A stretch of 62,530 bases of DNA from Candidatus Poribacteria bacterium (GCA_022822785.1 JAJEAL010000021.1:1-62530), one strand, 5' to 3'. Shown: positions 1 through 62,530, counted from the stretch's first letter. The notes: generated from the sequence alone by a model not told the origin. Numbers and translations are program-made.

Positions 1-96
1 GCGCCTACCAAATGGGAGACTGGACGGCGCAGTTGGAAACAGCGCCTACCAAACATGTGGAGCGAAAGTGTCTACATATTTATATTGTTCACCATA
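1..96. repeat. MITE-A repeat, right-hand part (window-edge truncated)
   Basis: This is the right part of a repeat found at least eight times in the window. It contains the core GGAAACAGCGCCTACC (with a second GCGCCTACC at position 1) and ends with AGTGTCTAC followed by an AT-rich stretch and TTCACCATA at 88-96. That end is the inverted counterpart of the left terminus seen elsewhere (TATGGTAGATTTTAGAATTA). The left end lies outside the window. It is non-coding. Confidence 0.7.
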
Positions 97-101
97 AAAC
101 C

Positions 102-130
102 TTGGGTCAACCTCTATTCTAGGGTATGAT
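102..130 (+). promoter_or_regulatory. Weak sigma-70 promoter candidate
   Basis: TTGGGT at 102-107 and TATGAT at 125-130 are separated by 17 bases, just downstream of the repeat end. The -10 match is good and the -35 match poor. The protease start is about 260 bases downstream, so assignment to it is uncertain. Nothing else was recognised between 97 and 388. Confidence 0.3.
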
Positions 131-388
131 ATTATAAACGCTCTCGAATTTTCCGTCAACGCATTTCTCATGTAGAAACAGGTGGATTAGAAAAGCCAAA
201 AACCGTAACCCTCACACAAGTTCAAACGAGGAGACAAAGCATAGCCATACGCGGACGCTAATGCTTTGCGGGATAATTTCTCTTGAAACTACCTGATATC
301 TGTGTTACAATCTGAAATTCCTGAAATCATCGGTTGTGCGAATTGCGCTATGGATATTATCACCTCACAGATTACGAGCGATACTGTT

Positions 389-1534
389 ATGAGAAATCCG
401 GGAAAAGCGTTTCTGCATTTCACAGTTTTAGGACTGCTCCTGCTCTGCATAATCGCCGCTGCCTCCGCCCAGACTGTCGAGCAGATTGCCGAAAGAGCAT
501 TAGCGACTACGGTCTATCTGGAGATGATGGATAGGAATGATCGGCTTCTCGGATTTGGCAGCGGTTTCCTTGTCGGACAGAATCAAGTTATAACTAGCTT
601 TCATCTTATCGAAGGTGCAGCAAAAGGCACCGCAACACAGGTCGGTAAGCCCACAAAATATACCATCGACGGCATAGTCGCAGTTGACAAGCAGAATGAC
701 CTCGCTATCCTAAAGGCCAAGGTGCCTGCCGTTGAACCGCTCCCCCTCGGCGATAGCGATATGGTTACGATTGGTGAAGCGGTTTACGTTGCTGGTAACC
801 CAAAAGGGTTGGAGGGTACATTCTCAAATGACATCGTCAACAGTATCCGTGAAGAGGATGCGAAAAAAAGATTTCAAATGACCACGCTGATTTCTCCGGG
901 GAACAGTGGGGGCCCCGTGTTAAACGGAAAAGGTGAAGTCATCGGAATCTCTTGCATAACACTTCAAAGCGGTCAGAATCTCAATGTTGCGATCCCGTCA
1001 AATCATCTCAAGGAGCTGCTCGCTCGGTCAGGAGATGTGAAACCTTTGGGGCAAGACAACCAATCCATATCCGCCGAAACGCACCTCAAGCGGGGCTATG
1101 CCAAATACAGATTGGATCAGTATCAGGATGCGATTGTAGATTACGATACCGCTATTGGCCTTAAACCCGATTTTGCCAACGCCTACTACTTTCGGGGCGC
1201 GGCGAAGCGATTGCTAGGAGAATATAGGGACGCTATCGACGACTACGATACCGCTATCGATCTCAAACCCGATTTTGCGCGTGCCTACTACTCTCGGGGA
1301 ACCATGCGAGGTGACTTAGGCGAACACCTTATCGCCATCCAAAACTACAACAAGGCGATCGATGTCAAGCCCGACTACGCTTTTGCCTATCTCAGACGGG
1401 GAATTGCGAATTATCTACTAGATCGCACGTGGGCGGCGAAGAAAGATTGGAACACCGCATTGGAGCTTGCGGAACAGACGGGCGATAGAAGTCTTAAAGC
1501 CAAAGCCGAAAAGCTCCTCAAGCGGGTTGAATAG
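389..1534 (+). CDS. Secreted HtrA-like trypsin protease with C-terminal TPR repeats
   Basis: The N-terminal half is a chymotrypsin-fold serine protease of the Deg/HtrA type. The catalytic residues are visible as His in ITSFHLIEGA, Asp in KQNDLAILK and Ser in SPGNSGGPVLN. The C-terminal half carries about four tetratricopeptide repeats (DAIVDYDTAIGLKPDFANAY and similar) instead of PDZ domains. An open frame extends upstream to a GTG at 302, but the ATG at 389 is preferred because it begins a clear signal peptide (MRNPGKAF..., then a hydrophobic stretch ending ASA-Q). No strong ribosome site is seen. The protein is probably periplasmic; the TPRs may present clients or partners (inference). Its last ~25 codons and downstream flank recur degenerately at 2124-2265. 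Confidence 0.85.
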   Translation: MRNPGKAFLHFTVLGLLLLCIIAAASAQTVEQIAERALATTVYLEMMDRNDRLLGFGSGFLVGQNQVITSFHLIEGAAKGTATQVGKPTKYTIDGIVAVDKQNDLAILKAKVPAVEPLPLGDSDMVTIGEAVYVAGNPKGLEGTFSNDIVNSIREEDAKKRFQMTTLISPGNSGGPVLNGKGEVIGISCITLQSGQNLNVAIPSNHLKELLARSGDVKPLGQDNQSISAETHLKRGYAKYRLDQYQDAIVDYDTAIGLKPDFANAYYFRGAAKRLLGEYRDAIDDYDTAIDLKPDFARAYYSRGTMRGDLGEHLIAIQNYNKAIDVKPDYAFAYLRRGIANYLLDRTWAAKKDWNTALELAEQTGDRSLKAKAEKLLKRVE

Positions 1535-1648
1535 CGCAGTCTGAAATGTGGGAGAATGGGACCCTGAAGTTCTACGAGGTACCTAGACTTAAAATTTAGC
1601 TGGGTTTCGGAGTGAAATTGGAATCGAGGTTTGTTACAGGACAGGTAA

Positions 1649-2128
1649 GATAAGGTTTTCCGTCTCATTGAGTTGGAAGGGCAACCAATTCTTGATGCGA
1701 AAAGTACAGGATTGATCCCCTTTACGCCGTTGATGAAACCACCCGCGGGGGTTGAAAACGAGCAGTGGTTGCGGCAATGTGTGCAAACCGCCGATAGCCT
1801 TGACGTACCGAACAAGGCGGAGTATCTCACGGAATTGGCTATCTTGAGTGGATTAGTTTATGACCCCCAAACGATTAGAAATATTATATCGGAGGAAACC
1901 ATGTACGAATCATCAATTGTTCGATACTTCGCAGAGCAAGGCCACCGAGCAGAGGCAAGAGAAAATATCCTTGAGGTGTTGACACTCCGATTCCAGTCCG
2001 ATGTTGCCCAGACGGTAAAGCCCAATCTGGAAGCCATTGACGATTTGCAACGTCTTAAGCAGTTGCATCGCACGGCGATACTCGTAGACACCCTTGATGA
2101 TTTCCAACAAGTTTTGGCGAAAAACTGA
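1649..2128 (+). pseudogene. Remnant of Rpn/DUF4351-type recombination-promoting nuclease
   Basis: The translated stretch (LIELEGQPILDAKSTGLIP, then WLRQCVQTA, YLTELAILSGLVYD, IRNIISEETMYES and LKQLHRTAILVDTLDDF) resembles the C-terminal half of Rpn/PD-(D/E)XK transposase-like proteins common in poribacterial and cyanobacterial genomes. The catalytic N-terminal half is absent. The frame is open from 1649 right after an in-frame TAA at 1646-1648, and the only usable start is TTG at 1673, so it looks 5'-truncated. It abuts the duplicated protease/TPR tail at its 3' end. Family assignment is from memory of the motif pattern. A small expressed protein of 151 aa cannot be excluded. Confidence 0.55.
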
Positions 2129-2204
2129 ATTGAAACTCGCAAAACAGTCCGACGATAAGAGTCTCAAAACTCAAACTGAAAAATTTCTTAAGCGAGTCGA
2201 CTAG
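2124..2204 (+). pseudogene. Duplicate 3' end of the HtrA-TPR gene (remnant)
   Basis: In the frame beginning ACT at 2124, the sequence encodes TELKLAKQSDDKSLKTQTEK followed by FLKRVD and a TAG stop. This aligns without gaps to the C-terminus of the protease encoded upstream (TALELAEQTGDRSLKAKAEK, LLKRVE, stop). The similarity continues into the non-coding flank (CGCAG-CTGAAAT...GGGACCCTGAAGTTC), shared by 1535-1600 and 2205-2265. A tandem copy of the gene therefore existed here and lost all but its tail. Confidence 0.8.
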
Positions 2205-2532
2205 CGCAGCCTGAAATACGGGAAAAAGGGACCCTGAAGTTCACCAAGAGGTCTGTGCTTACAATTCAAGTTTCCTTTTGGACTGTATGGCCCAAATTAA
2301 CGTTGGCACTTCACATAGTATATCTCCACACTAGTGTTGAAGATAGCCAGAATTACTACCAGGTACTAGCTTGGACACTGAGTTCTCAATTTCATAAGAA
2401 AAAATCAATCCTTCAGGATGTTATACAGAGTTTCCAAACCACTCCATGATGTTAACTACTCTACTTAGAAGCGAATCCCGATGAAATCGGAGGTGTTAAA
2501 ATCCTAAAGGTTGGAATGAGGATGGTTATACA
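2205..2532. other. Intergenic stretch upstream of glyA
   Basis: The first 60 bases repeat the flank of the HtrA-TPR gene. The rest shows no convincing gene; a 64-codon open frame at 2255-2449 has no family features. A short hairpin CCGAT-gaa-ATCGG lies near 2480-2492. A GAATGAGG-like ribosome site sits about 12 bases before the glyA ATG. No riboswitch fold was recognised. Confidence 0.5.
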
Positions 2533-3795
2533 ATGAATAGATCATTGAGTGAAGTTGACCCGCAGATTGTCCAGATTATGCTGCAAGATCTGGACCGGCT
2601 GCAAAATTGTTTGACACTCATCCCCTCGGAAAATTATGTGAGCCGAGCAGTCATGCAGATGCAGGCGAGCATTCTGACCAGCAAATACGCCGAAGGAACA
2701 CCCGGTGCCCGTTACTACAACGGTTGTGCAGCCGCAGATGGCGTAGAGAGCCTCGCAATCGAACGGGCCACGCAGCTTTTCGGGGTCGATCATGTCAACG
2801 TCCAGCCGCACGCTGGGAATTTAGCCAATATGGCAGCGTACCAAGCACTGCTTGAGCCGGGCGATACAATTCTGTCGATGCGGTTAGATCACGGTGGTCA
2901 CCTGAGCCATGGGCTGCCTCAGAACTTCTCAGGCAAATATTACAACGTCGTGTCTTACGGTGTTGATCCAGAGACGGAACAGATTGACATCAATACGATA
3001 GCTGAGCTTGCAAAAGCGCACCAACCTAAGCTAATCATTGTGGGTGGTAGTGCTTACCCCCGCTGGTTCGACTTTGCCGGATGGCGCGAAGTTGCGGATT
3101 CCGTCGGCGCATATCTGATGGCGGACATCGCCCACATCGCCGGGCTCATTGCCGCAGATCTCCATCCGGATCCAGTGCCTTATTGCGATGTGATTACCAC
3201 AACCACTCATAAAACCTTGCGTGGACCGCGTGGCGCCCTTGTTATGTGTCGCGCTGAATTGGCGGAATCCATCGACCGGGCGGTATTTCCGGGGATACAA
3301 GGCGGTCCCTTTATGCACACCATCGCCGCGAAGGCAGTTGCTTTCAAAGAGGCGATGGAACCCGATTTCAAAGCATACCAGAGCCAGGTTGTGAAGAACG
3401 CTAAAGCGCTCGCCGAAGCATTGATGGGGGCCGGTTTTCGCCTAGTCAGCGGGGGCACGGACAACCACCTCATGCTGATTGATTTAACCGCGACATACAA
3501 GCAGCTCAGCGGGCGGCAAGCCGCAGATCACCTTGAGGAGGCGGGAATTATTGTCAACAAAAACACCATCCCGTTAGATAAACGGTCGCCGACCACAACG
3601 AGTGGTATTCGTCTCGGCACGCCGATGATAACAGGACGTGGGATGAAAGAGCCGGAGATGCGGTTAATCGCCGATTTCATAACGGAAACCCTTGAAGGCC
3701 GCAGAAGTGCACAAACCAAGCGGACGGTAAGGGAGAAAGTGCGAGATCTTTGTGGACAGTTTCCAATCTACGCGGATCTGAATCTATGGACATGA
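2533..3795 (+). CDS. glyA: Serine hydroxymethyltransferase
   Basis: This PLP enzyme interconverts serine and glycine with transfer of a one-carbon unit to tetrahydrofolate. It has the family hallmarks: [12 protein letters not shown] near the N-terminus, [13 protein letters not shown], the Asp/His pair in [12 protein letters not shown], and the Schiff-base lysine in [13 protein letters not shown], followed by [11 protein letters not shown]. At 420 aa it has the normal bacterial length. The gene is followed after 7 bases by folC, so the two likely form a folate/one-carbon operon. Confidence 0.96.
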
Positions 3796-3802
3796 ACCAA
3801 AA

Positions 3803-5134
3803 TTGAATTACGAAGCCGCTCTCGCCTATATTGATATATTCATTAACTCCGAGAGGAGCCCTGATTTCTCAAGGCAGGCACGCCTTTATAACCTTGAACG
3901 TATCTCCCAGCTGCTAACACAATTGGGAAATCCACATCGGCAGTTGCAGGTCGTTCATGTCGCCGGAAGCAAAGGGAAGGGGTCAACGGCAGCGCTGATC
4001 GCTTCAATCCTGACTCACGCGGGCTATAAGACTGGTCTGTTTACACAACCCCACCTGATGACCCCCCGTGAACGGTGTCGTATCGATTCTCGGCTCATTT
4101 CAGAGGAAGAATTTGCACAATACGTTGAGCGACTCAAGCCGGCAATTGAGGCGATGGGAGAATCAGAATCAGTTGGGCATGTCTCATTCTTTGAGATTTA
4201 TACAGCCCTCGCCTTCTCCTATTTTGCTGACAATAAGGTTGACCTCGCGGTCATAGAGGTGGGGCTTGGCGGGCGGCTAGATGCAACGAATGTGGTCGAT
4301 CCGCTTGTAAGCGTGATTACACCGATTAGCTTGGAGCACACAGCAATACTTGGAGACACACACGAGGCAATAGCAAAAGAGAAAGCGGAAATAATCAAAC
4401 CCAACCGTCCGGTTGTGCTAGCCCCACAACTTCCGGAAGCACAAGCCGTGTTTGAAGGTGTCGCTGCAGAGCGGGATGCACCAATAGATGCGGTTGGGCG
4501 TGATATTCATCTGAAACGCAAGGACTGGCACATCAACGGACAGACGTTTGATCTGACAACACTGTCGGCGTGCTATTCGGATCTCTTTTTACCGCTACTC
4601 GGTGAACATCAAGCGGTCAACGCAGCAACTGCCGTTGCCTGTATCGAGCGTATATGTCAGGAAGGATACAAGGTTCCTCGACATAGTATCTATGACGGAC
4701 TCAAGGAGGTTCGCTGGGCGGGGCGGATGCAGGTCGTGGGTCGATCGCCGGTGATTCTGTTGGATGGCGCACATTCCCCCACGTCAGCCGAGGCACTGTG
4801 TAGCGCTATCCGTGAAGTTTTTCGCTACAACCGTCTGATTCTTGTTGTGGGTTTGATGCGAGACAAAGACCTGTACACTATTGGTCAGATTTTCTGTCTA
4901 TTTGCAGATGAAATTATTACAACGCAGGCGTTTGATAACCCGCGTGTCGTGCCTGCTGAAGAGATTATGGGGGCATGGTCAGAATTCGGGTCAAATTTCC
5001 ATGTCTGTCCGAACGTCTGTGAGGCGATACCGTTGGCGCAATCCATCGCCACCGCCTCAGATCTTATCTGCATCGCAGGCTCCATCTATATCGTTGGAGA
5101 AGCGATGAAGGTACTTGGTATAGATAAAATATAA
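3803..5134 (+). CDS. folC: Bifunctional folylpolyglutamate/dihydrofolate synthase
   Basis: A Mur-ligase-superfamily enzyme that adds glutamate to folates with ATP, in the cytoplasm. The P-loop HVAGSKGKGSTAALIASIL is near residue 50, followed by TGLFTQPHLMTPRERCRID. EVGLGGRLDATN, ITPISLEHTAILG and LLDGAHSPTSAEAL are the later ATP- and substrate-site motifs. The 443-aa length is typical. The start is a TTG, 7 bases after the glyA stop; the ATG overlapping the glyA end runs straight into a stop. One-carbon metabolism links it with glyA. Confidence 0.94.
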   Translation: MNYEAALAYIDIFINSERSPDFSRQARLYNLERISQLLTQLGNPHRQLQVVHVAGSKGKGSTAALIASILTHAGYKTGLFTQPHLMTPRERCRIDSRLISEEEFAQYVERLKPAIEAMGESESVGHVSFFEIYTALAFSYFADNKVDLAVIEVGLGGRLDATNVVDPLVSVITPISLEHTAILGDTHEAIAKEKAEIIKPNRPVVLAPQLPEAQAVFEGVAAERDAPIDAVGRDIHLKRKDWHINGQTFDLTTLSACYSDLFLPLLGEHQAVNAATAVACIERICQEGYKVPRHSIYDGLKEVRWAGRMQVVGRSPVILLDGAHSPTSAEALCSAIREVFRYNRLILVVGLMRDKDLYTIGQIFCLFADEIITTQAFDNPRVVPAEEIMGAWSEFGSNFHVCPNVCEAIPLAQSIATASDLICIAGSIYIVGEAMKVLGIDKI

Positions 5135-5152
5135 ACACATGGCGAGTAACGA

Positions 5153-5191
5153 GTAATACGTAAAAAGAGAGACCATCTCCTTACGTATTAC
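5153..5191. terminator. Inverted repeat between folC and hppA (possible terminator)
   Basis: GTAATACGTAA at 5153-5163 pairs perfectly with TTACGTATTAC at 5181-5191 across a 17-base loop. It lies just downstream of folC and upstream of the pyrophosphatase ribosome site. It lacks a clean U-run directly after the stem, so it may be an mRNA stem or a short mobile palindrome instead of a true terminator. Confidence 0.45.
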
Positions 5192-5224
5192 GCATTATTC
5201 TTCATTTTGTAAAGGAGATGTTTT

Positions 5225-7582
5225 ATGCTTGAAACAGTTGTCAAACGGCTCCGTGAAAGGCGCCGTGGATGTTTAATTTTTCTCACTTCGTGGGTGGGAA
5301 TGGCAGTTGCAAATTCTGCCTTTGCACAATCAGAATCGCTCCCACCCCTCCCCACCGCGTGGTGGCTTGTCCCAATCGGCTCACTAATCGCTTTGGGATT
5401 CGCATTTGTTTTCTATAAATCGGTCATGCGCCAGGATGAAGGCACAGATGTGATGCGTGAAATCGCCCAAGCTGTCCGCGAAGGGGCGATGGCTTACCTG
5501 AGACAGCAGTATAAAGTGGTAGGAATTGTCTTCGCTGTACTATGCGTTATCTTTGTCATTATGGCTTTCGGACTGAATGCCCAAAACAAGGTGGTGCCCT
5601 TTGCGTTTTTGACGGGCGGATTTTTCTCAGGGCTTTGTGGTTTTCTCGGCATGAAGACCGCAACGAACGCATCAGCTCGCACGACAAGCGCAGCGATGGA
5701 GGGACTAAACTCAGGCTTGCGGATTTCTTTCCGCGCGGGTGCAGTGATGGGGTTGGTGGTCGTCGGCTTCGCCCTATTGGACATCGCCGGTTGGTTTCTG
5801 ATTCTTTATTACCTATTTCCAAAGATTTTTCCGGGCTTCTTGGGCACAAATCCGCTGCCCCAGATTACTGTAATCATGCTGAGTTTCGGCATGGGCGCTT
5901 CGACGCAGGCACTCTTCGCACGTGTCGGCGGTGGAATCTACACCAAAGCTGCTGATGTTGGCGCTGATCTCGTAGGGAAGGTGGAAGCTGGTATCCCTGA
6001 AGACGATCCGCGTAACCCTGCCGTCATTGCGGATAACGTCGGTGATAACGTTGGCGACGTAGCGGGGATGGGCGCTGACCTATACGAGTCCTATGCAGGT
6101 TCAATCCTCGCCACCGCTGCGCTCGGCGTTGCGGCAGTTGCAGCGAAAGACCATGGTAATATCGCGCTTCAGTTGAAGTATCTCTCTGCACCGATGATTA
6201 TTGCAGGGATTGGGGTAATCCTCTCGATCCTTGGGATTTATATGGTTCGCACGAAAGAGGGCGCCACGATGCGGCAGCTGATGAGTTCGCTCAACCTTGG
6301 CATCAATGGAAGCGCGGTCGGCATCGCTATCTGTGCGATCCCTGTATTGTGGATTCTCGATCTCCCGAACAGGTGGCAGATTTGGGGTGCCATTATCGCG
6401 GGACTCGCTGCGGGTCTGATTATCGGCAAGGTGACAGAGATCTTTACCTCTCACGACTATAAGCCCACACGTGCTATCGCCAAGCAAGCGGAGACGGGCC
6501 CCGCAACGGTTATCATCGAAGGAATCGCTGTAGGCATGGAATCTACCGCTATCCCTGTGATAACGGTCATCGCTGCGGTCGCTATCAGTTTCTATCTGCC
6601 GGGTGGAGCCACGGATACGTTAATGGGACTCTACGGTGTCGGTATCGCCGCGGTGGGGATGCTCGCAACACTCGGTATCACCTTAGCAACCGATGCGTAT
6701 GGACCGATTGCAGACAACGCAGGCGGTAATGCCGAAATGTCGGAGCTCGATCCGAGTGTTCGCCAGCGTACAGATCAGCTCGACGCCCTTGGGAATACGA
6801 CTGCCGCAACGGGAAAAGGCTTCGCTATTGGGTCCGCTGCACTGACTGCGCTCGCGCTGCTCGCTGCTTACCTTGAAGAGGTTCGCTATGGACTAATCCA
6901 CATGGCACACAAGGTTCAACTGGACATCCCCGGTGAGGGCATGGTCGATACCGTCAAGGTCAGCATTGCCCAATTCATGTCCTACTACAATGTGACCCTG
7001 ATGAACCCCAAAGTGCTAATCGGTCTGTTTATCGGTGCGGTCATGGCATTTTATTTCTGTGCTTTAACGATGAAAGCAGTTGGTCGTGCCGCCGGTGCGA
7101 TGGTGCAGGAGGTGCGTCGCCAATTCCGTGAACGCCCGGGCATCATGACGCGTGAAGAACAACCGGACTACGCCCGATGTGTCGCGATTTCGACCGTAGG
7201 CGCACAAAGAGAGATGATTTTTCCGTCGCTGATTGCCATTATTGTCCCGGTCATTGTTGGCTTGGTCTTCAATGTTGCGGGTGTGCTTGGCTTGCTTGCT
7301 GGTGGTTTGGCAACCGGATTCGTGCTGGCGGTGATGATGGCAAACGCCGGCGGCGCGTGGGATAATGCAAAGAAATACATTGAGGGTGGCGAATACGGCG
7401 GTAAAGGTTCTGATAACCATAACGCAACTGTTGTCGGCGACACCGTTGGCGATCCGTTTAAGGATACATCAGGGCCGTCGCTCAATATCCTCATCAAACT
7501 CATGTCGATGGTGTCGGTGGTATTCGCGGGATTAATTGCGAAATACGGCGATGTAATCGGCGGGTTGTTGGGAATGGGATAG
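5225..7582 (+). CDS. hppA: Membrane-bound ion-pumping pyrophosphatase, K+-dependent type
   Basis: This integral membrane protein hydrolyses pyrophosphate and exports H+ or Na+. Signature loops are intact: DVGADLVGKVEAGIPEDDPR, NPAVIADNVGDNVGDVAGMG and, near the C-terminus, GGKGSDNHNATVVGDTVGDP. The motif GNTTAATGKG has Ala where K+-independent enzymes have Lys, which by established family rules marks the K+-dependent class. Whether H+ or Na+ moves is not decided here. The 785-aa protein carries an N-terminal basic plus hydrophobic stretch ending SAFA-Q that resembles a signal peptide. A textbook AAAGGAG site precedes the ATG. Confidence 0.95.
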   Translation: MLETVVKRLRERRRGCLIFLTSWVGMAVANSAFAQSESLPPLPTAWWLVPIGSLIALGFAFVFYKSVMRQDEGTDVMREIAQAVREGAMAYLRQQYKVVGIVFAVLCVIFVIMAFGLNAQNKVVPFAFLTGGFFSGLCGFLGMKTATNASARTTSAAMEGLNSGLRISFRAGAVMGLVVVGFALLDIAGWFLILYYLFPKIFPGFLGTNPLPQITVIMLSFGMGASTQALFARVGGGIYTKAADVGADLVGKVEAGIPEDDPRNPAVIADNVGDNVGDVAGMGADLYESYAGSILATAALGVAAVAAKDHGNIALQLKYLSAPMIIAGIGVILSILGIYMVRTKEGATMRQLMSSLNLGINGSAVGIAICAIPVLWILDLPNRWQIWGAIIAGLAAGLIIGKVTEIFTSHDYKPTRAIAKQAETGPATVIIEGIAVGMESTAIPVITVIAAVAISFYLPGGATDTLMGLYGVGIAAVGMLATLGITLATDAYGPIADNAGGNAEMSELDPSVRQRTDQLDALGNTTAATGKGFAIGSAALTALALLAAYLEEVRYGLIHMAHKVQLDIPGEGMVDTVKVSIAQFMSYYNVTLMNPKVLIGLFIGAVMAFYFCALTMKAVGRAAGAMVQEVRRQFRERPGIMTREEQPDYARCVAISTVGAQREMIFPSLIAIIVPVIVGLVFNVAGVLGLLAGGLATGFVLAVMMANAGGAWDNAKKYIEGGEYGGKGSDNHNATVVGDTVGDPFKDTSGPSLNILIKLMSMVSVVFAGLIAKYGDVIGGLLGMG

Positions 7583-7615
7583 GGATGGCCTGCTAACCTC
7601 CAAAGGTTGAAAAAA

Positions 7616-8995
7616 ATGTTTAAGAAAATCTTAATTGCAAATCGTGGTGAAATTGCGGTTAGGGTTATCCGTGCCTGTCGGGACATGGGTATCAAAACCG
7701 TTGCTGTCTATTCGACTGCTGACAAGGATTCGTTGCATGTCAAGCAGGCGGATGAAGCCTACTGTATAGGTCCACCCACTTCAACGGAGAGCTATCTCAG
7801 ACCCGCAAACATTATTACTGTCGCTGAGCTAACTGACGCTGACGCCATCCATCCCGGTGCAGGCTTTTTATCTGAGGATGCACAATTCGCCGAAATCTGC
7901 GAAGCGCACGAGATTACTTTTATCGGTCCCACGCCGGAGATGCTGAGAACAATGGGCGATAAAGCGGAGGCACGAGAAACAATGTCGAAAGCGGGCCTCG
8001 AGTTGGTGCCAGGGAGCGGCAGTATTCGTCGGAGGAGTCGGCGGAACGTTAGAAAAGGGTTGGTTGAAAACGCGGAAGAAGCGGTCGCTATCGCCGAAAA
8101 AATCGGCTATCCGGTAGGTATTAAGGCAGTCGCTGGTGGTGGTGGACGTGGCATCCGAATCGCACATGACGGTACTAGTTTGATGGATTTCTTCCACACA
8201 GTCAGAGCAGAAGCGCTGTCCGCATTTGGCAGTACCGAAGTTTACGTTGAAAAGTGGATTGAGAATGCCCGCCATATCGAAGTCCAGATTTTGGGAGATA
8301 ATCACGGGAACATTATCCATCTCGGTGAACGGGAATGTTCCATCCAACGCAAGCATCAAAAACTGGTTGAAGAAGCCCCCGCGTCGTCCCTTTCCTCAAA
8401 GACGCGACAGGAAATCTGTAAAACTGCCGCCAAAGCTGCAAAATCAATCGGCTACAATAATGCCGGTACGATTGAGTTCGTGGTGGATACTGATGAGGAA
8501 TTTTATTTTTTGGAGATGAACACGCGCATCCAAGTCGAGCATACAGTGACAGAGATGACCGCGGGCATTGATCTCCTCAAGGAACAGATCCGACTGGCAT
8601 GGGGTGAAGAACTCGGATACGGTCAATCGGACATCGAGGTGAACGGACATGCCATTGAGTGCCGGATCAATGCGGAAGACCCTGATAACGATCTCGCCCC
8701 TTCTCCGGGGAAGGTTGAAGCGTACCTGCCACCGGGCGGGATCGGCATCCGGGTGGATGGCTTTCTCTATCCCGGCTATGTTGTGCCACCCTACTACGAT
8801 TCCTTAGTTGCAAAACTGATCGCCCACGGTAGAGACAGAGAGGAAGCGATTGGACGTATGAGGCGGGCTCTGGATGAGTTCGTCATTGAAGGTGTCAAGA
8901 CAGTCATCCCACTCCACCGAAAGATTATGGACGACGAACGCTTCTTGAACGCGCGGGCCTTTACCAACTTTTTGGATTCCGGATTCGCTTGGTAA
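7616..8995 (+). CDS. accC: Acetyl-CoA carboxylase biotin carboxylase subunit
   Basis: An ATP-grasp enzyme that carboxylates biotin on the carrier protein, the first step of malonyl-CoA synthesis (or a related acyl-CoA carboxylase). It starts KILIANRGEIAVRVIRAC and contains KAVAGGGGRGIRI (ATP lid), EKWIENARHIEVQI, ERECSIQRKHQKLVEEAP and MNTRIQVEHTVTEM with the catalytic Arg and Glu. The ATG at 7616 with AAAGG nine bases upstream is preferred over the in-frame TTG at 7607. An 11-residue arginine-rich insertion (GSIRRRSRRNVRKG) precedes the ATP-binding lid compared with E. coli AccC. No biotin carrier or carboxyltransferase gene is adjacent. Confidence 0.93.
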   Translation: MFKKILIANRGEIAVRVIRACRDMGIKTVAVYSTADKDSLHVKQADEAYCIGPPTSTESYLRPANIITVAELTDADAIHPGAGFLSEDAQFAEICEAHEITFIGPTPEMLRTMGDKAEARETMSKAGLELVPGSGSIRRRSRRNVRKGLVENAEEAVAIAEKIGYPVGIKAVAGGGGRGIRIAHDGTSLMDFFHTVRAEALSAFGSTEVYVEKWIENARHIEVQILGDNHGNIIHLGERECSIQRKHQKLVEEAPASSLSSKTRQEICKTAAKAAKSIGYNNAGTIEFVVDTDEEFYFLEMNTRIQVEHTVTEMTAGIDLLKEQIRLAWGEELGYGQSDIEVNGHAIECRINAEDPDNDLAPSPGKVEAYLPPGGIGIRVDGFLYPGYVVPPYYDSLVAKLIAHGRDREEAIGRMRRALDEFVIEGVKTVIPLHRKIMDDERFLNARAFTNFLDSGFAW

Positions 8996-9051
8996 CTGGC
9001 ACATCAATGAACCAATCAACCAATGAACAAATGAACTCCTCTTAATAATCC

Positions 9052-9756
9052 ATGCCCGTTTCCATTGATGTTGTTTTCACACCAGATCTTCTCCCCTTTT
9101 CCGACCTGACCGGCAAAACGGTTGTCGTCACCGATATTTTGCGTGCGACGACCACCATCTCTGTCGCCATGGCAAACGGCGCGAGCGCAATCATCCCCGT
9201 TCTCACCCCTGAAGACGCCTTTCGTCTTGCTGCGAATCAACCGAACACCCTTATCGGCGGCGAGCGGGGTGGGGTGAAGGTCGATGGGTTCGACCTCGGA
9301 AATTCACCACGCGAATATACCGAAGCGGTTGTCTCAGACCGACAGATCGTCTTGACCACGACAAACGGCACACGCACCCTACAAGCCTGCCGTGCCGCTG
9401 AGCATATTCTCGTCGGATCTTTCCTCAATCTCCGCGCAACTGTGGACCGGTTGGCACAGGTAGAAGGGGAACTTGTCATCGCGTGTTCTGGCAGAGAGGG
9501 CGGTTTCTGCACCGAAGATACTGCATTCGCGGGAGCGTGTGTGGCAGCGTTGGCGGAAACCCAATTGACCGATGCCGCCGAAACAGCAAAGCTCCTCTAT
9601 CAGACGCATCGTGAAGATTTGCATGGGATGTTGAGGAACTGCTATCACGGTCGATCCCTCGCCGGCATTGGACTGGGGGAAGATCTCGAATTCTGCGCCC
9701 AAATGGACATCGTTGATGTCGTTCCCTATCTGGTTGACGGACGGATTACTGCCTAA
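9052..9756 (+). CDS. comB: ComB-family 2-phosphosulfolactate phosphatase
   Basis: ComB-like proteins hydrolyse 2-phosphosulfolactate to sulfolactate in archaeal coenzyme M synthesis, but bacterial homologues are widespread and often of unknown substrate. Characteristic motifs are visible: VVTDILRATTTISVAMANGA, LIGGERGGVKVDGFDLGNSP, IVLTTTNGTRTLQ and ACSGREGGFCTEDTAFAGA. The length of 234 aa fits the family. It follows accC after 56 bases in the same direction. No other coenzyme M genes are near, so the physiological substrate is open. Confidence 0.85.
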   Translation: MPVSIDVVFTPDLLPFSDLTGKTVVVTDILRATTTISVAMANGASAIIPVLTPEDAFRLAANQPNTLIGGERGGVKVDGFDLGNSPREYTEAVVSDRQIVLTTTNGTRTLQACRAAEHILVGSFLNLRATVDRLAQVEGELVIACSGREGGFCTEDTAFAGACVAALAETQLTDAAETAKLLYQTHREDLHGMLRNCYHGRSLAGIGLGEDLEFCAQMDIVDVVPYLVDGRITA

Positions 9757-9809
9757 AACCAGCGGTAGGTATCGAAAGTTCTCCGACTGCCATACCTTCA
9801 ATCCCGATA

Positions 9810-9965
9810 TAGATTTCAGAATTTCCTGCCTCCATTCCGGGGAGTGCTCTCCGATGGGCTCGGGGACGATTATATTGCCGTATGTGAGTTTCGGGTTGAT
9901 CTCAAATGTATAACCGTTGAACCTATCTCACAAGTCATCTTTTGCACTAACTCTTAAAATGAGCC
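9810..9965 (+). mobile_element. Remnant 3' end of an IS1595-like element
   Basis: The forward frame from 9814 to a TAA at 9955-9957 encodes FQNFLPPFRGV, then YIAVCEFRVDLK, which resembles the C-terminus of IS1595-type transposases (compare VRNFLRPFRGV in the element at 13.5 kb). It is followed by TTGCACTAACTCTTAAAATG-AGCC (9942-9965), nearly identical to the inverted terminal repeat of that element (TTGCACTAAATCTTAACATG-AGCC on the opposite strand). The rest of the element is absent. It lies between the convergent comB and lipoprotein genes. Confidence 0.7.
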
Positions 9966-9980
9966 TATCGCCTACTTTTT

Positions 9981-11273
9981 CTAATTCAAGATTAGGTCTT
10001 CATTGTGCTGCACATTTTTTAGATTCAGTTCACCGCACAACACATAGAGCTTATCCCCCGAAACCGTAACGTCCAAGGCAGGAGACGGTAGGGTTTTGAG
10101 ATGATCACGCTTCCTAAATTCGATCGTGCCATCCCATTTCAAGGCATGAACTCCTTCTGTTCCCGCCGCCACGTACACCGCAAAATACCCATAGGCATCT
10201 ATACCGTAAAGGTGAACAAAGCGGTCAGAAGCTGTACGGTTATTCTCAAGTCTCCAGATGAGCCACCTCAGTGATGTGGGCATTGAAATCACCGCATTTT
10301 CCGTAGCTATAAAGACAACCCCCTGGTCTAAGGAAGCAAGTGCCTCAAGTTCACGGCGCTCTTGAGGGTTAGCACTCCGATACCGCTCGGCGATATCCGC
10401 TGTCTTTCCAGCTTCCCAATCTTCGCGTGAACCCATCACAAATTTCATCTCAACAACGTCACCTGGAATGCCACCCGTAGTTAGCTGCCCACCGGGATGC
10501 TCGACGGTTTTGAACCAGAGCCCCGTACCGGGGGTCGGTTCTCGCTTAAAGTCTTGATACTCTACCATCTCATCACCGGCAACAAACACCTGATGACGGT
10601 ATATCCCCATCGCTACAGCGGATGCACCCGGTAAGGGAGCCAATACCTGTTCAACTTGAGGCGAATGCGGTGCTTCCACGTCGAATACCACAACGATACC
10701 CGGGCGGCTTCGAATACTAGCACGGGATGTATTGGGGCTCTCACCCTCCCCTTGCACCGTCAAGACCAGCTTATTGTCCTCACACCCAATATCGGTTCCA
10801 ACAGGGTTGTTAAGGGGGTTTGGAAGGTCGAGTTTTGCTAATTCGTCCGCAAGCCTCAGATGTGCAATCTGTTTCGGCTGAGTTGGATCAGCTACATCTA
10901 TGACTAGCAAACCTTCCGTATTGGTGATGTAGGCAACCGCAGCCGTTGAGTGCAGGGCAAGGGCTGCATCGTAACCGGAGAGCGGAAGCGAGGACAGTAG
11001 GCGCAGCTTGCCGTTATCGTTGCTTTCTGCTATCGAAAACTGTTTGTAACTAGCGATATAGACACGTCCGTCTCGAACAACGACCTCAGAAGGTCCCGCA
11101 ATCGTCTCGGTCAGTGGCAGCTGGTCAAGGGTCTGTTTTATAGAGCCGTTATCGGACAACTGAATCACTGTCAAAGTTCCCGGCGCGACTGCTCGTTCCA
11201 CCTTAAGCGCAGACGGACTACAACCGACGATTATAAACAAAAACATTAAAAACCGAAAAAATTGGCACTGCAT
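9981..11273 (-). CDS. LVIVD-repeat beta-propeller lipoprotein
   Basis: A lipoprotein signal ends in the lipobox IVGC with Cys18. The mature part is rich in beta strands with LVIVD-type blades, for example GLLVIDVADPTQPKQIAHL, IVVFDVEAPHSPQVEQVL and SPALDVTVSGDKLYVLCGEL, suggesting a surface or periplasmic beta-propeller. The function is unknown; such propellers usually bind partners or ligands. AAGGAGG is placed well before the ATG. It is the last gene of the minus-strand group that begins at 17951 and lies 17 bases after the VWA-like gene, so it is probably co-transcribed. Confidence 0.75.
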   Translation of the reverse strand: MQCQFFRFLMFLFIIVGCSPSALKVERAVAPGTLTVIQLSDNGSIKQTLDQLPLTETIAGPSEVVVRDGRVYIASYKQFSIAESNDNGKLRLLSSLPLSGYDAALALHSTAAVAYITNTEGLLVIDVADPTQPKQIAHLRLADELAKLDLPNPLNNPVGTDIGCEDNKLVLTVQGEGESPNTSRASIRSRPGIVVVFDVEAPHSPQVEQVLAPLPGASAVAMGIYRHQVFVAGDEMVEYQDFKREPTPGTGLWFKTVEHPGGQLTTGGIPGDVVEMKFVMGSREDWEAGKTADIAERYRSANPQERRELEALASLDQGVVFIATENAVISMPTSLRWLIWRLENNRTASDRFVHLYGIDAYGYFAVYVAAGTEGVHALKWDGTIEFRKRDHLKTLPSPALDVTVSGDKLYVLCGELNLKNVQHNEDLILN

Positions 11274-11290
11274 TGGATTGTCCTCCTTAC

Positions 11291-12511
11291 TTATTCTGAC
11301 ACATAGATCCGTTGTTCAACCACATCGTTGAGGGTGATTTGGAGCTTCCAATAGGCGTTTCCCCAAGTTGGCACCTTGAGCGTTTCAATATCATATCGGT
11401 TCTCAAAAGCCCAAACCCATTTTCCTCCCGTGCGCGATGCCAGAAGGGCTCCCACCTCCGTATCCGCACCGTGAATATCAAGAACGACCCCAAGTTCACG
11501 GCACTGTTCAATAACGGATAGAGGGGAATACCCGCCACATATCGGGATATCGTTACCGAAGACGATGAGCCGACGTTGAGCATCTGGACGAAACGCACAC
11601 CGTTCAAGCGCGTACTGTATCGTATTCAGTTGGATATCAGTGCGGAATGGATGAAACGGGATGCTGTTTAGGACCTGAAGGGCTTTATTCAGCTGATCGT
11701 TCAACGGAAAATATCTGATATATTGAGGTCCATCAAGGAATTCAATGTCGGATGTGATGATACCCACCCGGTAATCTTTACTTGAGGCTTGATATTGCTG
11801 AATCTCACGTTTGGCAAATGCAACGACATCGTTGATGTACGGACGCATCTCCTCCCTATAGGAGATGACGAATACAACATCAACCTGATTTGAACGGTTA
11901 CGCGTTAATGTTGGGGATTGAACCCGATCCGAATCAATCGAGTCAATACGGGTAACCGCTGGCATCGGTTTCTCCTTATCCATTGGAGATTGGAGATCCC
12001 CCGCGTGCGCTGTCGGATTTATCACCGTTTCACCCGATATGAAAGGAGTTCTAATACCTGTACCGGTGCCACCTCCTAGTCTCCCTTCGGCGATGTTACC
12101 ATCCATGCCTCCGAAGCCTTCGGTATTTTCCATACTTGCTATCGGTGGGGAATTGTCGGAGGAGGACTGAGGGGGTAAAGGGGTAGAGAGAATCGCAGGT
12201 TGCTCGGAATCCTGATACCATCGGAGAGGTGCTCTCTGAGATCCACCATCGGCTAGCGTTTTTGAGGATTGAGTCGGGCTGAGGGGTTTGTGCGATATCG
12301 ACTCGCGTTTCAAAATCGATTGTTTAACGGGGGAAAGGGTAACGGTAAATCCTTCCTCTACCTGAATGGCAGGGGACCTTCTCAGCGCAAGAAACATGAT
12401 AACCACTAACAGATGTACTACAAGAGATAGAATAGCACAAAACAGTAGGTGGTGGTTTCGGATTACCCCTCCCCAAGATTGAGAATGCTCAGTCGCACGA
12501 GTTTTTTTCAT
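11291..12511 (-). CDS. Membrane-anchored VWA-like protein with degenerate MIDAS
   Basis: A short cytoplasmic N-terminus is followed by one membrane helix (LLFCAILSLVVHLLVVIMFL), then a proline/serine-rich linker resembling TonB-type periplasmic spacers. A von Willebrand A-like domain follows (VDVVFVISYREEMRPYINDV, YRVGIITSDIEF, RRLIVFGNDIPICGG). The canonical DxSxS metal site is replaced by ISYRE, so metal-dependent adhesion may be lost. The ATG at 12511 has GGAGG five bases upstream; an in-frame ATG four codons earlier overlaps that site and is less likely. The protein probably tethers an extracytoplasmic interaction domain to the inner membrane. No closer family was recognised. Confidence 0.6.
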   Translation of the reverse strand: MKKTRATEHSQSWGGVIRNHHLLFCAILSLVVHLLVVIMFLALRRSPAIQVEEGFTVTLSPVKQSILKRESISHKPLSPTQSSKTLADGGSQRAPLRWYQDSEQPAILSTPLPPQSSSDNSPPIASMENTEGFGGMDGNIAEGRLGGGTGTGIRTPFISGETVINPTAHAGDLQSPMDKEKPMPAVTRIDSIDSDRVQSPTLTRNRSNQVDVVFVISYREEMRPYINDVVAFAKREIQQYQASSKDYRVGIITSDIEFLDGPQYIRYFPLNDQLNKALQVLNSIPFHPFRTDIQLNTIQYALERCAFRPDAQRRLIVFGNDIPICGGYSPLSVIEQCRELGVVLDIHGADTEVGALLASRTGGKWVWAFENRYDIETLKVPTWGNAYWKLQITLNDVVEQRIYVSE

Positions 12512-12554
12512 TGGGACCTCCATTGTGTACGGCTAATGGTTTATTCCCAGGAGT

Positions 12555-13268
12555 TTAGTCAGATGAAAAGTAATCTGAATTTCCATCAAACGGCAGTTTC
12601 TTGCTGAAATACTTCCGGAGTGCCTGATATTTGAGAAAAACATAATCTATCCCTGGTTCCTCATAAGTGAGGTCTAGTTCCGGGAACATACTATCTATCT
12701 GTCTATTGTAATCACTTTCTTTCTGATCAAGGATTTTTTTTGCTGTCTGAAATTCTTCTTCAACAGTTGGATCAGGTTCTGGATACGGTCCCCCCTGAAG
12801 ACGGAGTCTCCGGTAGTGTTCTTCGACATATTTTTCATATTGTTTGGCGAGTTTAAAATTTCGGTGTCTTAATTCTTCAATAATGGGAAATATCTCTGCT
12901 AACTTCGCATAACGTTCCGCTTTGAGTTTGATTTCAGGGGGCAACGCATCGGTGCTATCTTCACTCACCTGCTCTAACTCAAAATCGTCAGCTAATGAAT
13001 TTAATATCGGATCCACGGATACATCGCTTGTTGCTTCAAAATTGTCCTCATTTTCAACCGCAAAACTTTCTTCATTTGATTGATCGGTATTCGCTGAAGA
13101 GACATACCGTCTGTGAACGTAAATCTCAGGCACCTCTTCCCCATACGGTGCTAACGCTACCTCCTGCTCAACAAGGTGACGCAACCGATAGGAGGTTACA
13201 ATAAAGTAAATCACCGAGATCCCCAAAACAAACAGACTGAAAATTAAAAATCTCTTCGACCAGTTCAT
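12555..13268 (-). CDS. Single-pass membrane protein with acidic linker and helical C-terminus
   Basis: This protein has an N-terminal anchor (FLIFSLFVLGISVIYFIV), then an acidic Asp/Glu/Ser-rich linker. The charged, probably helical C-terminal part contains LAEIFPIIEELRHRNFKLAK and KQYEKYVEEHYRRLR. The layout parallels the 234-aa protein encoded at 15878-16582 (anchor, acidic linker, helical domain), though sequence identity is low. GGAGGGAGAT precedes the ATG. No family was recognised. By context it belongs to the envelope operon and, with its neighbours, may build a periplasmic assembly (inference). Confidence 0.6.
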   Translation of the reverse strand: MNWSKRFLIFSLFVLGISVIYFIVTSYRLRHLVEQEVALAPYGEEVPEIYVHRRYVSSANTDQSNEESFAVENEDNFEATSDVSVDPILNSLADDFELEQVSEDSTDALPPEIKLKAERYAKLAEIFPIIEELRHRNFKLAKQYEKYVEEHYRRLRLQGGPYPEPDPTVEEEFQTAKKILDQKESDYNRQIDSMFPELDLTYEEPGIDYVFLKYQALRKYFSKKLPFDGNSDYFSSD

Positions 13269-13457
13269 GATTATCTCCCTCCAAAATTTTCATATAACAC
13301 TGAAAAGTAGCCGAATCCCTAATCCCATCAATGGAACTCTTATAGCCAACTTCACCAGTAGCAGATGCCGGTCTAGCATTTCACTATCGCTTAGAGACAG
13401 ATAGGGTCAAACCTAACTTCGTTTTTCAGCGGGAAATCTCCTTTGCAAAAACTTATT
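13269..13457. other. Operon gap between IS element and 237-aa gene
   Basis: No supported gene is seen. A 29-codon minus-strand frame at 13290-13379 encodes a hydrophobic peptide (MLDRHLLLVKLAIRVPLMG...) but has no ribosome site. Joining the C39-like frame across the excised IS gives only about 20 further codons (ISFCKGDFPLKNEVRFD...) before a stop. Confidence 0.4.
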
Positions 13458-14445
13458 GGCTCATGTTAAGATTTAGTGCAAGCGACGAGTTGTGAGATAA
13501 AGTCGCTGGTCATGCGTTTAAGATTAATGCGAAACTCACAGATTGCCACATACCCGGCTCCGATTCATCGGAGTGAACCCCCCGAAAAGGACGTAGGAAA
13601 TTGCGAACCGTTGTCCAAACGCCTTCAATCGTGTTGGTGTGGACTTCTCGAATCCCATCCGCATCGGCATCTCGTGCCCACTGTCGTTTCCCGTGGCAAA
13701 CTGTGGCATGACCCCGATTAAGTCCCGAATAACCGCGCCATTCATCAGTATACACAGTGGCAGCCGGTTCGGTGAACTGATGCACATGAGAAAACAGCGT
13801 CTCCTTATTGGTCTGATGCACGACCCGCAGCCTGACTTGACCCGTCTTGCGTCCTACGGTGCCTACAATTGGTGGTCGGTCTTTGGCATAGGTGCCACGA
13901 CCCCTGCGTTTATTCGCACGGCGACGAGGCGGGTCTAATGGATTGGGGTGCGGTTCACTTTTTTTCCCCTGCGTTTTGGAACATCTCGTCTGTCTCGGTC
14001 TGTTGATCTACAACGGGGGAGTTGGGTTGCATCGCTTGAGCATTTGCCTGAATCGCGTGACGGATACAATGCACCGTCGGACGACTCAGACCCAGTTCAC
14101 GGGCAAGCTGGGCACTCGATTCGCCTTGGTAGATACCCCGTAGCAGAAGCACTACTTGAGCAGGGGTAAGTTGCTTCTGTTGAAAAACTGTTGAACTATA
14201 CAGATTGTAAATGCCATCGCACAAAAGACATCGATAGACAGGCAATTGACTCGTCGTGGTCTGGCGGAAGCAGCGTGCCTCCCCCACGCCGGCTTCACAA
14301 TGCGGGCATTTTAATCCATGAGGGTGGAAGTGGTTGAGCAACCAATCAGTCGCTAATTCATTATCTATTAAATCAAGTATTGGGAAATCCATAATTAACA
14401 GTTTACCATATTTATAAAAGTATGCACTCTGTTTTTACATGAGCC
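13458..14445 (-). mobile_element. IS1595-like insertion element
   Basis: The element is about 988 bp. Its left end GGCTCATGTTAAG...AGTGCA (13458-13480) matches the inverse of its right end GTGCACTCTGTTTTTACATG-AGCC (14423-14445), giving imperfect inverted repeats of roughly 22 bp. Between them lies an IS1595-family transposase on the minus strand with a frame break. No exact target duplication was found at either edge. It disrupts a C39-peptidase-like gene, whose reading frame runs into the element's right end. Confidence 0.8.
13510..14392 (-). pseudogene. IS1595-family transposase, frame broken at an A7 run
   Basis: The first part (145 codons, 14392-13955) has a zinc ribbon (CPHCEAG...CLLC), the VFQQKQLTPAQ motif and a helix-turn-helix (LARELGLSRPTVHCI). 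It ends TDEMFQNAGEKK and a stop. In the other frame the protein continues directly as SEPHPNPLDPPRRRANKR, RPPIVGTVGRKTG and VYTDEWRGYSGL (DDE-type domain), then VRNFLRPFRGV to a stop at 13510. The break is one extra base in AAAAAAA at about 13961-13967. It is either inactivating or repaired by transcript slippage on the seven As. Confidence 0.8.
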
Positions 14446-14702
14446 TTGATCTTTTGACCGACGGGCTGCATCCCCAACTGAGAAGCGGCGTCGGCAAGCC
14501 CTTTCATTGTCGTTCCTGCCTTTGTCGTTCCCGCCAATTCCTCGACCTTTTCGGGCTTGAGCACCACCCCATGCCTTTCGGCAACTTGGCACAGCGCGTA
14601 AGGTCCGCACATCCAAGAAGGAACCTTCGCTTGGCCGGACTGCGCCAGTCCTCCAACTATAACCAGAATCATGTAAAAAAGTGTGTCTTTGTGCATTGGC
14701 AC
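14412..14702 (-). pseudogene. C39-peptidase-like secreted protein, truncated by IS insertion
   Basis: A signal peptide (FYMILVIVGGLAQSGQA) precedes a C39 domain start: WMCGPYALCQVAERHGV contains the predicted nucleophile Cys, followed by LAGTTKAGTTMKGLADAAS. Family members continue with a His and Asp about 60-80 residues further on; here the frame enters the IS1595-like element at about 14445 and ends 11 codons later, so these residues are lost. The intact ancestor was probably a periplasmic C39-type peptidase or peptide-binding protein of the envelope operon. Gene status as pseudogene is inferred from the missing catalytic residues. Confidence 0.7.
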
Positions 14703-14882
14703 TAAGTACTCCTTTCAGCGAATTCAAGGGCAAACTAGCTCTCATTTTATTCGGTTTACGTCTTTGGTCACTTTTGCCTGATACAACAAACCGTTTGCAG
14801 AACTAGACAACCAAAACCGCCAGAAAAACAGAGGGAATTAGTTGTGTACATATTGGACTAAAGCCATACTCTCTTAATTGGG

Positions 14883-15827
14883 TCACTTCACCCACTTTGA
14901 ATCATAAAGATTTAAGAATTCCTTTTTGGACAAGCGTTTTCTTAAATCACCTACCCAAATTTGGGAGTTCTCTGGAATATCAACGGTGAATGTTTCTTTG
15001 GAAATGTCGTGATTTACCCCAAAATATTTCATCTCAATTTGTGTCATCAAGAGAAGTTGCTTCTGTCCTTCTTGATTAATCGCAAATGTTTGAAAGAAAA
15101 TTTGTTTGGGGAACCATACCTCCCCGTACTTTTGGTAAGAGGCTTCCTTGCGTTCGAGCATGGGGGTTCCCGCCTTCAGACCTCGACGCGGAAGATTCAT
15201 TTTCAGTGCAAATCTATGCTCGTATTGCAAAAGACGAAATCCTTGTTCGGGCGCAATCCACATTTTCTCTCCTTCTGTATTCTCAAGAACATAACAAGTG
15301 CCCTGTTTCAACTTTTGCTTTTGCTTAATCTTGAAGTTTTTTTCCTTTAAATGTCCATAAACACTGCCTGCTGCCCATTGCGTCATTATCAACTTGGGAT
15401 GCCAATCAGTAAAGGTATTCGTAGAAGCAGTATAGTAGGCGGGTCGAGGAATACTTTGCTTGGTGTCAGGTAAATGCCACTCTCCCTCGCCTCCAGTATC
15501 AATGAAAGTAAGTTTAGGGTGATGAGTATTACCTGAGAAGCGTTCAGGAATAGCCATCCGGGTTTGACGTTGAGTAAAGATCAGGTAATACTCGCAGGTT
15601 ATGCGATGGCCATCATCAGTGAGTCCTGGAGTTTGAACACGTTTGTAGATGACTTCTCCTTCGCCAGATTTGATGAGGGAATCATAATACTGTATCCCAC
15701 TTAAAATCACTTTCAAATCCATGTCCACGTCTAACGAAAAGGTAACGGAGGAGAAGCCTAACATAAAGGCAATAATAAGAAAACACAAAAGTAATAAAAG
15801 AGTGTTTTTTCTACCAAAGAACATCAT
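14883..15827 (-). CDS. Secreted protein of unknown function, possibly LolA-like fold
   Basis: An N-terminal signal peptide (LLLLLCFLIIAFMLGFSSVTFS) precedes a beta-rich domain with no cysteine pairs or catalytic motif I can name. Features such as an opening IKSGEGEVIYKR, repeated strand patterns and KMWIAPEQGFRLLQYEHR near the middle recall the incomplete beta-barrel of LolA/outer-membrane lipoprotein-sorting proteins, which carry hydrophobic ligands across the periplasm. That resemblance is tentative. AGAGGA precedes ATGATG. It sits between the membrane-anchored 234-aa gene and the C39-like gene in the same operon. Confidence 0.6.
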   Translation of the reverse strand: MMFFGRKNTLLLLLCFLIIAFMLGFSSVTFSLDVDMDLKVILSGIQYYDSLIKSGEGEVIYKRVQTPGLTDDGHRITCEYYLIFTQRQTRMAIPERFSGNTHHPKLTFIDTGGEGEWHLPDTKQSIPRPAYYTASTNTFTDWHPKLIMTQWAAGSVYGHLKEKNFKIKQKQKLKQGTCYVLENTEGEKMWIAPEQGFRLLQYEHRFALKMNLPRRGLKAGTPMLERKEASYQKYGEVWFPKQIFFQTFAINQEGQKQLLLMTQIEMKYFGVNHDISKETFTVDIPENSQIWVGDLRKRLSKKEFLNLYDSKWVK

Positions 15828-15877
15828 ATTGTTTTCCTCTTTGAAAGCACATTATTAGAACCTACTTGTAAGAGAGT

Positions 15878-16582
15878 TTATCGAGTTGTTCCACCGTAGG
15901 TCACGCCCATGGGCAAGGGTTCCATCAGTTCAGAAAGCCATCCTCCCTCGCGCAGCGGATTCTCCCTACCTGTTACGTTCAAATACGATGTATAACGCGG
16001 AATTTTTTGACGCGCTATTTCTTGAAAGAGTCGCTTCACTTCTGCCCATGTCTCGTCACGCCATTCGGCAATCTCCGGTGAACTTCCTGCCATTCCATCT
16101 GTACTTGTCAGATCTTTGTAGAGCGTTACCGCCCGCGTTAGATTGGTGCGAATTTCTTTCTCAAGCGCAGGAATCTCGGCTTCAATCTCAGCGCGAGTCA
16201 ACCCGAAGAAAAGCTCTTCTTGAGCCTCTGAAACGGCTTCAGACTCAGATATTGCCCCAATTCCCCCGTCTACCAGAGCAGTCTCCCCTTCTGCCATCTC
16301 TGCGTCCTCGAACAAAGTTGCATCCGCGTCAGAAAATATCTCTGCTTGCCAATCATCAAGCTCCTCATTTTGGTAGGAGGAAGTGCTAGCGGCTCGACTC
16401 ACAAGCCGCTGTGCCCCCGTTGAAGCGTCTGAGTCGAGGGGGAGCGTGGGCAGACGTTCACCGAAGAACCGTTCATTGAAGAATATCAACGAAAAAATAG
16501 AAAACAGAATCAACCCAATCCCAATAGCAAACATTGAGGTTATTACCAACTTAAACCCGCTAAAACCCTTTTGCAGTCTCAT
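15878..16582 (-). CDS. Membrane-anchored acidic protein, pseudopilin-like N-terminus
   Basis: The N-terminus (RLQKGFSGFKLVITSMFAIG) looks like a short basic leader, Gly-Phe, then a hydrophobic helix, as in type IV pilin-like proteins, but Lys stands where Glu5 would be expected. An acidic, Ala/Ser-rich linker and a helical C-terminal part (LTRAEIEAEIPALEKEIRTN) follow. The start overlaps the end of the upstream cytochrome gene by 23 bases, and its GGAGG site lies inside that gene, so translation is coupled. No family was recognised; it is co-expressed with the envelope operon. Confidence 0.6.
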   Translation of the reverse strand: MRLQKGFSGFKLVITSMFAIGIGLILFSIFSLIFFNERFFGERLPTLPLDSDASTGAQRLVSRAASTSSYQNEELDDWQAEIFSDADATLFEDAEMAEGETALVDGGIGAISESEAVSEAQEELFFGLTRAEIEAEIPALEKEIRTNLTRAVTLYKDLTSTDGMAGSSPEIAEWRDETWAEVKRLFQEIARQKIPRYTSYLNVTGRENPLREGGWLSELMEPLPMGVTYGGTTR

Positions 16583-17951
16583 AACCCCCTCCTATACCTT
16601 TCCAATGTTGAATCTTCGGAAGATAAACCTCGTAATCGAATTTCGGACTATTCTGCGTTGTGTGGCATGTCAAGCAATCCGCTTGGGTAACTTGTCCATA
16701 CCCTTTTTGCGGATTTTTTACGTGATTGCCACCGACACCGTGACAGTTTTCACACCCCATGTCCGGCAGATTGGGTGTCGTTTCGATGTTGACAAACCCG
16801 GTCTGAAATCCGAATCCCACTGTGTGGCACGTCAAACACTCTGGGTCTGCGGCGTGTCCGTGCGAGATTAGCGTTTGATAAGCGTGGGCGTGTTTGCTTT
16901 CCTTCCAGATTGCATAAACCTCAGCGTGGCACCCCTTACAACTCGCGCTTCCCACATAGGTCCCTCCCGTTGTAGGCGGCTCACGTTCCATATCCGCCGA
17001 CAGGTTTTCAGCGGTCAACATCTGTTGATATAGCATCAACAACTCAATCATCCGCGGTGAATCAGGGAGGCGTTCCGAGAGGGAAAGTGCCTGAAATTCA
17101 TAATCTGGGCCCGTTCTGTCGTCACTCCACCGAATGTCAAGCTGTCCGATGGCTTTTCCCTTCGTTCCAGTATTCAATAGCACGGTATTCTTAATGAAAA
17201 CCGGATCTTCGTGCAATTCTTCCCTTTCATGTCCAGAGACAACGACATCAATCTGAGGAAAGGCGGATGCCAACCCTTCTGATTCGGCAAGATCTGCATG
17301 AGCCAGCAAAACGATAAGATCCGCGGCTTGATCCAACTTTTCCACTAAATCCGTCAGCACAGCAGTTGGGTTTCCCAATCTCAAATCTGCGCCTGCATTT
17401 TCAACCTGAATTTCAAACGATTGGGAGAGCACCCCTATAATTGCCATTTGTATTTGGCTACCATGGAGGTTGGCTGTGTGAAGCACAAAGGGCTGAAAGA
17501 CCCGGTTTTCTCCGTGAAACAGATTCGCGGACAGAAATGGAATCCCTGACGCCTCCTGTAAATACTTCAATTGATCTATCCCCAACAGCAAGTCGCGCTC
17601 GCCAACGTTATAGGCAACGTAGCCCATCTCTTTTAGGGCGGCAAATCCAATCTCCGCCTTTAACTCGGATTGGCGGGTTGCGTCCTTAATCAAGTCGCCG
17701 TTGGCAACCGGTATGAGTGTGTTGCCTTTGGCCCCAAGCTGTTGAATCACGCTATCCCGTCTGGGAAATCCGCCGAGCTGCCCCTCCGCACAACCACACG
17801 GTTCAAGATAACCCAACTCCTCCCCACTGATCAGCAGCGTCAAGTTAGGTCCAGATTCAACTTCGGTCGGGCGCATGGATTGGGAACTTGATGCCAACCT
17901 TAGTACCAAACCGATTAGGGCTAAAATCAGAAAAGGAAAGATGACTTTCAT
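16560..17951 (-). CDS. Metallophosphoesterase-like/tetraheme cytochrome c fusion
   Basis: After a signal peptide (MKVIFPFLILALIGLVLRL) comes a 5'-nucleotidase/UshA-like domain: LGYLEPCGCAEGQLGGFPRR, AYNVGERDLLLG, IVLLAHADLAES and VVSGHEREEL. Two metal motifs are altered (DxH reads SGEE; GNHE reads VGERD), so phosphoesterase activity is doubtful. The C-terminal 150 residues hold four CxxCH heme sites (CKGCH, CLTCH, CENCH, CLTCH) in a cytochrome c554-like domain. ATG 17951 is chosen over an upstream ATG at 18056 because it begins the signal peptide, has GAGGAG upstream and lies downstream of the sigma-54 promoter. A periplasmic electron-transfer role is inferred. Confidence 0.85.
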   Translation of the reverse strand: MKVIFPFLILALIGLVLRLASSSQSMRPTEVESGPNLTLLISGEELGYLEPCGCAEGQLGGFPRRDSVIQQLGAKGNTLIPVANGDLIKDATRQSELKAEIGFAALKEMGYVAYNVGERDLLLGIDQLKYLQEASGIPFLSANLFHGENRVFQPFVLHTANLHGSQIQMAIIGVLSQSFEIQVENAGADLRLGNPTAVLTDLVEKLDQAADLIVLLAHADLAESEGLASAFPQIDVVVSGHEREELHEDPVFIKNTVLLNTGTKGKAIGQLDIRWSDDRTGPDYEFQALSLSERLPDSPRMIELLMLYQQMLTAENLSADMEREPPTTGGTYVGSASCKGCHAEVYAIWKESKHAHAYQTLISHGHAADPECLTCHTVGFGFQTGFVNIETTPNLPDMGCENCHGVGGNHVKNPQKGYGQVTQADCLTCHTTQNSPKFDYEVYLPKIQHWKGIGGGYETAKGF

Positions 17952-18007
17952 CAATGAGAATATCTCCTCTACGGCAAGTAATTCAAGTAGCAACTGAACC
18001 CATAATA

Positions 18008-18023
18008 GGCAATTTGTGTGCCA
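18008..18023 (-). promoter_or_regulatory. Sigma-54 (-24/-12) promoter
   Basis: On the minus strand the sequence reads TGGCAC-ACAAA-TTGCC. TGGCAC at -24 and TTGC at -12 are separated by exactly 5 bases, as in the sigma-54 consensus TGGCAC-N5-TTGCW. Transcription would begin near 17998, about 47 bases before the cytochrome-fusion ATG. An enhancer-like palindrome array lies 150-230 bases upstream and an enhancer-binding protein is encoded next to it. Confidence 0.85.
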
Positions 18024-18171
18024 CCTTTCCTTTTTCGACCCGGTTACTGTCATCACTATGCCACAACGTAACGCTTGAAATCCTTACAGTGACTAAATCA
18101 AAGCGACTACCACACCGCCTTTATTTTTTTTATTAAAGGGGTAGATAAGCACCGGATTCAGGATAGGAGAT

Positions 18172-18240
18172 CTGCCATTTCTGGCAGGCTTTTTGGCAGA
18201 TTTCTGCCAATATTGGCAAATCGTATGCCACTATTGGCAG
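18172..18240. promoter_or_regulatory. Phased TTGGCA/TGCCAA palindrome array (putative enhancer)
   Basis: Three inverted sites and a half-site are packed into 69 bases: CTGCCATTTCTGGCAG (18172-18187), TTGGCAGATTTCTGCCAA (18193-18210), TTGGCA-N7-TGCCA (18213-18230) and TTGGCAG (18234-18240). Centres are 20-22 bases apart, about two helical turns. The position between the enhancer-binding-protein gene and the sigma-54 promoter fits an upstream activating sequence for the Fis-type HTH of that protein. Binding is inferred. Confidence 0.75.
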
Positions 18241-18249
18241 TCCCCTAGT

Positions 18250-19254
18250 TCATAAATTATACTTGGCTAATTTGCGGTAAAGGGTGCGCTGGGGGATATT
18301 CAGCAGACGCGCTGCTGCTGCCTTATTTCCACCTGTCCAGTCTAACACCTGATAGATATACTGACGTTCATAACGCGCCAACGCCTCGTTCAATGGCAAG
18401 AAGGGGACTTCACTCATATCTGTCTCAGTGTCCGGGTGGGGTGCAGAATCAGGGACATTCAATGGGCTAGGTTCATCAATCCCTGTTACTGGAGGGGGAA
18501 GCACATCAGCATCCGGAAACCGAAAACGCAGATGTTCGGGTTGGATCGCTGCGCCTTGGCTTATCATCACGGCACCTTCGATGATGTGTATCAGTTCACG
18601 TACATTCCCCGGGAAGGGGTAGGTTTCCAAAGCCGCCGAAGCTTCGGGGGTCAATGGTGGAGTTAGCACTCCCATTTGAGTCGCAAACTGACTTAAGTAT
18701 AACTCGGCAATGGGGAGGATATCTTCTGTTCGATCCCGTAGCGGTGGAATCGAAATTATCATACCGGTCAAGCGATAGTAGAGATCCGGCCGAAACAATT
18801 TTGCATTAACCCTCGCTGAAAGCCCCACATTGGTCGCTGCTATCACACGGACATCCACCTTCTTGCTCTCTGTTGCGCCGACCGGCATGATAGTGCTATC
18901 GTCCAACACATGGAGGAGTGTGGTCTGGTCCTCAATTGGCATATCACCAATCTCGTCGAGAAACAGCGTTCCACCATTAGCACTTTCAAAATAACCTTTA
19001 TGATCCTCCGCTCCGGTGAACGCGCCACGGACATGACCAAAAAAAGCGGACTCCGACAGTGTAGAGGGAATCGCACCGCAATTGACTGGCACAAATGGCT
19101 TCGACTGCCGTGGCCCTCCAAAATGAATCGCTTGGGCGACCAACCCTTTACCGACGCCGGTTTCACCTGTAATCAAAACTGGCAGCCTATTGGTGCTAAG
19201 TTGGTGAATTGTTGTGTGGAGGGTTTTCATAATATCGCTTTCGCCAAGTAGCAT
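18250..19254 (-). CDS. Sigma-54 enhancer-binding protein without sensor domain (PspF-like layout)
   Basis: An AAA+ domain begins almost at residue 1. Walker A is GETGVGKG (about residues 30-37), the sigma-54 contact loop is GAFTGA, Walker B is GGTLFLDEIGD, and PGNVREL marks the end of the AAA+ part. A C-terminal Fis-type HTH is present (NKAAAARLLNIPQRTLYRKL). A proline-rich linker separates the two. There is no receiver, GAF or PAS domain, and AGGAGG is correctly placed before this ATG, so the short form is genuine. Activity must be controlled by another protein or by abundance, as for PspF. It most likely activates the operon starting at 17951 through the adjacent palindromes. Confidence 0.92.
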   Translation of the reverse strand: MLLGESDIMKTLHTTIHQLSTNRLPVLITGETGVGKGLVAQAIHFGGPRQSKPFVPVNCGAIPSTLSESAFFGHVRGAFTGAEDHKGYFESANGGTLFLDEIGDMPIEDQTTLLHVLDDSTIMPVGATESKKVDVRVIAATNVGLSARVNAKLFRPDLYYRLTGMIISIPPLRDRTEDILPIAELYLSQFATQMGVLTPPLTPEASAALETYPFPGNVRELIHIIEGAVMISQGAAIQPEHLRFRFPDADVLPPPVTGIDEPSPLNVPDSAPHPDTETDMSEVPFLPLNEALARYERQYIYQVLDWTGGNKAAAARLLNIPQRTLYRKLAKYNL

Positions 19255-19528
19255 AGAATACCTCCTATGAAGATGAAGTCATGCCGGGCGATTTCTCGCT
19301 TCGGGCTCATCAAGACTCAAAAATAGACAGGTAGGGTTATACAATCAATGGTGATAGTTTAATGTGAGGGCATGAATCGGTTTTCGTAATTTTATCGTTA
19401 ATCGGGGTAACGAACCATACTCGATTAACCAATGTAGATTTTATCATATGATCGTTCTGTTGGATAGATGATAAAGTTAGGAGAGAAATAGACAAGATAT
19501 CAGCTTATTTACGGGAGGGAATACACGG

Positions 19529-20257
19529 ATGAAAAAGGATTGGTGGACTAAAGAATTTCAGAAGCTAGTGACTATTGGAGAGAGCACAACCGCCGGCGGT
19601 TGGTCCAGTATCCGCGAGCGATGTTGGGCAAACCAGTTGGCACGGCTGATCAACGAGTTTCAGCGTGTCCCTGTGGAGTTGGTCAACGTGGGGATTGGTG
19701 CGAACCTCATCTCGACCAAAGTTCCAGCCTACCTTGAATCCGACCGAAATCCCCCTGCCAACGAGCGCATCGGCCAACACGTCATTGAGCAGGAACCGGA
19801 TCTATTGGTCATTTCGTACGGACTCAATGATGCACGCGGCGGCACACCGATTGATCTCTTTTGCGACGAGATGCACGACATCGTCCGACGCGTACGGGAG
19901 AAAATTCAGCCGTTAATCGTCTTACCCGGACCGTATTACATGACCGACTTCACCGTCGGTGGCGAACGCTGGGGTCATGCAGATCTTGATATCTTCTATC
20001 GCTACAACGACGCGATTAAAGGGGTTGCCGATGCGTGCGACTGTCTTTTCGTCAACCTGCTGAGGGCATACCGGGATGCGGACTGGCTCGTCCACCATGA
20101 CGGTGTACACGCCAACGATCTCGGACACCGTATCGTGGCGAATAAGATCTTTGAGGTGTTAGCATCCAACTGCTCCGGGCTGGCTTTGGAAACAAAGACG
20201 CTAGAATCACATATCCCACCGTGGCGCGACGAATCCGTCCTCCGAGGCGTTAAATAA
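19529..20257 (+). CDS. SGNH/GDSL-family hydrolase
   Basis: An esterase or lipase-like enzyme of the SGNH superfamily. The nucleophile block is VTIGESTTAGG with Ser19 (GES replaces GDS). Block III is SYGLNDARGG with the oxyanion Asn, and block V is HDGVHANDLGH with the catalytic Asp and His. No signal peptide is seen, so it should be cytoplasmic. GGGAGGG lies 9 bases before the ATG. It is divergent from the enhancer-binding protein and separated from it by 274 bases with no recognised motif. The substrate is unknown; acetylated sugars are common for the family. Confidence 0.85.
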   Translation: MKKDWWTKEFQKLVTIGESTTAGGWSSIRERCWANQLARLINEFQRVPVELVNVGIGANLISTKVPAYLESDRNPPANERIGQHVIEQEPDLLVISYGLNDARGGTPIDLFCDEMHDIVRRVREKIQPLIVLPGPYYMTDFTVGGERWGHADLDIFYRYNDAIKGVADACDCLFVNLLRAYRDADWLVHHDGVHANDLGHRIVANKIFEVLASNCSGLALETKTLESHIPPWRDESVLRGVK

Positions 20258-20295
20258 AACCTTGACCAACTCCAATAGATTATCGGTTAGGTTCT

Positions 20296-21153
20296 TCACG
20301 GTGTCGACTCGCCAATATGCGCGTCCTGCCATGCAGCAAAAAAGGCTGCCATCGAGTCGTATCGCTTCTCTCGATCACTGTCGCAGGCGCGGCGAACCAC
20401 CTCATACAGGGCGTCGCTCCCGCGAAACGGACGATGCTCTAACGTACCGTTTGACAGCAGCACCGCTGCAGTCCTCCCCATAGTGAACACCGTGGTACGT
20501 TCATCGATGTGTGCATCCCGTTCAAACTCCTCTGGTGCCATAAAACGCGAGGAACCGAACATCCGTCCCATCCTGTTTATGAACGGGCCCTCACAGTAAT
20601 GGTCTAGGTCAACAATATGTAATTTTCGACAGGGGAAGTCGTAGATCAGGCAGCCATCGTAAAAATCGACAGCGATCCACCCTAGCTGCGCGAGTTGATG
20701 GTGCAGCTCATAGACAAGATTCAGAGCGCGTATAATTTCGTGAGATGGAAGTCGTCGGAAACGCTGAAAGGTTGATCGTGGGTCATCGCGCATTGCAGCT
20801 TCCACCCGGAGCAGCTCGCCCTCCACCCATTGATAGACTAGCAACGGACCGTGCGGCGACTCTACTACCTGATATAGAGATGGCAAGGTGGGATGGTCGC
20901 AACTTCGCCGCAGCCGGACCGCATTTCGGAATAGCGACACCCGCTCGGAGTGGCTCAGAAAGGGATTCGGATCATCGGGGTTTCCCGCGGTCTTGACGAA
21001 ATAGCGTCCCTGTGCGGTTTGTACCCCGTAGGATATGTTTCCTGAATCTTGGGAGCGTTCATCAAAGACTGCAAAGACGTTGCCCACACTATTTAGATAA
21101 ACGTCCGGCGTTTGTTCAATGTTTTCAACATCTAGCAATGGATGCCGGTTCAT
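20296..21153 (-). CDS. Divergent protein-kinase-like protein
   Basis: Hanks-type kinase elements can be traced. The ATP-anchoring Lys is in GRYFVKTAG. The catalytic-loop region is WIAVDFYDGCLIYDF, with Asp but no HRD motif. HIVDLDHY stands in place of DFG, and SSRFMAPEEF is a clear APE motif. The C-terminal lobe ends with CDSDREKRYDSMAAFF, the usual helix I arginine region. The glycine-rich loop is weak. It may phosphorylate a protein or small molecule, or be a reduced-activity kinase. No extracellular sensor or membrane helix is present. AGGAG precedes the ATG. Confidence 0.75.
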   Translation of the reverse strand: MNRHPLLDVENIEQTPDVYLNSVGNVFAVFDERSQDSGNISYGVQTAQGRYFVKTAGNPDDPNPFLSHSERVSLFRNAVRLRRSCDHPTLPSLYQVVESPHGPLLVYQWVEGELLRVEAAMRDDPRSTFQRFRRLPSHEIIRALNLVYELHHQLAQLGWIAVDFYDGCLIYDFPCRKLHIVDLDHYCEGPFINRMGRMFGSSRFMAPEEFERDAHIDERTTVFTMGRTAAVLLSNGTLEHRPFRGSDALYEVVRRACDSDREKRYDSMAAFFAAWQDAHIGESTP

Positions 21154-21221
21154 ATATTTCTCCTGCGAGCAGAAATAGGCATCATCTTTGACGCTTATCT
21201 CCCACCTACATTCCGCTGTCC

Positions 21222-21986
21222 TTAAACCTCTACTACCAGGCCATCATAGGCAAGCTGGACATTTTCGGGCAAGCGTGCGTTCGTTGAATCATGGTCCACA
21301 TCGTGAGTCATGTGGGTAAAATAGGTCTGTTTGGGGTCGAGTTGTTCCACAATTTCCAACGCTTCTGGAATCGTGAAATGGGTTGGATGCCGCGGCTCCC
21401 ACCGGATGGCATCGAGCACCAGCACTTCGAGATCACTCAGCAGATCCATAGAGGCTGGCGCAATCGCGTTACAGTCCGTAGCGTATGCGAAATTACCAAT
21501 CCGAAACCCAAGCACCTCCGTCCATCCATGTAGCAGATCAATAGGCACACATTCAACATCAAATAGCTCAAAGGGACCATCAATCGGCACCCGTTCCAGC
21601 TGCGGGATACCGCCGCCGAGATGCTGAAGCCGAAAGGCATATTCAAAAACAGTGCTGAGACGGTCAAGGGTTTTGGGACTGCCGTAACACGGGATGGAGG
21701 TGCCTTGAATTTCAGAATAGGCGCGGACATCGTCAAGACCGTGCAGGTGGTCTGCGTGGGCGTGGGTAAACAGGATAGCGTCGATATGGTCAATGCCACA
21801 TCGGAGAACTTGGAGCCGCAGCTCCGGTGAGGTATCTACAAGAATGTTTTTGCCGTCGTCGAGGGTAATGACAATTGAAGGGCGGGTGCGCTGATTTTTC
21901 GGGTCTTCTGATTGGCAAACATCACAACGACAAGCAATCATCGGGACACCGTGCGATGTGCCTGTACCGAGAAACGTAATCTTCAT
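21222..21986 (-). CDS. PhnP-like metallo-beta-lactamase-fold phosphodiesterase
   Basis: This is an MBL-fold hydrolase of the PhnP (phosphoribosyl cyclic phosphodiesterase) type. It starts MKITFLGTGTSHGVPMIAC and has the structural cysteine pair CRCDVC, the dinuclear metal motif THAHADHLHGLDD, a later Asp in YATDC and His in FTHMTHDV. The ATG at 21986 overlaps the stop of the upstream zinc-ribbon gene (ATGA), so translation is coupled; the frame open upstream to 22025 is not used. No phn operon is nearby, so the substrate may be another cyclic phosphate. Confidence 0.88.
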   Translation of the reverse strand: MKITFLGTGTSHGVPMIACRCDVCQSEDPKNQRTRPSIVITLDDGKNILVDTSPELRLQVLRCGIDHIDAILFTHAHADHLHGLDDVRAYSEIQGTSIPCYGSPKTLDRLSTVFEYAFRLQHLGGGIPQLERVPIDGPFELFDVECVPIDLLHGWTEVLGFRIGNFAYATDCNAIAPASMDLLSDLEVLVLDAIRWEPRHPTHFTIPEALEIVEQLDPKQTYFTHMTHDVDHDSTNARLPENVQLAYDGLVVEV

Positions 21987-22162
21987 GAACCAGACCTTTC
22001 CTTCTTCGGAAAAACCACTCCACACTCAGGACATTCAGAGGTATATGACCGGATCGCAAAACCGCATCGGGGACAAATCCGTTTGGTTTGACGACGGGAA
22101 ATCAGCAGGATGCCGAGAAAAACAACGAGTAGAATCAGCATCTCCCAAGGACCTACGGGCAT
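21983..22162 (-). CDS. Small membrane-anchored zinc-ribbon protein
   Basis: A 59-residue protein with one membrane helix (MLILLVVFLGILLI) followed by a CxxC...CxxC zinc ribbon (CPRCGFAI...CPECGVVF). The ATG at 22162 has GGGGGA seven bases upstream; an earlier ATG at 22189 lacks a site. Its stop overlaps the start of the PhnP-like gene (ATGA). It may localise a partner or sense metal, but the role is unknown. Confidence 0.7.
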   Translation of the reverse strand: MPVGPWEMLILLVVFLGILLISRRQTKRICPRCGFAIRSYTSECPECGVVFPKKERSGS

Positions 22163-22245
22163 ATTAAGGTCCCCCGATGCGTGAAACATAATACGTAAAC
22201 CGTAAATGTACCCATGGTTATTCCGCGTCCCCCTCGCTTGCCACT

Positions 22246-23094
22246 CTAATGATCGTTTAGCAATCCCCTTAACACCCCAAGATTGGTCGCGTGCATTGTT
22301 TCCATCTTTGGTGTTTCAATAACCATTGGAACGCTCTCGAACCGTGGGTCGTTGACCAGTAGTTGGAAAGGGCGTATCCCAATGTTGCCCTCGCCGATAT
22401 GTTCGTGACGATCGACCCGGCTGCCGTACTGCGATTTCGCATCGTTGAGGTGGAACGCAAGCAACCGATCCAACCCAACAATTTGGTCAAATTGATCGAA
22501 TGTCCGGTGATAGTCGTCGTCCGTCCGCAAATCGTATCCCGCCGCGAAGACATGACAGGTATCGAAACAGACACCCAACCTTTCAGGATATTTCGAGTCG
22601 TCGATTATGTGGCGTAGGTGCTCAAAACAGTATCCCAGATTCGTCCCTTGCCCCGCTGTTGTCTCTAACAAAACAATCACACTTCCGCCCACTGTCTGCT
22701 CAAAGAGTCCGTTGAGGCTATCGCTCAATACCTTCAAACCCTCTGCCTCGCCGGCGTTAAGATGCGACCCGAGATGGGTCACAATATACCGAATCTCGCA
22801 GAGATCCGCGAGCTCCATTTGGGAAAGAAACACGTCGCGAGAGTTCTCAAGAACCTCCGGCTTAGGAGAGGCGAGGTTGGATAAGTGGATGTCGTGGACA
22901 AGTCCCTCGCGAACGATGGCAGACGCTTCCCACGCCTCCCGAAATCGCGCTATGTCCGATTCGTTGGGCTCTTTGCCGACCCAGCGGTTTGGATTTCTTA
23001 GGAAAATCTGGATGGCTTCACATTCCAATTTTTCCCCGTTTCGAATTGAATTGTGTAAACCGCCGGCGGCGGAAACATGTGCACCTAGCATCAT
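22246..23094 (-). CDS. nfo: Endonuclease IV (AP endonuclease)
   Basis: A TIM-barrel, zinc-dependent apurinic/apyrimidinic endonuclease of base-excision repair. Characteristic segments are LGAHVSAAGGLHNSI at the start, then THLGSH, LLETTAGQGTNLG, GVCFDTCHVFAAGYDL, FHLNDAKSQYGSRVDRHEHIG and VIETPK, which supply the metal-binding His, Glu and Asp residues. The length of 282 aa is normal. It is transcribed towards the zinc-ribbon/PhnP pair with an 83-base gap. Confidence 0.95.
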   Translation of the reverse strand: MMLGAHVSAAGGLHNSIRNGEKLECEAIQIFLRNPNRWVGKEPNESDIARFREAWEASAIVREGLVHDIHLSNLASPKPEVLENSRDVFLSQMELADLCEIRYIVTHLGSHLNAGEAEGLKVLSDSLNGLFEQTVGGSVIVLLETTAGQGTNLGYCFEHLRHIIDDSKYPERLGVCFDTCHVFAAGYDLRTDDDYHRTFDQFDQIVGLDRLLAFHLNDAKSQYGSRVDRHEHIGEGNIGIRPFQLLVNDPRFESVPMVIETPKMETMHATNLGVLRGLLNDH

Positions 23095-23171
23095 TAATTA
23101 CGATCCTCCGATGTTAAAAAGAAAAAAGCGTAAAATCAGATATAATAGACATGACCTTTGAATCATTATCA

Positions 23172-23475
23172 CTATGGTAGATTTTAGAATTATGGTGAAC
23201 CTTACAATTAATGAGACGCTCCAAACCGGTGCGGTTGGAAACAGCGCCTACCGGGTACGAAAATCTACCAGGGCCGAAAGTGTCTACTTATTTTTCTAAT
23301 TCACTATAATTAGACACTCTGTACCGGCGCAGTTGGAAACAGCGCCTACCAAACATGGGGAGCGAAAGTGTCCATTTATTTTTAGAATCCACTATAGTTG
23401 GACACTCTCAACGCACAGCTAACCCCCTAAATCCCCCTTATCAGGGGGACTTTGGTAAACGTCTTTATTTCCGTA
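23172..23475. repeat. Three chained MITE-A copies
   Basis: Copy 1 starts TATGGTAGATTTTAGAATTA (23173) and ends with TTCACTATA (23300-23308). That end also serves as the left end of copy 2 (TATAATTAGACACTCTGTACC), which ends CACTATAG at 23390-23397. Copy 3 starts there (ATAGTTGGACACTC), carries the C-rich hairpin module CCCCCTTATCAGGGGG and is cut off near 23475. Copies 1 and 2 contain GGAAACAGCGCCTACC. Nothing else occupies 23095-23506. Confidence 0.75.
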
Positions 23476-23506
23476 CAAACGTCAGTATGACAGTTACGGA
23501 AGCAAT

Positions 23507-24643
23507 TTAGCTGGTGAGTACAACCTTCAGCCTATCAACAACGATTTTATCCTCACGTTCGTTCAGGGTATGCGCGTGGATTGTGATGCTATCTGCTCCC
23601 CCACCGACCCTGATACGCGGCTCACCGGTGTCAAGTTCAATCACGACCTGCCTCGCGTCCTTCCCCACAGCTTCTGCATCAATACCGACCTGTAGGGTCG
23701 ATCCAGAATGTGTCTCGTTACGAATAATCTCCATCTGACCAACCCCCGCAACGCCTTCTAACGCCTGCTGCATGTTGGCGAGTCTCGCCTCATTCTTCGC
23801 ATGACGCGCTTCGTGGTCTGTGGTCAGCCACCACTCCAGTGCTGCTACCAGTCCGATTACATCATGACGTCCTATCTTAAAACCTCTCCCAAATGAACGG
23901 CCGTTCGGGTTATAGAAACCGATATAACCGTGATCAGCCACCGCTTCCATTAACTCCTTCTTGCCACAGGCGATCCCAACTGAGGGCGGGGCGTTAAAAT
24001 ATTTTCCGCTGAAACAGACCAGATCCGCCGCTTGGGCGAGCCCGCGGAAGTAGTCAACCGGGTAGACGTGGGTCGCGGCGTCAACGATGACTGGTACATC
24101 GTGGGCGTGAGCCGTTTTTACGACATCCGCCAAAGGGATAGTCGAATTGTCACTGTCTCTTCTGGCCAGGTAAGCGATGGCTGCGGTGTTAGGGCCCATC
24201 GCCTGCGTCAACACATCAACGGTGCATCCGTCTGTATCTCCCACTTCCACAAGCACTCCACCGGGCACGGGAAATTCTCGGTCGTAGCTGTTACGATGTT
24301 TCGTTTGGATGAGGACTTCGTGCTTGATACCAGCGATCTCCGGGAGTTGGCTGATTTTCTGGCGATCCCGTCCGGTCATACAGGCGGCGGTACTCAGAGC
24401 AAGGGCAGCAAAGCAGCCGGAGGTTATGTAGGCAGCCTCAACGCCCATCAGGTCCGCGACATGCTCACCGGCTTTGTCCAGAAGTTCCTCCATCTCCACG
24501 TAGTTGGAGTTCGCATCTACCATTGACCCCATTACTTCGGAGGAAAGCCTCGAACCTCCCCAAAGCGTTTGCGTCCCCCCGGCGTTAATAAGCGGTCGCA
24601 CGCCGAGTCTCTTGTAAACTTCACTACCAAAATTGTTAGTCAT
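23507..24643 (-). CDS. SelA-like PLP-dependent lyase/transferase
   Basis: A fold-type I PLP enzyme of the SelA/D-glucosaminate-6-phosphate ammonia-lyase group. The opening VRPLINAGGTQTLWGGS is typical, YITSGCFAALAL binds the cofactor phosphate, IVDAATHVYP gives the PLP Asp, and FSGKYFNAPPSVG contains the Schiff-base lysine. The length of 378 aa is shorter than true selenocysteine synthase (about 460) and lacks its N-terminal RNA-binding region, so a sugar-acid lyase or aldolase role is more likely. The start is at GTAATG with a loosely spaced TAGGAG. Confidence 0.8.
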   Translation of the reverse strand: MTNNFGSEVYKRLGVRPLINAGGTQTLWGGSRLSSEVMGSMVDANSNYVEMEELLDKAGEHVADLMGVEAAYITSGCFAALALSTAACMTGRDRQKISQLPEIAGIKHEVLIQTKHRNSYDREFPVPGGVLVEVGDTDGCTVDVLTQAMGPNTAAIAYLARRDSDNSTIPLADVVKTAHAHDVPVIVDAATHVYPVDYFRGLAQAADLVCFSGKYFNAPPSVGIACGKKELMEAVADHGYIGFYNPNGRSFGRGFKIGRHDVIGLVAALEWWLTTDHEARHAKNEARLANMQQALEGVAGVGQMEIIRNETHSGSTLQVGIDAEAVGKDARQVVIELDTGEPRIRVGGGADSITIHAHTLNEREDKIVVDRLKVVLTS

Positions 24644-24702
24644 TACGATTGTCTTACTCCTACCCTTTTATTTTACAGGACTTGTAGTTGCAACTGACTA
24701 TT

Positions 24703-24987
24703 TATAGCAGATTTTAGAATTACTTGGACACTCCCAATGTACAGCCACCCCCCTAAATCCCCAACTCCCCTGACAAGGGGAGAAGATCTCCCAACCCCCT
24801 AGCCCCCCTTGTCAGTCTATTCGCCACAGCGCCACCAGTCCTATCGAGATGAGGAGAAAATCTCCCAACCCCCCTAGCCCCCCTTGTCAGGGGGGAAATC
24901 TTTGTCAGGGCAGTTGCCGGGGACTTTTGAGATCTTGTTAAGGGGGAGCTATTGGTAAACGTCCGCTTATTTCTATAATTCACCATA
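24703..24987. repeat. MITE-A copy with C-rich hairpin modules
   Basis: Left end TATAGCAGATTTTAGAATTA (24703) and right end TTCACCATA (24979-24987) are inverted. The interior has several CCCCCTA-type runs and GGGG complements (for example CCCCCCTTGTCAGGGGGG) in place of the GCGCCTACC core. It fills the gap between the SelA-like and aldo/keto reductase genes; the rest of 24644-24996 holds nothing recognised. Confidence 0.75.
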
Positions 24988-24996
24988 GTTAGACAC

Positions 24997-25935
24997 CTAC
25001 GCATTTTCGAGGGATTCTGCCGGGACCATCCCGACTGCATCAAGGCGACGCTTTGCCTCCGCATAAACATCTGGTGCCAACGGCCCCCGTTCAGCGGTTC
25101 GGACGTTTTCAAGCAGATGGTCGACGTTTCGTGTTCCCACGATGGTGGTATGAACATGTGGATGACTCAAGGTAAAACGCAAAATGAATGCAGTACGGCT
25201 TTCGCCTTCTTCACGGAGTTCATCCAACTTTGCCTCGTCGAACGCCTGCTGCCATCTGTCAGTATTCCCTCTACCTTCCCCCGGCTCGCCCTGCGCCACA
25301 CCACCTCGGATAATCATCCCGGTCCCCGCGCTTGCTGCCTCAGTGATAAAGTTTTCGGTCGTGCGGTCAAGTGCAGAATATCCGAGCTGAAAGACATCGA
25401 ACGAACCCCATTCCAGAAACGTCGGTTTATGTTCAAGCGCAGACGACGTACCGATCCAGCGCACCTTGCCCTGTTCTCGTGTCTCGTTCAACGCATCAAT
25501 CACGTGCCCTTTTTCGCAATCTTGTACCGTTGCGCCGTGGAATTGCATCACATCAAGATAGTCGGTTTTCAGCCGTCGCAGGCTTTCGTCTACGCCGCGG
25601 TGGACGTTCTCCTTCGTCCAAATTTTGCCGACCCATCCGAGGTGCTTCTGCCCGTGATCCGGGTGACAGCCACACTTGCTCGCTAAGTAGTATTCATCGC
25701 GGCGGTGGGAGATAAACCTGCCGATGTACTCTTCACTGCGACCGTAACAGTCAGCGGTATCAATGAAGTTGATTCCGGCATCCAACAGTGTGTTGAGAAC
25801 AGTCTCCGCTTGCGTTTCGGTCAGTGAACGCTCATCGTTACCCGCCCACTCTGATCGAATTTCCATAGCACCGTAGCTCAAGCGAGTTACGTCAAGTCTC
25901 GTCCGTCCGAGGGTTGCTTTAGATAACTGAGCCAT
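24997..25935 (-). CDS. Aldo/keto reductase
   Basis: A TIM-barrel NADPH-dependent oxidoreductase. Catalytic residues are seen as Asp and Tyr in NFIDTADCYGRSEEY, Lys in YYLASKCG and His in DVMQFHGA. The cofactor-binding end has ILRFTLSHPHVHTTIVGTRN. ATG 25935 is preferred because AAAGGAAAG precedes it and the protein then begins at LGRTRLDVTRLSYGAME; the open frame upstream to 26010 is not typical of the family. The substrate is likely a sugar or other carbonyl compound, not determined here. Confidence 0.9.
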   Translation of the reverse strand: MAQLSKATLGRTRLDVTRLSYGAMEIRSEWAGNDERSLTETQAETVLNTLLDAGINFIDTADCYGRSEEYIGRFISHRRDEYYLASKCGCHPDHGQKHLGWVGKIWTKENVHRGVDESLRRLKTDYLDVMQFHGATVQDCEKGHVIDALNETREQGKVRWIGTSSALEHKPTFLEWGSFDVFQLGYSALDRTTENFITEAASAGTGMIIRGGVAQGEPGEGRGNTDRWQQAFDEAKLDELREEGESRTAFILRFTLSHPHVHTTIVGTRNVDHLLENVRTAERGPLAPDVYAEAKRRLDAVGMVPAESLENA

Positions 25936-26027
25936 TTGAATCTTTCCTTTCTCATTTCGCTTCAAGAGTAATTTAGCGATAGAAGGCAATGCTGAGATTC
26001 TAGCAGACAATCAGATGTCGTTCAAGG

Positions 26028-27044
26028 TTAAAATGCCTCATTTGATTTTGCTTTCAACCCTTCCAATTTCTCCAATGCCCGTCCTGAATCAATAGATTCA
26101 GCTGCTACTGCGAGTCCCGCTGTTATGTCTTCAACCCTACCACCCGCAACAATTGCCGCCGCTGCATTGAGCAACACAATGTCTCGTTTCGGCCCTTCTT
26201 CGCCTCTCAGGACGCCCAACGTCATTTCTGCGTTTTCCGCCGGTGTTCCCCCTTTGAGGTCGCTAGACTGTACCGTTGGGATGCCCAATTCGGTCGGATC
26301 AAGCGTGTATGTATTGACCTCCCCATCTGCCAATTCCGAAACCTGAGTCGTTGTTGTCGTTGTGATTTCGTCTAAGCCGTCTTCGCCATGCACAATAAAT
26401 GCACGATGGGTCCCAAAATTCTTGAGGACATGCGCCAACGGCTCTGTAAGCGCTGGCGAGTAAACGCCAAGGACCTGCGCCTGTGCACCGGCAGGATTCG
26501 TGAGCGGACCAAGCGCGTTGAAAATTGTGCGGATACCAATTTCTCGGCGAGGTCCGATTGCATATTTCATCGCGCTGTGCAGTGTAATAGTAAAAAGAAA
26601 GCCGATTCCCACGTCATCAAGACACGCCCCAATCTGCTCTGGTTCTATTTCGATGTTTACACCCAGCGCTTTGAGGACATCGGCAGTTCCACTCCGGCTC
26701 GAAATCGCGCGGTTACCGTGTTTCGCCACCGGAATCCCCGTTCCCGCCACAACAAACGCCGCGGTCGTTGAGATGTTGAACGTATGTGCCCCGTCCCCGC
26801 CCGTGCCGCTCGTATCGACGACAAAGGGGTGTTGGGTGCGAACCTTCGTCGATTTTTCGCGCATCATATGCGCTGCACCGGTGATTTCTTCAATCGTCTC
26901 GCCCTTGATTCGGAGCGCAGTGATGAACGAAGCAACTTGCGCCGGCGTCGCTTCGCCGCTCATGATTTCGTTCATCGTGTCAACGGTTTCACGCTCGGTT
27001 AAGTCTTGCCCATCGACAACTTTTTGTATTGTTTCGCGGATCAC
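26028..27044 (-). CDS. trpD: Anthranilate phosphoribosyltransferase, downstream copy
   Basis: Transfers phosphoribose from PRPP to anthranilate in tryptophan synthesis. PRPP motif GTGGDG, the NISTTAAFVVAG helix, KHGNRAISSRSGTADVLKAL and GPRREIGIRTIFNALGPLTNP are intact at 338 aa. It is a near-identical tandem duplicate of the gene at 27104-28120, down to the termini. This copy starts with GTG (AGGAG eight bases upstream), while the upstream copy starts with ATG. Residue changes include DTSGTGGDGAHT versus DTCGTGGDGSHS and SSRSGTAD versus SSQSGSAD. No other trp gene is in the window, so true trpD function versus a TrpD2-like role is open. Confidence 0.9.
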   Translation of the reverse strand: MIRETIQKVVDGQDLTERETVDTMNEIMSGEATPAQVASFITALRIKGETIEEITGAAHMMREKSTKVRTQHPFVVDTSGTGGDGAHTFNISTTAAFVVAGTGIPVAKHGNRAISSRSGTADVLKALGVNIEIEPEQIGACLDDVGIGFLFTITLHSAMKYAIGPRREIGIRTIFNALGPLTNPAGAQAQVLGVYSPALTEPLAHVLKNFGTHRAFIVHGEDGLDEITTTTTTQVSELADGEVNTYTLDPTELGIPTVQSSDLKGGTPAENAEMTLGVLRGEEGPKRDIVLLNAAAAIVAGGRVEDITAGLAVAAESIDSGRALEKLEGLKAKSNEAF

Positions 27045-27103
27045 TGTAATATCTCCTGGTTTCGGTGAATCTCTATTTTCAGAAAATCAGATGCCGCTCA
27101 AGG

Positions 27104-28120
27104 TTAAAATGTTTCATTCGATTTCGCTTTCAATCCCTCTAACTTCTCCAACGCGCGCCCGGAATCGATGGATTCCGCTGCTGCTGCGAGTCCCGTTGTT
27201 ATGTCTTCAGCCCTACCACCTGCAACAATTGCCGCCGCTGCATTGAGCAACACAATGTCTCGTTTCGGTCCCTCTTCGCCTCTCAGGACGCCCAACGTCA
27301 TTTCTGCGTTTTCTTCCGGTGTGCCTCCTTTGAGGTCGCTGGGCTGCGCTGTTGGGATGCCCAATTTCGTCGGATCAAGCGTGTATGTATTGACCTCGCC
27401 ATCTGCCAGTTCCGAAACCTGAGTCGTTGTTGTCGTTGTAATTTCGTCTAAGCCGTCTCCGCCGTGAACAATAAACGCACGCTGACTGCCAAGATTCTTG
27501 AGGACATTCGCTAGAGGCTGCGTCAGTGTGGGTGCGTAGACACCAATGACCTGCGCCTGTGTGCCAGCGGGATTCGTTAGAGGCCCGAGTACATTGAAAA
27601 TAGTGCGGATACCAATTTCCCGGCGGGGGCCAATCGCATACTTCATTGCACCGTGCAACGCAACGGCAAAGAGAAAACCGATCCCAACATCATCAATACA
27701 TGCTCCAACCTGCTCCGGTCCGATTTCGATATTTACGCCCAACGCTTTAAGAACATCCGCACTACCACTCTGGCTTGAAGCCGCTCGGTTACCGTGCTTT
27801 GCCACCGGAATCCCTGCCCCTGCCACAACAAACGCCGCGGTCGTTGAGATGTTAAACGAATGTGAACCGTCTCCACCTGTGCCGCAAGTATCAACAGCAA
27901 AAGGATGTTTGGTGTGAATCTTTGTCGATTTTTCGCGCATAACGCGTGCGGCGCCGGTAATTTCTTCAATGGTCTCGCCCTTGATTCGGAGAGCGGTGAT
28001 GAAAGAAGCAACTTGCGCCGGCGTCGCTTCACCGCTCATGATTTCATTCATGGCGCCAACGGTTTCGCGCTCGGTCAAATTGTGTCCATCGACAACTTTT
28101 TGTATTGTTTCACGGATCAT
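27104..28120 (-). CDS. trpD: Anthranilate phosphoribosyltransferase, upstream copy
   Basis: The first-transcribed member of the tandem pair, 338 aa, with CGTGGDGSHSFNISTTAA, KHGNRAASSQSGSADVLKAL and LGPLTNPAGTQAQVIGVYAP. The ATG has AGGAG eight bases upstream. The duplication unit of about 1.08 kb includes roughly 20 bases past the stop (CTCAAGGTTAAAATG) and the ribosome site, so both copies carry their own translation signals. Both are uninterrupted, implying either recent duplication or selection for two products. Confidence 0.92.
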   Translation of the reverse strand: MIRETIQKVVDGHNLTERETVGAMNEIMSGEATPAQVASFITALRIKGETIEEITGAARVMREKSTKIHTKHPFAVDTCGTGGDGSHSFNISTTAAFVVAGAGIPVAKHGNRAASSQSGSADVLKALGVNIEIGPEQVGACIDDVGIGFLFAVALHGAMKYAIGPRREIGIRTIFNVLGPLTNPAGTQAQVIGVYAPTLTQPLANVLKNLGSQRAFIVHGGDGLDEITTTTTTQVSELADGEVNTYTLDPTKLGIPTAQPSDLKGGTPEENAEMTLGVLRGEEGPKRDIVLLNAAAAIVAGGRAEDITTGLAAAAESIDSGRALEKLEGLKAKSNETF

Positions 28121-28200
28121 TATAATATCTCCTCGTTTTAATGAATTTATAGTCTCGGATGTTGATAAAATTTAGAATAACACAGATATAAAAAATCCGG

Positions 28201-29145
28201 TTACCCTCGCACGGGTGGGTTCGCCGAATATCCCAGAAGATACCGCAGCTCTGGTGAGAACGTTTGCGCGATCTCCGGGGCTAGTGATGTATAATTGGTG
28301 AACGGCTTAATCCATGAGCGAGAGTAATAGCAAAGGATCGCCCGACGGGGGTTGTCTGTCGTGTTTGGTCCTGACCGATGCCATGTATTGGAGAGCCAGA
28401 TAGCGACTGAGCCGGCAGGGGCCGTCAGTATCTTCCCGTCCTCCTGCTGTCCTCCCCACACAGGTTTTCTGCGCGTGCGATGGCTGTCAGGAACAATCTG
28501 CGTCGCTCCGTTGGTTGTTGTGAACGCATCGAGCATCCACGCATTTTGGATGGTCAACGGAAAGTCCGGTAAAGGTTCCGGCAACTGGCCGAGCGGCACA
28601 TCTACATGCCACGCCCCACCTTCATCGGTGTGAGGTCCGATACTGGTAGCGCTACAGTCGGCGAGCACGCAATCGTCACTGAGAACCCCTCGTGCCAATG
28701 AAAGCATGACCGGATGCGCTACCAGTTTTCCAAAATCTGGAGCTTTGTTGATTAAGTTCCAGATACGCTGGGACCGGTCATAATCAAACAGGGTCGGCAG
28801 ATGAAGGAAATTCTTAACCACCTCTGAAGGAGGGACGGGCCATGGTGTACCTTGATTTTGTGCGCGTGAATGACGGATACGCCGCATGAGTCGAGCCCGT
28901 TCTGCTTCGCTGATCTGGTAACTTTCTTTCAGATACGCTTCCATGTCGGCATCCTCTGGCAATGGGGGTCCGTCTTCTGGCTCAAAGGGTTGTCCCCGTT
29001 CTCGTTCAAAAAGTTCCTCCACAAGTCCCCGGTAGTGCTGGATTTCATCTTCGCTGAGTACACCTTCAATTACGGCGTACCCGTGTTCAGAAAGCTGTGT
29101 GAGCGCTGCCTCCAGATCTTCGCTTGAAATTCCATGAGTTTCCAT
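28201..29145 (-). CDS. Phytanoyl-CoA dioxygenase-family protein
   Basis: A double-stranded beta-helix Fe(II)/2-oxoglutarate oxygenase. The iron facial triad is visible as AWHVDVPL (HxD, preceded by GPHTDEGG) and the distal His in NTWHRSGPN, with Arg in PRRAILCYY for 2-oxoglutarate. ATG 29145 with GGAGGA upstream is chosen; the extra N-terminal frame to 29277 is basic and unsupported. It is transcribed divergently from another PhyH-like gene (29315), with about 170 bases between them. The substrate is unknown. Confidence 0.88.
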   Translation of the reverse strand: METHGISSEDLEAALTQLSEHGYAVIEGVLSEDEIQHYRGLVEELFERERGQPFEPEDGPPLPEDADMEAYLKESYQISEAERARLMRRIRHSRAQNQGTPWPVPPSEVVKNFLHLPTLFDYDRSQRIWNLINKAPDFGKLVAHPVMLSLARGVLSDDCVLADCSATSIGPHTDEGGAWHVDVPLGQLPEPLPDFPLTIQNAWMLDAFTTTNGATQIVPDSHRTRRKPVWGGQQEDGKILTAPAGSVAIWLSNTWHRSGPNTTDNPRRAILCYYSRSWIKPFTNYTSLAPEIAQTFSPELRYLLGYSANPPVRG

Positions 29146-29314
29146 AATCTTCCTCCAATGATAAGCGTCTGAACTGTATATCGACTTGCCGGAGAAACTG
29201 GCAGAGGTTCGCAGGAGAGGACAGCTAATTATACGTCGGAGGCGATTACGTGTCAATAGACAACTCGCCCTTAACATTTTTGGAATTGCATCCCACCGTC
29301 GAAGGAACCCTTAG

Positions 29315-30115
29315 ATGACATCTGAACAGCGTTATCTTTTCGATTTGACCGGATACCTACACCTGAAAAATGTCCTTAACGCCGAAGAATTGCACCAGGC
29401 CCAAGAGGCAGCCGACCGTTATATTCGTACTCCGCCCGACGCTTTGCCGACAGGCTTTGAGGCAGATCAGGGGAACTATACACACGGCTTTGCGTTCGAT
29501 AAGGCGTTAGAGGTACTGACTATGCACCCGATGATCTGGCCGATTATCAAAGAATTAACGAACGATAAACCTCAGCTTGTCGGCGGTTCTCTGCGCATTA
29601 ATACGCACGAACAGCGTCGTTTCTTCGAGCTGCACTCCCGTCGAGAAGAAGATGGCTGCCTGGAGTGGCCACGTTATTTTTCTAAGGATGGACGTATCTA
29701 CTGCGACGATTTAGTGTTCTTCTTCTACCTCACCGATGTACGCCCTGGAGACGGCGGTCTCGTTGTCGTTCCGGGCTCTCACAAAAGCGCGTTCACACGT
29801 CCCGACAATTTTTTCGTACCTGACAGCGAGGGTACTGACCCTCAACCCCACCCGGCTGTGGTCAATATCACGCCGCGCGCCGGGGACGTGGTAGTCATCA
29901 CGGAGATGCTCACCCACGGTGTCCTGATCTGGAAACCCGAAGACCGGGATCGCCGCTTCCTGATCCTGCGATACAGACCGCAACATATGCTCTCCTTGAA
30001 TACATTTCCCGAAGAAATCAAAGCGCGATTATCGCCGGAGACGCTGGAACTGATAGCAGCTGTCCCGTACTATCACGTCAAAGAGATCGTCAAATCGAAT
30101 CACGGGACAGTCTGA
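29315..30115 (+). CDS. Phytanoyl-CoA dioxygenase-like protein, atypical metal site
   Basis: The overall PhyH pattern is present: FDLTGYLHLKNVLNAEEL, FFYLTDVRPGDGGLVVVPGS, a distal His in TEMLTHGVLIW and Arg in RRFLILRYRPQ. The usual proximal HxD is not seen; the corresponding segment reads FFELHSRREEDG, with Asp displaced. It may therefore be catalytically altered or use another acidic residue. GAAGGA lies upstream of the ATG. The 266-aa protein is divergent from the PhyH gene at 28201-29145. Confidence 0.8.
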   Translation: MTSEQRYLFDLTGYLHLKNVLNAEELHQAQEAADRYIRTPPDALPTGFEADQGNYTHGFAFDKALEVLTMHPMIWPIIKELTNDKPQLVGGSLRINTHEQRRFFELHSRREEDGCLEWPRYFSKDGRIYCDDLVFFFYLTDVRPGDGGLVVVPGSHKSAFTRPDNFFVPDSEGTDPQPHPAVVNITPRAGDVVVITEMLTHGVLIWKPEDRDRRFLILRYRPQHMLSLNTFPEEIKARLSPETLELIAAVPYYHVKEIVKSNHGTV

Positions 30116-30295
30116 GCCTACCACCATCAAACGCTTTCTGCCAAAAATTGGGGAAATGTGGTATACTCTATACACCAAATTACAGCTCGCCTGTCCCGGT
30201 TAACATACACGTGGCAACCAACCCAGTGCTCTATATGTCTCCAGGCCGAGCGACTCAGCGATAGGACAGTGGAGGCTATTTTAATGAACCGATGA

Positions 30296-30437
30296 ACTAT
30301 GGTAGATTATAGAATTACTTAGACACTGCCGATGCACATGTACAGATTAGGCAATCTGCACCCACAAACAACCCCCTAAATCCCCCTTATCAGGGGGACT
30401 TTGGAAAATGTCCACTTATTTCTCTAATTCACCATAA
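30296..30437. repeat. MITE-A copy, short form
   Basis: Complete 142-bp copy. Left end ACTATGGTAGATTATAGAAT at 30296, right end TCTAATTCACCATAAT near 30423-30438, interior with CCCCCTTATCAGGGGG. The rest of 30116-30485 holds only a poor promoter-like TATACT at 30161-30166. Confidence 0.8.
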
Positions 30438-30485
30438 TAGTTTCACGCTGAGGCGGCAACGTGAATCAATCAAGGAGGATTTTGA

Positions 30486-31775
30486 ATGATAGGACCCAAC
30501 ATTATCTTACTCATGACTGACCAACAACGTTGGGACAGTCTGGGTTGCAACGGCAACAAATTTGTTTCCACACCAAACATAGACCGGTTAGCGGCTGGCG
30601 GCGCAAACTGTACTAACAGTTTCACCCCGTGGCCCGTCTGTACGCCTGTACGCGCCACCATGTGGACCGGCGTCTATCCGCACCAGCATCAGGTGATCTA
30701 TAACTCCTATAACATGGATAATCTGCTCAAAGAGACTTCCCATGAGCAGCGCACAGTTTTCGAGTCCATGCGGGAGGGCGGCTATACAACTGCCTATTTT
30801 GGCAAGTGGCATCTGGGTGAAAAAGACCCGGAACTGTTCGACGTTTGGAGGGGATTCAACTCCATGGGCGGTCATTGGGTGGACAACAAACGGGATGGCG
30901 TTTATAAACCCCACCAACAGACAGATCAGATGATTGAGTTCATCAAGGAGCAGGGGACAAGCGGGAAGCCTTTCTTTGCGGTGAACGGCTACTACCCGCC
31001 CCACGACCCATACACCGCACCCAAAGAGTTCTATGAACCGTATCGAGGCAAGGGGGTGCCGTATGCCGGCTATTACGCCGCCGTCAGCGCCATCGACTAC
31101 AACGTGGGACGCTTGATGGCAGCCCTAGATGAACTGGGCATCGCCGAAGATACTATTGTCGTCTACTACTCCGACCACGGGGATATGTTCTCCTATCGTG
31201 GCTCGGACCATAAGTTCACCTGTCATGAAGACTCGATCAAGGTGCCCATGATCTTCAGCCAACCGGGAACCATCGAAGCGGGCTCAATCATTGAGGAGTT
31301 TGTGGGGTTGGAAGATCTGATGCCCACTGTTCTTGATTGGGCAGGATTGGAAATTCCCGACTATCTTCACGGCAGCAGTATAACGCCGCTGTTAAGGGGT
31401 GACGCCGTTCCGTGGCGGGATGCCTACTACACCCAGAACATCACGCGCGACCAATATGTCGATCAGCGCTGTATCCGCACCAACGAATGGAAACTGATCC
31501 TGAGCCGACCTGTGGGCGGGTTACGCAGTTATACAGGCAACCATGAGTTATACGATCTGGTCAACGATCCGGAAGAGGAATTGAACCTGTATAAAACACC
31601 ACGGGCAGACGGTCACAATCAGTATCTCCACTTTCCGCCATATACCGAAGTTACCGCTGAGCTCGCCCAGTTACTCAAACGCCGCGCCCTGGAGATAGAT
31701 GACTCCTTAGGCAGCGATCTGGCAGACCTGTGTCTGTTAGAAATGCAGAAACGCCGCGAGGTGGAGAACAGCTGA
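30486..31775 (+). CDS. Formylglycine-dependent sulfatase (family S1)
   Basis: A sulfatase with the maturation motif CTPVR, so Cys52 is expected to become formylglycine. Metal ligands appear in LLMTDQQRWDSLG (N-terminal Asp) and YYSDHGDMFSYRGSDHK. AYFGKWHLG and the C-terminal ELYDLVNDPEEELNLY are typical. There is no signal peptide, which is usual for cytoplasmic members acting on imported sulfated sugars (inference). AAGGAGG precedes the ATG. A strong terminator follows at 31887. No anaerobic or aerobic formylglycine-generating enzyme gene is present in the window. Confidence 0.92.
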   Translation: MIGPNIILLMTDQQRWDSLGCNGNKFVSTPNIDRLAAGGANCTNSFTPWPVCTPVRATMWTGVYPHQHQVIYNSYNMDNLLKETSHEQRTVFESMREGGYTTAYFGKWHLGEKDPELFDVWRGFNSMGGHWVDNKRDGVYKPHQQTDQMIEFIKEQGTSGKPFFAVNGYYPPHDPYTAPKEFYEPYRGKGVPYAGYYAAVSAIDYNVGRLMAALDELGIAEDTIVVYYSDHGDMFSYRGSDHKFTCHEDSIKVPMIFSQPGTIEAGSIIEEFVGLEDLMPTVLDWAGLEIPDYLHGSSITPLLRGDAVPWRDAYYTQNITRDQYVDQRCIRTNEWKLILSRPVGGLRSYTGNHELYDLVNDPEEELNLYKTPRADGHNQYLHFPPYTEVTAELAQLLKRRALEIDDSLGSDLADLCLLEMQKRREVENS

Positions 31776-31886
31776 ACCAACGGCCCCGTCTAGAAGGCGG
31801 GGATTCTATTGCAGAGATTTTGTCGACTGAGTTCCAATGTACCTACCTCCTCCAATGCGATACCACATTGGAAAACGTCAAGCCGA

Positions 31887-31919
31887 AAAGCCCTGTGCAT
31901 AATACATAGGGCTTTTTTT
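31887..31919 (+). terminator. Rho-independent terminator after sulfatase
   Basis: AAAGCCCT (31887-31894) pairs with AGGGCTTT (31908-31915), with further GTG/CAT pairing towards the loop, followed by a seven-T run (31913-31919). It lies 112 bases past the sulfatase stop. Confidence 0.85.
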
Positions 31920-31926
31920 GTATCAT

Positions 31927-32065
31927 AGGACTTACGCAGTTGAACGGTCAAAACCAACCCCCCTGCCCCCCTTATCAAGGGGGTAGTTCGGTGATTCATC
32001 GCCGCTAGACACCGTCGCCAACGCCCGATGAATCGGGCAACTACAATCTGGAGTGCGTAAGCCCT
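31927..32065. repeat. MITE-C element with AGGRCTTACGCA ends
   Basis: The 139-bp element begins AGGACTTACGCA (31927) and ends TGCGTAAGCCCT (32065), an inverted pair differing at one base. It is flanked by direct repeats GTATCA at 31920-31925 and 32066-32071, consistent with a target duplication. The interior contains CCCCCCTGCCCCCCTTATC and CCCGATGAATCGGGC palindrome modules. No coding potential. Confidence 0.75.
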
Positions 32066-32087
32066 GTATCAAGAGGAAGCGCAGATA

Positions 32088-34055
32088 ATGGTAGAAAAAG
32101 GGGAGATTTACCAAAAAACGACGGAGAACGTGACGTTTCGAGCGGTGCTTCTTGGATTGCTGTTGATCCCGGTCAACACCTACTTTATCATGGCGAACCA
32201 TCTGAAGTTTTGGAGCACATTGCCGACCACAATGGCACTTATTTACAATGTGGTGATCACCTTAATCGTGCTAATGACCTTCAATTCCTTCCTCAAGCGT
32301 TTCCTGCCACGTGTTGCCCTTCAACAACAAGAGCTTTTGACAGTCTTTGTGATGCTCTCAATTTCTTCGGCAATCTCCGGGCACGATATGATGCAGACGG
32401 TTATCCCGACGGTCCCCGACGGGTTCTGGTTCGCCACCCCTGAAAACGAATGGAAAGCACTCTTTTGGCGATATATTCCGTCCTGGTTCACAACGAACGA
32501 CTTTTCAGGGGTGGAAGCCTTCTATGCTGGCGAGAGCACATTTTATACCGAACTCCATATCCGGGCTTGGGTACGCCCTATCTTCTGGTGGACCGTGCTT
32601 CTGACAACGCTGATCTGGGTGATGATCTGCCTAAGTATCTTGGTTCGCAGGCAGTGGATTGAACGTGAACGACTCGCATATCCAATCGTCCAGTTACCGT
32701 TGGAAATGACCCGTTCCGACGGTAGGCTTTTTCGATCAAAGATGATGTGGCTCGGATTTGCCATCGCCGGTGGAATCAATCTGATCAACGGACTCCATTT
32801 CTTTTTTCCAACCCTACCAGAACTCCCGGTGCGCCATGCAGAGATTGGTCAATACTTCACCCAAAAACCGTTCAACGCCATCGGTTGGACGCCCGTCTAT
32901 ATTCGTTCATTCGCCGTTGGGCTCGCGTTTCTGACGCCGCTGGAGATGTCTTTTTCGTTATGGTTCTTCTACTGGTTCTGGAAAGGAGAGCGGGTATTGG
33001 GGAGCGCACTTGGACTGACATCTATGCCTGATTTCCCTTACGATTGGTCACAGGTCATGGGCGGGTATTTGGCGCTCGTGTGCTTTGCGCTTTACGGTGG
33101 GAGACAGTATTTCCTTTCAATTTGTCAGGAGATCTTTCCATTTCAGCGAGGACACAACGGAAATAGAAGGGAAGCAGAGACCGGGATTGAGGCAACCCAC
33201 CGGTTTAGCGAGACAAAAGAGCCCGTACCGTATCGATGGGCGTTTATTGGATTGATCTGCGGGTTGATTGTTTTACTAATTTTTTCCTACAAAGGAGGCA
33301 TGGCGCTGTGGACAGCAGGAATTTACTTTCTAATTTACTATCTCTTGGCGATGAGCATCACGCGAGTTCGCGCCGAAGTGGGTCCACCGATGAATCGCGT
33401 CAGATCTACGCCGCACGAATTTCTCATCAACCTCTTTGGCACGCGCCGGCTATCGCCTAGTAGTCTTACCATGATGCGATTCTATTTTACGTTTAATCGT
33501 GGCTCCCGCGCTCATCCGATGCCCCACACACTCGAAGGGTTAAAGCTCGCTGAAGAATCAAAGATGAATTCAGGCAGACTAGTTGTCGCCATGATGTTAG
33601 CGACGGTCATGGGCATCCTTGCCGCTTTCTGGGCGTACCTCGTCGTCGGTTACGACATCGGCGTGGTCAGTGGTCTGGGCACCGGTGGGTATAATCTCCT
33701 GCAGAGTTGGCTCTACCACCCCACCGACACGGACGTTCCGGGGGTCGTTTTTACGGGTGTTGGTTTCTGCTTCACCGGCTTACTCTGGTGGCTACGCACC
33801 CGGTTTCCTCTCATGCCTTTTCATCCAGCTGGATACCTCATCAGCAGCGAGCAGATAACCATGGGCAGACTCTGGTTTTCGATATTCATCGCATGGGCGG
33901 TTAAGAGTATATTACTCAAAGCGGGAGGAATCCGTCTATATCGGAAAGCGTTCCCCCTCTTTTTGGGATTGATTCTTGGCGAGTTTATCGTCGGCGGGAC
34001 GTGGGTAATTATTCGACTCCTGTGGGACACTGACGTATATTCGTTTTATCGATGA
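32088..34055 (+). CDS. Polytopic membrane protein, DUF6785 (OPT-like) family
   Basis: A 655-aa inner-membrane protein with at least 12 predicted helices (for example TMALIYNVVITLIVLM, WTVLLTTLIWVMICLSILV, WAFIGLICGLIVLLIFSY, GLILGEFIVGGTWVIIRLLW). The segments QQQELLTVFVMLSISSAISG, RERLAYPIVQLPLEM and ITRVRAEVGPPMNR recall the DUF6785/6784 family related to oligopeptide transporters. The transported substrate is unknown. The start lies just after the MITE-C end, with AGAGGAAG about 9 bases upstream. It precedes the ECF sigma factor gene by 147 bases. Confidence 0.75.
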   Translation: MVEKGEIYQKTTENVTFRAVLLGLLLIPVNTYFIMANHLKFWSTLPTTMALIYNVVITLIVLMTFNSFLKRFLPRVALQQQELLTVFVMLSISSAISGHDMMQTVIPTVPDGFWFATPENEWKALFWRYIPSWFTTNDFSGVEAFYAGESTFYTELHIRAWVRPIFWWTVLLTTLIWVMICLSILVRRQWIERERLAYPIVQLPLEMTRSDGRLFRSKMMWLGFAIAGGINLINGLHFFFPTLPELPVRHAEIGQYFTQKPFNAIGWTPVYIRSFAVGLAFLTPLEMSFSLWFFYWFWKGERVLGSALGLTSMPDFPYDWSQVMGGYLALVCFALYGGRQYFLSICQEIFPFQRGHNGNRREAETGIEATHRFSETKEPVPYRWAFIGLICGLIVLLIFSYKGGMALWTAGIYFLIYYLLAMSITRVRAEVGPPMNRVRSTPHEFLINLFGTRRLSPSSLTMMRFYFTFNRGSRAHPMPHTLEGLKLAEESKMNSGRLVVAMMLATVMGILAAFWAYLVVGYDIGVVSGLGTGGYNLLQSWLYHPTDTDVPGVVFTGVGFCFTGLLWWLRTRFPLMPFHPAGYLISSEQITMGRLWFSIFIAWAVKSILLKAGGIRLYRKAFPLFLGLILGEFIVGGTWVIIRLLWDTDVYSFYR

Positions 34056-34135
34056 TGAATCACCAAACCGCGAGGCTTTGAGGTTTCAGCTGCATGACCT
34101 AAAACTAAAAAAACAGAAGGGTTCCAGATTTTTTT

Positions 34136-34160
34136 GAAACATATACTGACCATCTGTGTC
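34136..34160 (+). promoter_or_regulatory. Possible ECF-type promoter before the sigma gene
   Basis: GAAAC at 34136-34140 and TGTC at 34157-34160 are separated by 16 bases, resembling the GAAC...CGTC type of ECF promoter. Its position 43 bases before the sigma factor start fits autoregulation. The match is short and may be chance. Confidence 0.35.
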
Positions 34161-34202
34161 TATCTATTCTGCAGGTTAAATTGTTAAAAACGAGATAAGC
34201 CG

Positions 34203-34823
34203 ATGCCACAAACAGATTGTCGGAAAGACGGTGGAACTTTATCCCACTCAGCCGATGCGAGTCAAGCAGATGATAACGAATTAGTCAAACGGGTGTGTAT
34301 GGGCGAGACACAGGTGTTCAGACTGCTGATTGAGCGTCACCAACAGCATATCTTCAACCTGTGTTATCGTATGCTCCGACAGTTTGAGGAGGCGGATGAT
34401 GCAACACAGGATACGTTCCTGAAGGCATATCGTTCTCTGAAGCAATTTCGGGGTGACGCCCGCCTAAAAACATGGTTGTGCCGAATCGCTCGGAACGAGT
34501 GCCTTAATCGCTTGCGCCATGAAAATATGGTTTCACTTGATTGGCAACCGACAGCAGATTACAGTTTTGAGATTGCCGATTCAACACCATCGCCGTTAGA
34601 GTTGATAGAGCAGCAGGAAACCCAATCTATCGTTCACGCGGCCATTAACAAACTCCCGCACTCTTATCGGTCAGTTATCACGCTCTTTCATCTCAGCGGA
34701 CTTTCCTACGAAGAGATTTCGCGGGTAATGGAAATTCCGATAGGAACAGTGAAAACCTATATCTTTCGGGCAAGAGAGCTGCTAAAATCGAAGTTGCAAG
34801 CCTTTGTGGAAGGAAAAATATGA
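34203..34823 (+). CDS. ECF-type RNA polymerase sigma factor (RpoE-like)
   Basis: A sigma-70 family factor with regions 2 and 4 only. Region 2 is FRLLIERHQQHIFNLCYRML with DDATQDTFLKAYRSL and LKTWLCRIARNECLNRLR. Region 4 is LPHSYRSVITLFHLSGLSYE plus EISRVMEIPIGTVKTYIFRA, a helix-turn-helix. A roughly 30-residue polar N-terminal extension precedes region 2. Its gene is followed after three bases by a zinc-finger anti-sigma factor and then two small genes, so the four form a regulatory cassette. Confidence 0.93.
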   Translation: MPQTDCRKDGGTLSHSADASQADDNELVKRVCMGETQVFRLLIERHQQHIFNLCYRMLRQFEEADDATQDTFLKAYRSLKQFRGDARLKTWLCRIARNECLNRLRHENMVSLDWQPTADYSFEIADSTPSPLELIEQQETQSIVHAAINKLPHSYRSVITLFHLSGLSYEEISRVMEIPIGTVKTYIFRARELLKSKLQAFVEGKI

Positions 34824-34826
34824 ACC

Positions 34827-35423
34827 ATGGATTGTAGAAACTTTGAAGAGTTATCGCAATTATACATAGATGCGGCGCTCGATGATGAACGAATTTCTCA
34901 GTTTGAAGCCCATCTCCTCGCCTGTAATGATTGCAAGCTGAAGATGGAATACCTACAAGCGACTCTCCGCGGCATCGAAAGCTACCCACAGCTTGACCCC
35001 CCTTCAGATTTGGCGGATAATGTGATGGCGCGAATAGAGGGGGCTGCATCGTCGTGGGATTTCTCTCAAGAACTCGTATACTTCACAAAGGTATCAAGAC
35101 AACTCGCCAGCGGACAGTTGAGGAGATTCCCCAAAGCGTTTGTCACAATGATTGTTAGTTTAATTTTATTACCGCCTAGAATCTACCTTCGCGTTTTTGC
35201 AACCCTATCCCATCGAATCCACATCGTGCTAGTGAAATGGAGCCATTTCTCGAAAACTCAAACACTACATTCGATTGAATCATCCCGCCGTTCACTCGCA
35301 ACATCTCATCAAAATCCGCTGAGACAGATTTATCCACATCTGTTGTATCACTTGAATCCGCTGACGAAATTGACATATCAACCGATGATTAGCAGTCTGA
35401 AACGTTACACGTTATTCAATTGA
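34827..35423 (+). CDS. Zinc-finger anti-sigma factor
   Basis: The N-terminus shows the ZAS anti-sigma signature: MDCRNFEEL, then HLLACNDCKLKMEYL with the HxxxCxxC zinc motif. A mid-protein hydrophobic stretch (AFVTMIVSLILLPPRIYLRV) is a probable membrane helix, followed by a basic, Ser/His-rich tail of about 80 residues outside. This layout fits a membrane-tethered anti-sigma that holds the co-encoded ECF factor. The unusual basic extracytoplasmic tail may sense a signal (inference). Three bases separate it from the sigma gene. Confidence 0.85.
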   Translation: MDCRNFEELSQLYIDAALDDERISQFEAHLLACNDCKLKMEYLQATLRGIESYPQLDPPSDLADNVMARIEGAASSWDFSQELVYFTKVSRQLASGQLRRFPKAFVTMIVSLILLPPRIYLRVFATLSHRIHIVLVKWSHFSKTQTLHSIESSRRSLATSHQNPLRQIYPHLLYHLNPLTKLTYQPMISSLKRYTLFN

Positions 35424-35454
35424 CTCAACCTTAAAAGCAGTAGGAGGAACAACA

Positions 35455-35841
35455 ATGGATACACAAACCCCATCAACGCAGCCAGAATCTGGCAGTTACA
35501 AAGGGAAATTACTGAAGATTCTCGTATTCGACGGTGATTTAGAAGCGCCAGTCGTGTGTGTTGCACTGCCGCTATCGCTGGTAAAGTTGGCAGGACGGCT
35601 CCTGCCGCCGTCCGCCAAGCTGATACCACTCATGGTCGATCTTGCAATAAGTCAAAATGAACAGTTTGAGGGCTCTGCCCAACTGATTCGTGAGAAATAC
35701 GCCGATTTTGACTTCGTTGAGACTTTCACCGCCATCTGTGACGTGATTGAAGAAGGGATTGACGAACTCGAAGACATCGGCACATTTGACTTCGTATCGG
35801 TACTTGATGGAAATGACGGTGTAACGATTCGCATCGAGTGA
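35455..35841 (+). CDS. Small ECF-cassette protein (IPLSL/GxxVxI domain), longer paralog
   Basis: A 128-aa protein whose core reads LLKILVFDGDLEAPVVCVAL-PLSLVKLAGRLLP, then an acidic helical part (CDVIEEGIDELEDIG), then FDFVSVLDGNDGVTIRIE. This pattern (strand, PLSL-LxK helix, helix, closing strands with DGxxVxI) resembles a small domain found beside ECF sigma factors and at the C-terminus of SHOCT/YvlB-like proteins. The role is unknown. GTAGGAGG is well placed. It is 31 bases after the anti-sigma gene. The next gene encodes a shorter paralog. Confidence 0.65.
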   Translation: MDTQTPSTQPESGSYKGKLLKILVFDGDLEAPVVCVALPLSLVKLAGRLLPPSAKLIPLMVDLAISQNEQFEGSAQLIREKYADFDFVETFTAICDVIEEGIDELEDIGTFDFVSVLDGNDGVTIRIE

Positions 35842-35860
35842 TGTCACGACTGGAGGGAAG

Positions 35861-36211
35861 ATGAGGAGGTTAAGTCGTCGGCGTGTCGCACTCGTTCTAA
35901 GAGTTCGCATCCTCAACGGAGACGCAGCCAAGCCGGAGCGGAATATCTGGATTCCTCTTCCGCTTCTCTTTCTCCTTGCGTTCGTCCTAGATACGTTTGC
36001 CTGCGTTTCTGTTCATGTGGCTTCAATCGTGCTCCTCAGCTTTGGCAAGAGAAGATGGAGGGAGATGCTTCAGAAACCGCTGTCGCTGGCAAGAGCCGCA
36101 ACGCGAATTTTTTATCTGACACGATTAAGTTACGGTTTGCTGCGTTACGGGAACGCGCTCGAAATCCGTGTGGTTGATGGCGGAAGCGGTTTCGTTGTTT
36201 CAGCAGAGTGA
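35861..36211 (+). CDS. Small ECF-cassette protein, hydrophobic paralog
   Basis: The 116-aa product mirrors its upstream neighbour: LVLRVRILNGDAAKPERNIW-IPLPLLFLLAF aligns with LKILVFDGDLEAPVVCVAL-PLSLVKLAG, and ALEIRVVDGGSGFVVSAE aligns with the neighbour's last strand. The middle is more hydrophobic (LLFLLAFVLDTFACVSVHVAS), so it may sit in or on the membrane. GGAGGG lies three bases before the ATG. It ends the ECF cassette and converges with a sulfatase gene 47 bases on. No function can be named. Confidence 0.65.
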   Translation: MRRLSRRRVALVLRVRILNGDAAKPERNIWIPLPLLFLLAFVLDTFACVSVHVASIVLLSFGKRRWREMLQKPLSLARAATRIFYLTRLSYGLLRYGNALEIRVVDGGSGFVVSAE

Positions 36212-36258
36212 CCCGCAATTTCAGGTTTGATGTCAGTCGAGTGCCTCCACAAGAAATT

Positions 36259-37695
36259 TTAGGATGCGGACAACCCCTCCCACTGAGTGTGCAGACGTGC
36301 GCCCCAACTCGATATGACATTGCGCGGATTCGGATGCGTAATCTGCCGTCGGTTTAGCTTGGCTTCTTGGGCAAGTAGATTTGCGCGACACGAATCAATT
36401 ACATCTTCATATCCCGGCTGGCTTGCCAAATTCTGTGTTTCCCACAGATCTTCCTGTAGATTGAAAAGCTGTGCACGTCCAAGACGGGCTGCGTCCGGCC
36501 CCGGCGGACGGAAATCTTCCGGGTCGGCAGGTTTATACTCTGTGATATATTTATATCTGTTCGTGACAATCGCCCGTCCCCAGTAATTGCTCTCCACATA
36601 GGCGTATTCCCGCCAGGGTATATCGTCCCCTTCAGCAAGTGGGCGTATACTCGTGCCCCCAATTCCTAGAGCTTCCAGCGCACCTATACCCGCGTAGTCG
36701 CACACTGTAGGAACCAGATCCACGCCGGAGATAAAATGGTCTCTATCGAAACGGTCTTTCTGCACCGGTACACCGTCCCCCAAACACGCAACGATGAACG
36801 GGACCCGAATACTTTCCTCGTATAGCGTGAACTTCTGGAACATCTGATGACTTCCACATGCTTCTCCGTGGTCGGAGCTGAAGATGATAATCGTGTCGTT
36901 GCAGAACGGCATCTGTTCGAGCACATTGAGCAGAATGCCAATCTCCGCATCAACCTTTTCGATGAATCGGTAATAATTCCAGATAAGATAGCGCCAATGT
37001 AACTCGTCCCAATCCCGTATGCCGTTCAGGATCGCCGAGTGAATGAGCGCGTCATCGGCTCTACGGCATACCTGCTGCAGTACAGTTTCGCTTTCATCGT
37101 AATGGAAGTTTTCGGGTAGCGGCGGCAACTCATCTTCAGTGATGATGCCCTGCTGCAAGGGGTTTGGGACGCGCTTCTCCTCGTGGTTGTGCAGATATTC
37201 ACACACATCGTGCGGATTCAGGTAGCCAATCTGCAGATAGAATGGCGCGCTACCGTCATAGGTTGTCAGAAAATCGACCACAGCGTGCGTAGACGCAGAA
37301 TCGTAATACTCGCCACCGCCCGCACCGATGTCACGCTTTCCGTAATACAGGGTGTGAAAACTTTCACGTATGTTTCTGCCCGGCACATGCCACTTACCGC
37401 AGTGAAAAGCCTTATATCCGTTGGCATTCAGAATTTGCCCAATATCCTGAATTTCTTCGTGCATATACCCACCGTTAAACGGCACCCCCGTCTCTGAAGT
37501 GTAAAGTCCCGTTGCCCAACTGGAGCGCGTCGCAGCGCATACCGGGTCGCTACAGTAAGAACGCATGAAAGATGTACCGTTTCGGTGGAGGCGGTCAATG
37601 TTCGGCGTGTGAATGTACGGATTTCCATACGCGGAAACAGCGTTCCACGATTGTTGATCCGTATTGATGAAAAGGATATTCGGTCGTTTGCTCAT
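36259..37695 (-). CDS. Sulfatase with CxAxR maturation motif
   Basis: A formylglycine sulfatase of about 478 aa: NILFINTDQQSWNAVSAYG, modified cysteine motif CAATR (Cys53), FHCGKWHVPG, IIFSSDHGEACGSHQMFQKF and ESIRVPFIVA. Pro of the usual CxPxR is replaced by Ala, which falls within the known C-x-(P/A)-x-R range, so maturation is plausible. Its ATG overlaps the stop of the upstream 264-aa gene (ATGA), so the two are translationally coupled. No signal peptide is seen. Confidence 0.9.
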   Translation of the reverse strand: MSKRPNILFINTDQQSWNAVSAYGNPYIHTPNIDRLHRNGTSFMRSYCSDPVCAATRSSWATGLYTSETGVPFNGGYMHEEIQDIGQILNANGYKAFHCGKWHVPGRNIRESFHTLYYGKRDIGAGGGEYYDSASTHAVVDFLTTYDGSAPFYLQIGYLNPHDVCEYLHNHEEKRVPNPLQQGIITEDELPPLPENFHYDESETVLQQVCRRADDALIHSAILNGIRDWDELHWRYLIWNYYRFIEKVDAEIGILLNVLEQMPFCNDTIIIFSSDHGEACGSHQMFQKFTLYEESIRVPFIVACLGDGVPVQKDRFDRDHFISGVDLVPTVCDYAGIGALEALGIGGTSIRPLAEGDDIPWREYAYVESNYWGRAIVTNRYKYITEYKPADPEDFRPPGPDAARLGRAQLFNLQEDLWETQNLASQPGYEDVIDSCRANLLAQEAKLNRRQITHPNPRNVISSWGARLHTQWEGLSAS

Positions 37696-38486
37696 GCGCT
37701 GCCTCCCACAATCTCTCTAAGCACGAAAGTTTGGAAGAAGTTGGCACAAATTGCCACGTTGCCGTGGGTATCAAGCCACCAGTAGGACGGGAGAAGTCCC
37801 TCTCCGTACAGGTAATAGCCGTCCAGTTGTGTTTCACCCATCTCTATCGATTCGAGGAAACCGATGCGGTTGCTAGGTCTCAGTTTCTCAAGGTCTTCCA
37901 AGATAGCCATTTCCACGACTTCGCCCGATTCGTGAATTGTTCCACTGAGCGCAGGAATCACATCGAACAACGCCCAGTTGCAGGTGAACGGTATATCTTC
38001 CCCTATCAGACCAACGGTGATTTCAGCGTGATTGACGGTCAGCCGAATCTTGTCCGCAACCTGTTGTCCTTCACAGTCGAACCTAGAATAGCTGTCCTGA
38101 CAGTCGTTCTGTGCTTGGATATACCACTTACCGCTGAGCGATCGGTATAGATCATCGGCGGTATGAAAACGGAGTTGGAGTTCCTCGCCGCTCGTCCCAT
38201 TGGTGTATTGAATCGTGTAGTTCCAACGTCCATTGTCCGCACCCTGCCGTTTGATAATCGCCTGACCAAGGATTAGGTTATCCTGCCGGTCTTCTCCTCT
38301 TGCATAGCCACGCCAGTAATTTGGAAATATATCGTAAATATGCTCGGTGGTTCCGGCACTTATTCGATCCGCTTTGGGTTCCGCATAAAATCCGAGGAAC
38401 GTTTTGACCAATTGCTCTGTGAAATGGGGATTTTGTGCGCCGTAGTTGTAATCAAACGACCAGTGCAACCCTTCGCTCACCTTCAT
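37692..38486 (-). CDS. Uncharacterised protein coupled to a sulfatase
   Basis: A 264-aa soluble protein without signal peptide or membrane helix. It opens WSFDYNYGAQNPHFTEQLVK and is rich in aromatic residues. The repeated strand-like segments WNYTIQYTNGTSGEELQLRF, AEITVGLIGEDIPFTCNWAL and GYYLYGEGLLPSYWWLDTHG suggest a beta-barrel or beta-sandwich, possibly of lipocalin or carbohydrate-binding type. I do not recognise the family. The four-base overlap with the sulfatase gene downstream implies matched production, perhaps for sugar binding. Confidence 0.6.
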   Translation of the reverse strand: MKVSEGLHWSFDYNYGAQNPHFTEQLVKTFLGFYAEPKADRISAGTTEHIYDIFPNYWRGYARGEDRQDNLILGQAIIKRQGADNGRWNYTIQYTNGTSGEELQLRFHTADDLYRSLSGKWYIQAQNDCQDSYSRFDCEGQQVADKIRLTVNHAEITVGLIGEDIPFTCNWALFDVIPALSGTIHESGEVVEMAILEDLEKLRPSNRIGFLESIEMGETQLDGYYLYGEGLLPSYWWLDTHGNVAICANFFQTFVLREIVGGSA

Positions 38487-38557
38487 GTGTCAACCTCACT
38501 TTTCGTTATCCGTTGGCTGCGGTTCACCCGGTGCGGTAACCTTCAGAAGATTCAAAT

Positions 38558-39499
38558 TCATCGAATCTCTCCTTTTTGAAGGGGAGTAGAAAGATCTGTG
38601 GACGGTTCTTCTGATGTTGCAACGGGTGGAGGGTTTTTCAAGGAATAAAGCACTTCGGAGTGAGGATAGCAGAATTCCACCTTGTCGTTTTCACTGAACG
38701 CCTTATGGATGATTTTTACAATATCACTGACATCCTCTGCGTAATCTTCGGGGGTTGTCCTATAGCGCAGACGCATCAGGACACCCGCATCAAACAGCTC
38801 TGCCCTGATGTAAGGTTCCTCGCTAGTAATCTCAATAGTTTTCGCTGTAACCTGCTTCGCCGCATCAACTAAGATATTTTCCGCTTCAGCCCAATCAGAC
38901 TGGAACGTTATTCGTACCGGCACTTCACTCAGGATATACTCCACCTCAAAGGTATAATTGGTAATCGTCTGGCTGAAAAGGATTGCATTGGGAATCAGTA
39001 TCGAACGACCGGAACGCTCCTCACCTACAATCGTACCACCGACCTGATCAAGGATTACATGGGTGAGCGTGATATCCACCACATCCCCTTTGATACCGGC
39101 AATGATGACCCGTTGTCCAATTCTAAAAGGACGTTTCAAAATCAGCATCAGCCATGCAGCGACACCAGTTACGGGTGCTTGTAACGACCAACCGACAACC
39201 ATGCCCAAAAAGCCTGCGGAAATACCGAGTGCTTGGATTGAACCGCTAAGGCTAATAACACCGAAAATCACAATGATGACAATCCAAACAAACGTCCACG
39301 TCAGCATGAAATTATCGGCATTGGCTTCTTTCAGTGCCCGTTTATAGACATACGCTTTTATAGGGCGTGTCAAAATTGCTTTAACCAACAGCAGCGTAGC
39401 GATGGTTATAACGCTTAGCATTACCCCACGGTATCGGGATTGACTCAATGTAACAACAAGGTCTTTAACGGTATTCCAAGCCTCCAATAACATTTCCAT
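38558..39499 (-). CDS. MscS-family mechanosensitive channel
   Basis: Three N-terminal helices (VMLSVITIATLLLVKAI, TFVWIVIIVIFGVISLSG, and the pore helix LGISAGFLGMVVGWSLQAPV with its Gly/Ala pattern) are followed by the MscS beta domain (PFRIGQRVIIAGIKGDVVDI, SILIPNAILFSQTITNYT) and the alpha/beta cage. The length of 313 aa is close to E. coli MscS. GGAGGG lies about 9 bases before the ATG. It releases solutes at high membrane tension. The uncharacterised 264-aa gene follows after 71 bases on the same strand. Confidence 0.93.
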   Translation of the reverse strand: MEMLLEAWNTVKDLVVTLSQSRYRGVMLSVITIATLLLVKAILTRPIKAYVYKRALKEANADNFMLTWTFVWIVIIVIFGVISLSGSIQALGISAGFLGMVVGWSLQAPVTGVAAWLMLILKRPFRIGQRVIIAGIKGDVVDITLTHVILDQVGGTIVGEERSGRSILIPNAILFSQTITNYTFEVEYILSEVPVRITFQSDWAEAENILVDAAKQVTAKTIEITSEEPYIRAELFDAGVLMRLRYRTTPEDYAEDVSDIVKIIHKAFSENDKVEFCYPHSEVLYSLKNPPPVATSEEPSTDLSTPLQKGEIR

Positions 39500-39516
39500 C
39501 TGTATTCACCCTCCTT

Positions 39517-39565
39517 TTAAGATTTAGTGCAAAGAAACCGAGTTTTGAAGAAAAAACTCGGTTTC
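39517..39565. repeat. IS1595-type end fragment plus AACCGAGTTTT hairpin
   Basis: TTAAGATTTAGTGCAA (39517-39532) equals part of the left end of the IS1595-like element. It is followed by a hairpin GAAACCGAGTTTT...AAAACTCGGTTTC (39534-39565) that is identical over 32 bases to one at 62020-62051 and similar to 55614-55645. Confidence 0.65.
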
Positions 39566-39739
39566 TCCAAGCTGCCTTTTTTATTTAAAGGATTATACCA
39601 TAGATCTATCCCCAACCCGAATCGATATTTTTGACTGCTCGGTTTGAACTTGACCCTTATCAGTCACTATGATACCATCTATCCGCATAAGGTTTCATTA
39701 TACACATCGCCACAATTTTCCCGCGCAAGGAGCAGACCA

Positions 39740-40861
39740 TTGAGATACAATTCAAACCCTGTCATCGTCAAAGTTGACGCAGGCACTGTAGATCGAAACA
39801 ACGACCTCATCCGATTCCCTTTCAATCCCAAAGACCACTTTCCCGATTGGCGGGAGGGAACCGCGACACTCGCTATCTCTCAAACCGATTCGGATGGCGC
39901 TCAGCTAGATGCCGAAATCCCCGCCCAGTTTGAGCCGACAATCCGTGAACTCAGTTGGCAGACCGGCGCCCTAGCAGCGGGAGAATCCGCCCGGTACGCT
40001 ATCCGCGTGGTCAATCTGCCCGCCAATAATCGCTACGCTATCGAGCAGAAACCGGCGCATCTCCTAATCACCGTCGATAATCAGGTGTTCGCGCGATACA
40101 ATTACTTGGGGGTCTGGAAGCCGTATTTCTGGCCCGTGAACGGCAATCACGGCACGGTTGTGCGCGGTGCGGGCGGAGGCGATCACCCACACCACACCGG
40201 ACTCTATCTCGCTTACGGTGGGCACGGCGAAGGTGGATCGGCGAACATCTGGTCGGATTGGGACGAACCGCCTTATGGACCTTGTGGGAAAATGCTGCAT
40301 CAGCGGTTTATCAGACTCACCTCAGGACCCGTGTATGCGGAATTCGTGGAAGATCTAATTTACGTCAAGGGAAACGGCGATCAGATTCTCACCGAAACCC
40401 GAACAGCGCGTATGTGGTACGCTGATAATGGGAGACGCCTCTTAGATATTACCCACGAAACCACGCCACCGATAGACGTCGGAGATAGACAGTTTCTCCT
40501 CGTAGCGCGACTGAATCCTTCCATGAAGCTACCGGACGAAGGGCACGTCGAAAATTCGGAGGGACTCGTCGGTCGGCAGGAGGTGCATCATCAACGGGCA
40601 CGTTGGTGCGATCTCGGCGGGACTGTCGGCGCTGGCGTGAATGGACTTGCGCTGTTTGACCACCCGGAAAACATCGAACATCCCGGCTTCTTCGGGGAGA
40701 TTGCCGTTCCCGAACAGATGAGCATCCTCCACCATCCGCCGCACGATAACGTTCATCTGCGATTCCGCGCCTATGTCCACGAAGGTCTCACGCCGGAAGC
40801 GGAGGTCGAATCCCACTATCAGTGTTACGCGAATCCACCGAAGACTGAAATTTGCACTTGA
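39740..40861 (+). CDS. PmoA-like (DUF6807) family protein
   Basis: Despite the family nickname this is not methane monooxygenase. Motifs are YLGVWKPYFWPVNGNHGTVV, the conserved DHPHHTGLYLAYG (family DHxHHxGLW) and LFDHPENIEHPGFFGE. The start is assigned to the TTG at 39740, because AAGGAG lies exactly 7 bases upstream and the protein then begins LRYNSNPVIVK; the longer frame to 39644 has no site. Such proteins are frequent beside glycan-degradation and Gfo/Idh genes; the function is unknown. It is 44 bases upstream of the creatininase-like gene. Confidence 0.8.
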   Translation: MRYNSNPVIVKVDAGTVDRNNDLIRFPFNPKDHFPDWREGTATLAISQTDSDGAQLDAEIPAQFEPTIRELSWQTGALAAGESARYAIRVVNLPANNRYAIEQKPAHLLITVDNQVFARYNYLGVWKPYFWPVNGNHGTVVRGAGGGDHPHHTGLYLAYGGHGEGGSANIWSDWDEPPYGPCGKMLHQRFIRLTSGPVYAEFVEDLIYVKGNGDQILTETRTARMWYADNGRRLLDITHETTPPIDVGDRQFLLVARLNPSMKLPDEGHVENSEGLVGRQEVHHQRARWCDLGGTVGAGVNGLALFDHPENIEHPGFFGEIAVPEQMSILHHPPHDNVHLRFRAYVHEGLTPEAEVESHYQCYANPPKTEICT

Positions 40862-40905
40862 TGAAGATGGCACCAAGATATAGTCCGGAAATTAAGGAGA
40901 AAAAG

Positions 40906-41751
40906 ATGAAATATCGCTTTGCTGAAATGATTTGGTACGAAACCAAAGCGGCAGCCGAACAAGACCGTGTCGCAGTTCTACCCGTTGCGACGTATGAAGA
41001 CCACGGGCCCCACCTCCCCGTTGATACGGATGTCGTTCTATGCACAGGGGTTTGTGAACGCGCCGTAGCGCGTATCCCATCGGAGGCAGTGCTCGCACCG
41101 GCGGTCCCACACGGCTACAGTCCCCATCACATGGATTTTCACGGGACGCTCACTATTGGTTGGGACACCTTTATCAAGTATGTCCGGGATGTCTGCTGCA
41201 GCCTCGCCCACCACGGGTTCAAGCGAATCCTGATCGTCAACGGTCATGGGAGTAACACGTCTCCCCTCGATCTTGCTGCACGATTAACAAATATCGAATA
41301 TGAGGGGCAGATCCTCTGCGCTTCGGTGAACCATTGGGACACCCGCAAAATTAAGGATGCCGGTGCCGAGGTTAGGGATTCTGAGTATGGTGGAACATCA
41401 CACGGGGGAGAATATGAAACCGCGCTTTATCTTGCTTTAAAGCCGGATTTGGTCGATATGAGTCAGGCGGTCGATGAAAGGTCACCGCTGCCACCGAGTT
41501 TCAAGACGGATTTGCTCGCAGGAACTCACCCCCAAGGGTCGGCGGCGCGTTTGATACCGTATTGGAGTTCGCAGACCGCAAGCGGTGTGTTAGGCGATGC
41601 CACCAAAGCCACCGTGGAAAAAGGGGAAAAGTTCTTGGAGGCAGCGACGGAAGGACTGATTGAGTTGATCCGTGAATTGAAGGGAACAGAAATTCCACCC
41701 CGCCGCGACCAGCATGAGGACCATATATCAAGAAAAACCGCGTGGACGTAG
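40906..41751 (+). CDS. Creatininase/mycofactocin-type amidohydrolase family protein
   Basis: A metal-dependent amide hydrolase of the creatininase superfamily. Metal ligands are seen as Glu, His and Asp in ATYEDHGPHLPVDTD, His in ILIVNGHGSNTSPL and Glu in SHGGEYETALYL. ATG 40906 with TAAGGAG six bases upstream is chosen over ATGs at 40852 and later. The 281-aa length fits. Family members include creatininase, formylaminopyrimidine amidohydrolase and MftE, so the substrate is undecided. Confidence 0.87.
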   Translation: MKYRFAEMIWYETKAAAEQDRVAVLPVATYEDHGPHLPVDTDVVLCTGVCERAVARIPSEAVLAPAVPHGYSPHHMDFHGTLTIGWDTFIKYVRDVCCSLAHHGFKRILIVNGHGSNTSPLDLAARLTNIEYEGQILCASVNHWDTRKIKDAGAEVRDSEYGGTSHGGEYETALYLALKPDLVDMSQAVDERSPLPPSFKTDLLAGTHPQGSAARLIPYWSSQTASGVLGDATKATVEKGEKFLEAATEGLIELIRELKGTEIPPRRDQHEDHISRKTAWT

Positions 41752-41878
41752 AAACATACCCCCATCCTTTAGACAAAAAAGGGAGAGATTTAAGGAGGTA
41801 ATTGGTCAAGTTGAAAATCTCGATTTATCGGGGTGTTCATTGGCTCATTCGTTCTTCTTACGTTCCATCCTTCGGATA

Positions 41879-41951
41879 CACATGTCGCCCCGCTGGAGCT
41901 TGGGGTATTTTTTTATCCCGCGTCTATAAACATGTCGCCCCTCTGGGGCTA
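41879..41951. repeat. Pair of ACATGTCGCCCC repeats
   Basis: ACATGTCGCCCCGCTGGAGC at 41879-41898 and ACATGTCGCCCCTCTGGGGC at 41930-41949 form a direct pair, each with a short hairpin (CCCC...GGGG). They lie in the 292-base gap between the creatininase-like and GNAT genes and are non-coding. Confidence 0.6.
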
Positions 41952-42043
41952 AATCAACTTACGCGCCTTTTCCTATTTGGACGCATCAGGGCTGCGCTAT
42001 CCTGACAATCCTGATTCAGACCACAATTATGAGCACTCCTCAA

Positions 42044-43018
42044 TTACACTGATCGCTTTAGTAGCACCGATGGCACCTGCCGTTCCCCCAACGTAAACGC
42101 CTCACCCGTTCCAACTACCTCAAATCCCAACGACTCAAACATCAACCGCTTATCCTCATCTTCGGCAGAGAGTTTTCCACACCACGCCGTCGCCCCACGG
42201 TCTGCGGCCCAGTCCATCGCTGCCCGGATTAAATCCGTCCAAACATCCAACCAATCTTGATGGGTAAAACCATCCACATGACACACGCCTAACTCGTCGA
42301 GATGTGCCGTCGCCAGTCCAATCAGATGACCGCTGTCTGCCCCTGCCCCAAACCATGTGCCAGTCTGCCCTTGGATGAGCGCATCGTATTTCGGATACAA
42401 GCCCATACATGATAACTGTAGGGCATGCCGTGTCGAAAATATGCCCGCGTTGGCATCCAATACCTGCCAGTCGTGCGGACAAACGATCAGTGGAATCATG
42501 GGGATCCGTTGCGCTGACGTTCCCGGTACGATAGTAATCTGTCCTTCTGCCTCCCTGAAGTAGTCCACCAGAAACGCTTCCGGTGACTTGCCAGATACGA
42601 TCAGCGCCATCACATTGGCACCGGCGAGTTTCCGCCAACCGAGCCGATAATATATCCGTGCCGCTGACGGGTTGCCTGTACCGAGAAAGAACGCCTCACC
42701 GCCTTGTCCACGAAAATCGTCGAGAGCAGCTTCACAGAGCTGGGCAGCGATCCCTTGACGCCGAAACGCGGGGGGCGTCGCAACCTCCCCCAGTCCGCCC
42801 AACCGAGGGGTTGCCTTGCCAACGGTGAGATGGGAGGTGCCCGCCAAATCTTCTCCCTGCCGCATCAGGTAGAGGATATCTTCGTTGTCTTCGGTCTCAT
42901 CGCCGGCGAAGATGGGCCTGAAATCTTCATAGGAGGTTTCAAAAGTTTCTTCCCAGAATGCGGTCAGCTCCGGGATAAGTTCCTCCGGCAGGGGCGCGCT
43001 GATTCTCGTAAAATCCAT
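42044..43018 (-). CDS. GNAT-family N-acetyltransferase, two-domain
   Basis: The N-terminal GNAT domain has the acetyl-CoA motif GLGEVATPPAFRRQGIAAQL and IYYRLGWRKL. The C-terminal half has a second GNAT-like pattern (IGLATAHLDELGVCHVDGF, FESLGFEVVG), though its acetyl-CoA loop is poorly kept. GGAGGG lies before the ATG. It follows the minus-strand sulfatase gene (43051-44535) after 32 bases, so the two are probably co-transcribed. The acceptor is unknown. Confidence 0.82.
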   Translation of the reverse strand: MDFTRISAPLPEELIPELTAFWEETFETSYEDFRPIFAGDETEDNEDILYLMRQGEDLAGTSHLTVGKATPRLGGLGEVATPPAFRRQGIAAQLCEAALDDFRGQGGEAFFLGTGNPSAARIYYRLGWRKLAGANVMALIVSGKSPEAFLVDYFREAEGQITIVPGTSAQRIPMIPLIVCPHDWQVLDANAGIFSTRHALQLSCMGLYPKYDALIQGQTGTWFGAGADSGHLIGLATAHLDELGVCHVDGFTHQDWLDVWTDLIRAAMDWAADRGATAWCGKLSAEDEDKRLMFESLGFEVVGTGEAFTLGERQVPSVLLKRSV

Positions 43019-43050
43019 AATTTCCCTCCATCCCGCTTAGATTGGGACGC

Positions 43051-44535
43051 CTAAAAATTCATGTGTTCTTCATCTGGCAATGGTACAGGCGGTGCGTCTT
43101 CTGTCCGAATACTCCAGTCCGCTAAACGTAAACGTAGGTCTGCCAGTACCTCTCGGTGGGCGGGATTGTCCACCACATTCTCTAATTCCCACGGGTCCTT
43201 TTCCAGATCATACAGTTCATCGCGATCGCCCATCGGGTCGTGGACGTATTTCCACGATTGGGTCCGTGCCATCTTGCGTCTGCCCTCCGCTTCGCGCCAC
43301 TGCAAGGACCGCATCAGCGCACGCCTGCCGTAGGGTTGGGGTAATTTCTCCAGATCTGCCATACGGAAAGGAGGTCCCCCGCTACCGTATTCAGAAAAGG
43401 TTACATCTCGTGGTTCGGCAGCAGTTACCGTCGGTAATCCCTCACCGTGCATTGAGCGGGGTATATCTAGCCCCTGAAGTTCTAACAGCGTCGGCACAAT
43501 GTCGATGAGATTTGCCATACTACTGTCCTTCACATTGGCGGCGACCTGCCCGGGCCAAGAGACGATCAGTGGCACACGCGTCAGGCAATCGTAGAAGACG
43601 CCGCCCTTGCACTGCATCCGGTGCTCGCCCATGAAGTCCCCGTGATCGGAGCAGAACACCACAATCGTGTTTTCGCGGAGACCGAGATTTTCTAGTGCGT
43701 CTATAATCTGTCCCAGACCGTCATCAATAAAGCGGACCATTCCGTAATAGACCGCCATTACACCGTATATATCTTCGAGCGCATCCTCCTCCGCCCCGAG
43801 TATCTCGTGCAGCACGCGATTCCGTTCAGGTGCGCGCTCATCAAATTCGTCCGCCCGCCACGGGGGCAGATCAATCTTCTCCGGTGGGAACATCGCAGCG
43901 TACCGCTCCGGCACAACCCACGGCTCATGTGGATCCGGGAACGAAACCCATAACGCAAACGGTTCATCTTGGTGAGTTTCTAAGAAACGGGTCGTTTGAC
44001 CCGCAATTAACCCTGTGGAATAGTCCTCCAACGGAAAATCGGAGGTGGCGTAACCGAAGCGCGGGCTCTGGGGGGTCATTGTCCGCCGCAGTTCATGGGC
44101 AGCTTGAATCCCCTCGATTGGGCGAAACCAGTCCATGCCACGCGTCTCCGCATGTCCCGACATCCAACCGTGCCCAACCTCGCACCATGTATCGAAAAGT
44201 GCCAAGTCCTCCGCTCGCTCGAAACAGTGATTCTTGCCAATCAAGCCGGTGTGGTATCCTGCATCTTTCCAGAGCTGGAACGCATGAGTTGCATCCGCTG
44301 GCATCAGGGTCTGATTACGCCTGCCACCGTGCGAATGTGGGAACTGTGAGGTCCAGAGCGAAACTCGTGCGGGGACGCACAAGGGATGGGGCGTAAAGGC
44401 ATGTTCAAAGAGCACCCCTTCGTTCGCCAAGCGTTCCATAGAGGGCGTCTCGCAAAAGGTATTGCCGTAGAGGTGGCTGGCGGTCGCTTTCTGCTGGTCT
44501 GTCATGATGACTAAAACATTAGGTCTTTCGGACAT
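43051..44535 (-). CDS. Formylglycine-dependent sulfatase
   Basis: The third sulfatase of the window, 494 aa. The maturation motif is CVPAR (Cys53), and metal-site motifs are LVIMTDQQKATASHLYG and VFCSDHGDFMGEHRMQCKGG. LIGKNHCFER replaces the more common GKWH. The C-terminal block ELYDLEKDPWELENVVDNP is typical. There is no signal peptide. AGGAG lies about 12 bases upstream of the ATG. Together with the GNAT gene downstream it may handle modified amino sugars (inference). Confidence 0.92.
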   Translation of the reverse strand: MSERPNVLVIMTDQQKATASHLYGNTFCETPSMERLANEGVLFEHAFTPHPLCVPARVSLWTSQFPHSHGGRRNQTLMPADATHAFQLWKDAGYHTGLIGKNHCFERAEDLALFDTWCEVGHGWMSGHAETRGMDWFRPIEGIQAAHELRRTMTPQSPRFGYATSDFPLEDYSTGLIAGQTTRFLETHQDEPFALWVSFPDPHEPWVVPERYAAMFPPEKIDLPPWRADEFDERAPERNRVLHEILGAEEDALEDIYGVMAVYYGMVRFIDDGLGQIIDALENLGLRENTIVVFCSDHGDFMGEHRMQCKGGVFYDCLTRVPLIVSWPGQVAANVKDSSMANLIDIVPTLLELQGLDIPRSMHGEGLPTVTAAEPRDVTFSEYGSGGPPFRMADLEKLPQPYGRRALMRSLQWREAEGRRKMARTQSWKYVHDPMGDRDELYDLEKDPWELENVVDNPAHREVLADLRLRLADWSIRTEDAPPVPLPDEEHMNF

Positions 44536-44573
44536 TTCGCGCTAGCTCCTATCGTGGGTTGTCACATTTCATA

Positions 44574-44780
44574 TTATAGTAGATTTTAGAATTAATGAGA
44601 CGCTCCAAACCGAACTGCATTGCCCCCAGGGCCGGTAGGTGCGGTTTCTCACCGCACCGCATCGGCGCAGTTGGAAACAGCGCCTACCATACACGGGGTT
44701 GGAAACAGCGCCTACCATACACGGGATCGGAAACAACGCCTACCATACACGGGATCGGAAACAGCACCTACCATACGTGG
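44574..44780. repeat. MITE-A left end with a 28-bp tandem array
   Basis: The left end TTATAGTAGATTTTAGAATT starts at 44574. After an inverted GGTGCGGTTTC/ACCGCACC module comes a contiguous tandem array of a 28-base unit (GGAAACAGCGCCTACCATAC...). Copies lie at 44673-44700, 44701-44728, 44729-44756 and 44757-44780 (partial), nearly identical. No right terminus is recognisable. Confidence 0.75.
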
Positions 44781-44880
44781 TTTGTCGTATCAAATCGAGA
44801 TTATGGTAGTAGATATTCAATCGTTTGTCGAGTATAAAATTCAGTTCTGTTCTTAAAACGGTTTTCGATGCGGTATACTA

Positions 44881-44909
44881 TTGACAACACCCACTGCCTC
44901 TGCTACAAT
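44881..44909 (+). promoter_or_regulatory. Sigma-70 promoter of nusB operon
   Basis: TTGACA (44881-44886), 17-base spacer, TACAAT (44904-44909). This is the best sigma-70 match in the window. The start would be near 44916, giving an untranslated leader of about 134 bases that contains two CGATTTATCGGG palindromic units (44975-45020). Confidence 0.8.
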
Positions 44910-45049
44910 TAGGTTTTGTGGACAAAAGCGAGTTGCTTTGAATCCTGTTCCGTGTAGCCTGCCCCCCGGCCTCGCCTGTCCCGATTTATCGGGGGAACGG
45001 CCGATTTATCGGGACTGCATTTATACCAATTCACCTACAGGTGGAACTC

Positions 45050-45499
45050 ATGAGAAATACACGGACACAATCCCGGATTCTTGCACTGCAGATGTTGTAT
45101 CAGGCGGAAATCACGACAGATCCAATTCATCTGGTACAAGAGCGTTTCTGGCAAGCAAACGACGCGCCGACGAACGTTAAACAATTCGCAAACTTGCTAG
45201 CAGAAGGCACAGTGGAATATCTCGCCACGATTGACGCGGCGATTCGCTCGGCTGCGACCCGTTGGAAAATCGATCGTATGCCGGTTGTAGACCGATGCTT
45301 GCTGCGGAGTACCGCCTATGAACTGCTCTATCTCATTGACATCCCGCCCGCAGTTTCAATTAATGAAGCGATTGAATTGGCAAAGAAATACAGTACAGAC
45401 GATTCTCCACAGTTTATCAACGCAATTTTGGACAAAATCAAAGATATGGGCACCGAAATGGTTAGCCTAGAAGATTTACGAACGAGTAGGGGTGAATAG
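45050..45499 (+). CDS. nusB: Transcription antitermination protein NusB
   Basis: NusB binds boxA RNA with NusE/S10 in antitermination and rRNA synthesis. The all-helical family pattern is visible: SRILALQMLYQAEI at the N-terminus, VDRCLLRSTAYELLYLIDIP and SINEAIELAKKYSTDDSPQF followed by INAILDKI. The ATG at 45050 has AGGTGG five bases upstream; an in-frame GTG at 45041 overlaps that site. The 149-aa size is normal. The following gene begins immediately after the stop. Confidence 0.94.
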   Translation: MRNTRTQSRILALQMLYQAEITTDPIHLVQERFWQANDAPTNVKQFANLLAEGTVEYLATIDAAIRSAATRWKIDRMPVVDRCLLRSTAYELLYLIDIPPAVSINEAIELAKKYSTDDSPQFINAILDKIKDMGTEMVSLEDLRTSRGE

Positions 45500-47320
45500 T
45501 TGGTAATATTTCGCAAGATATTGTGGGGGCTGATTTTAAGTTTCCTGATATCTCCACTTGCCGGTGCACACAAGGAAGTCGAATTTATCCGAGAGTTTGG
45601 AGGAAAAGGCGAGGATAAGGGCGAATTCGCAAAGAAGACATCTTTCGCATTCGATCGGGACGGCGGGATTTATATCGCGGATACCGAAAATCTCCGCATC
45701 CAAAAGCTCAACGCCGATGGCAGCTTCCAATTTGAGATTCGGGGGACCGATCCCGATAAGTTTCTCTTCAGCAACCCGATGGACATCGCCGTTGGAGCGG
45801 ATGGGACAATTTATGTCGTCGATTGGATTACCGTGCAGGTTGCTTTGAATCCCGATTCTAGCGGGGTGGAGGACACAGCCTCCCCGCGAATCTTCAACTA
45901 TGCCCCTTGCGTGCATCGATTCGATTCGGAAGGTAGCTTCGTTGGGAGTTATCCGCTCCAAGATTTAACCAAACGGATTGGGACACTTGAAGCCGCTGCG
46001 CCGGCACTTGACGCCGAAGGGAAGTACGCACTCATCATCCCACAGGGAGATACCCAGAGATCGCTCCTGTTGACGGTCGATAACGAGGGGCACATCTACG
46101 TCTTCGATAACGGCGATATCTATAAACTAGACGCAGACGGCAACCCCTTGGGCATCTTCGCCACCTCTCAACCCAGTGCCGGACAGTTAAGCAAAGCCGC
46201 GGATATGACCGTCGATCGCGAGGGCAACCTTTACATCGTAGATGAGGATGCACATCGTGTCCTGAAATATGACAAGGCTGGACAGTTTCTACTCTCATTT
46301 GGCGAGTATGGGGATCGTGTCGGGCAGTTTATATCGCCGTTTCACGTCATCGTGCTGGACGATGGAACCATCCTCGTCGCGGATAAGGCTAAATATAAAA
46401 AGGATTACGCCTCCGATTTACCCAGACAGCGATACCATCCATTTCAGTTCGGGTATGTGCCTTACCGCATCTATCGTACGCGGCTGCGCCGTGTTCAGCG
46501 ATTTTACGCCGACGGCGAGTATGCCGAGAAAATCTTAATCCGTTTACGGCGTGAGAATGAAGCGGACGCGCATCTGAACCTCAAAGCCATCGACTACACC
46601 GGCAATCTCTATTTCGTTGACAGTGAAACCTTGAAGTTTAGGGTGTTTGCTCCGACCACACCACTGATATCTGCCGCATTTCAAACAGAGGCAAAGCTAC
46701 GATACATTTACGATTTTGAGGATGTTGAAATAGACAATCAGGATGACCTAGATCCTAATCTTGGAACGAAAGCCGATTTTGATGAACGGATTAGACAGAA
46801 TCATATCGGGGCGGATCTCTCTTTGACCTATGACATAAACGAAGACCTGCGATTCGCAATTTCTAACGGTCTAACCTACCTGCGATTGACCGATACTAGT
46901 TTTTTCCGAACGCCGGATTTCGAGGACTTCCGGGGCTCATTCAATCAAGACGATGAAACTACCGAAACGTCGTGGGAGAACCAGATTCAGCTTGACTTTA
47001 CGCTAATCCAGAATCACAATCCCTATCAATACCGGGAGGCTGGTGCGTTTGCATATCTCAACGTGGTCCGAGATGATTTTATCAATGAAGCACTCGATCC
47101 AAACAACGACCGCTTGCTAGATTTCAGGGTCCGGATTTCCAGCTGGGGTGCGGGGCTGCGCTACGACCTCGGCCGGGCATTTCAACTTCAGTTTATGGTG
47201 GCTCACTCCTACGGCTATAACGAGTACACCTATATCGATGAAACAGATATTCTATATGCAACGGGCTATATGCAACTTGTCGGCACCGTTGCGCTCTTGA
47301 GCGTTGATGGCGTGTTTTAA
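45500..47320 (+). CDS. Exported NHL-repeat protein with C-terminal beta-barrel-like region
   Basis: A signal peptide (ILWGLILSFLISPLAGA) precedes an NHL beta-propeller: FAFDRDGGIYIADTENLRIQ, DMTVDREGNLYIVDEDAHRV, HVIVLDDGTILVADKA and AIDYTGNLYFVDSETLKF. From about residue 390 the composition changes to alternating strands with aromatic residues (LSLTYDINEDLRFAISNGLT, GLRYDLGRAFQLQFMVAHSY) and the protein ends in a Phe (LLSVDGVF), as in outer-membrane beta-barrels. The start TTG at 45500 directly follows the nusB stop, with AGGGG upstream. Propeller plus barrel in one chain is unusual; the barrel is inferred. Confidence 0.72.
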   Translation: MVIFRKILWGLILSFLISPLAGAHKEVEFIREFGGKGEDKGEFAKKTSFAFDRDGGIYIADTENLRIQKLNADGSFQFEIRGTDPDKFLFSNPMDIAVGADGTIYVVDWITVQVALNPDSSGVEDTASPRIFNYAPCVHRFDSEGSFVGSYPLQDLTKRIGTLEAAAPALDAEGKYALIIPQGDTQRSLLLTVDNEGHIYVFDNGDIYKLDADGNPLGIFATSQPSAGQLSKAADMTVDREGNLYIVDEDAHRVLKYDKAGQFLLSFGEYGDRVGQFISPFHVIVLDDGTILVADKAKYKKDYASDLPRQRYHPFQFGYVPYRIYRTRLRRVQRFYADGEYAEKILIRLRRENEADAHLNLKAIDYTGNLYFVDSETLKFRVFAPTTPLISAAFQTEAKLRYIYDFEDVEIDNQDDLDPNLGTKADFDERIRQNHIGADLSLTYDINEDLRFAISNGLTYLRLTDTSFFRTPDFEDFRGSFNQDDETTETSWENQIQLDFTLIQNHNPYQYREAGAFAYLNVVRDDFINEALDPNNDRLLDFRVRISSWGAGLRYDLGRAFQLQFMVAHSYGYNEYTYIDETDILYATGYMQLVGTVALLSVDGVF

Positions 47321-47457
47321 TGAAAGCTTAGAGAGAAGGGGTAGGAGCGGAGGCGTGGCTGGCGTGGTTGATATTTTGCCATATCGGTATGGGAGTTATA
47401 CTGCGGTAGGTAGGAAGTAGCTTTCGCAATTGTTTTGAAGCGACATGATTTTGGTGT

Positions 47458-47524
47458 TTATAGTAAAGTTTAGAATTAATTGGACACTCTGTACCGGCGC
47501 AGTTGGAAACAGCGCCTACCAAAC
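47458..47524. repeat. MITE-A copy, left half
   Basis: TTATAGTAAAGTTTAGAATT at 47458 leads into TTGGACACTCTGTACCGGCG and the GGAAACAGCGCCTACC core, then breaks off. The 47321-47548 gap contains nothing else recognised. Confidence 0.7.
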
Positions 47525-47548
47525 CTTGAAGCAATATGCTCTTAGTGT

Positions 47549-47776
47549 TCAATTTTCTGTTTCTGGGCACCTATTTTCTTCGGCATAACATGACGCGAAT
47601 AGTTCCATAGCTTGCGACATATCATTTCCTATAGCAGCCCAGTCAGATTTCAGGGCATTATAATCAGCAGAAGCATCACCCTCATCAGTAGAATCGTCAT
47701 ATCGGTTGGAACTTTGAATCCCGAATAGGTCAACTACGCTGCCTATTCCCGCTATTATATTATTTTTGTTGAACAT
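47549..47776 (-). CDS. Small conserved hypothetical protein
   Basis: The 75-residue product begins MFNKNNIIAGIGSVVDLFGI and continues YNALKSDWAAIGNDMSQAME. The combination of an N-terminal short hydrophobic turn and a DWxAIGxDM helix recalls small conserved proteins found near phage-like genes in many bacteria; no function is known. ATG 47776 is preferred (GAGGGAG just upstream). An inverted-repeat cluster lies 90-130 bases upstream. Confidence 0.5.
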   Translation of the reverse strand: MFNKNNIIAGIGSVVDLFGIQSSNRYDDSTDEGDASADYNALKSDWAAIGNDMSQAMELFASCYAEENRCPETEN

Positions 47777-47864
47777 CTTCTCCCTCAATTTGTTTGTGGT
47801 AAGCTGTATTTAGATGAATCATTTTGGGTCATAATGGTATACTAGAACATTTTTTCTTGATTTA

Positions 47865-47907
47865 TTTTACAATAATTTGTTGTAAAATACAATATTTTGT
47901 TGTAAAA
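47865..47907. promoter_or_regulatory. Repeated TTTTACAA/TTGTAAAA operator-like sites
   Basis: TTTTACAA (47865-47872) and TTGTAAAA (47880-47887) form an inverted pair 7 bases apart. A second arm set TACAA (47888-47892) and TTGTAAAA (47900-47907) follows directly. The cluster lies between the divergent 75-aa gene and the 2OG oxygenase gene, 75 bases before the latter. It could bind a dimeric repressor, but the region is AT-rich. Confidence 0.45.
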
Positions 47908-47981
47908 CCCTATAATTCGTCACCTCTGCCTGCTATCTCGTTTTTTAAGAACAACCTTCTTTTCGGAGGGATAATCCAATC

Positions 47982-48815
47982 ATGACAGCCCCCCGTCCAT
48001 GGATGCCCGTTGAGGGCGACCTAACAGACATACTGAAACAGTATCCGCAGCCGCTCACGGCACTCGCAGCCGGTGAGATGCCAGCTGTCCTCCTGCGACA
48101 AGCCTACAATCCCAACCATTGTGCGGGGCTTATAGAGCGATTTTATGAGCGCGGGTTGATGTATGACCCACACAAAATTGGAGACGGGAGTCCGCACCGC
48201 GTAGATATCGGCACCAGTTTGGGACGGTACAATTCTAACCGTGAGGAGTTTTTTGCCCACTCCGCCGGGACGCATGAACTGTTCAATTCCCTGTTCAACG
48301 GATACGACGACCCGGTGAAGACTATGTACGATAACCTGTCGCAGCTCGCACCGGACAAGAAAGTGATGACAGCGCGGGAGCCTGATGGTAGCCTTTACGG
48401 TCCCGCTATTTTTCGTATCTACCACGACGGGTTGGGACACGGTCCCCATTACGATTCCGTCGCAAAGCGATCACAGCTGTTCACCTACGCTGTTTCTCGA
48501 TTCCAACATCAATTCGCCGGCGTGCTCTGCTTCCAAAACTCCAACGACGCCGGTGAGAGCGGCGAACCTTTTCTCTATAACTGCACCTGGTCGGATGCTG
48601 TGCAGGAGGCACGCGATAGCGGCACCTTCCGGGAATATGTCGCTGAACACGGTATCCCCCGTACGCAGGTTCAGCTAGAGCCGGGCGACCTCTACTTCTT
48701 CTATTCGGAAAACCTTCACGAAGTCCCTTTCGTTATAGGCGATCGACCACGGGCTGTATTGGCAATCTTCTTTGCGATGTCCCCGGACGATGAAGAGATT
48801 TTCGTTTGGTCATAA
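47982..48815 (+). CDS. 2-oxoglutarate/Fe(II)-dependent oxygenase-like protein
   Basis: A 277-aa protein with the cupin-fold oxygenase triad: HGPHYDSV (HxD), ENLHEVPFV (distal His) and DRPRAVLAIFFAMS (2-oxoglutarate Arg). The middle contains QHQFAGVLCFQNSNDAGESG followed by a prolyl-hydroxylase-like strand LEPGDLYFFYSEN. The substrate is unknown. TCGGAGG precedes the ATG by about 10 bases. It heads a four-gene run (PhyH, enolase-superfamily, CocE-type) with gaps of 64, 13 and 20 bases. Confidence 0.78.
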   Translation: MTAPRPWMPVEGDLTDILKQYPQPLTALAAGEMPAVLLRQAYNPNHCAGLIERFYERGLMYDPHKIGDGSPHRVDIGTSLGRYNSNREEFFAHSAGTHELFNSLFNGYDDPVKTMYDNLSQLAPDKKVMTAREPDGSLYGPAIFRIYHDGLGHGPHYDSVAKRSQLFTYAVSRFQHQFAGVLCFQNSNDAGESGEPFLYNCTWSDAVQEARDSGTFREYVAEHGIPRTQVQLEPGDLYFFYSENLHEVPFVIGDRPRAVLAIFFAMSPDDEEIFVWS

Positions 48816-48879
48816 CCGACCTTCAATCAAAGAGATATTAGGTACTTTCAGAACGCTCCCACTGTATAAGGAGGGCCCT

Positions 48880-49785
48880 ATGCAAGCGGTTACTACCTCT
48901 GAACAAGAGACGACCATTATCCCTGAAATTGATCCCGACGAAGTCATTAACTTCATGAACATTGATGAGACAGATTTCGGCTCATTCACCACGGCACAGC
49001 GGATCCGCCATTTCGAGGTGGAAGGCTATGTTGTGCTGCCCGACGTGTTGGACGCGGAACTTATCGCGAAACTCAAAGCGGAGCTCGCGGACATGCCGAT
49101 GAGGCCAAAACCGTATAGCGAGTACCAAACCACGGGGGCTGTACAACCGCAATGGTTCAGTCGTACGACAGCGGAGCTCATTGGACATCCACCGATGATT
49201 GAGTTCCTCTCAGAACTGATGGGTCCCGACATCGTATTCACGCGCGGTTTCTTCCAGCGTACGAATCCCGGTTCGCCCGGAATCTCGGTGCATACCGATG
49301 GTCAACCCCACGGCTCATCAATTTTTGACTACGAAGGCAGTTCCCCACGGTTGCTGCGGGTGCTCTACTACCTCGACGACCTTATCCCCAAACGGGCACC
49401 GTTCCGACTTATCCCCCGGAGCCATCTCTCCTTCCACGCGCAGGCAAGTCCGTATGTGCGCTACAAGTCGCATCCGGAGGAGCTCACCCTCTGTCTGGAA
49501 GCGGGATCGGCAGTCATCATCCCGGCCACCATGTTCCACGCCACGCACCCGAATACGGACCGTTCACCGAGAGAGCTGATCCAATTCGGTTATCGACCCG
49601 CTTGGGCGGGACCGATTCAACCGATGAAGGAGTGGGACCCCGAACTGGTCGCCAACGCCCCGGAACAAGCCAAACCGTTCTTGCAGAGCCTCAACACCAC
49701 CGGAGACACCTGGAAACTTGAACATAAGCCGCAAGGGATGACAACTGAGGCACCCGGCATTAATCCGAGTCGTTGGGACGACTAA
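48880..49785 (+). CDS. Phytanoyl-CoA dioxygenase-family protein
   Basis: A Fe(II)/2-oxoglutarate oxygenase with EGYVVLPDVLDAELIAKL, the HxD pair in ISVHTDGQPHG, distal His in PATMFHATHPN and Arg in SPRELIQFGYRP. The ATG at 48880 with AAGGAGG a few bases upstream is chosen; the longer frame overlaps the previous gene. The length is 301 aa. The next gene begins 13 bases after its stop. Oxygenase plus racemase-like plus hydrolase suggests a catabolic pathway for a carboxylated or esterified compound (inference). Confidence 0.88.
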   Translation: MQAVTTSEQETTIIPEIDPDEVINFMNIDETDFGSFTTAQRIRHFEVEGYVVLPDVLDAELIAKLKAELADMPMRPKPYSEYQTTGAVQPQWFSRTTAELIGHPPMIEFLSELMGPDIVFTRGFFQRTNPGSPGISVHTDGQPHGSSIFDYEGSSPRLLRVLYYLDDLIPKRAPFRLIPRSHLSFHAQASPYVRYKSHPEELTLCLEAGSAVIIPATMFHATHPNTDRSPRELIQFGYRPAWAGPIQPMKEWDPELVANAPEQAKPFLQSLNTTGDTWKLEHKPQGMTTEAPGINPSRWDD

Positions 49786-49798
49786 AGGGAAAAAACAA

Positions 49799-50839
49799 AT
49801 GCAGATTACTCATCTGGAACGCACCGTCGTCTGTGTGCCGTTTCTGCCCGGAATTTTGCCACCGCCCGAATACGAGGAGTTTACTCCCTCTTATCCCGCC
49901 CCCCTCGGAGAGAGAAGGCAGGATGTACTGCGTATTCACACGGACGAAGGGATCACCGGAATCGGCATGAGCGGTCCCTATTTCGGCGATCGTGAGGAGC
50001 AGCCCCCGGATTTAATCGGTAAGGATCCGCTCGATTTTGAACCGCGTAATCTAGGCGGCGGTGGCTACAATATTGCCCTCTTGGACCTGATTGGCAAAGC
50101 GATAGGATTGCCTCTGTATCGTATCTTCGGTGGCAAATTTCAGGACCGTGTGCTCGTTGATTACTGGATTACGCGGATGGGACCGGAGGCATCTGCCGCT
50201 GCTGCCAAGCAAGCGGCAGAATTGGGATTCCACGGCATCAAGATAAAATGCACCATAGACGACGGCAACGTGGCAGACCGCGTCCACGCCATGCACGACG
50301 CCGCGCCCGCTCTACGGATTGTTTTAGACCCCGGTCACCGATTTCACACCGTCGGACAGGCGTTGGCATTGGCACGCGAAATTGAAGCGTATGATATTGT
50401 CTTTGAAGATCCAATTCCCAAGGATAACATAGACGATTACCGCCGACTCAAAGACGAGACATCAATTATCATCGCGCCCCATCTACAGAACCCACGCCAA
50501 GTGATTGAAATGGTATATCTAGAAGCGGTGGACGGGATTAACGTTGCGCCTTCGGATTGGGGTTTTCTGGACATGGCCAGGATTGCGGACGCTGCCGGTA
50601 TTCCGGTGTGGCAAGCGTCCAACGTAGACCTTGGGGTCTTCGATCTGTTCCGCCTCCACGCTTCCGCTGCGGCCCCAAATTGCACCTTGGGCAGTGATTT
50701 ATGCGGCAACTTCGTTCACGAGCGCAGCTTGCTTGCCGAGCCCTTGGTCGAAGATGGATATGCGGTAGTCCCAGATACACCGGGACTAGGAGTCGAACTC
50801 GACGAGGACGCTGTACAACGGTATGCGCTGCGTCCATAA
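49799..50839 (+). CDS. Mandelate racemase/muconate lactonizing-type enolase superfamily enzyme
   Basis: It has the capping domain (DVLRIHTDEGITGIGMSG) and a modified TIM barrel with the KxK base motif GFHGIKIKCTIDD, metal ligands Asp in RIVLDPGHR and Glu in DIVFEDPIP. At the third metal position, where family members usually have Glu/Asp, it reads IIIAPHLQNPRQ, and APSDWGFLDMARIADAA gives the barrel end. The missing third acid may change metal binding. The length of 346 aa is slightly short of the usual 370-400. Likely acts on a sugar acid (inference). Confidence 0.85.
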   Translation: MQITHLERTVVCVPFLPGILPPPEYEEFTPSYPAPLGERRQDVLRIHTDEGITGIGMSGPYFGDREEQPPDLIGKDPLDFEPRNLGGGGYNIALLDLIGKAIGLPLYRIFGGKFQDRVLVDYWITRMGPEASAAAAKQAAELGFHGIKIKCTIDDGNVADRVHAMHDAAPALRIVLDPGHRFHTVGQALALAREIEAYDIVFEDPIPKDNIDDYRRLKDETSIIIAPHLQNPRQVIEMVYLEAVDGINVAPSDWGFLDMARIADAAGIPVWQASNVDLGVFDLFRLHASAAAPNCTLGSDLCGNFVHERSLLAEPLVEDGYAVVPDTPGLGVELDEDAVQRYALRP

Positions 50840-50859
50840 GTTTCGGGGAGGAATGAATC

Positions 50860-52497
50860 GTGGTTCAAGAGATCATGGTTCCTATGCGCGACGGTGTCAG
50901 GCTTCGGACGAAAATCGCACAGTCTAGCCCCGGTCGCTTGCCCGTTATCTTAATACGCGGATACGACACCGATTCCTGGATCGATGTCGATCGGTTTGTG
51001 CGTGCGGGGTATATCTGTGTGAGTCAAGCGACCCGCGGACACATCGGGTCTGAAGGCGCACACGGGATGGATAACCGGTTTTTTGACGATGCCCAAGACG
51101 GCTACGACGCACTGACTTGGATTAGTGAGCAGCCGTGGTGCGACGGAAACATCGCCATGTACGGCAGCTCCTACTACGGCGCTACGCAGTGGCTGGTCGC
51201 ACCCAACGGGCATCCCAACCTCAAGGCGATTGTTCCGCAGAACATTAACCCCGATCCATGGCAGCGCATGTACCGTGATCACGGCGCAGTCCAGCTCGCC
51301 CATACCGCCCGGCGCATCTACGATTACAGCGCGGAGAACAACGAAAAAGTGGCACGTTTCGGGTGGTGGACCTGGTATCGACACCTACCGCTTATCACCC
51401 TCGACACCGTCGCCGGCACCCCGCCCAACAAACTCTACAACGACTACCTTACCCATTCCACCTACGACGATTTCTGGAAGGCAATCGGCATACGGGATAA
51501 ACTCCACAATATTCGGATTCCCGTATATCTGATGGGTGGATGGTATGACAACTATCCCGGTGCGACCCTCGACTATTTCGAGAAGCTGACAAAACTCGGC
51601 GCAACGGAGGAGATTCGCGTTGCGATCAGTCCGACAACACACACCCGACACATGGTAGTCGGCGATCGGGACTTCGGCGAAAACGCGAGGAAAGACGAAA
51701 TCGGCTTGACGATTCGATGGCTGGATGCGATTCTCAAGGATAAAGATAACGGTATCCGAGATGAGCCGAAGGTCAAAATCTTCGTCATGGGGATAAACCG
51801 GTGGCGCGAGGAACAGGAGTGGCCCCCGGCGCGGACCCGATTCACCCGGTACTATTTCCGCGGTAGCGGAACGGGAGAGGGAGCGCTGAGTCCAGATGCG
51901 CCCGAAGGCAGACCGTCAACCGGCTACGTCTACGACCCGGAGGTCCCTGTGCCGACGCTCGGAGGAAACCACTCTGCCCCGCACATACCCGGCATCATCC
52001 GAGCGGGTCCCGTCGATCAGCGACCGAACGAAGCACGGAAAGATGTCCTTGTCTTTACGAGTGACCCGTTGACGGAGGATCTGGAGGTAACCGGTCCAAT
52101 TGTCGTAAAACTTTACGCCGCATCCACAGCACGGGATACGGACTTCGTCGCTCGGTTGATAGATGTCTATCCCGACGGTCGAGGCTATAATCTCACCGAG
52201 GGTATCATTCGCGCCCGGTTCCGTGAGTCGATTTGGGAACCGCCGCGTCTTTTGACGCCGGGAAAAGTTGAAGAATACACCATCGATCTGATGGCGACTG
52301 CCAATGTCTTTAAGAAAGGGCACCGCATCCGCGTCCATATTACGAGCAGCAACTTTCCGATGTGGGATCGAAATCCCAACACGGGACACGAACAGGGGTT
52401 GTCTACAGAAATCCTCACCGCCGAACAGACTATTTACCACAGTCGGAAGTATCCCTCTCACATCGTGCTGCCAATTATCTCACCGGGTATGGGATAG
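50860..52497 (+). CDS. CocE/NonD-family serine hydrolase (X-Pro dipeptidyl-peptidase S15-like)
   Basis: Alpha/beta hydrolase with nucleophile Ser in AMYGSSYYGATQW, Asp in MGGWYDNYPG and His in PTTHTRHMVVG, followed by the C-terminal jelly-roll domain (DVLVFTSDPLTEDLEVTGPI, RIRVHITSSNFPMWDRNPNT) typical of the CocE group. The start is a GTG, with GGGGAGG about 9 bases upstream. The length of 545 aa is normal. It should cleave an ester or amide of a small molecule. It ends the operon that begins at 47982. Confidence 0.9.
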   Translation: MVQEIMVPMRDGVRLRTKIAQSSPGRLPVILIRGYDTDSWIDVDRFVRAGYICVSQATRGHIGSEGAHGMDNRFFDDAQDGYDALTWISEQPWCDGNIAMYGSSYYGATQWLVAPNGHPNLKAIVPQNINPDPWQRMYRDHGAVQLAHTARRIYDYSAENNEKVARFGWWTWYRHLPLITLDTVAGTPPNKLYNDYLTHSTYDDFWKAIGIRDKLHNIRIPVYLMGGWYDNYPGATLDYFEKLTKLGATEEIRVAISPTTHTRHMVVGDRDFGENARKDEIGLTIRWLDAILKDKDNGIRDEPKVKIFVMGINRWREEQEWPPARTRFTRYYFRGSGTGEGALSPDAPEGRPSTGYVYDPEVPVPTLGGNHSAPHIPGIIRAGPVDQRPNEARKDVLVFTSDPLTEDLEVTGPIVVKLYAASTARDTDFVARLIDVYPDGRGYNLTEGIIRARFRESIWEPPRLLTPGKVEEYTIDLMATANVFKKGHRIRVHITSSNFPMWDRNPNTGHEQGLSTEILTAEQTIYHSRKYPSHIVLPIISPGMG

Positions 52498-52563
52498 TCC
52501 GAGCCGCTCTAAGGGAAAACGTAGCACCATGCAGTTCGCTGTAGGACTTACAGGAGAATGGAA

Positions 52564-52847
52564 ACTATAGTAGATCTTAGAATTACTGAGACACTCCAAA
52601 CCGCACCGCATTACCCTCAGGTCCGGTAGGTGCGGTTCTAACCCTGGTCTCGATTCATCGGACCGCACCACATAGTCGCGTAGGTTGAAACGGCGCAGTT
52701 AGAAACAGCGCCTACCAAATGGGAGCCCGGACTGTCCCCATGCCCGGTAGGTGCGGTTTGAAGCCGCACCGCATCGGCGCAGTTGGAAACAGCGCCTACC
52801 ATACACGGGGAGCGGAAGCGTCTATCTGTTTTTAGGGTTTACCATAA
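52564..52847. repeat. MITE-A copy, long form
   Basis: Left end ACTATAGTAGATCTTAGAAT at 52564, right end TTTTTAGGGTTTACCATAAT near 52829-52848. The interior has two GGTAGGTGCGGTT/ACCGCACC inverted modules and two GCGCCTACC cores. It occupies most of the 392-base gap before the oxidoreductase gene; nothing else was recognised there. Confidence 0.8.
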
Positions 52848-52889
52848 TAACTCCAATTCATGTAACCCAAGCAAAGGAGATTTCACCGG

Positions 52890-53936
52890 ATGAATTCATC
52901 TACACCTATTCGCGCTGCCGTTGTTGGTCTAGGTCGCGCTGGCTGGAATATCCATGTCCGCACAATGCAGGGGCGCGAGGATTTTGATGTAATCGCTGTC
53001 GCCGACCCTGACCCTGACCGCCAACAACAGGCAAAGGCAGAAGCATCTGCTCAACCGTTCGATGACTTAGATTCTCTACTGTCAGGTTGCGATGCTGAAC
53101 TCATTGTCGTTGCGACCGCATCAGCAGACCACGCGAACCATTCGATCGCTGCACTCGAAGCCGGGCGGCACGTCCTAACTGAAAAGCCGATGGCGACCGC
53201 CCTAGAAGACGCAGACCGTATGCTCGCCGCCGCCGAGAAGGGGGGCAAGATTTTGACCGTCCACCAGAGTCGTCGCTGGGGCGAAGACTTTCTCTTTATC
53301 CAACAGATGTTGAAAGACGATCGTTTAGGGCACGTCTTCTTCATCCGCTCAGGGGGTTACGGTTATCGTCGCCGGAATGACTGGCAGACGTTGCGAAAAT
53401 ATGGTGGCGGACTGCTCAACAATAACGGCGTACACGCCGTCGATCAGTGTGTCATCCTTATGGAATCGCCTATCGTGGATGTCTTCGGGGACCTGCAACA
53501 AATCCTGCAACCGGGGGATACAGAAGACCATCTCAAAGTGGTCATGCGCGGTGAAAATGGTCGGGTAATCGATTTAGAGCTCACAAGCGCCTGTGCAGCC
53601 GCCCTGCCTTCGTGGACGCTCATGGGCACGCGCGGTACACTGACTATTGCAGGTGGGGGCCCGGCAGTGCTGCAGTACGTGAAGGCCGATCTAGCACCGC
53701 TCGAATCAGTTGACAGGCCCCTGGCAACTGGTCGCAGCTATGGCGTTGAGGGCGGCGATGAGATCGAATTCGAGACAGTGGAACTTGAACCCAAAGCACC
53801 GTCGGGCTCATCGTTCTATGACCAGCTGTACAACGCGATTCGCAACGGTGGACCGCCGCCGGTCGATCCGGCGACTTCACGTGAAACCATCCGTGTAATG
53901 TCCGAAGCGCGAAAGGGAACCCAGTTTACAGACTGA
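52890..53936 (+). CDS. Gfo/Idh/MocA-family oxidoreductase
   Basis: A Rossmann-fold NAD(P)-dependent dehydrogenase: AAVVGLGRAGWNIHVRTMQG (dinucleotide loop), VIAVADPDPDR, HVLTEKPMATALEDAD with the catalytic Lys, and NNGVHAVDQCVILME with the catalytic His. The length of 348 aa is normal. It likely oxidises a sugar, inositol or sugar acid. AAGGAG lies 11 bases upstream of the ATG. The next gene, a TIM-barrel-like protein, begins 63 bases after its stop on the same strand, so the two may act together. Confidence 0.92.
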   Translation: MNSSTPIRAAVVGLGRAGWNIHVRTMQGREDFDVIAVADPDPDRQQQAKAEASAQPFDDLDSLLSGCDAELIVVATASADHANHSIAALEAGRHVLTEKPMATALEDADRMLAAAEKGGKILTVHQSRRWGEDFLFIQQMLKDDRLGHVFFIRSGGYGYRRRNDWQTLRKYGGGLLNNNGVHAVDQCVILMESPIVDVFGDLQQILQPGDTEDHLKVVMRGENGRVIDLELTSACAAALPSWTLMGTRGTLTIAGGGPAVLQYVKADLAPLESVDRPLATGRSYGVEGGDEIEFETVELEPKAPSGSSFYDQLYNAIRNGGPPPVDPATSRETIRVMSEARKGTQFTD

Positions 53937-53999
53937 CCGCGAATCGATCCGACCTCCGCTGACGCTCGATTGATATCATAGACCCGAAAGGAAATTACC

Positions 54000-55583
54000 A
54001 TGCCACAACCACGCATCATGTTCTATCACGATGGACGCCATCCGCTCATCTATATGTACGAACCACCGATGCAGAAGGAGGAGTATGAGGCAGCGGTCAA
54101 CGAGCTGGTCGGTACTCCCGTAGATGCGCTGATGTTCTGTTTAGGGGATGGACGCACTGTCTTGCACGATACGAAGGTGGGTGAGCTGTGGGGACATAAC
54201 GTTGAAAACTGGCCCCACATCATCTTCCGCCGCGCGCATCAAAATGCCACACACCTAATCGAGTCGGGCAACGATCCGTTACGGGTGGTCTGTGACCGCG
54301 CCCATGCGAAGGGGATGCTCATCTATCCGACGCTTCTGGTGCAGCAAGGACGAGGGCCTCGTGACCAAGATGTGCGCTGCTCTGACTTCCGTTTCGACAA
54401 CCCACACTTGGAGATTGGTGCGCGCGGCGATCTGGATGCTGAATTTCCCGGACTCACCTGCCTTGATTTCAAACACGAAGAGGTGCGTGAAGAACGGTTT
54501 GCGCTCATTGAAGAGACCGTGACCCACTATCCTATCGATGGTTTTGAGTTGCAACTCAACTACACACCGTATTACTTTCATCCGGACGAGGTCGAAGCCG
54601 GGCGCGAGATTATGACCGCGTGGGTTCGGCGCGTCTATGAAGCTGTCAAGGGGAGCGGCGCAAACCGCGAATTAGCGATCCGCATCCCCGCGAGTCTCGA
54701 AGGGTGCTTACAGGTAGGTATGGACGTGTGTGATTGGATACAGCAGGGGATAGTGGATGTCGTGATCGGACAGACGTTTTCGGGCCCGGAGTTAGTGGAC
54801 TCAACAGTTGATTTCCGTCCCCTAGTCGAAGCAGCCGAAGGGTCGAGTTGTCGGGTCCATGCAGCGATTCAGAGCCATGTAGACTCTGATCGTTTGGGCG
54901 AAGCCACCATTGAGATGGTTCGTGCCACCGCCTGTAACTATTGGGCGCAGGGGGTGGATGGACTCTACCTCGCACACTGGTTCGGCAATTGGCCCTATAA
55001 GGCGGATTTCTATGAAAAGCTGCGGGAGTTGCCGCATCCGGAGGTAATGGCGCCTAAGGATAAGCATTACTACGTTCCCACGGAAACGGGTCGCTATCCA
55101 AAGCCGCCCACGGAACCCGGCATCGCCATGTCACTGCCGGCTGGGCTGGCAGTCGATCGCCCCACTGAGGTGAAATTTAAGATTAGCGACGACCTACCAC
55201 GCTGGAATCAGGTTGGGCGGATCCACGAGGTTCTCCTCCGCCTACGGATTATGAACACAACAGAACTCGATAGCCTCCGCTTTCGACTGAATGGAGTAGA
55301 CCTACCGGATGAACTGCTACGCAAAATCAATGAGATGTACCGGATGAGTGCGCCACGCTACCGCACCGGATCGGGCTACTGGTTCATTTACCGACTGGAC
55401 GAGGCGCATTGGCCCGAATGCGGCGATAACACGCTCGAAGTTACGCTGTTGGAACGTGATGCGGACGTAATCCCAGAATGCTATATCCGCGATGTTGAGT
55501 TAGAAGTCAAGTACTTGATGGGTAAGCATTTTCATCGGGGACGGGATGCGGATTTGGGTCCATACGAATACTCTGGAATCTAA
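54000..55583 (+). CDS. TIM-barrel glycosidase-like protein, paralog 1
   Basis: A 527-aa soluble protein with no signal peptide. The first ~340 residues look like a (beta/alpha)8 barrel of the family 10-like glycoside hydrolase (GHL) kind: VDALMFCLGDGR, CDRAHAKGMLIYPTLL, YPIDGFELQLNY, LAIRIPASLEGCLQVGMDVC and VDGLYLAHWFGNWPYK. The C-terminal ~180 residues form a probable beta-sandwich (VLLRLRIMNTTELDSLRFRL). The protein encoded at 57282 shares order and key segments (IRIP-SLEGC versus ARIPENLEGC). Catalytic acids are not assigned; substrate unknown. Confidence 0.7.
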   Translation: MPQPRIMFYHDGRHPLIYMYEPPMQKEEYEAAVNELVGTPVDALMFCLGDGRTVLHDTKVGELWGHNVENWPHIIFRRAHQNATHLIESGNDPLRVVCDRAHAKGMLIYPTLLVQQGRGPRDQDVRCSDFRFDNPHLEIGARGDLDAEFPGLTCLDFKHEEVREERFALIEETVTHYPIDGFELQLNYTPYYFHPDEVEAGREIMTAWVRRVYEAVKGSGANRELAIRIPASLEGCLQVGMDVCDWIQQGIVDVVIGQTFSGPELVDSTVDFRPLVEAAEGSSCRVHAAIQSHVDSDRLGEATIEMVRATACNYWAQGVDGLYLAHWFGNWPYKADFYEKLRELPHPEVMAPKDKHYYVPTETGRYPKPPTEPGIAMSLPAGLAVDRPTEVKFKISDDLPRWNQVGRIHEVLLRLRIMNTTELDSLRFRLNGVDLPDELLRKINEMYRMSAPRYRTGSGYWFIYRLDEAHWPECGDNTLEVTLLERDADVIPECYIRDVELEVKYLMGKHFHRGRDADLGPYEYSGI

Positions 55584-55588
55584 TTTTC

Positions 55589-55782
55589 GCTCATGTTAAG
55601 AAATCATGCAATAGAAACCGAGTTTTTTCTTGAAAACTTGGTTTCTCTTCGTGCTTTACACTTTCTTTTTGTGTGAATTCCGTAGGTCAGGAACCAATGA
55701 ACTAATGAACAAACTGTTTTCACGTTTCACACATCACGTTTCACGTATTTTGGATTTTGCACTTTCTGTTTACATGAGCCTA
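55589..55782. mobile_element. MITE-B: non-autonomous IS1595-like element
   Basis: GCTCATGTTAAGAAATCATG (55589) and its inverse GCACTTTCTGTTTACATG-AGCC (55761-55782) closely match the ends of the IS1595-like element at 13458-14445. The 194 bp between contain the AACCGAGTTTT hairpin (55614-55645) and no gene, so this is probably a deletion derivative mobilised by that transposase family. It fills the gap between paralog 1 and the propeller gene. Confidence 0.72.
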
Positions 55783-55827
55783 AATTTTTAGATACACAAG
55801 CATCCGTTTGTAATAAGGAGACATCAC

Positions 55828-57261
55828 ATGCCTCAATCTAACCCCTTAGCCGTGGGCACAGCAAAACAACTTCTCTTCGACGACGCTCTTGTTGAAGCTA
55901 AAGAGGGATTTGTCACCACTATGAACCCCGCCGCGCGGAGCAATACGCCCGCGCTGACGCCTGAAAAGCCGTGGGAGTCACACGGGTGTAGTAATCCCAC
56001 GGTGATGCTGGACGAAGGCATCTATAAAATGTGGTATTCCGCCACCGGGGAGGATGGAATCCCGCGAGACTGCTACGCCACCTCTACGGATGGAATTCAC
56101 TGGGAACGTCCCAATCTTGGGCTCATTGACTATCAAGGTTCGCGGGAAAACAATATCATCTCTCTCGACCTCAATCACGGAAGCATCTTCAAAGACCCCT
56201 CTGCTGAACCTGAACGGCGTTATAAGTGTATTCTTGGCGCAGGTAAATACGACTACGTATCGGTATATGGCGGTGGGGCACGGTTCCGGTACGACGAAAA
56301 TCCACCGGAAACATGGCATTACGGCGGTGTCGGTGGTTTGTATTCGCCTGACGGCATTCATTGGACACCCTGCGAAAAACGGATTATGCCGTGGTACACG
56401 GATACACGGAATGTGGCGTTTTGGGATGACCGCATTCAGAAGTACGTGGCGTATGTCCGTTGGAACGAGTACCTGCGGGTGGAGGATGGGGCACAGCGAG
56501 GGTCTTTTGACTACCGTGCCATCGCCCGATCAGAAAGCGCAGACTTCGAGAATTTTCCCGCCCCAGAAAAGATTCTAGAGCCTGATTTCGACGATCCCGA
56601 AGATGCGGATATGTGGGGCGGCGGTCTTTACGACACAGCGGCCCTGAAATATCCCTTTGCCGACGACGCATACTTTATCTTCACCGCCGCTTATTACCAC
56701 ACGACTGATGCGCTAGACATACAGCTTGCTGCCAGCCGTGACGGGATACATTTCACGCGGTGGCGTGAACCTTTTGTGCGACTTGGTCCCGACGGTGCTT
56801 TCGACTCGCTGATGCTCTATATGGGGGTCGGTGTGTTGCCCTTTGGCGACGAGCTTCGGCTCTACTACACCGGTTATGACCAACCCCACGATAAAGTCAC
56901 CGGCGACGACTACCGCCCAGCCATCGGATGCGCTCGTCTACGTCTCGATGGTTTTGTCTCCCAAGATGCGGGTGGACAAGGAGGTTCGCTCACGACACTG
57001 CCCTTTACCGTTGAAGGGAATCGCTTGGAAGTGAACATGGACGGCAGCGCCAGAGGTTGGCTCAAGGTCGAAATCTTGGACGAGGGGCTGCAGCCAATAG
57101 AAGGTTTCATAGAGACGGAGGCAGACCGTCTCGGCGGCAGCAGTACAGTCCAGACCGTGACATGGGGCGGCAACCAAGATCTCTCAACTCTCCAGGGACA
57201 AACGGTACGCTTGCGGTTCGTGGGGCAGTCGGTGAAGTTGTATGCGTTCCAACTCCGATAA
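55828..57261 (+). CDS. GH32/GH43-like five-bladed propeller protein
   Basis: The N-terminal ~380 residues carry blade-like repeats of glycosidase propellers: SNPTVMLDEGIYKMWYSATG, CYATSTDGIHWERPNLGLI, GGLYSPDGIHWTPCEKRI, QLAASRDGIHFTRWREPFV and LRLYYTGYDQPH. The C-terminal ~100 residues are a probable beta-sandwich ending VRLRFVGQSVKLYAFQL. No signal peptide. Catalytic acids of GH32/43 cannot be assigned confidently, so it may be a glycoside hydrolase, phosphorylase or binding protein. AAGGAG precedes the ATG. Confidence 0.72.
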   Translation: MPQSNPLAVGTAKQLLFDDALVEAKEGFVTTMNPAARSNTPALTPEKPWESHGCSNPTVMLDEGIYKMWYSATGEDGIPRDCYATSTDGIHWERPNLGLIDYQGSRENNIISLDLNHGSIFKDPSAEPERRYKCILGAGKYDYVSVYGGGARFRYDENPPETWHYGGVGGLYSPDGIHWTPCEKRIMPWYTDTRNVAFWDDRIQKYVAYVRWNEYLRVEDGAQRGSFDYRAIARSESADFENFPAPEKILEPDFDDPEDADMWGGGLYDTAALKYPFADDAYFIFTAAYYHTTDALDIQLAASRDGIHFTRWREPFVRLGPDGAFDSLMLYMGVGVLPFGDELRLYYTGYDQPHDKVTGDDYRPAIGCARLRLDGFVSQDAGGQGGSLTTLPFTVEGNRLEVNMDGSARGWLKVEILDEGLQPIEGFIETEADRLGGSSTVQTVTWGGNQDLSTLQGQTVRLRFVGQSVKLYAFQLR

Positions 57262-57281
57262 CAGAAGGGATCTGAATCCGA

Positions 57282-58901
57282 ATGAAGGGACAACTTTCCT
57301 CAGAACACATTGATTCGATAAATAGGCGTCGGCGGGTGATTGTCAATTTTGACGTTATTTCAGCGGACGGTGCACGGTTCGCCACCAAAGAGATTGATCG
57401 GTTGGTTGAGTGGAAGTTTATGTTCGCCGACGAGCCGGGCACACATATCGATAGTATCTGCTGGAGTTGGGGTGAAGGGCATCAGGCACCCTATCCGAGC
57501 GATATCCTACCCCTCTACGATTCGGTAGGCTTCAAAAAGTGGGCGGACGACGGTATCAACATCGTACAGGTGTTCCTTGAGGCATCGAAGCAGCGGGGCA
57601 TAGAAGCGTTCTTCTCCTACCGAATCAACGGCTCGGACAACGACTTAGGTCCCGTTGCAAAGATTCCGATGAAGGAAGCATACCCCGATTGGCTAATCCA
57701 CACATGGAACGCTAACGGTTATTGGAACTTCGCGGTTGAGGGTGTCCACGAATACAAGTTGCGTATTCTCCGCGAGGCGGCGGAGGATTACGACTTCGAC
57801 GGTATCGAATTGGATTTCGCGCGGGTTTGTCCCGTTCTGCCTCCGGGACATGGGTGGGAGTACCGCGATAGGCTCACCGATTTCATACGCGCAACACGAG
57901 CGATGTTGCAGGAGGTAGCGCGGAAACGTGGACGTCCATTCCTGCTTGCGGCACGCATACCCGAAAACTTGGAGGGGTGTCATTTTGATGGTATCGACGC
58001 CGAAACGTGGGCGCGTGAGGAATTGTTGGATATTTTCGTCATGGGGTGCAGATCGTTCGATGTGGACATCCCGGCGTTCCGTAGAATCACAGAGGGGACG
58101 AATATCAAACTCTATCCGTGCATCGACGACCATCACGCCTCAGATGGCTATCAGTGGCCCCCGATTGAAGTCATGCGGGGTGTAGCGGCGAATTGGTATC
58201 ACCAGGGCGCAGACGGGGTCCAGACCTTCAATTTCGCCCACGCAAGCCCGGAGGGGACAGATCGGGTTGTCGGTCAGATGTACCTAGAGAAGGGATGGCA
58301 CACGCACCGTCAGGCGTATCAGGAAATTGGTGATCCGGATGGACTCAGGCATAAGAACAAAACCTTCGTTGTGCAGCGTCGCGGCGGTGGGCACGGCACA
58401 ATCGTCATACCTAATCCGGAGGATTGGAGTACACCCCGATTCATGTACTTCAACACAAATATGTTCGGGCAGCTGCCTGCGCCCATAGATAACAATGGGG
58501 TAGTGGATACGCTCTTAACAATTGCTGTCGCCGATGATGTGGCTGCGGAGGTTGATCGGGTTGATCGCATTACACTCCGGCTGCTGCTGTCCGATCCGGA
58601 GGCGGAAAACCTGCCGGACGACCAACGACTTCAGTCCCTCACTGTAGCAACCATCGGTCATCCCGGCACCCTTCAGAACACGCCAGCGGCTAAAGGAATC
58701 GAAGATAAGATTGAGGTACGAGTCAACAATATCCGCTTAGGGACACCGACAGTCGAAGAAGGGTGGTTGGTGTTTGCTGTTCAACCCAAATTTTTAGCGG
58801 TCGGCGATAATCTCGTCGGGGTGCGAGTAACCGAACGCCCTGTTGATATCCGGGGTCAAATTTTGGTTGAAAAACTTGAGGTGCACCTCGAATATCGCTA
58901 G
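57282..58901 (+). CDS. TIM-barrel glycosidase-like protein, paralog 2
   Basis: A 539-aa protein with the same two-part layout as the protein encoded at 54000. The barrel contains EASKQRGIEAFFSYRINGSD, YDFDGIELDFARVCP (an acidic beta-strand end typical of glycosidase barrels), LAARIPENLEGCHFDGID, IFVMGCRSFDV and NWYHQGADGVQTFNF. A beta-sandwich ends the chain (NIRLGTPTVEEGWLVFAVQP). The gene begins 20 bases after the propeller gene, so both are probably made from one mRNA. No signal peptide is seen. Function inferred only at fold level. Confidence 0.7.
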   Translation: MKGQLSSEHIDSINRRRRVIVNFDVISADGARFATKEIDRLVEWKFMFADEPGTHIDSICWSWGEGHQAPYPSDILPLYDSVGFKKWADDGINIVQVFLEASKQRGIEAFFSYRINGSDNDLGPVAKIPMKEAYPDWLIHTWNANGYWNFAVEGVHEYKLRILREAAEDYDFDGIELDFARVCPVLPPGHGWEYRDRLTDFIRATRAMLQEVARKRGRPFLLAARIPENLEGCHFDGIDAETWAREELLDIFVMGCRSFDVDIPAFRRITEGTNIKLYPCIDDHHASDGYQWPPIEVMRGVAANWYHQGADGVQTFNFAHASPEGTDRVVGQMYLEKGWHTHRQAYQEIGDPDGLRHKNKTFVVQRRGGGHGTIVIPNPEDWSTPRFMYFNTNMFGQLPAPIDNNGVVDTLLTIAVADDVAAEVDRVDRITLRLLLSDPEAENLPDDQRLQSLTVATIGHPGTLQNTPAAKGIEDKIEVRVNNIRLGTPTVEEGWLVFAVQPKFLAVGDNLVGVRVTERPVDIRGQILVEKLEVHLEYR

Positions 58902-58950
58902 CATCCTGATTAACCTAGATAGAACCAGAACCTGAGGGGCTTGATGACAA

Positions 58951-59655
58951 ATGATAATCGAAAACCAACACTACATGATCCGTTCGGGCAACTCAAACAA
59001 TATCTATTGGGAACAAGGCGTTTACCCAGACTGGACTGCCCTCAGCGCATTCCGTCATTTCCCTGATCAACAGATAGGAACAGGCGTTGAACCGCACTAT
59101 CACGATAACGATGAAATGTGGCTGTTCACCGCCGGACACGGCGAGGTATGGTTAAACGACCAACGCTTCGATATTACTCCTAATACGTTAGTCTACACAC
59201 CCATGGGCGTCGTGCATCGGTTTCAGATGTTCACCGGCTACGAGAACAACGCCATCGTGACACAACTTGAGCGGCAGAAACGACCGACACATATCTTGGT
59301 TGAGGAAGCAGGCCCACCCGTCCCGACCGTTCCGGGGTTTATTGTTCCCGGCGAACGCAACACCGGTCCCATTCAGAACCGTGGCTCGCGTTGTCCGCTA
59401 AGTGAATGGCGAGCAGTTACATTCCAGCCGGGTTCCGATTTATCGGAATGCCCGGAACGGCATGAGAGTATTGACGAAACACCTTTGACCTGCAATGAAC
59501 ATTGGCTGGTTGTCGATGGGACAGTCAATCTGACCGTTGACGGGCTGGAGTTTGAGTTGTCGGGCGAAGATTTGGCGATGCTCAAAGCGGGGGCTGTGAG
59601 AAAGATTAGCTCGGTTGAGGGTGCTCGCGTCATTCTGGCTCGTGAAAATTTTTAG
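58951..59655 (+). CDS. Double-cupin protein
   Basis: Two cupin domains in 234 aa. The first has the full metal motif GVEPHYHDNDEMWLFTAGHG with His and Glu ligands, and YTPMGVVHRFQMF. The second (LSEWRAVTFQPG, WLVVDGTVNLTVDGLEFELS) lacks the His pair. The link between them contains PGSDLSECPE, encoded by a 16-base palindrome TTCCGATTTATCGGAA near 59435-59450 that also occurs as an intergenic repeat. It may be a sugar isomerase or a sensor of the pathway encoded upstream (inference). The stop overlaps the convergent next gene by four bases. Confidence 0.8.
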   Translation: MIIENQHYMIRSGNSNNIYWEQGVYPDWTALSAFRHFPDQQIGTGVEPHYHDNDEMWLFTAGHGEVWLNDQRFDITPNTLVYTPMGVVHRFQMFTGYENNAIVTQLERQKRPTHILVEEAGPPVPTVPGFIVPGERNTGPIQNRGSRCPLSEWRAVTFQPGSDLSECPERHESIDETPLTCNEHWLVVDGTVNLTVDGLEFELSGEDLAMLKAGAVRKISSVEGARVILARENF

Positions 59656-60029
59656 GTAATTAGATTAGGAGTTACGCGGTTCAGTTCGTAATTGCACATT
59701 GCATTGCTGGCTAACCCTACTGCCGGTTTTTCCTGCTTATTGTAGACGACGACTACCCCATTTTCGTCTTTATGACTGGCTAATCTCACTGCGAGTTTCC
59801 CCTGTTTATTGGCGACGTTTACGCTATTGCCCCATTCTTCATGGCTGTTTAATACCACTGCCGGTTTTCCCTGCTTATCAACGACAGTGAGACTTGTGCA
59901 TTGAATCTTATCGAACACGCAGTTGTGTTGTGCGGTAACTGGTGGGGATATTAGCGGACTGAGCCACATCCCGATTAGCATTATTGCTGCGCCTAAAGTG
60001 GTATATCCTAACTTCTGCTTGTAGTTCAT
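59652..60029 (-). CDS. Exported small protein with DKQGKPAV repeats
   Basis: A signal peptide or anchor (LGYTTLGAAIMLIGMWLSPL) precedes three imperfect repeats of about 22-24 residues: LTVVDKQGKPAVVLNS, VNVANKQGKLAVRLAS and VVVYNKQEKPAVGLAS. Each has a strand-turn-strand look, suggesting a short beta-solenoid. A 16-residue tail follows. The function is unknown. GGAAGG lies before the ATG. Confidence 0.65.
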   Translation of the reverse strand: MNYKQKLGYTTLGAAIMLIGMWLSPLISPPVTAQHNCVFDKIQCTSLTVVDKQGKPAVVLNSHEEWGNSVNVANKQGKLAVRLASHKDENGVVVVYNKQEKPAVGLASNAMCNYELNRVTPNLIT

Positions 60030-60055
60030 GTTGTCCTTCCATTGTATAGACGGGT

Positions 60056-60802
60056 TTATACCTCTGTTTTGGGCTTGATTCCCTGTAGGAAAGGCTTAGG
60101 TCTCAAATGTCGTTGGGACTTTAGCTGCTTTTTCGGCTTCGCCTCGTTGAAAAGATACTGTGCACCCTCGTTCCCTTCCTTCGCTGCCTGTCTAATCCTG
60201 TGCCATTTCCTGTAGTAGTTGAACAGGTCAATTTCTCGGATTTCTCGGTCATCTGATAGCTGTATCAGGTACATAATCGCATCAATGACGTCTTGCCCGT
60301 CCTTAATCTCACCCATACCTTTGCCGGTGACGGTGAAGTGTCGGCCGTAGTGGTATACTTCGATTTCGCTGGGAGCTGGCAGTATGGACTTCCTTTTCCC
60401 TTTGTTCATCCAGTCTGGCAATTTTGCACGGGTCCAAAACTTGACACCGTAGTTACTTATGGAGGCTTCTCCATAGGCAACTGGACCTAATCCTCCCAAG
60501 ATAAGCGGCTGTGCCCATTTGCTGAGGTCTGCGTGCTGCCCTGGATCCATGCAATTGTGGATGTAGATTCCGCAGTAGGGGTCATCTTTGCTAAATACGA
60601 AGCCGATATCTGAGAAACGGTCGCGGTGGTTGCAAACGGTCTGATAATCTGTCCATGTGTTCGGGTCGTTGGCTTTGGCACGGTTGCCATTGACTTGATA
60701 TGGGATTTTGGTCAGTTTTCCGTTCCGTAGTTCTTTTTTCAACAGTACCCACTGGTGAAGTGCTTTCAGTTCTACGGGAACGGTATCGATGTGTATCTGC
60801 AT
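60056..60802 (-). CDS. Primase-polymerase-like N-terminal domain, standalone and degenerate
   Basis: The sequence follows the archaeo-eukaryotic-type prim-pol proteins of phages and plasmids: PVELKALHQWVLLKKELRNG, KLTKIPYQVNGNRAKANDPN, TWTDYQ, IGFVFSKDDPYCGIYIHNCMD and YHYGRHFTVTGKGM. In active enzymes the segment after DDP reads GIDLDDC; here GIYIHNC lacks both metal-binding acids, so catalysis is unlikely. The helicase part of full-length phage proteins is absent and the tail is basic. ATG 60802 with AAGGAGG upstream is preferred. Probably a domesticated or decaying relic. Confidence 0.72.
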   Translation of the reverse strand: MQIHIDTVPVELKALHQWVLLKKELRNGKLTKIPYQVNGNRAKANDPNTWTDYQTVCNHRDRFSDIGFVFSKDDPYCGIYIHNCMDPGQHADLSKWAQPLILGGLGPVAYGEASISNYGVKFWTRAKLPDWMNKGKRKSILPAPSEIEVYHYGRHFTVTGKGMGEIKDGQDVIDAIMYLIQLSDDREIREIDLFNYYRKWHRIRQAAKEGNEGAQYLFNEAKPKKQLKSQRHLRPKPFLQGIKPKTEV

Positions 60803-60820
60803 TGCTATCCTCCTTTTCAT

Positions 60821-61157
60821 CTGTCAAGGGCGTATTTCATCGCTCTTAGATATCACTCATGCAAAGAATTAGTGCAACAGAAACCGCAGGGAGCTATCTT
60901 CTCTTCCCTTGTAGGCGAGGCTCCCTAGCCCCGATGATAATAAATGGATATTGCTCTCCCCCTGCCCGTTTCGAGCATCCTTGCTTCGCGGGACAGGTCA
61001 GCTTTTTGTTCCTGTCTCTGTAGTTGCAGCGGCCTTGTGTCTCGATATGTTAAATCCATCATTATCTACCCTAATGTCCTCATTGTGCCTATAAAAATAG
61101 ATAACAGAACGGCTTTCTAAAAAATGAAACCGGAGAACCATCCCAATAGGGAGTTAT
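60821..61157. other. Intergenic stretch with IS1595-type end fragment
   Basis: CTCATGCAAAGAATTAGTGC at 60857-60876 followed by AACAGAAACCG resembles the start of MITE-B and the IS1595-like left end, but no matching right end or hairpin follows. The rest holds no recognisable gene or terminator. Confidence 0.4.
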
Positions 61158-61646
61158 TTACCCCTCAGATCGCCAGTAATAAATGATTCCATTTTGGCGC
61201 ACATAAAACATCCGAACACGTGGCTGCTGAGCCGCACGTTTCTGAGCCGCCTCTAAACGTCTCTGAGACACCTCCGATAGCACCGTAGGCAGTGACGGCA
61301 CTGTCTGCGGCTTCACTTGCTGCGTTACTTCTACCCACTCGTATTTTCGAGTTAAAGGATTGTAACGCATTTCCCCATGTGTTTGCGTAGTTATGGAGTC
61401 GGTTTGTGTAGGCGGAGGAGCCGTTACTTGCCAACTCCACATGTAAATTTTTCCACCTGCTCCATCTGTAACAATTTGTTGAGGTGGACCCCAACTCCTT
61501 ATAAGTTCTGAAATATGTGACCCCATCCATGAATTCATCACTTGCCGTGTAGTCACTTGCCGTGTAGAAGGAGTACAACCTGCAAATACAGTAATACTGA
61601 CAGCCAGAATCACAGCCATATATCCCAATTTCTCTAATCGTTGCAT
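61158..61646 (-). CDS. Small SmpA/BamE-like lipoprotein
   Basis: The signal ends in a lipobox TVFAGC with Cys24. The next segment, SWMGSHISELIRSWGPPQQI, matches the pattern of the SmpA/OmlA (BamE) fold (WxG.....L...WGPP...), followed by GGKIYMWSW. A Gln/Thr-rich middle and basic C-terminal helix (RRLEAAQKRAAQQPRVR) end in FYVRQNGIIYYW. It is an outer-membrane or periplasmic lipoprotein; BamE function in barrel assembly is possible but not shown. ATG 61646 is used with AAAGGGAA upstream. Confidence 0.72.
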   Translation of the reverse strand: MQRLEKLGYMAVILAVSITVFAGCTPSTRQVTTRQVMNSWMGSHISELIRSWGPPQQIVTDGAGGKIYMWSWQVTAPPPTQTDSITTQTHGEMRYNPLTRKYEWVEVTQQVKPQTVPSLPTVLSEVSQRRLEAAQKRAAQQPRVRMFYVRQNGIIYYWRSEG

Positions 61647-61691
61647 TGGCAATTCCCTTTCGTTTAGACTAACAAACCCGGTTGACAGTTT

Positions 61692-62298
61692 CTATTATGG
61701 TAAATTATAGAAATAAGTAGACGTTTATCGAATAGAGGGTCTGTATAATCGGGGCTAGGAAGCCCCTCCTACAGTACCCAATGAACACCTACATTGTAGG
61801 AATAGGAAAATCTTTCCCCCGATAAATCAGACACCTCCAGTCAGATCTCCGGGGTGTAGGCGGGCGATTCATCGCCCGTACTCCCTCTGCCGCCTGCCCT
61901 CCTTAATCCCCTTGCAAGCAGGAGGAGAGGCCAGGGTTACGGCATACGGCGTGTGCCTGCTACTGGCAACTTGCGTTAAATTATAGCGGTAATGTGCTGT
62001 TGAATAGTGGATTACGGGAGAAACCGAGTTTTGAAGAAAAAACTCGGTTTCAGAGCAAATAACTTCATCCAAAATGACTTTTCAAACAGGCTCTTAAGAT
62101 GTGGAAGATAAAATAAGTCTATAATTATGGTAGATTTTAGAATTACTTAGACACTTCCAATGCACAACCAACCCCCTAAATCCCCAACCCCCCTAGCCCC
62201 CCTTGTCAGGGGGGAAATCCTTGTCAGGGGGACTTTGGAAAATTCGCGAAGGTCGAAGTTGTTGGTAAATGTTTACTTATTTCTCTAATTCACCATAG
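61692..62298. repeat. Repeat-rich block: MITE-A ends, palindromes, AACCGAGTTTT hairpin
   Basis: The block contains a MITE-A left end at 61692-61725 and a GGGGCTAGGAAGCCCC hairpin near 61750. GGGCGATTCATCGCCC lies near 61861-61878. The hairpin GAAACCGAGTTTT...AAAACTCGGTTTC is at 62020-62051. A full MITE-A copy lies at 62124-62298, with left end ATTATGGTAGATTTTAGAAT, C-rich CCCCCTTGTCAGGGGGG modules and right end TTCACCATAG. There is no supported gene between 61647 and 62379. Confidence 0.75.
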
Positions 62299-62379
62299 TC
62301 AGGATCATAGGCTTATAACCCTCCAATGACACGACAACAAAAAGATATTGTTAAGCCTAAAATTGATAAATGCGGAACT

Positions 62380-62530
62380 CTATTGCCCAGCCTCATCAGA
62401 TTTCAGGACAAAAATAGATGCTATCGCCAATCCAATGGTGACTAAGTTGACAATAGACCACATTTCCCGTGTTGAGTGAACCCTAAGAATAGGATTGTAG
62501 ATGGCTGCTGTAACTCCAAGGATCCAAACC
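62380..62530 (-). CDS. C-terminal part of a small membrane protein (runs off window)
   Basis: The minus-strand frame ending at a TAG (62380-62382) is open to the window edge for 49 codons. It encodes VWILGVTAAIYNPILRVHST, REMWSIVNLVTIGLAIAS and IFVLKSDEAGQ. Two hydrophobic segments with the YNPI...H...R..W motif resemble the end of small multi-pass membrane proteins of the DUF6804 kind. The start lies beyond the window. The family call is tentative. Confidence 0.55.
   Translation of the reverse strand, partial: VWILGVTAAIYNPILRVHSTREMWSIVNLVTIGLAIASIFVLKSDEAGQ

Follow-up and report, generated by a model that had tools for sequence, protein, structure and literature searches.

At positions 54000-58901 of a 62,530 nt stretch of DNA from a Candidatus Poribacteria bacterium (GCA_022822785.1 JAJEAL010000021.1:1-62530; the whole stretch is called the window here), two similar proteins, P1 and P3, flank a propeller protein. 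This raises the question of which enzyme family they belong to and on which sugars they might act. The original prediction described them as paralogs of a possibly unnamed glycoside hydrolase group that act inside the cell on an imported oligosaccharide, with a dehydrogenase gene upstream and a cupin gene downstream. Both neighbors lie where they were expected, on the same strand:

49799-50839, + strand: enolase-superfamily (MR/MLE) sugar-acid dehydratase-like protein, upstream (Pfam MR_MLE_C, 1e-33)
52890-53936, + strand: Gfo/Idh/MocA NAD-dependent oxidoreductase, ending 63 bp before P1 (Pfam GFO_IDH_MocA, 1.7e-26)
54000-55583, + strand: P1, 527 aa, GH156-fold protein without the sialic-acid clamp (PDB sequence match, Foldseek, active-site columns)
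55828-57261, + strand: propeller protein, 477 aa, remotely GH130/GH43-superfamily-like (repeated SxDGxxW motifs)
57282-58901, + strand: P3, 539 aa, GH156-fold protein with the clamp kept and the acid His replaced by Asp (PDB sequence match, Foldseek, alignment columns)
58951-59655, + strand: bicupin protein, 49 bp past P3 (Pfam Cupin_2, 2e-13, two stretches)

In the oxidoreductase, both domains score over their cut-offs (N-terminal Rossmann domain, PF01408, 93.7 bits; C-terminal Gfo/Idh domain, PF22725, 68.5 bits). The enolase-superfamily protein is a possible member of the same pathway. By a hydropathy heuristic, none of the window proteins has a signal-peptide-like N-terminus, as had been stated, and the first barrel strand of P1 starts already at residue 6. 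The proposed intracellular location is therefore likely, and an intracellular pathway fits these N-termini. A scan for promoters and terminators gave matches no more frequent than chance.

P1 and P3 are true paralogs that consist of a TIM barrel and a C-terminal beta-sandwich. They are related both by BLASTP (E 4e-17, 22% identity across 405 columns) and by profile comparison (probability 99.6%, E 1.3e-24). Two segments are common to them, as predicted, but the exact strings differ slightly from those given before: RIP-x2-LEGC (RIPASLEGC in P1, RIPENLEGC in P3) and N-Y/W-W/Y-x-QG-V/A-DG. AlphaFold models, computed from alignments of relatives taken from the loci, reproduced the suggested barrel-plus-sandwich architecture, with a pLDDT of 92.3 for P1 and a moderate 79.5 for P3, in which residues 120-125 fall below 50.

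Compared with PDB sequences, P1 had a single significant match, the inverting exosialidase EnvSia156 of family GH156 (6rzd, 8.4e-17), which was also the best match of P3 (1.4e-21). In Foldseek, both models aligned to GH156 entries over the entire length including the beta-sandwich (P1: 6s04, 1.7e-37, TM 0.75/0.80; P3: 6s00, 5.1e-32, TM 0.70/0.76). The runner-up fold for both was Cwp19, ~22 and ~18 orders of magnitude behind. The barrels of this lytic transglycosylase-like type (Cwp19/GHL10, PF02638) resemble those of P1 and P3, but they reached 3e-15 in Foldseek vs 1e-37 for GH156, and the weak GHL10 match in mid-barrel covers ~110 residues at a score under the gathering cut-off. According to the models, both proteins possess the (beta/alpha)8 barrel and the C-terminal 8-stranded beta-sandwich that define GH156, and both are significantly similar to the founding member EnvSia156. 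With EnvSia156 (6rzd, 6s00, 6s04) they share the full-length fold, the position of Asp14 and a buried Arg246, at an identity of about 20-28%. P1 and P3 are thus clear relatives of GH156, nearest to EnvSia156 and diverged at the active site, and the notion of an unnamed group is not supported, as this family has a name.

Apart from the sub-threshold GHL10 hit in Pfam, searches of P1 and P3 against Pfam and NCBIfam gave no model over its cut-off, and in NCBIfam nothing at all. One or more of the clades described below may already be covered by a CAZy family absent from these two collections, for instance a subgroup of GH156 or GH179. We consider this a serious possibility, though short of an even chance: a study of SAR202 (PMC11994032) lists GH156 and GH179 in the CAZy gene content of its large genomes, and PMC11929135, citing Mann 2022, notes GH156 diversity in Planctomycetota, whereas no solved structure is closer than EnvSia156 and all Pfam and NCBIfam models stay below cut-off on both proteins. 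Because of these records, the existence of additional GH156-like genes is not wholly new.

For the comparison of active sites, 203 relatives from the window's own and other genomes were aligned with EnvSia156 (204 sequences; EnvSia156 was represented by ~330 residues as printed by HMMER, lacking residues 58-98 as well as the C-terminus), and the pocket positions of P1 and P3 were placed by this alignment and by strand ends. In EnvSia156, Asp14 is the base, His134 is the acid and required for natural substrates, and Arg129, Arg202 and Asn346 clamp the C1 carboxylate of sialic acid (Bule 2019, PMC6811678). The corresponding positions in the window, together with one further acidic candidate, are:

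54030-54032, + strand: P1 Asp11, equivalent to Asp14 (base); Asp in 69/69 scorable P1-clade members
54336-54344, + strand: P1 L113-V114-Q115, equivalent to Arg129-x-Asn131; clamp Arg replaced by Leu
54561-54563, + strand: P1 Tyr188, equivalent to Arg202 (clamp lost), from alignment columns
54888-54893, + strand: P1 Asp297-Arg298, past barrel strand 7; invariant in 70/70 of the P1 clade, second acidic candidate
54975-54977, + strand: P1 His326, equivalent to Asn346 (clamp lost), from alignment columns
57351-57353, + strand: P3 Asp24, equivalent to Asp14 (base); Asp in 29/33 of the clade members that could be scored, the remaining four having Gln
57621-57638, + strand: P3 R114-I-N-G-S-D119, equivalent to R129-M-N-D-V-H134; the clamp Arg remains, the acid His has become Asp
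57822-57824, + strand: P3 Arg181, equivalent to Arg202; 35/35 of clade
58230-58232, + strand: P3 Asn317, equivalent to Asn346; 35/35 of clade

The Asp14 column contains Asp in 193 of the 198 scorable relatives. The canonical state (Arg129, His134, Arg202) is shown by 37 sequences, three of them from other genes of the window's own 5.6-Mb genome, in which ten proteins display seven different pocket codes. P3 belongs to a clade of 35 sequences (support 1.0) in which the clamp triad is intact (R114, R181 and N317 in P3, each in 35/35) and most members have G in place of D132 and D in place of H134 (RxNGxD). In the clade of P1 (70 sequences, support 0.92), R129 is replaced by L, N131 by Q, R202 mostly by Y, and N346 by H or Q. 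The clamp triad of EnvSia156, common to P3, is consequently absent from P1, with L113, Y188 and H326 in its place; invariant in this clade are D11, R13, H14, Q115, E183, D297 and R298. The acid His134 has no counterpart in either protein: its column is of the Arg/Thr/Ser type in the P1 clade (R118 in P1 itself) and holds D119 in P3. Judged from these columns, neither P1 nor P3 is a canonical GH156 enzyme. An acidic pair in the barrel pocket, on which the original prediction had made itself dependent, can be proposed for both, since the base Asp, invariant in P1 and present in most relatives of P3, is accompanied by second conserved acidic candidates, D297 in P1 and D119 and D282/D288 in P3.

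Orthologs of P1, 54-93% identical to it, are spread over at least eight phyla; carriers belong to Poribacteria, Latescibacterota, Gemmatimonadota, Acidobacteriota and Chloroflexota (including SAR202), and also to Planctomycetota, Acidimicrobiia, Zixiibacteriota and Aminicenantes MAGs. The closest named carriers are Candidatus Poribacteria, with 93% identity in one locus (L068). The taxonomic spread could be inflated by binning errors in MAGs, although complete chromosomes are among the records. Relatives of P3 were present in 40 of the 40 genomes searched, and the copy number of GH156-like genes reaches 35-36 in sponge Acidobacteria, while one SAR202 genome of 2.1 Mb has 32. Additional GH156-like genes cluster near P1 (27 in excess of a single copy per locus, p 8e-11), in several Acidobacteria in tandem with gaps of 4-150 bp, so that side-by-side paralogs are a feature of the wider superfamily. 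The exact order P1-propeller-P3-cupin was found in close Poribacteria relatives only, and because the pairing is confined to these, P3 was dropped as a conserved partner of P1. In other phyla, P3 lies beside a varied set of genes, among them SDR, deacetylase and esterase, that gave no guidance.

The gene context of P1 and P3, with Gfo/Idh, propeller and cupin, differs from that of EnvSia156. The association with glycan genes in relatives that the original prediction called for was found in the form of the dehydrogenase: with neighbor genes called by codon usage, 25 of the 56 P1 loci have a Gfo/Idh gene as the immediate same-strand neighbor of the GH156-like block. Gfo/Idh genes account for 25/66 flanking genes vs 16/714 in a background of 59 random 20-kb regions from three genomes, which cover fewer phyla than the P1 set (Fisher p 5e-19, ignoring phylogeny). 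Likewise, an independent Pfam scan of 87 operonic P1 partners assigned GFO_IDH_MocA to 18 of them, vs at most two in 87 random genes, a bound that follows from the family lying outside the 25 most frequent ones there. Two other candidate partners were rejected on the same basis, PhyH (6 vs 6 in the background, of 87 each; not above background) and MR_MLE enolase-superfamily proteins (5/87 vs 3/87; not specifically enriched). Sulfatases were not enriched near P1 either (0.11 per 100 kb vs 0.51 in the background), contrary to the link with sulfated glycans considered before.

The Gfo/Idh partners come from no fewer than three or four distinct subfamilies that are interleaved on the tree with non-flanking paralogs; the window type, a Latescibacterota/Gemmatimonadota type and two more groups stand apart, with modest support of the deep branches. 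In one locus (L070), P1 is 83% identical to the P1 of the window, but the adjoining Gfo/Idh protein is unrelated to the one in the window (27% identity). As the partners belong to several clades interleaved with background paralogs, this argues for the repeated recruitment of a putative sugar oxidation beside P1 rather than for a single travelling ortholog. The closest function-named PDB entries of the window Gfo/Idh are the glycoside-3-oxidizing DgpA2 (3e-23) and DgpA (1.3e-20), with which it shares the fold, at a similarity of family level only. DgpA works with DgpB and DgpC and is not known to work with a GH156-like protein.

From these observations we infer, with a probability of about 0.55, that P1 and P3 are cytoplasmic representatives of an extended GH156 superfamily in which the base Asp of these single-displacement glycosidases was kept and the rest of the pocket changed, P3 being a glycosidase for an acidic sugar and P1 a non-ulosonic glycosidase that works with Gfo/Idh. 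Because the clamp is strictly kept, the substrate of P3 would carry a carboxylate placed as in sialic acid (Neu5Ac, Kdn, Kdo or a similar ulosonic acid), and P3 would most likely remove such a terminal residue from an imported glycoside, with Asp119 as the simplest candidate to replace His134. With the clamp gone, an ulosonic substrate is unlikely for P1, which most likely cuts a different glycoside with Asp11 as base; Asp297, His14 or His326 are plausible as acid. The link to Gfo/Idh suggests a coupled NAD-dependent oxidation before or after cleavage by P1, in which the adjacent dehydrogenase would oxidize either the substrate or the released product. The propeller would probably trim another linkage, and the cupin may isomerize or open the product.

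In an alternative order of events, the dehydrogenase would act first and P1 would then cleave a C3-oxidized glycoside by elimination or eased hydrolysis, for which the base Asp would suffice and a strong acid would be dispensable. This would accommodate the missing acid and clamp in P1, its recurrent pairing with several Gfo/Idh subfamilies and the DgpA-type glycoside 3-dehydrogenases as closest function-named matches, and oxidation-elimination pathways are on record (PMC10628242, PMC7676230). We nevertheless regard it as unlikely, as the similarity to DgpA is at the general Gfo/Idh level and the known elimination partners have xylose-isomerase-like or unrelated folds, none of them GH156-like.

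It is likewise improbable that P1 and P3 work as ordinary GH156 exosialidases, with sialoglycans of sponges or algae as substrates. Such activity would agree with their homology and fold, with the clamp residues of P3 and with the full canonical set in three other proteins of the genome, but P1 lacks all of Arg129, Arg202, Asn346 and His134, and P3 lacks the His134 that EnvSia156 needs for natural substrates. In addition, sialic-acid catabolism was rejected for the window's own genome, where seven NanA-superfamily matches were found and none scored over the NanA cut-off; this lack of an equivalog also weakens sialic acid itself as the substrate of P3. A non-cleaving carbohydrate role of P1 and P3 as catalytically changed relatives, in binding or isomerization, is similarly doubtful, since the loss of the acid residue from both and the strongly remodeled pocket of P1 are set against a nearly invariant base Asp, strictly conserved polar pocket residues and an identity of P1 across phyla that fits a conserved catalytic role.

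Extending the preferred reading of an altered GH156 superfamily, we tentatively suggest, as a possibility clearly below even odds, that the GH156 sialidase forms a single branch within a large superfamily of intracellular glycosidases, which diversified with the base Asp kept and the acid and sugar-recognition residues swapped. P1 would represent a cross-phylum branch that pairs with NAD-dependent Gfo/Idh proteins, possibly an oxidation-assisted glycosidase or lyase, and SAR202, Acidobacteria, Planctomycetes, Latescibacterota and Poribacteria would strip dissolved or host-derived glycosides with dozens of paralogs. If true, the genomes of many marine and sponge-associated bacteria contain dozens of glycosidase-like genes from this superfamily, mostly below Pfam cut-offs. 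A role in degrading recalcitrant organic matter is discussed for these lineages, and one SAR202 strain in culture, JH545, was described as having few glycoside hydrolases (PMC10444878). No paper in a partial literature search, which did not extend to Mann et al. 2022 on GH156 diversity, was found to divide these proteins by pocket type or to mention a P1 branch without the clamp or its association with several Gfo/Idh subfamilies. The gene set makes it testable how one retained base Asp can serve pockets of differing specificity, and whether P1 and its Gfo/Idh partner form a new coupling of glycoside cleavage and oxidation.

The propeller between P1 and P3 had been considered a GH32/43-like glycosidase, which is weakly indicated by its best PDB match, a 1,2-beta-oligomannan phosphorylase (3.9e-5). 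Weak repeat similarity and the SxDGxxW motifs are common to it and the GH130 beta-mannoside phosphorylases and hydrolases, but it stays below all cut-offs (Pfam GH130: E 0.002, 17.6 bits vs cut-off 26; NCBIfam GH130: 25.1 vs cut-off 450). In a local match of 65 residues, SNPT aligns opposite the EDPR stretch in that phosphorylase, and the GH130 Asp was not found at that place. The propeller is only remotely similar to GH130/GH43-type proteins, and we would not file it as GH130. Within its own family (24 aligned members), the SxDG repeats, D18, D123 and R230 are near-invariant, and several more members are encoded in the same genome. The bicupin gene is retained next to P3 in close relatives too.

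Three consecutive GH156-like genes were found at each of three acidobacterial loci (L085, L082 and L102), preceded by a gene of the NAD-dependent dehydrogenase family Gfo/Idh and followed by two epimerase-type genes. The gaps in these triple rows, measured on stop-to-stop ORFs, are 29-151 bp. This gene set is a good candidate operon for biochemistry. Additional GH156-like pocket types occur in the genome to which the window belongs and at the relatives' loci L004, L005 and L006. The L005 protein retains the carboxylate clamp and carries Tyr in place of the catalytic His134 of the reference EnvSia156, and the pocket substitutions of the L004 and L006 proteins differ from those of L005.

Further features of the window are:

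47982-48815, WelO5-type Fe/2OG protein (PF22814, 4.9e-21)
26028-27044 and 27104-28120, two phosphoribosyltransferase-like ORFs, 338 aa each
59652-60029, minus strand, ORF with three internal repeats at 69-bp spacing
26-46, 23228-23346, 44664-44684, 47496-47516 and 52692-52796, REP-like hairpin repeat

With its H-Y-D motif, the WelO5-type protein looks more like an oxygenase than a halogenase. The nearest poribacterial relative (L068) retains this gene. The neighboring phosphoribosyltransferase-like ORFs are closely alike, an apparent recent tandem duplication, and the repeats of the minus-strand ORF encode KQGKPAVxL-like units.

The hairpin repeat consists of GGTAGGCGCTGTTTCCAACTGCGCC and its complement, with at least six copies in the window. 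Genome-wide, pattern counting yielded ~145 copies (76 forward, 69 reverse) versus 0 matches for the reversed control pattern. Tandem runs lie outside the window, e.g., on contigs C50 and C13.
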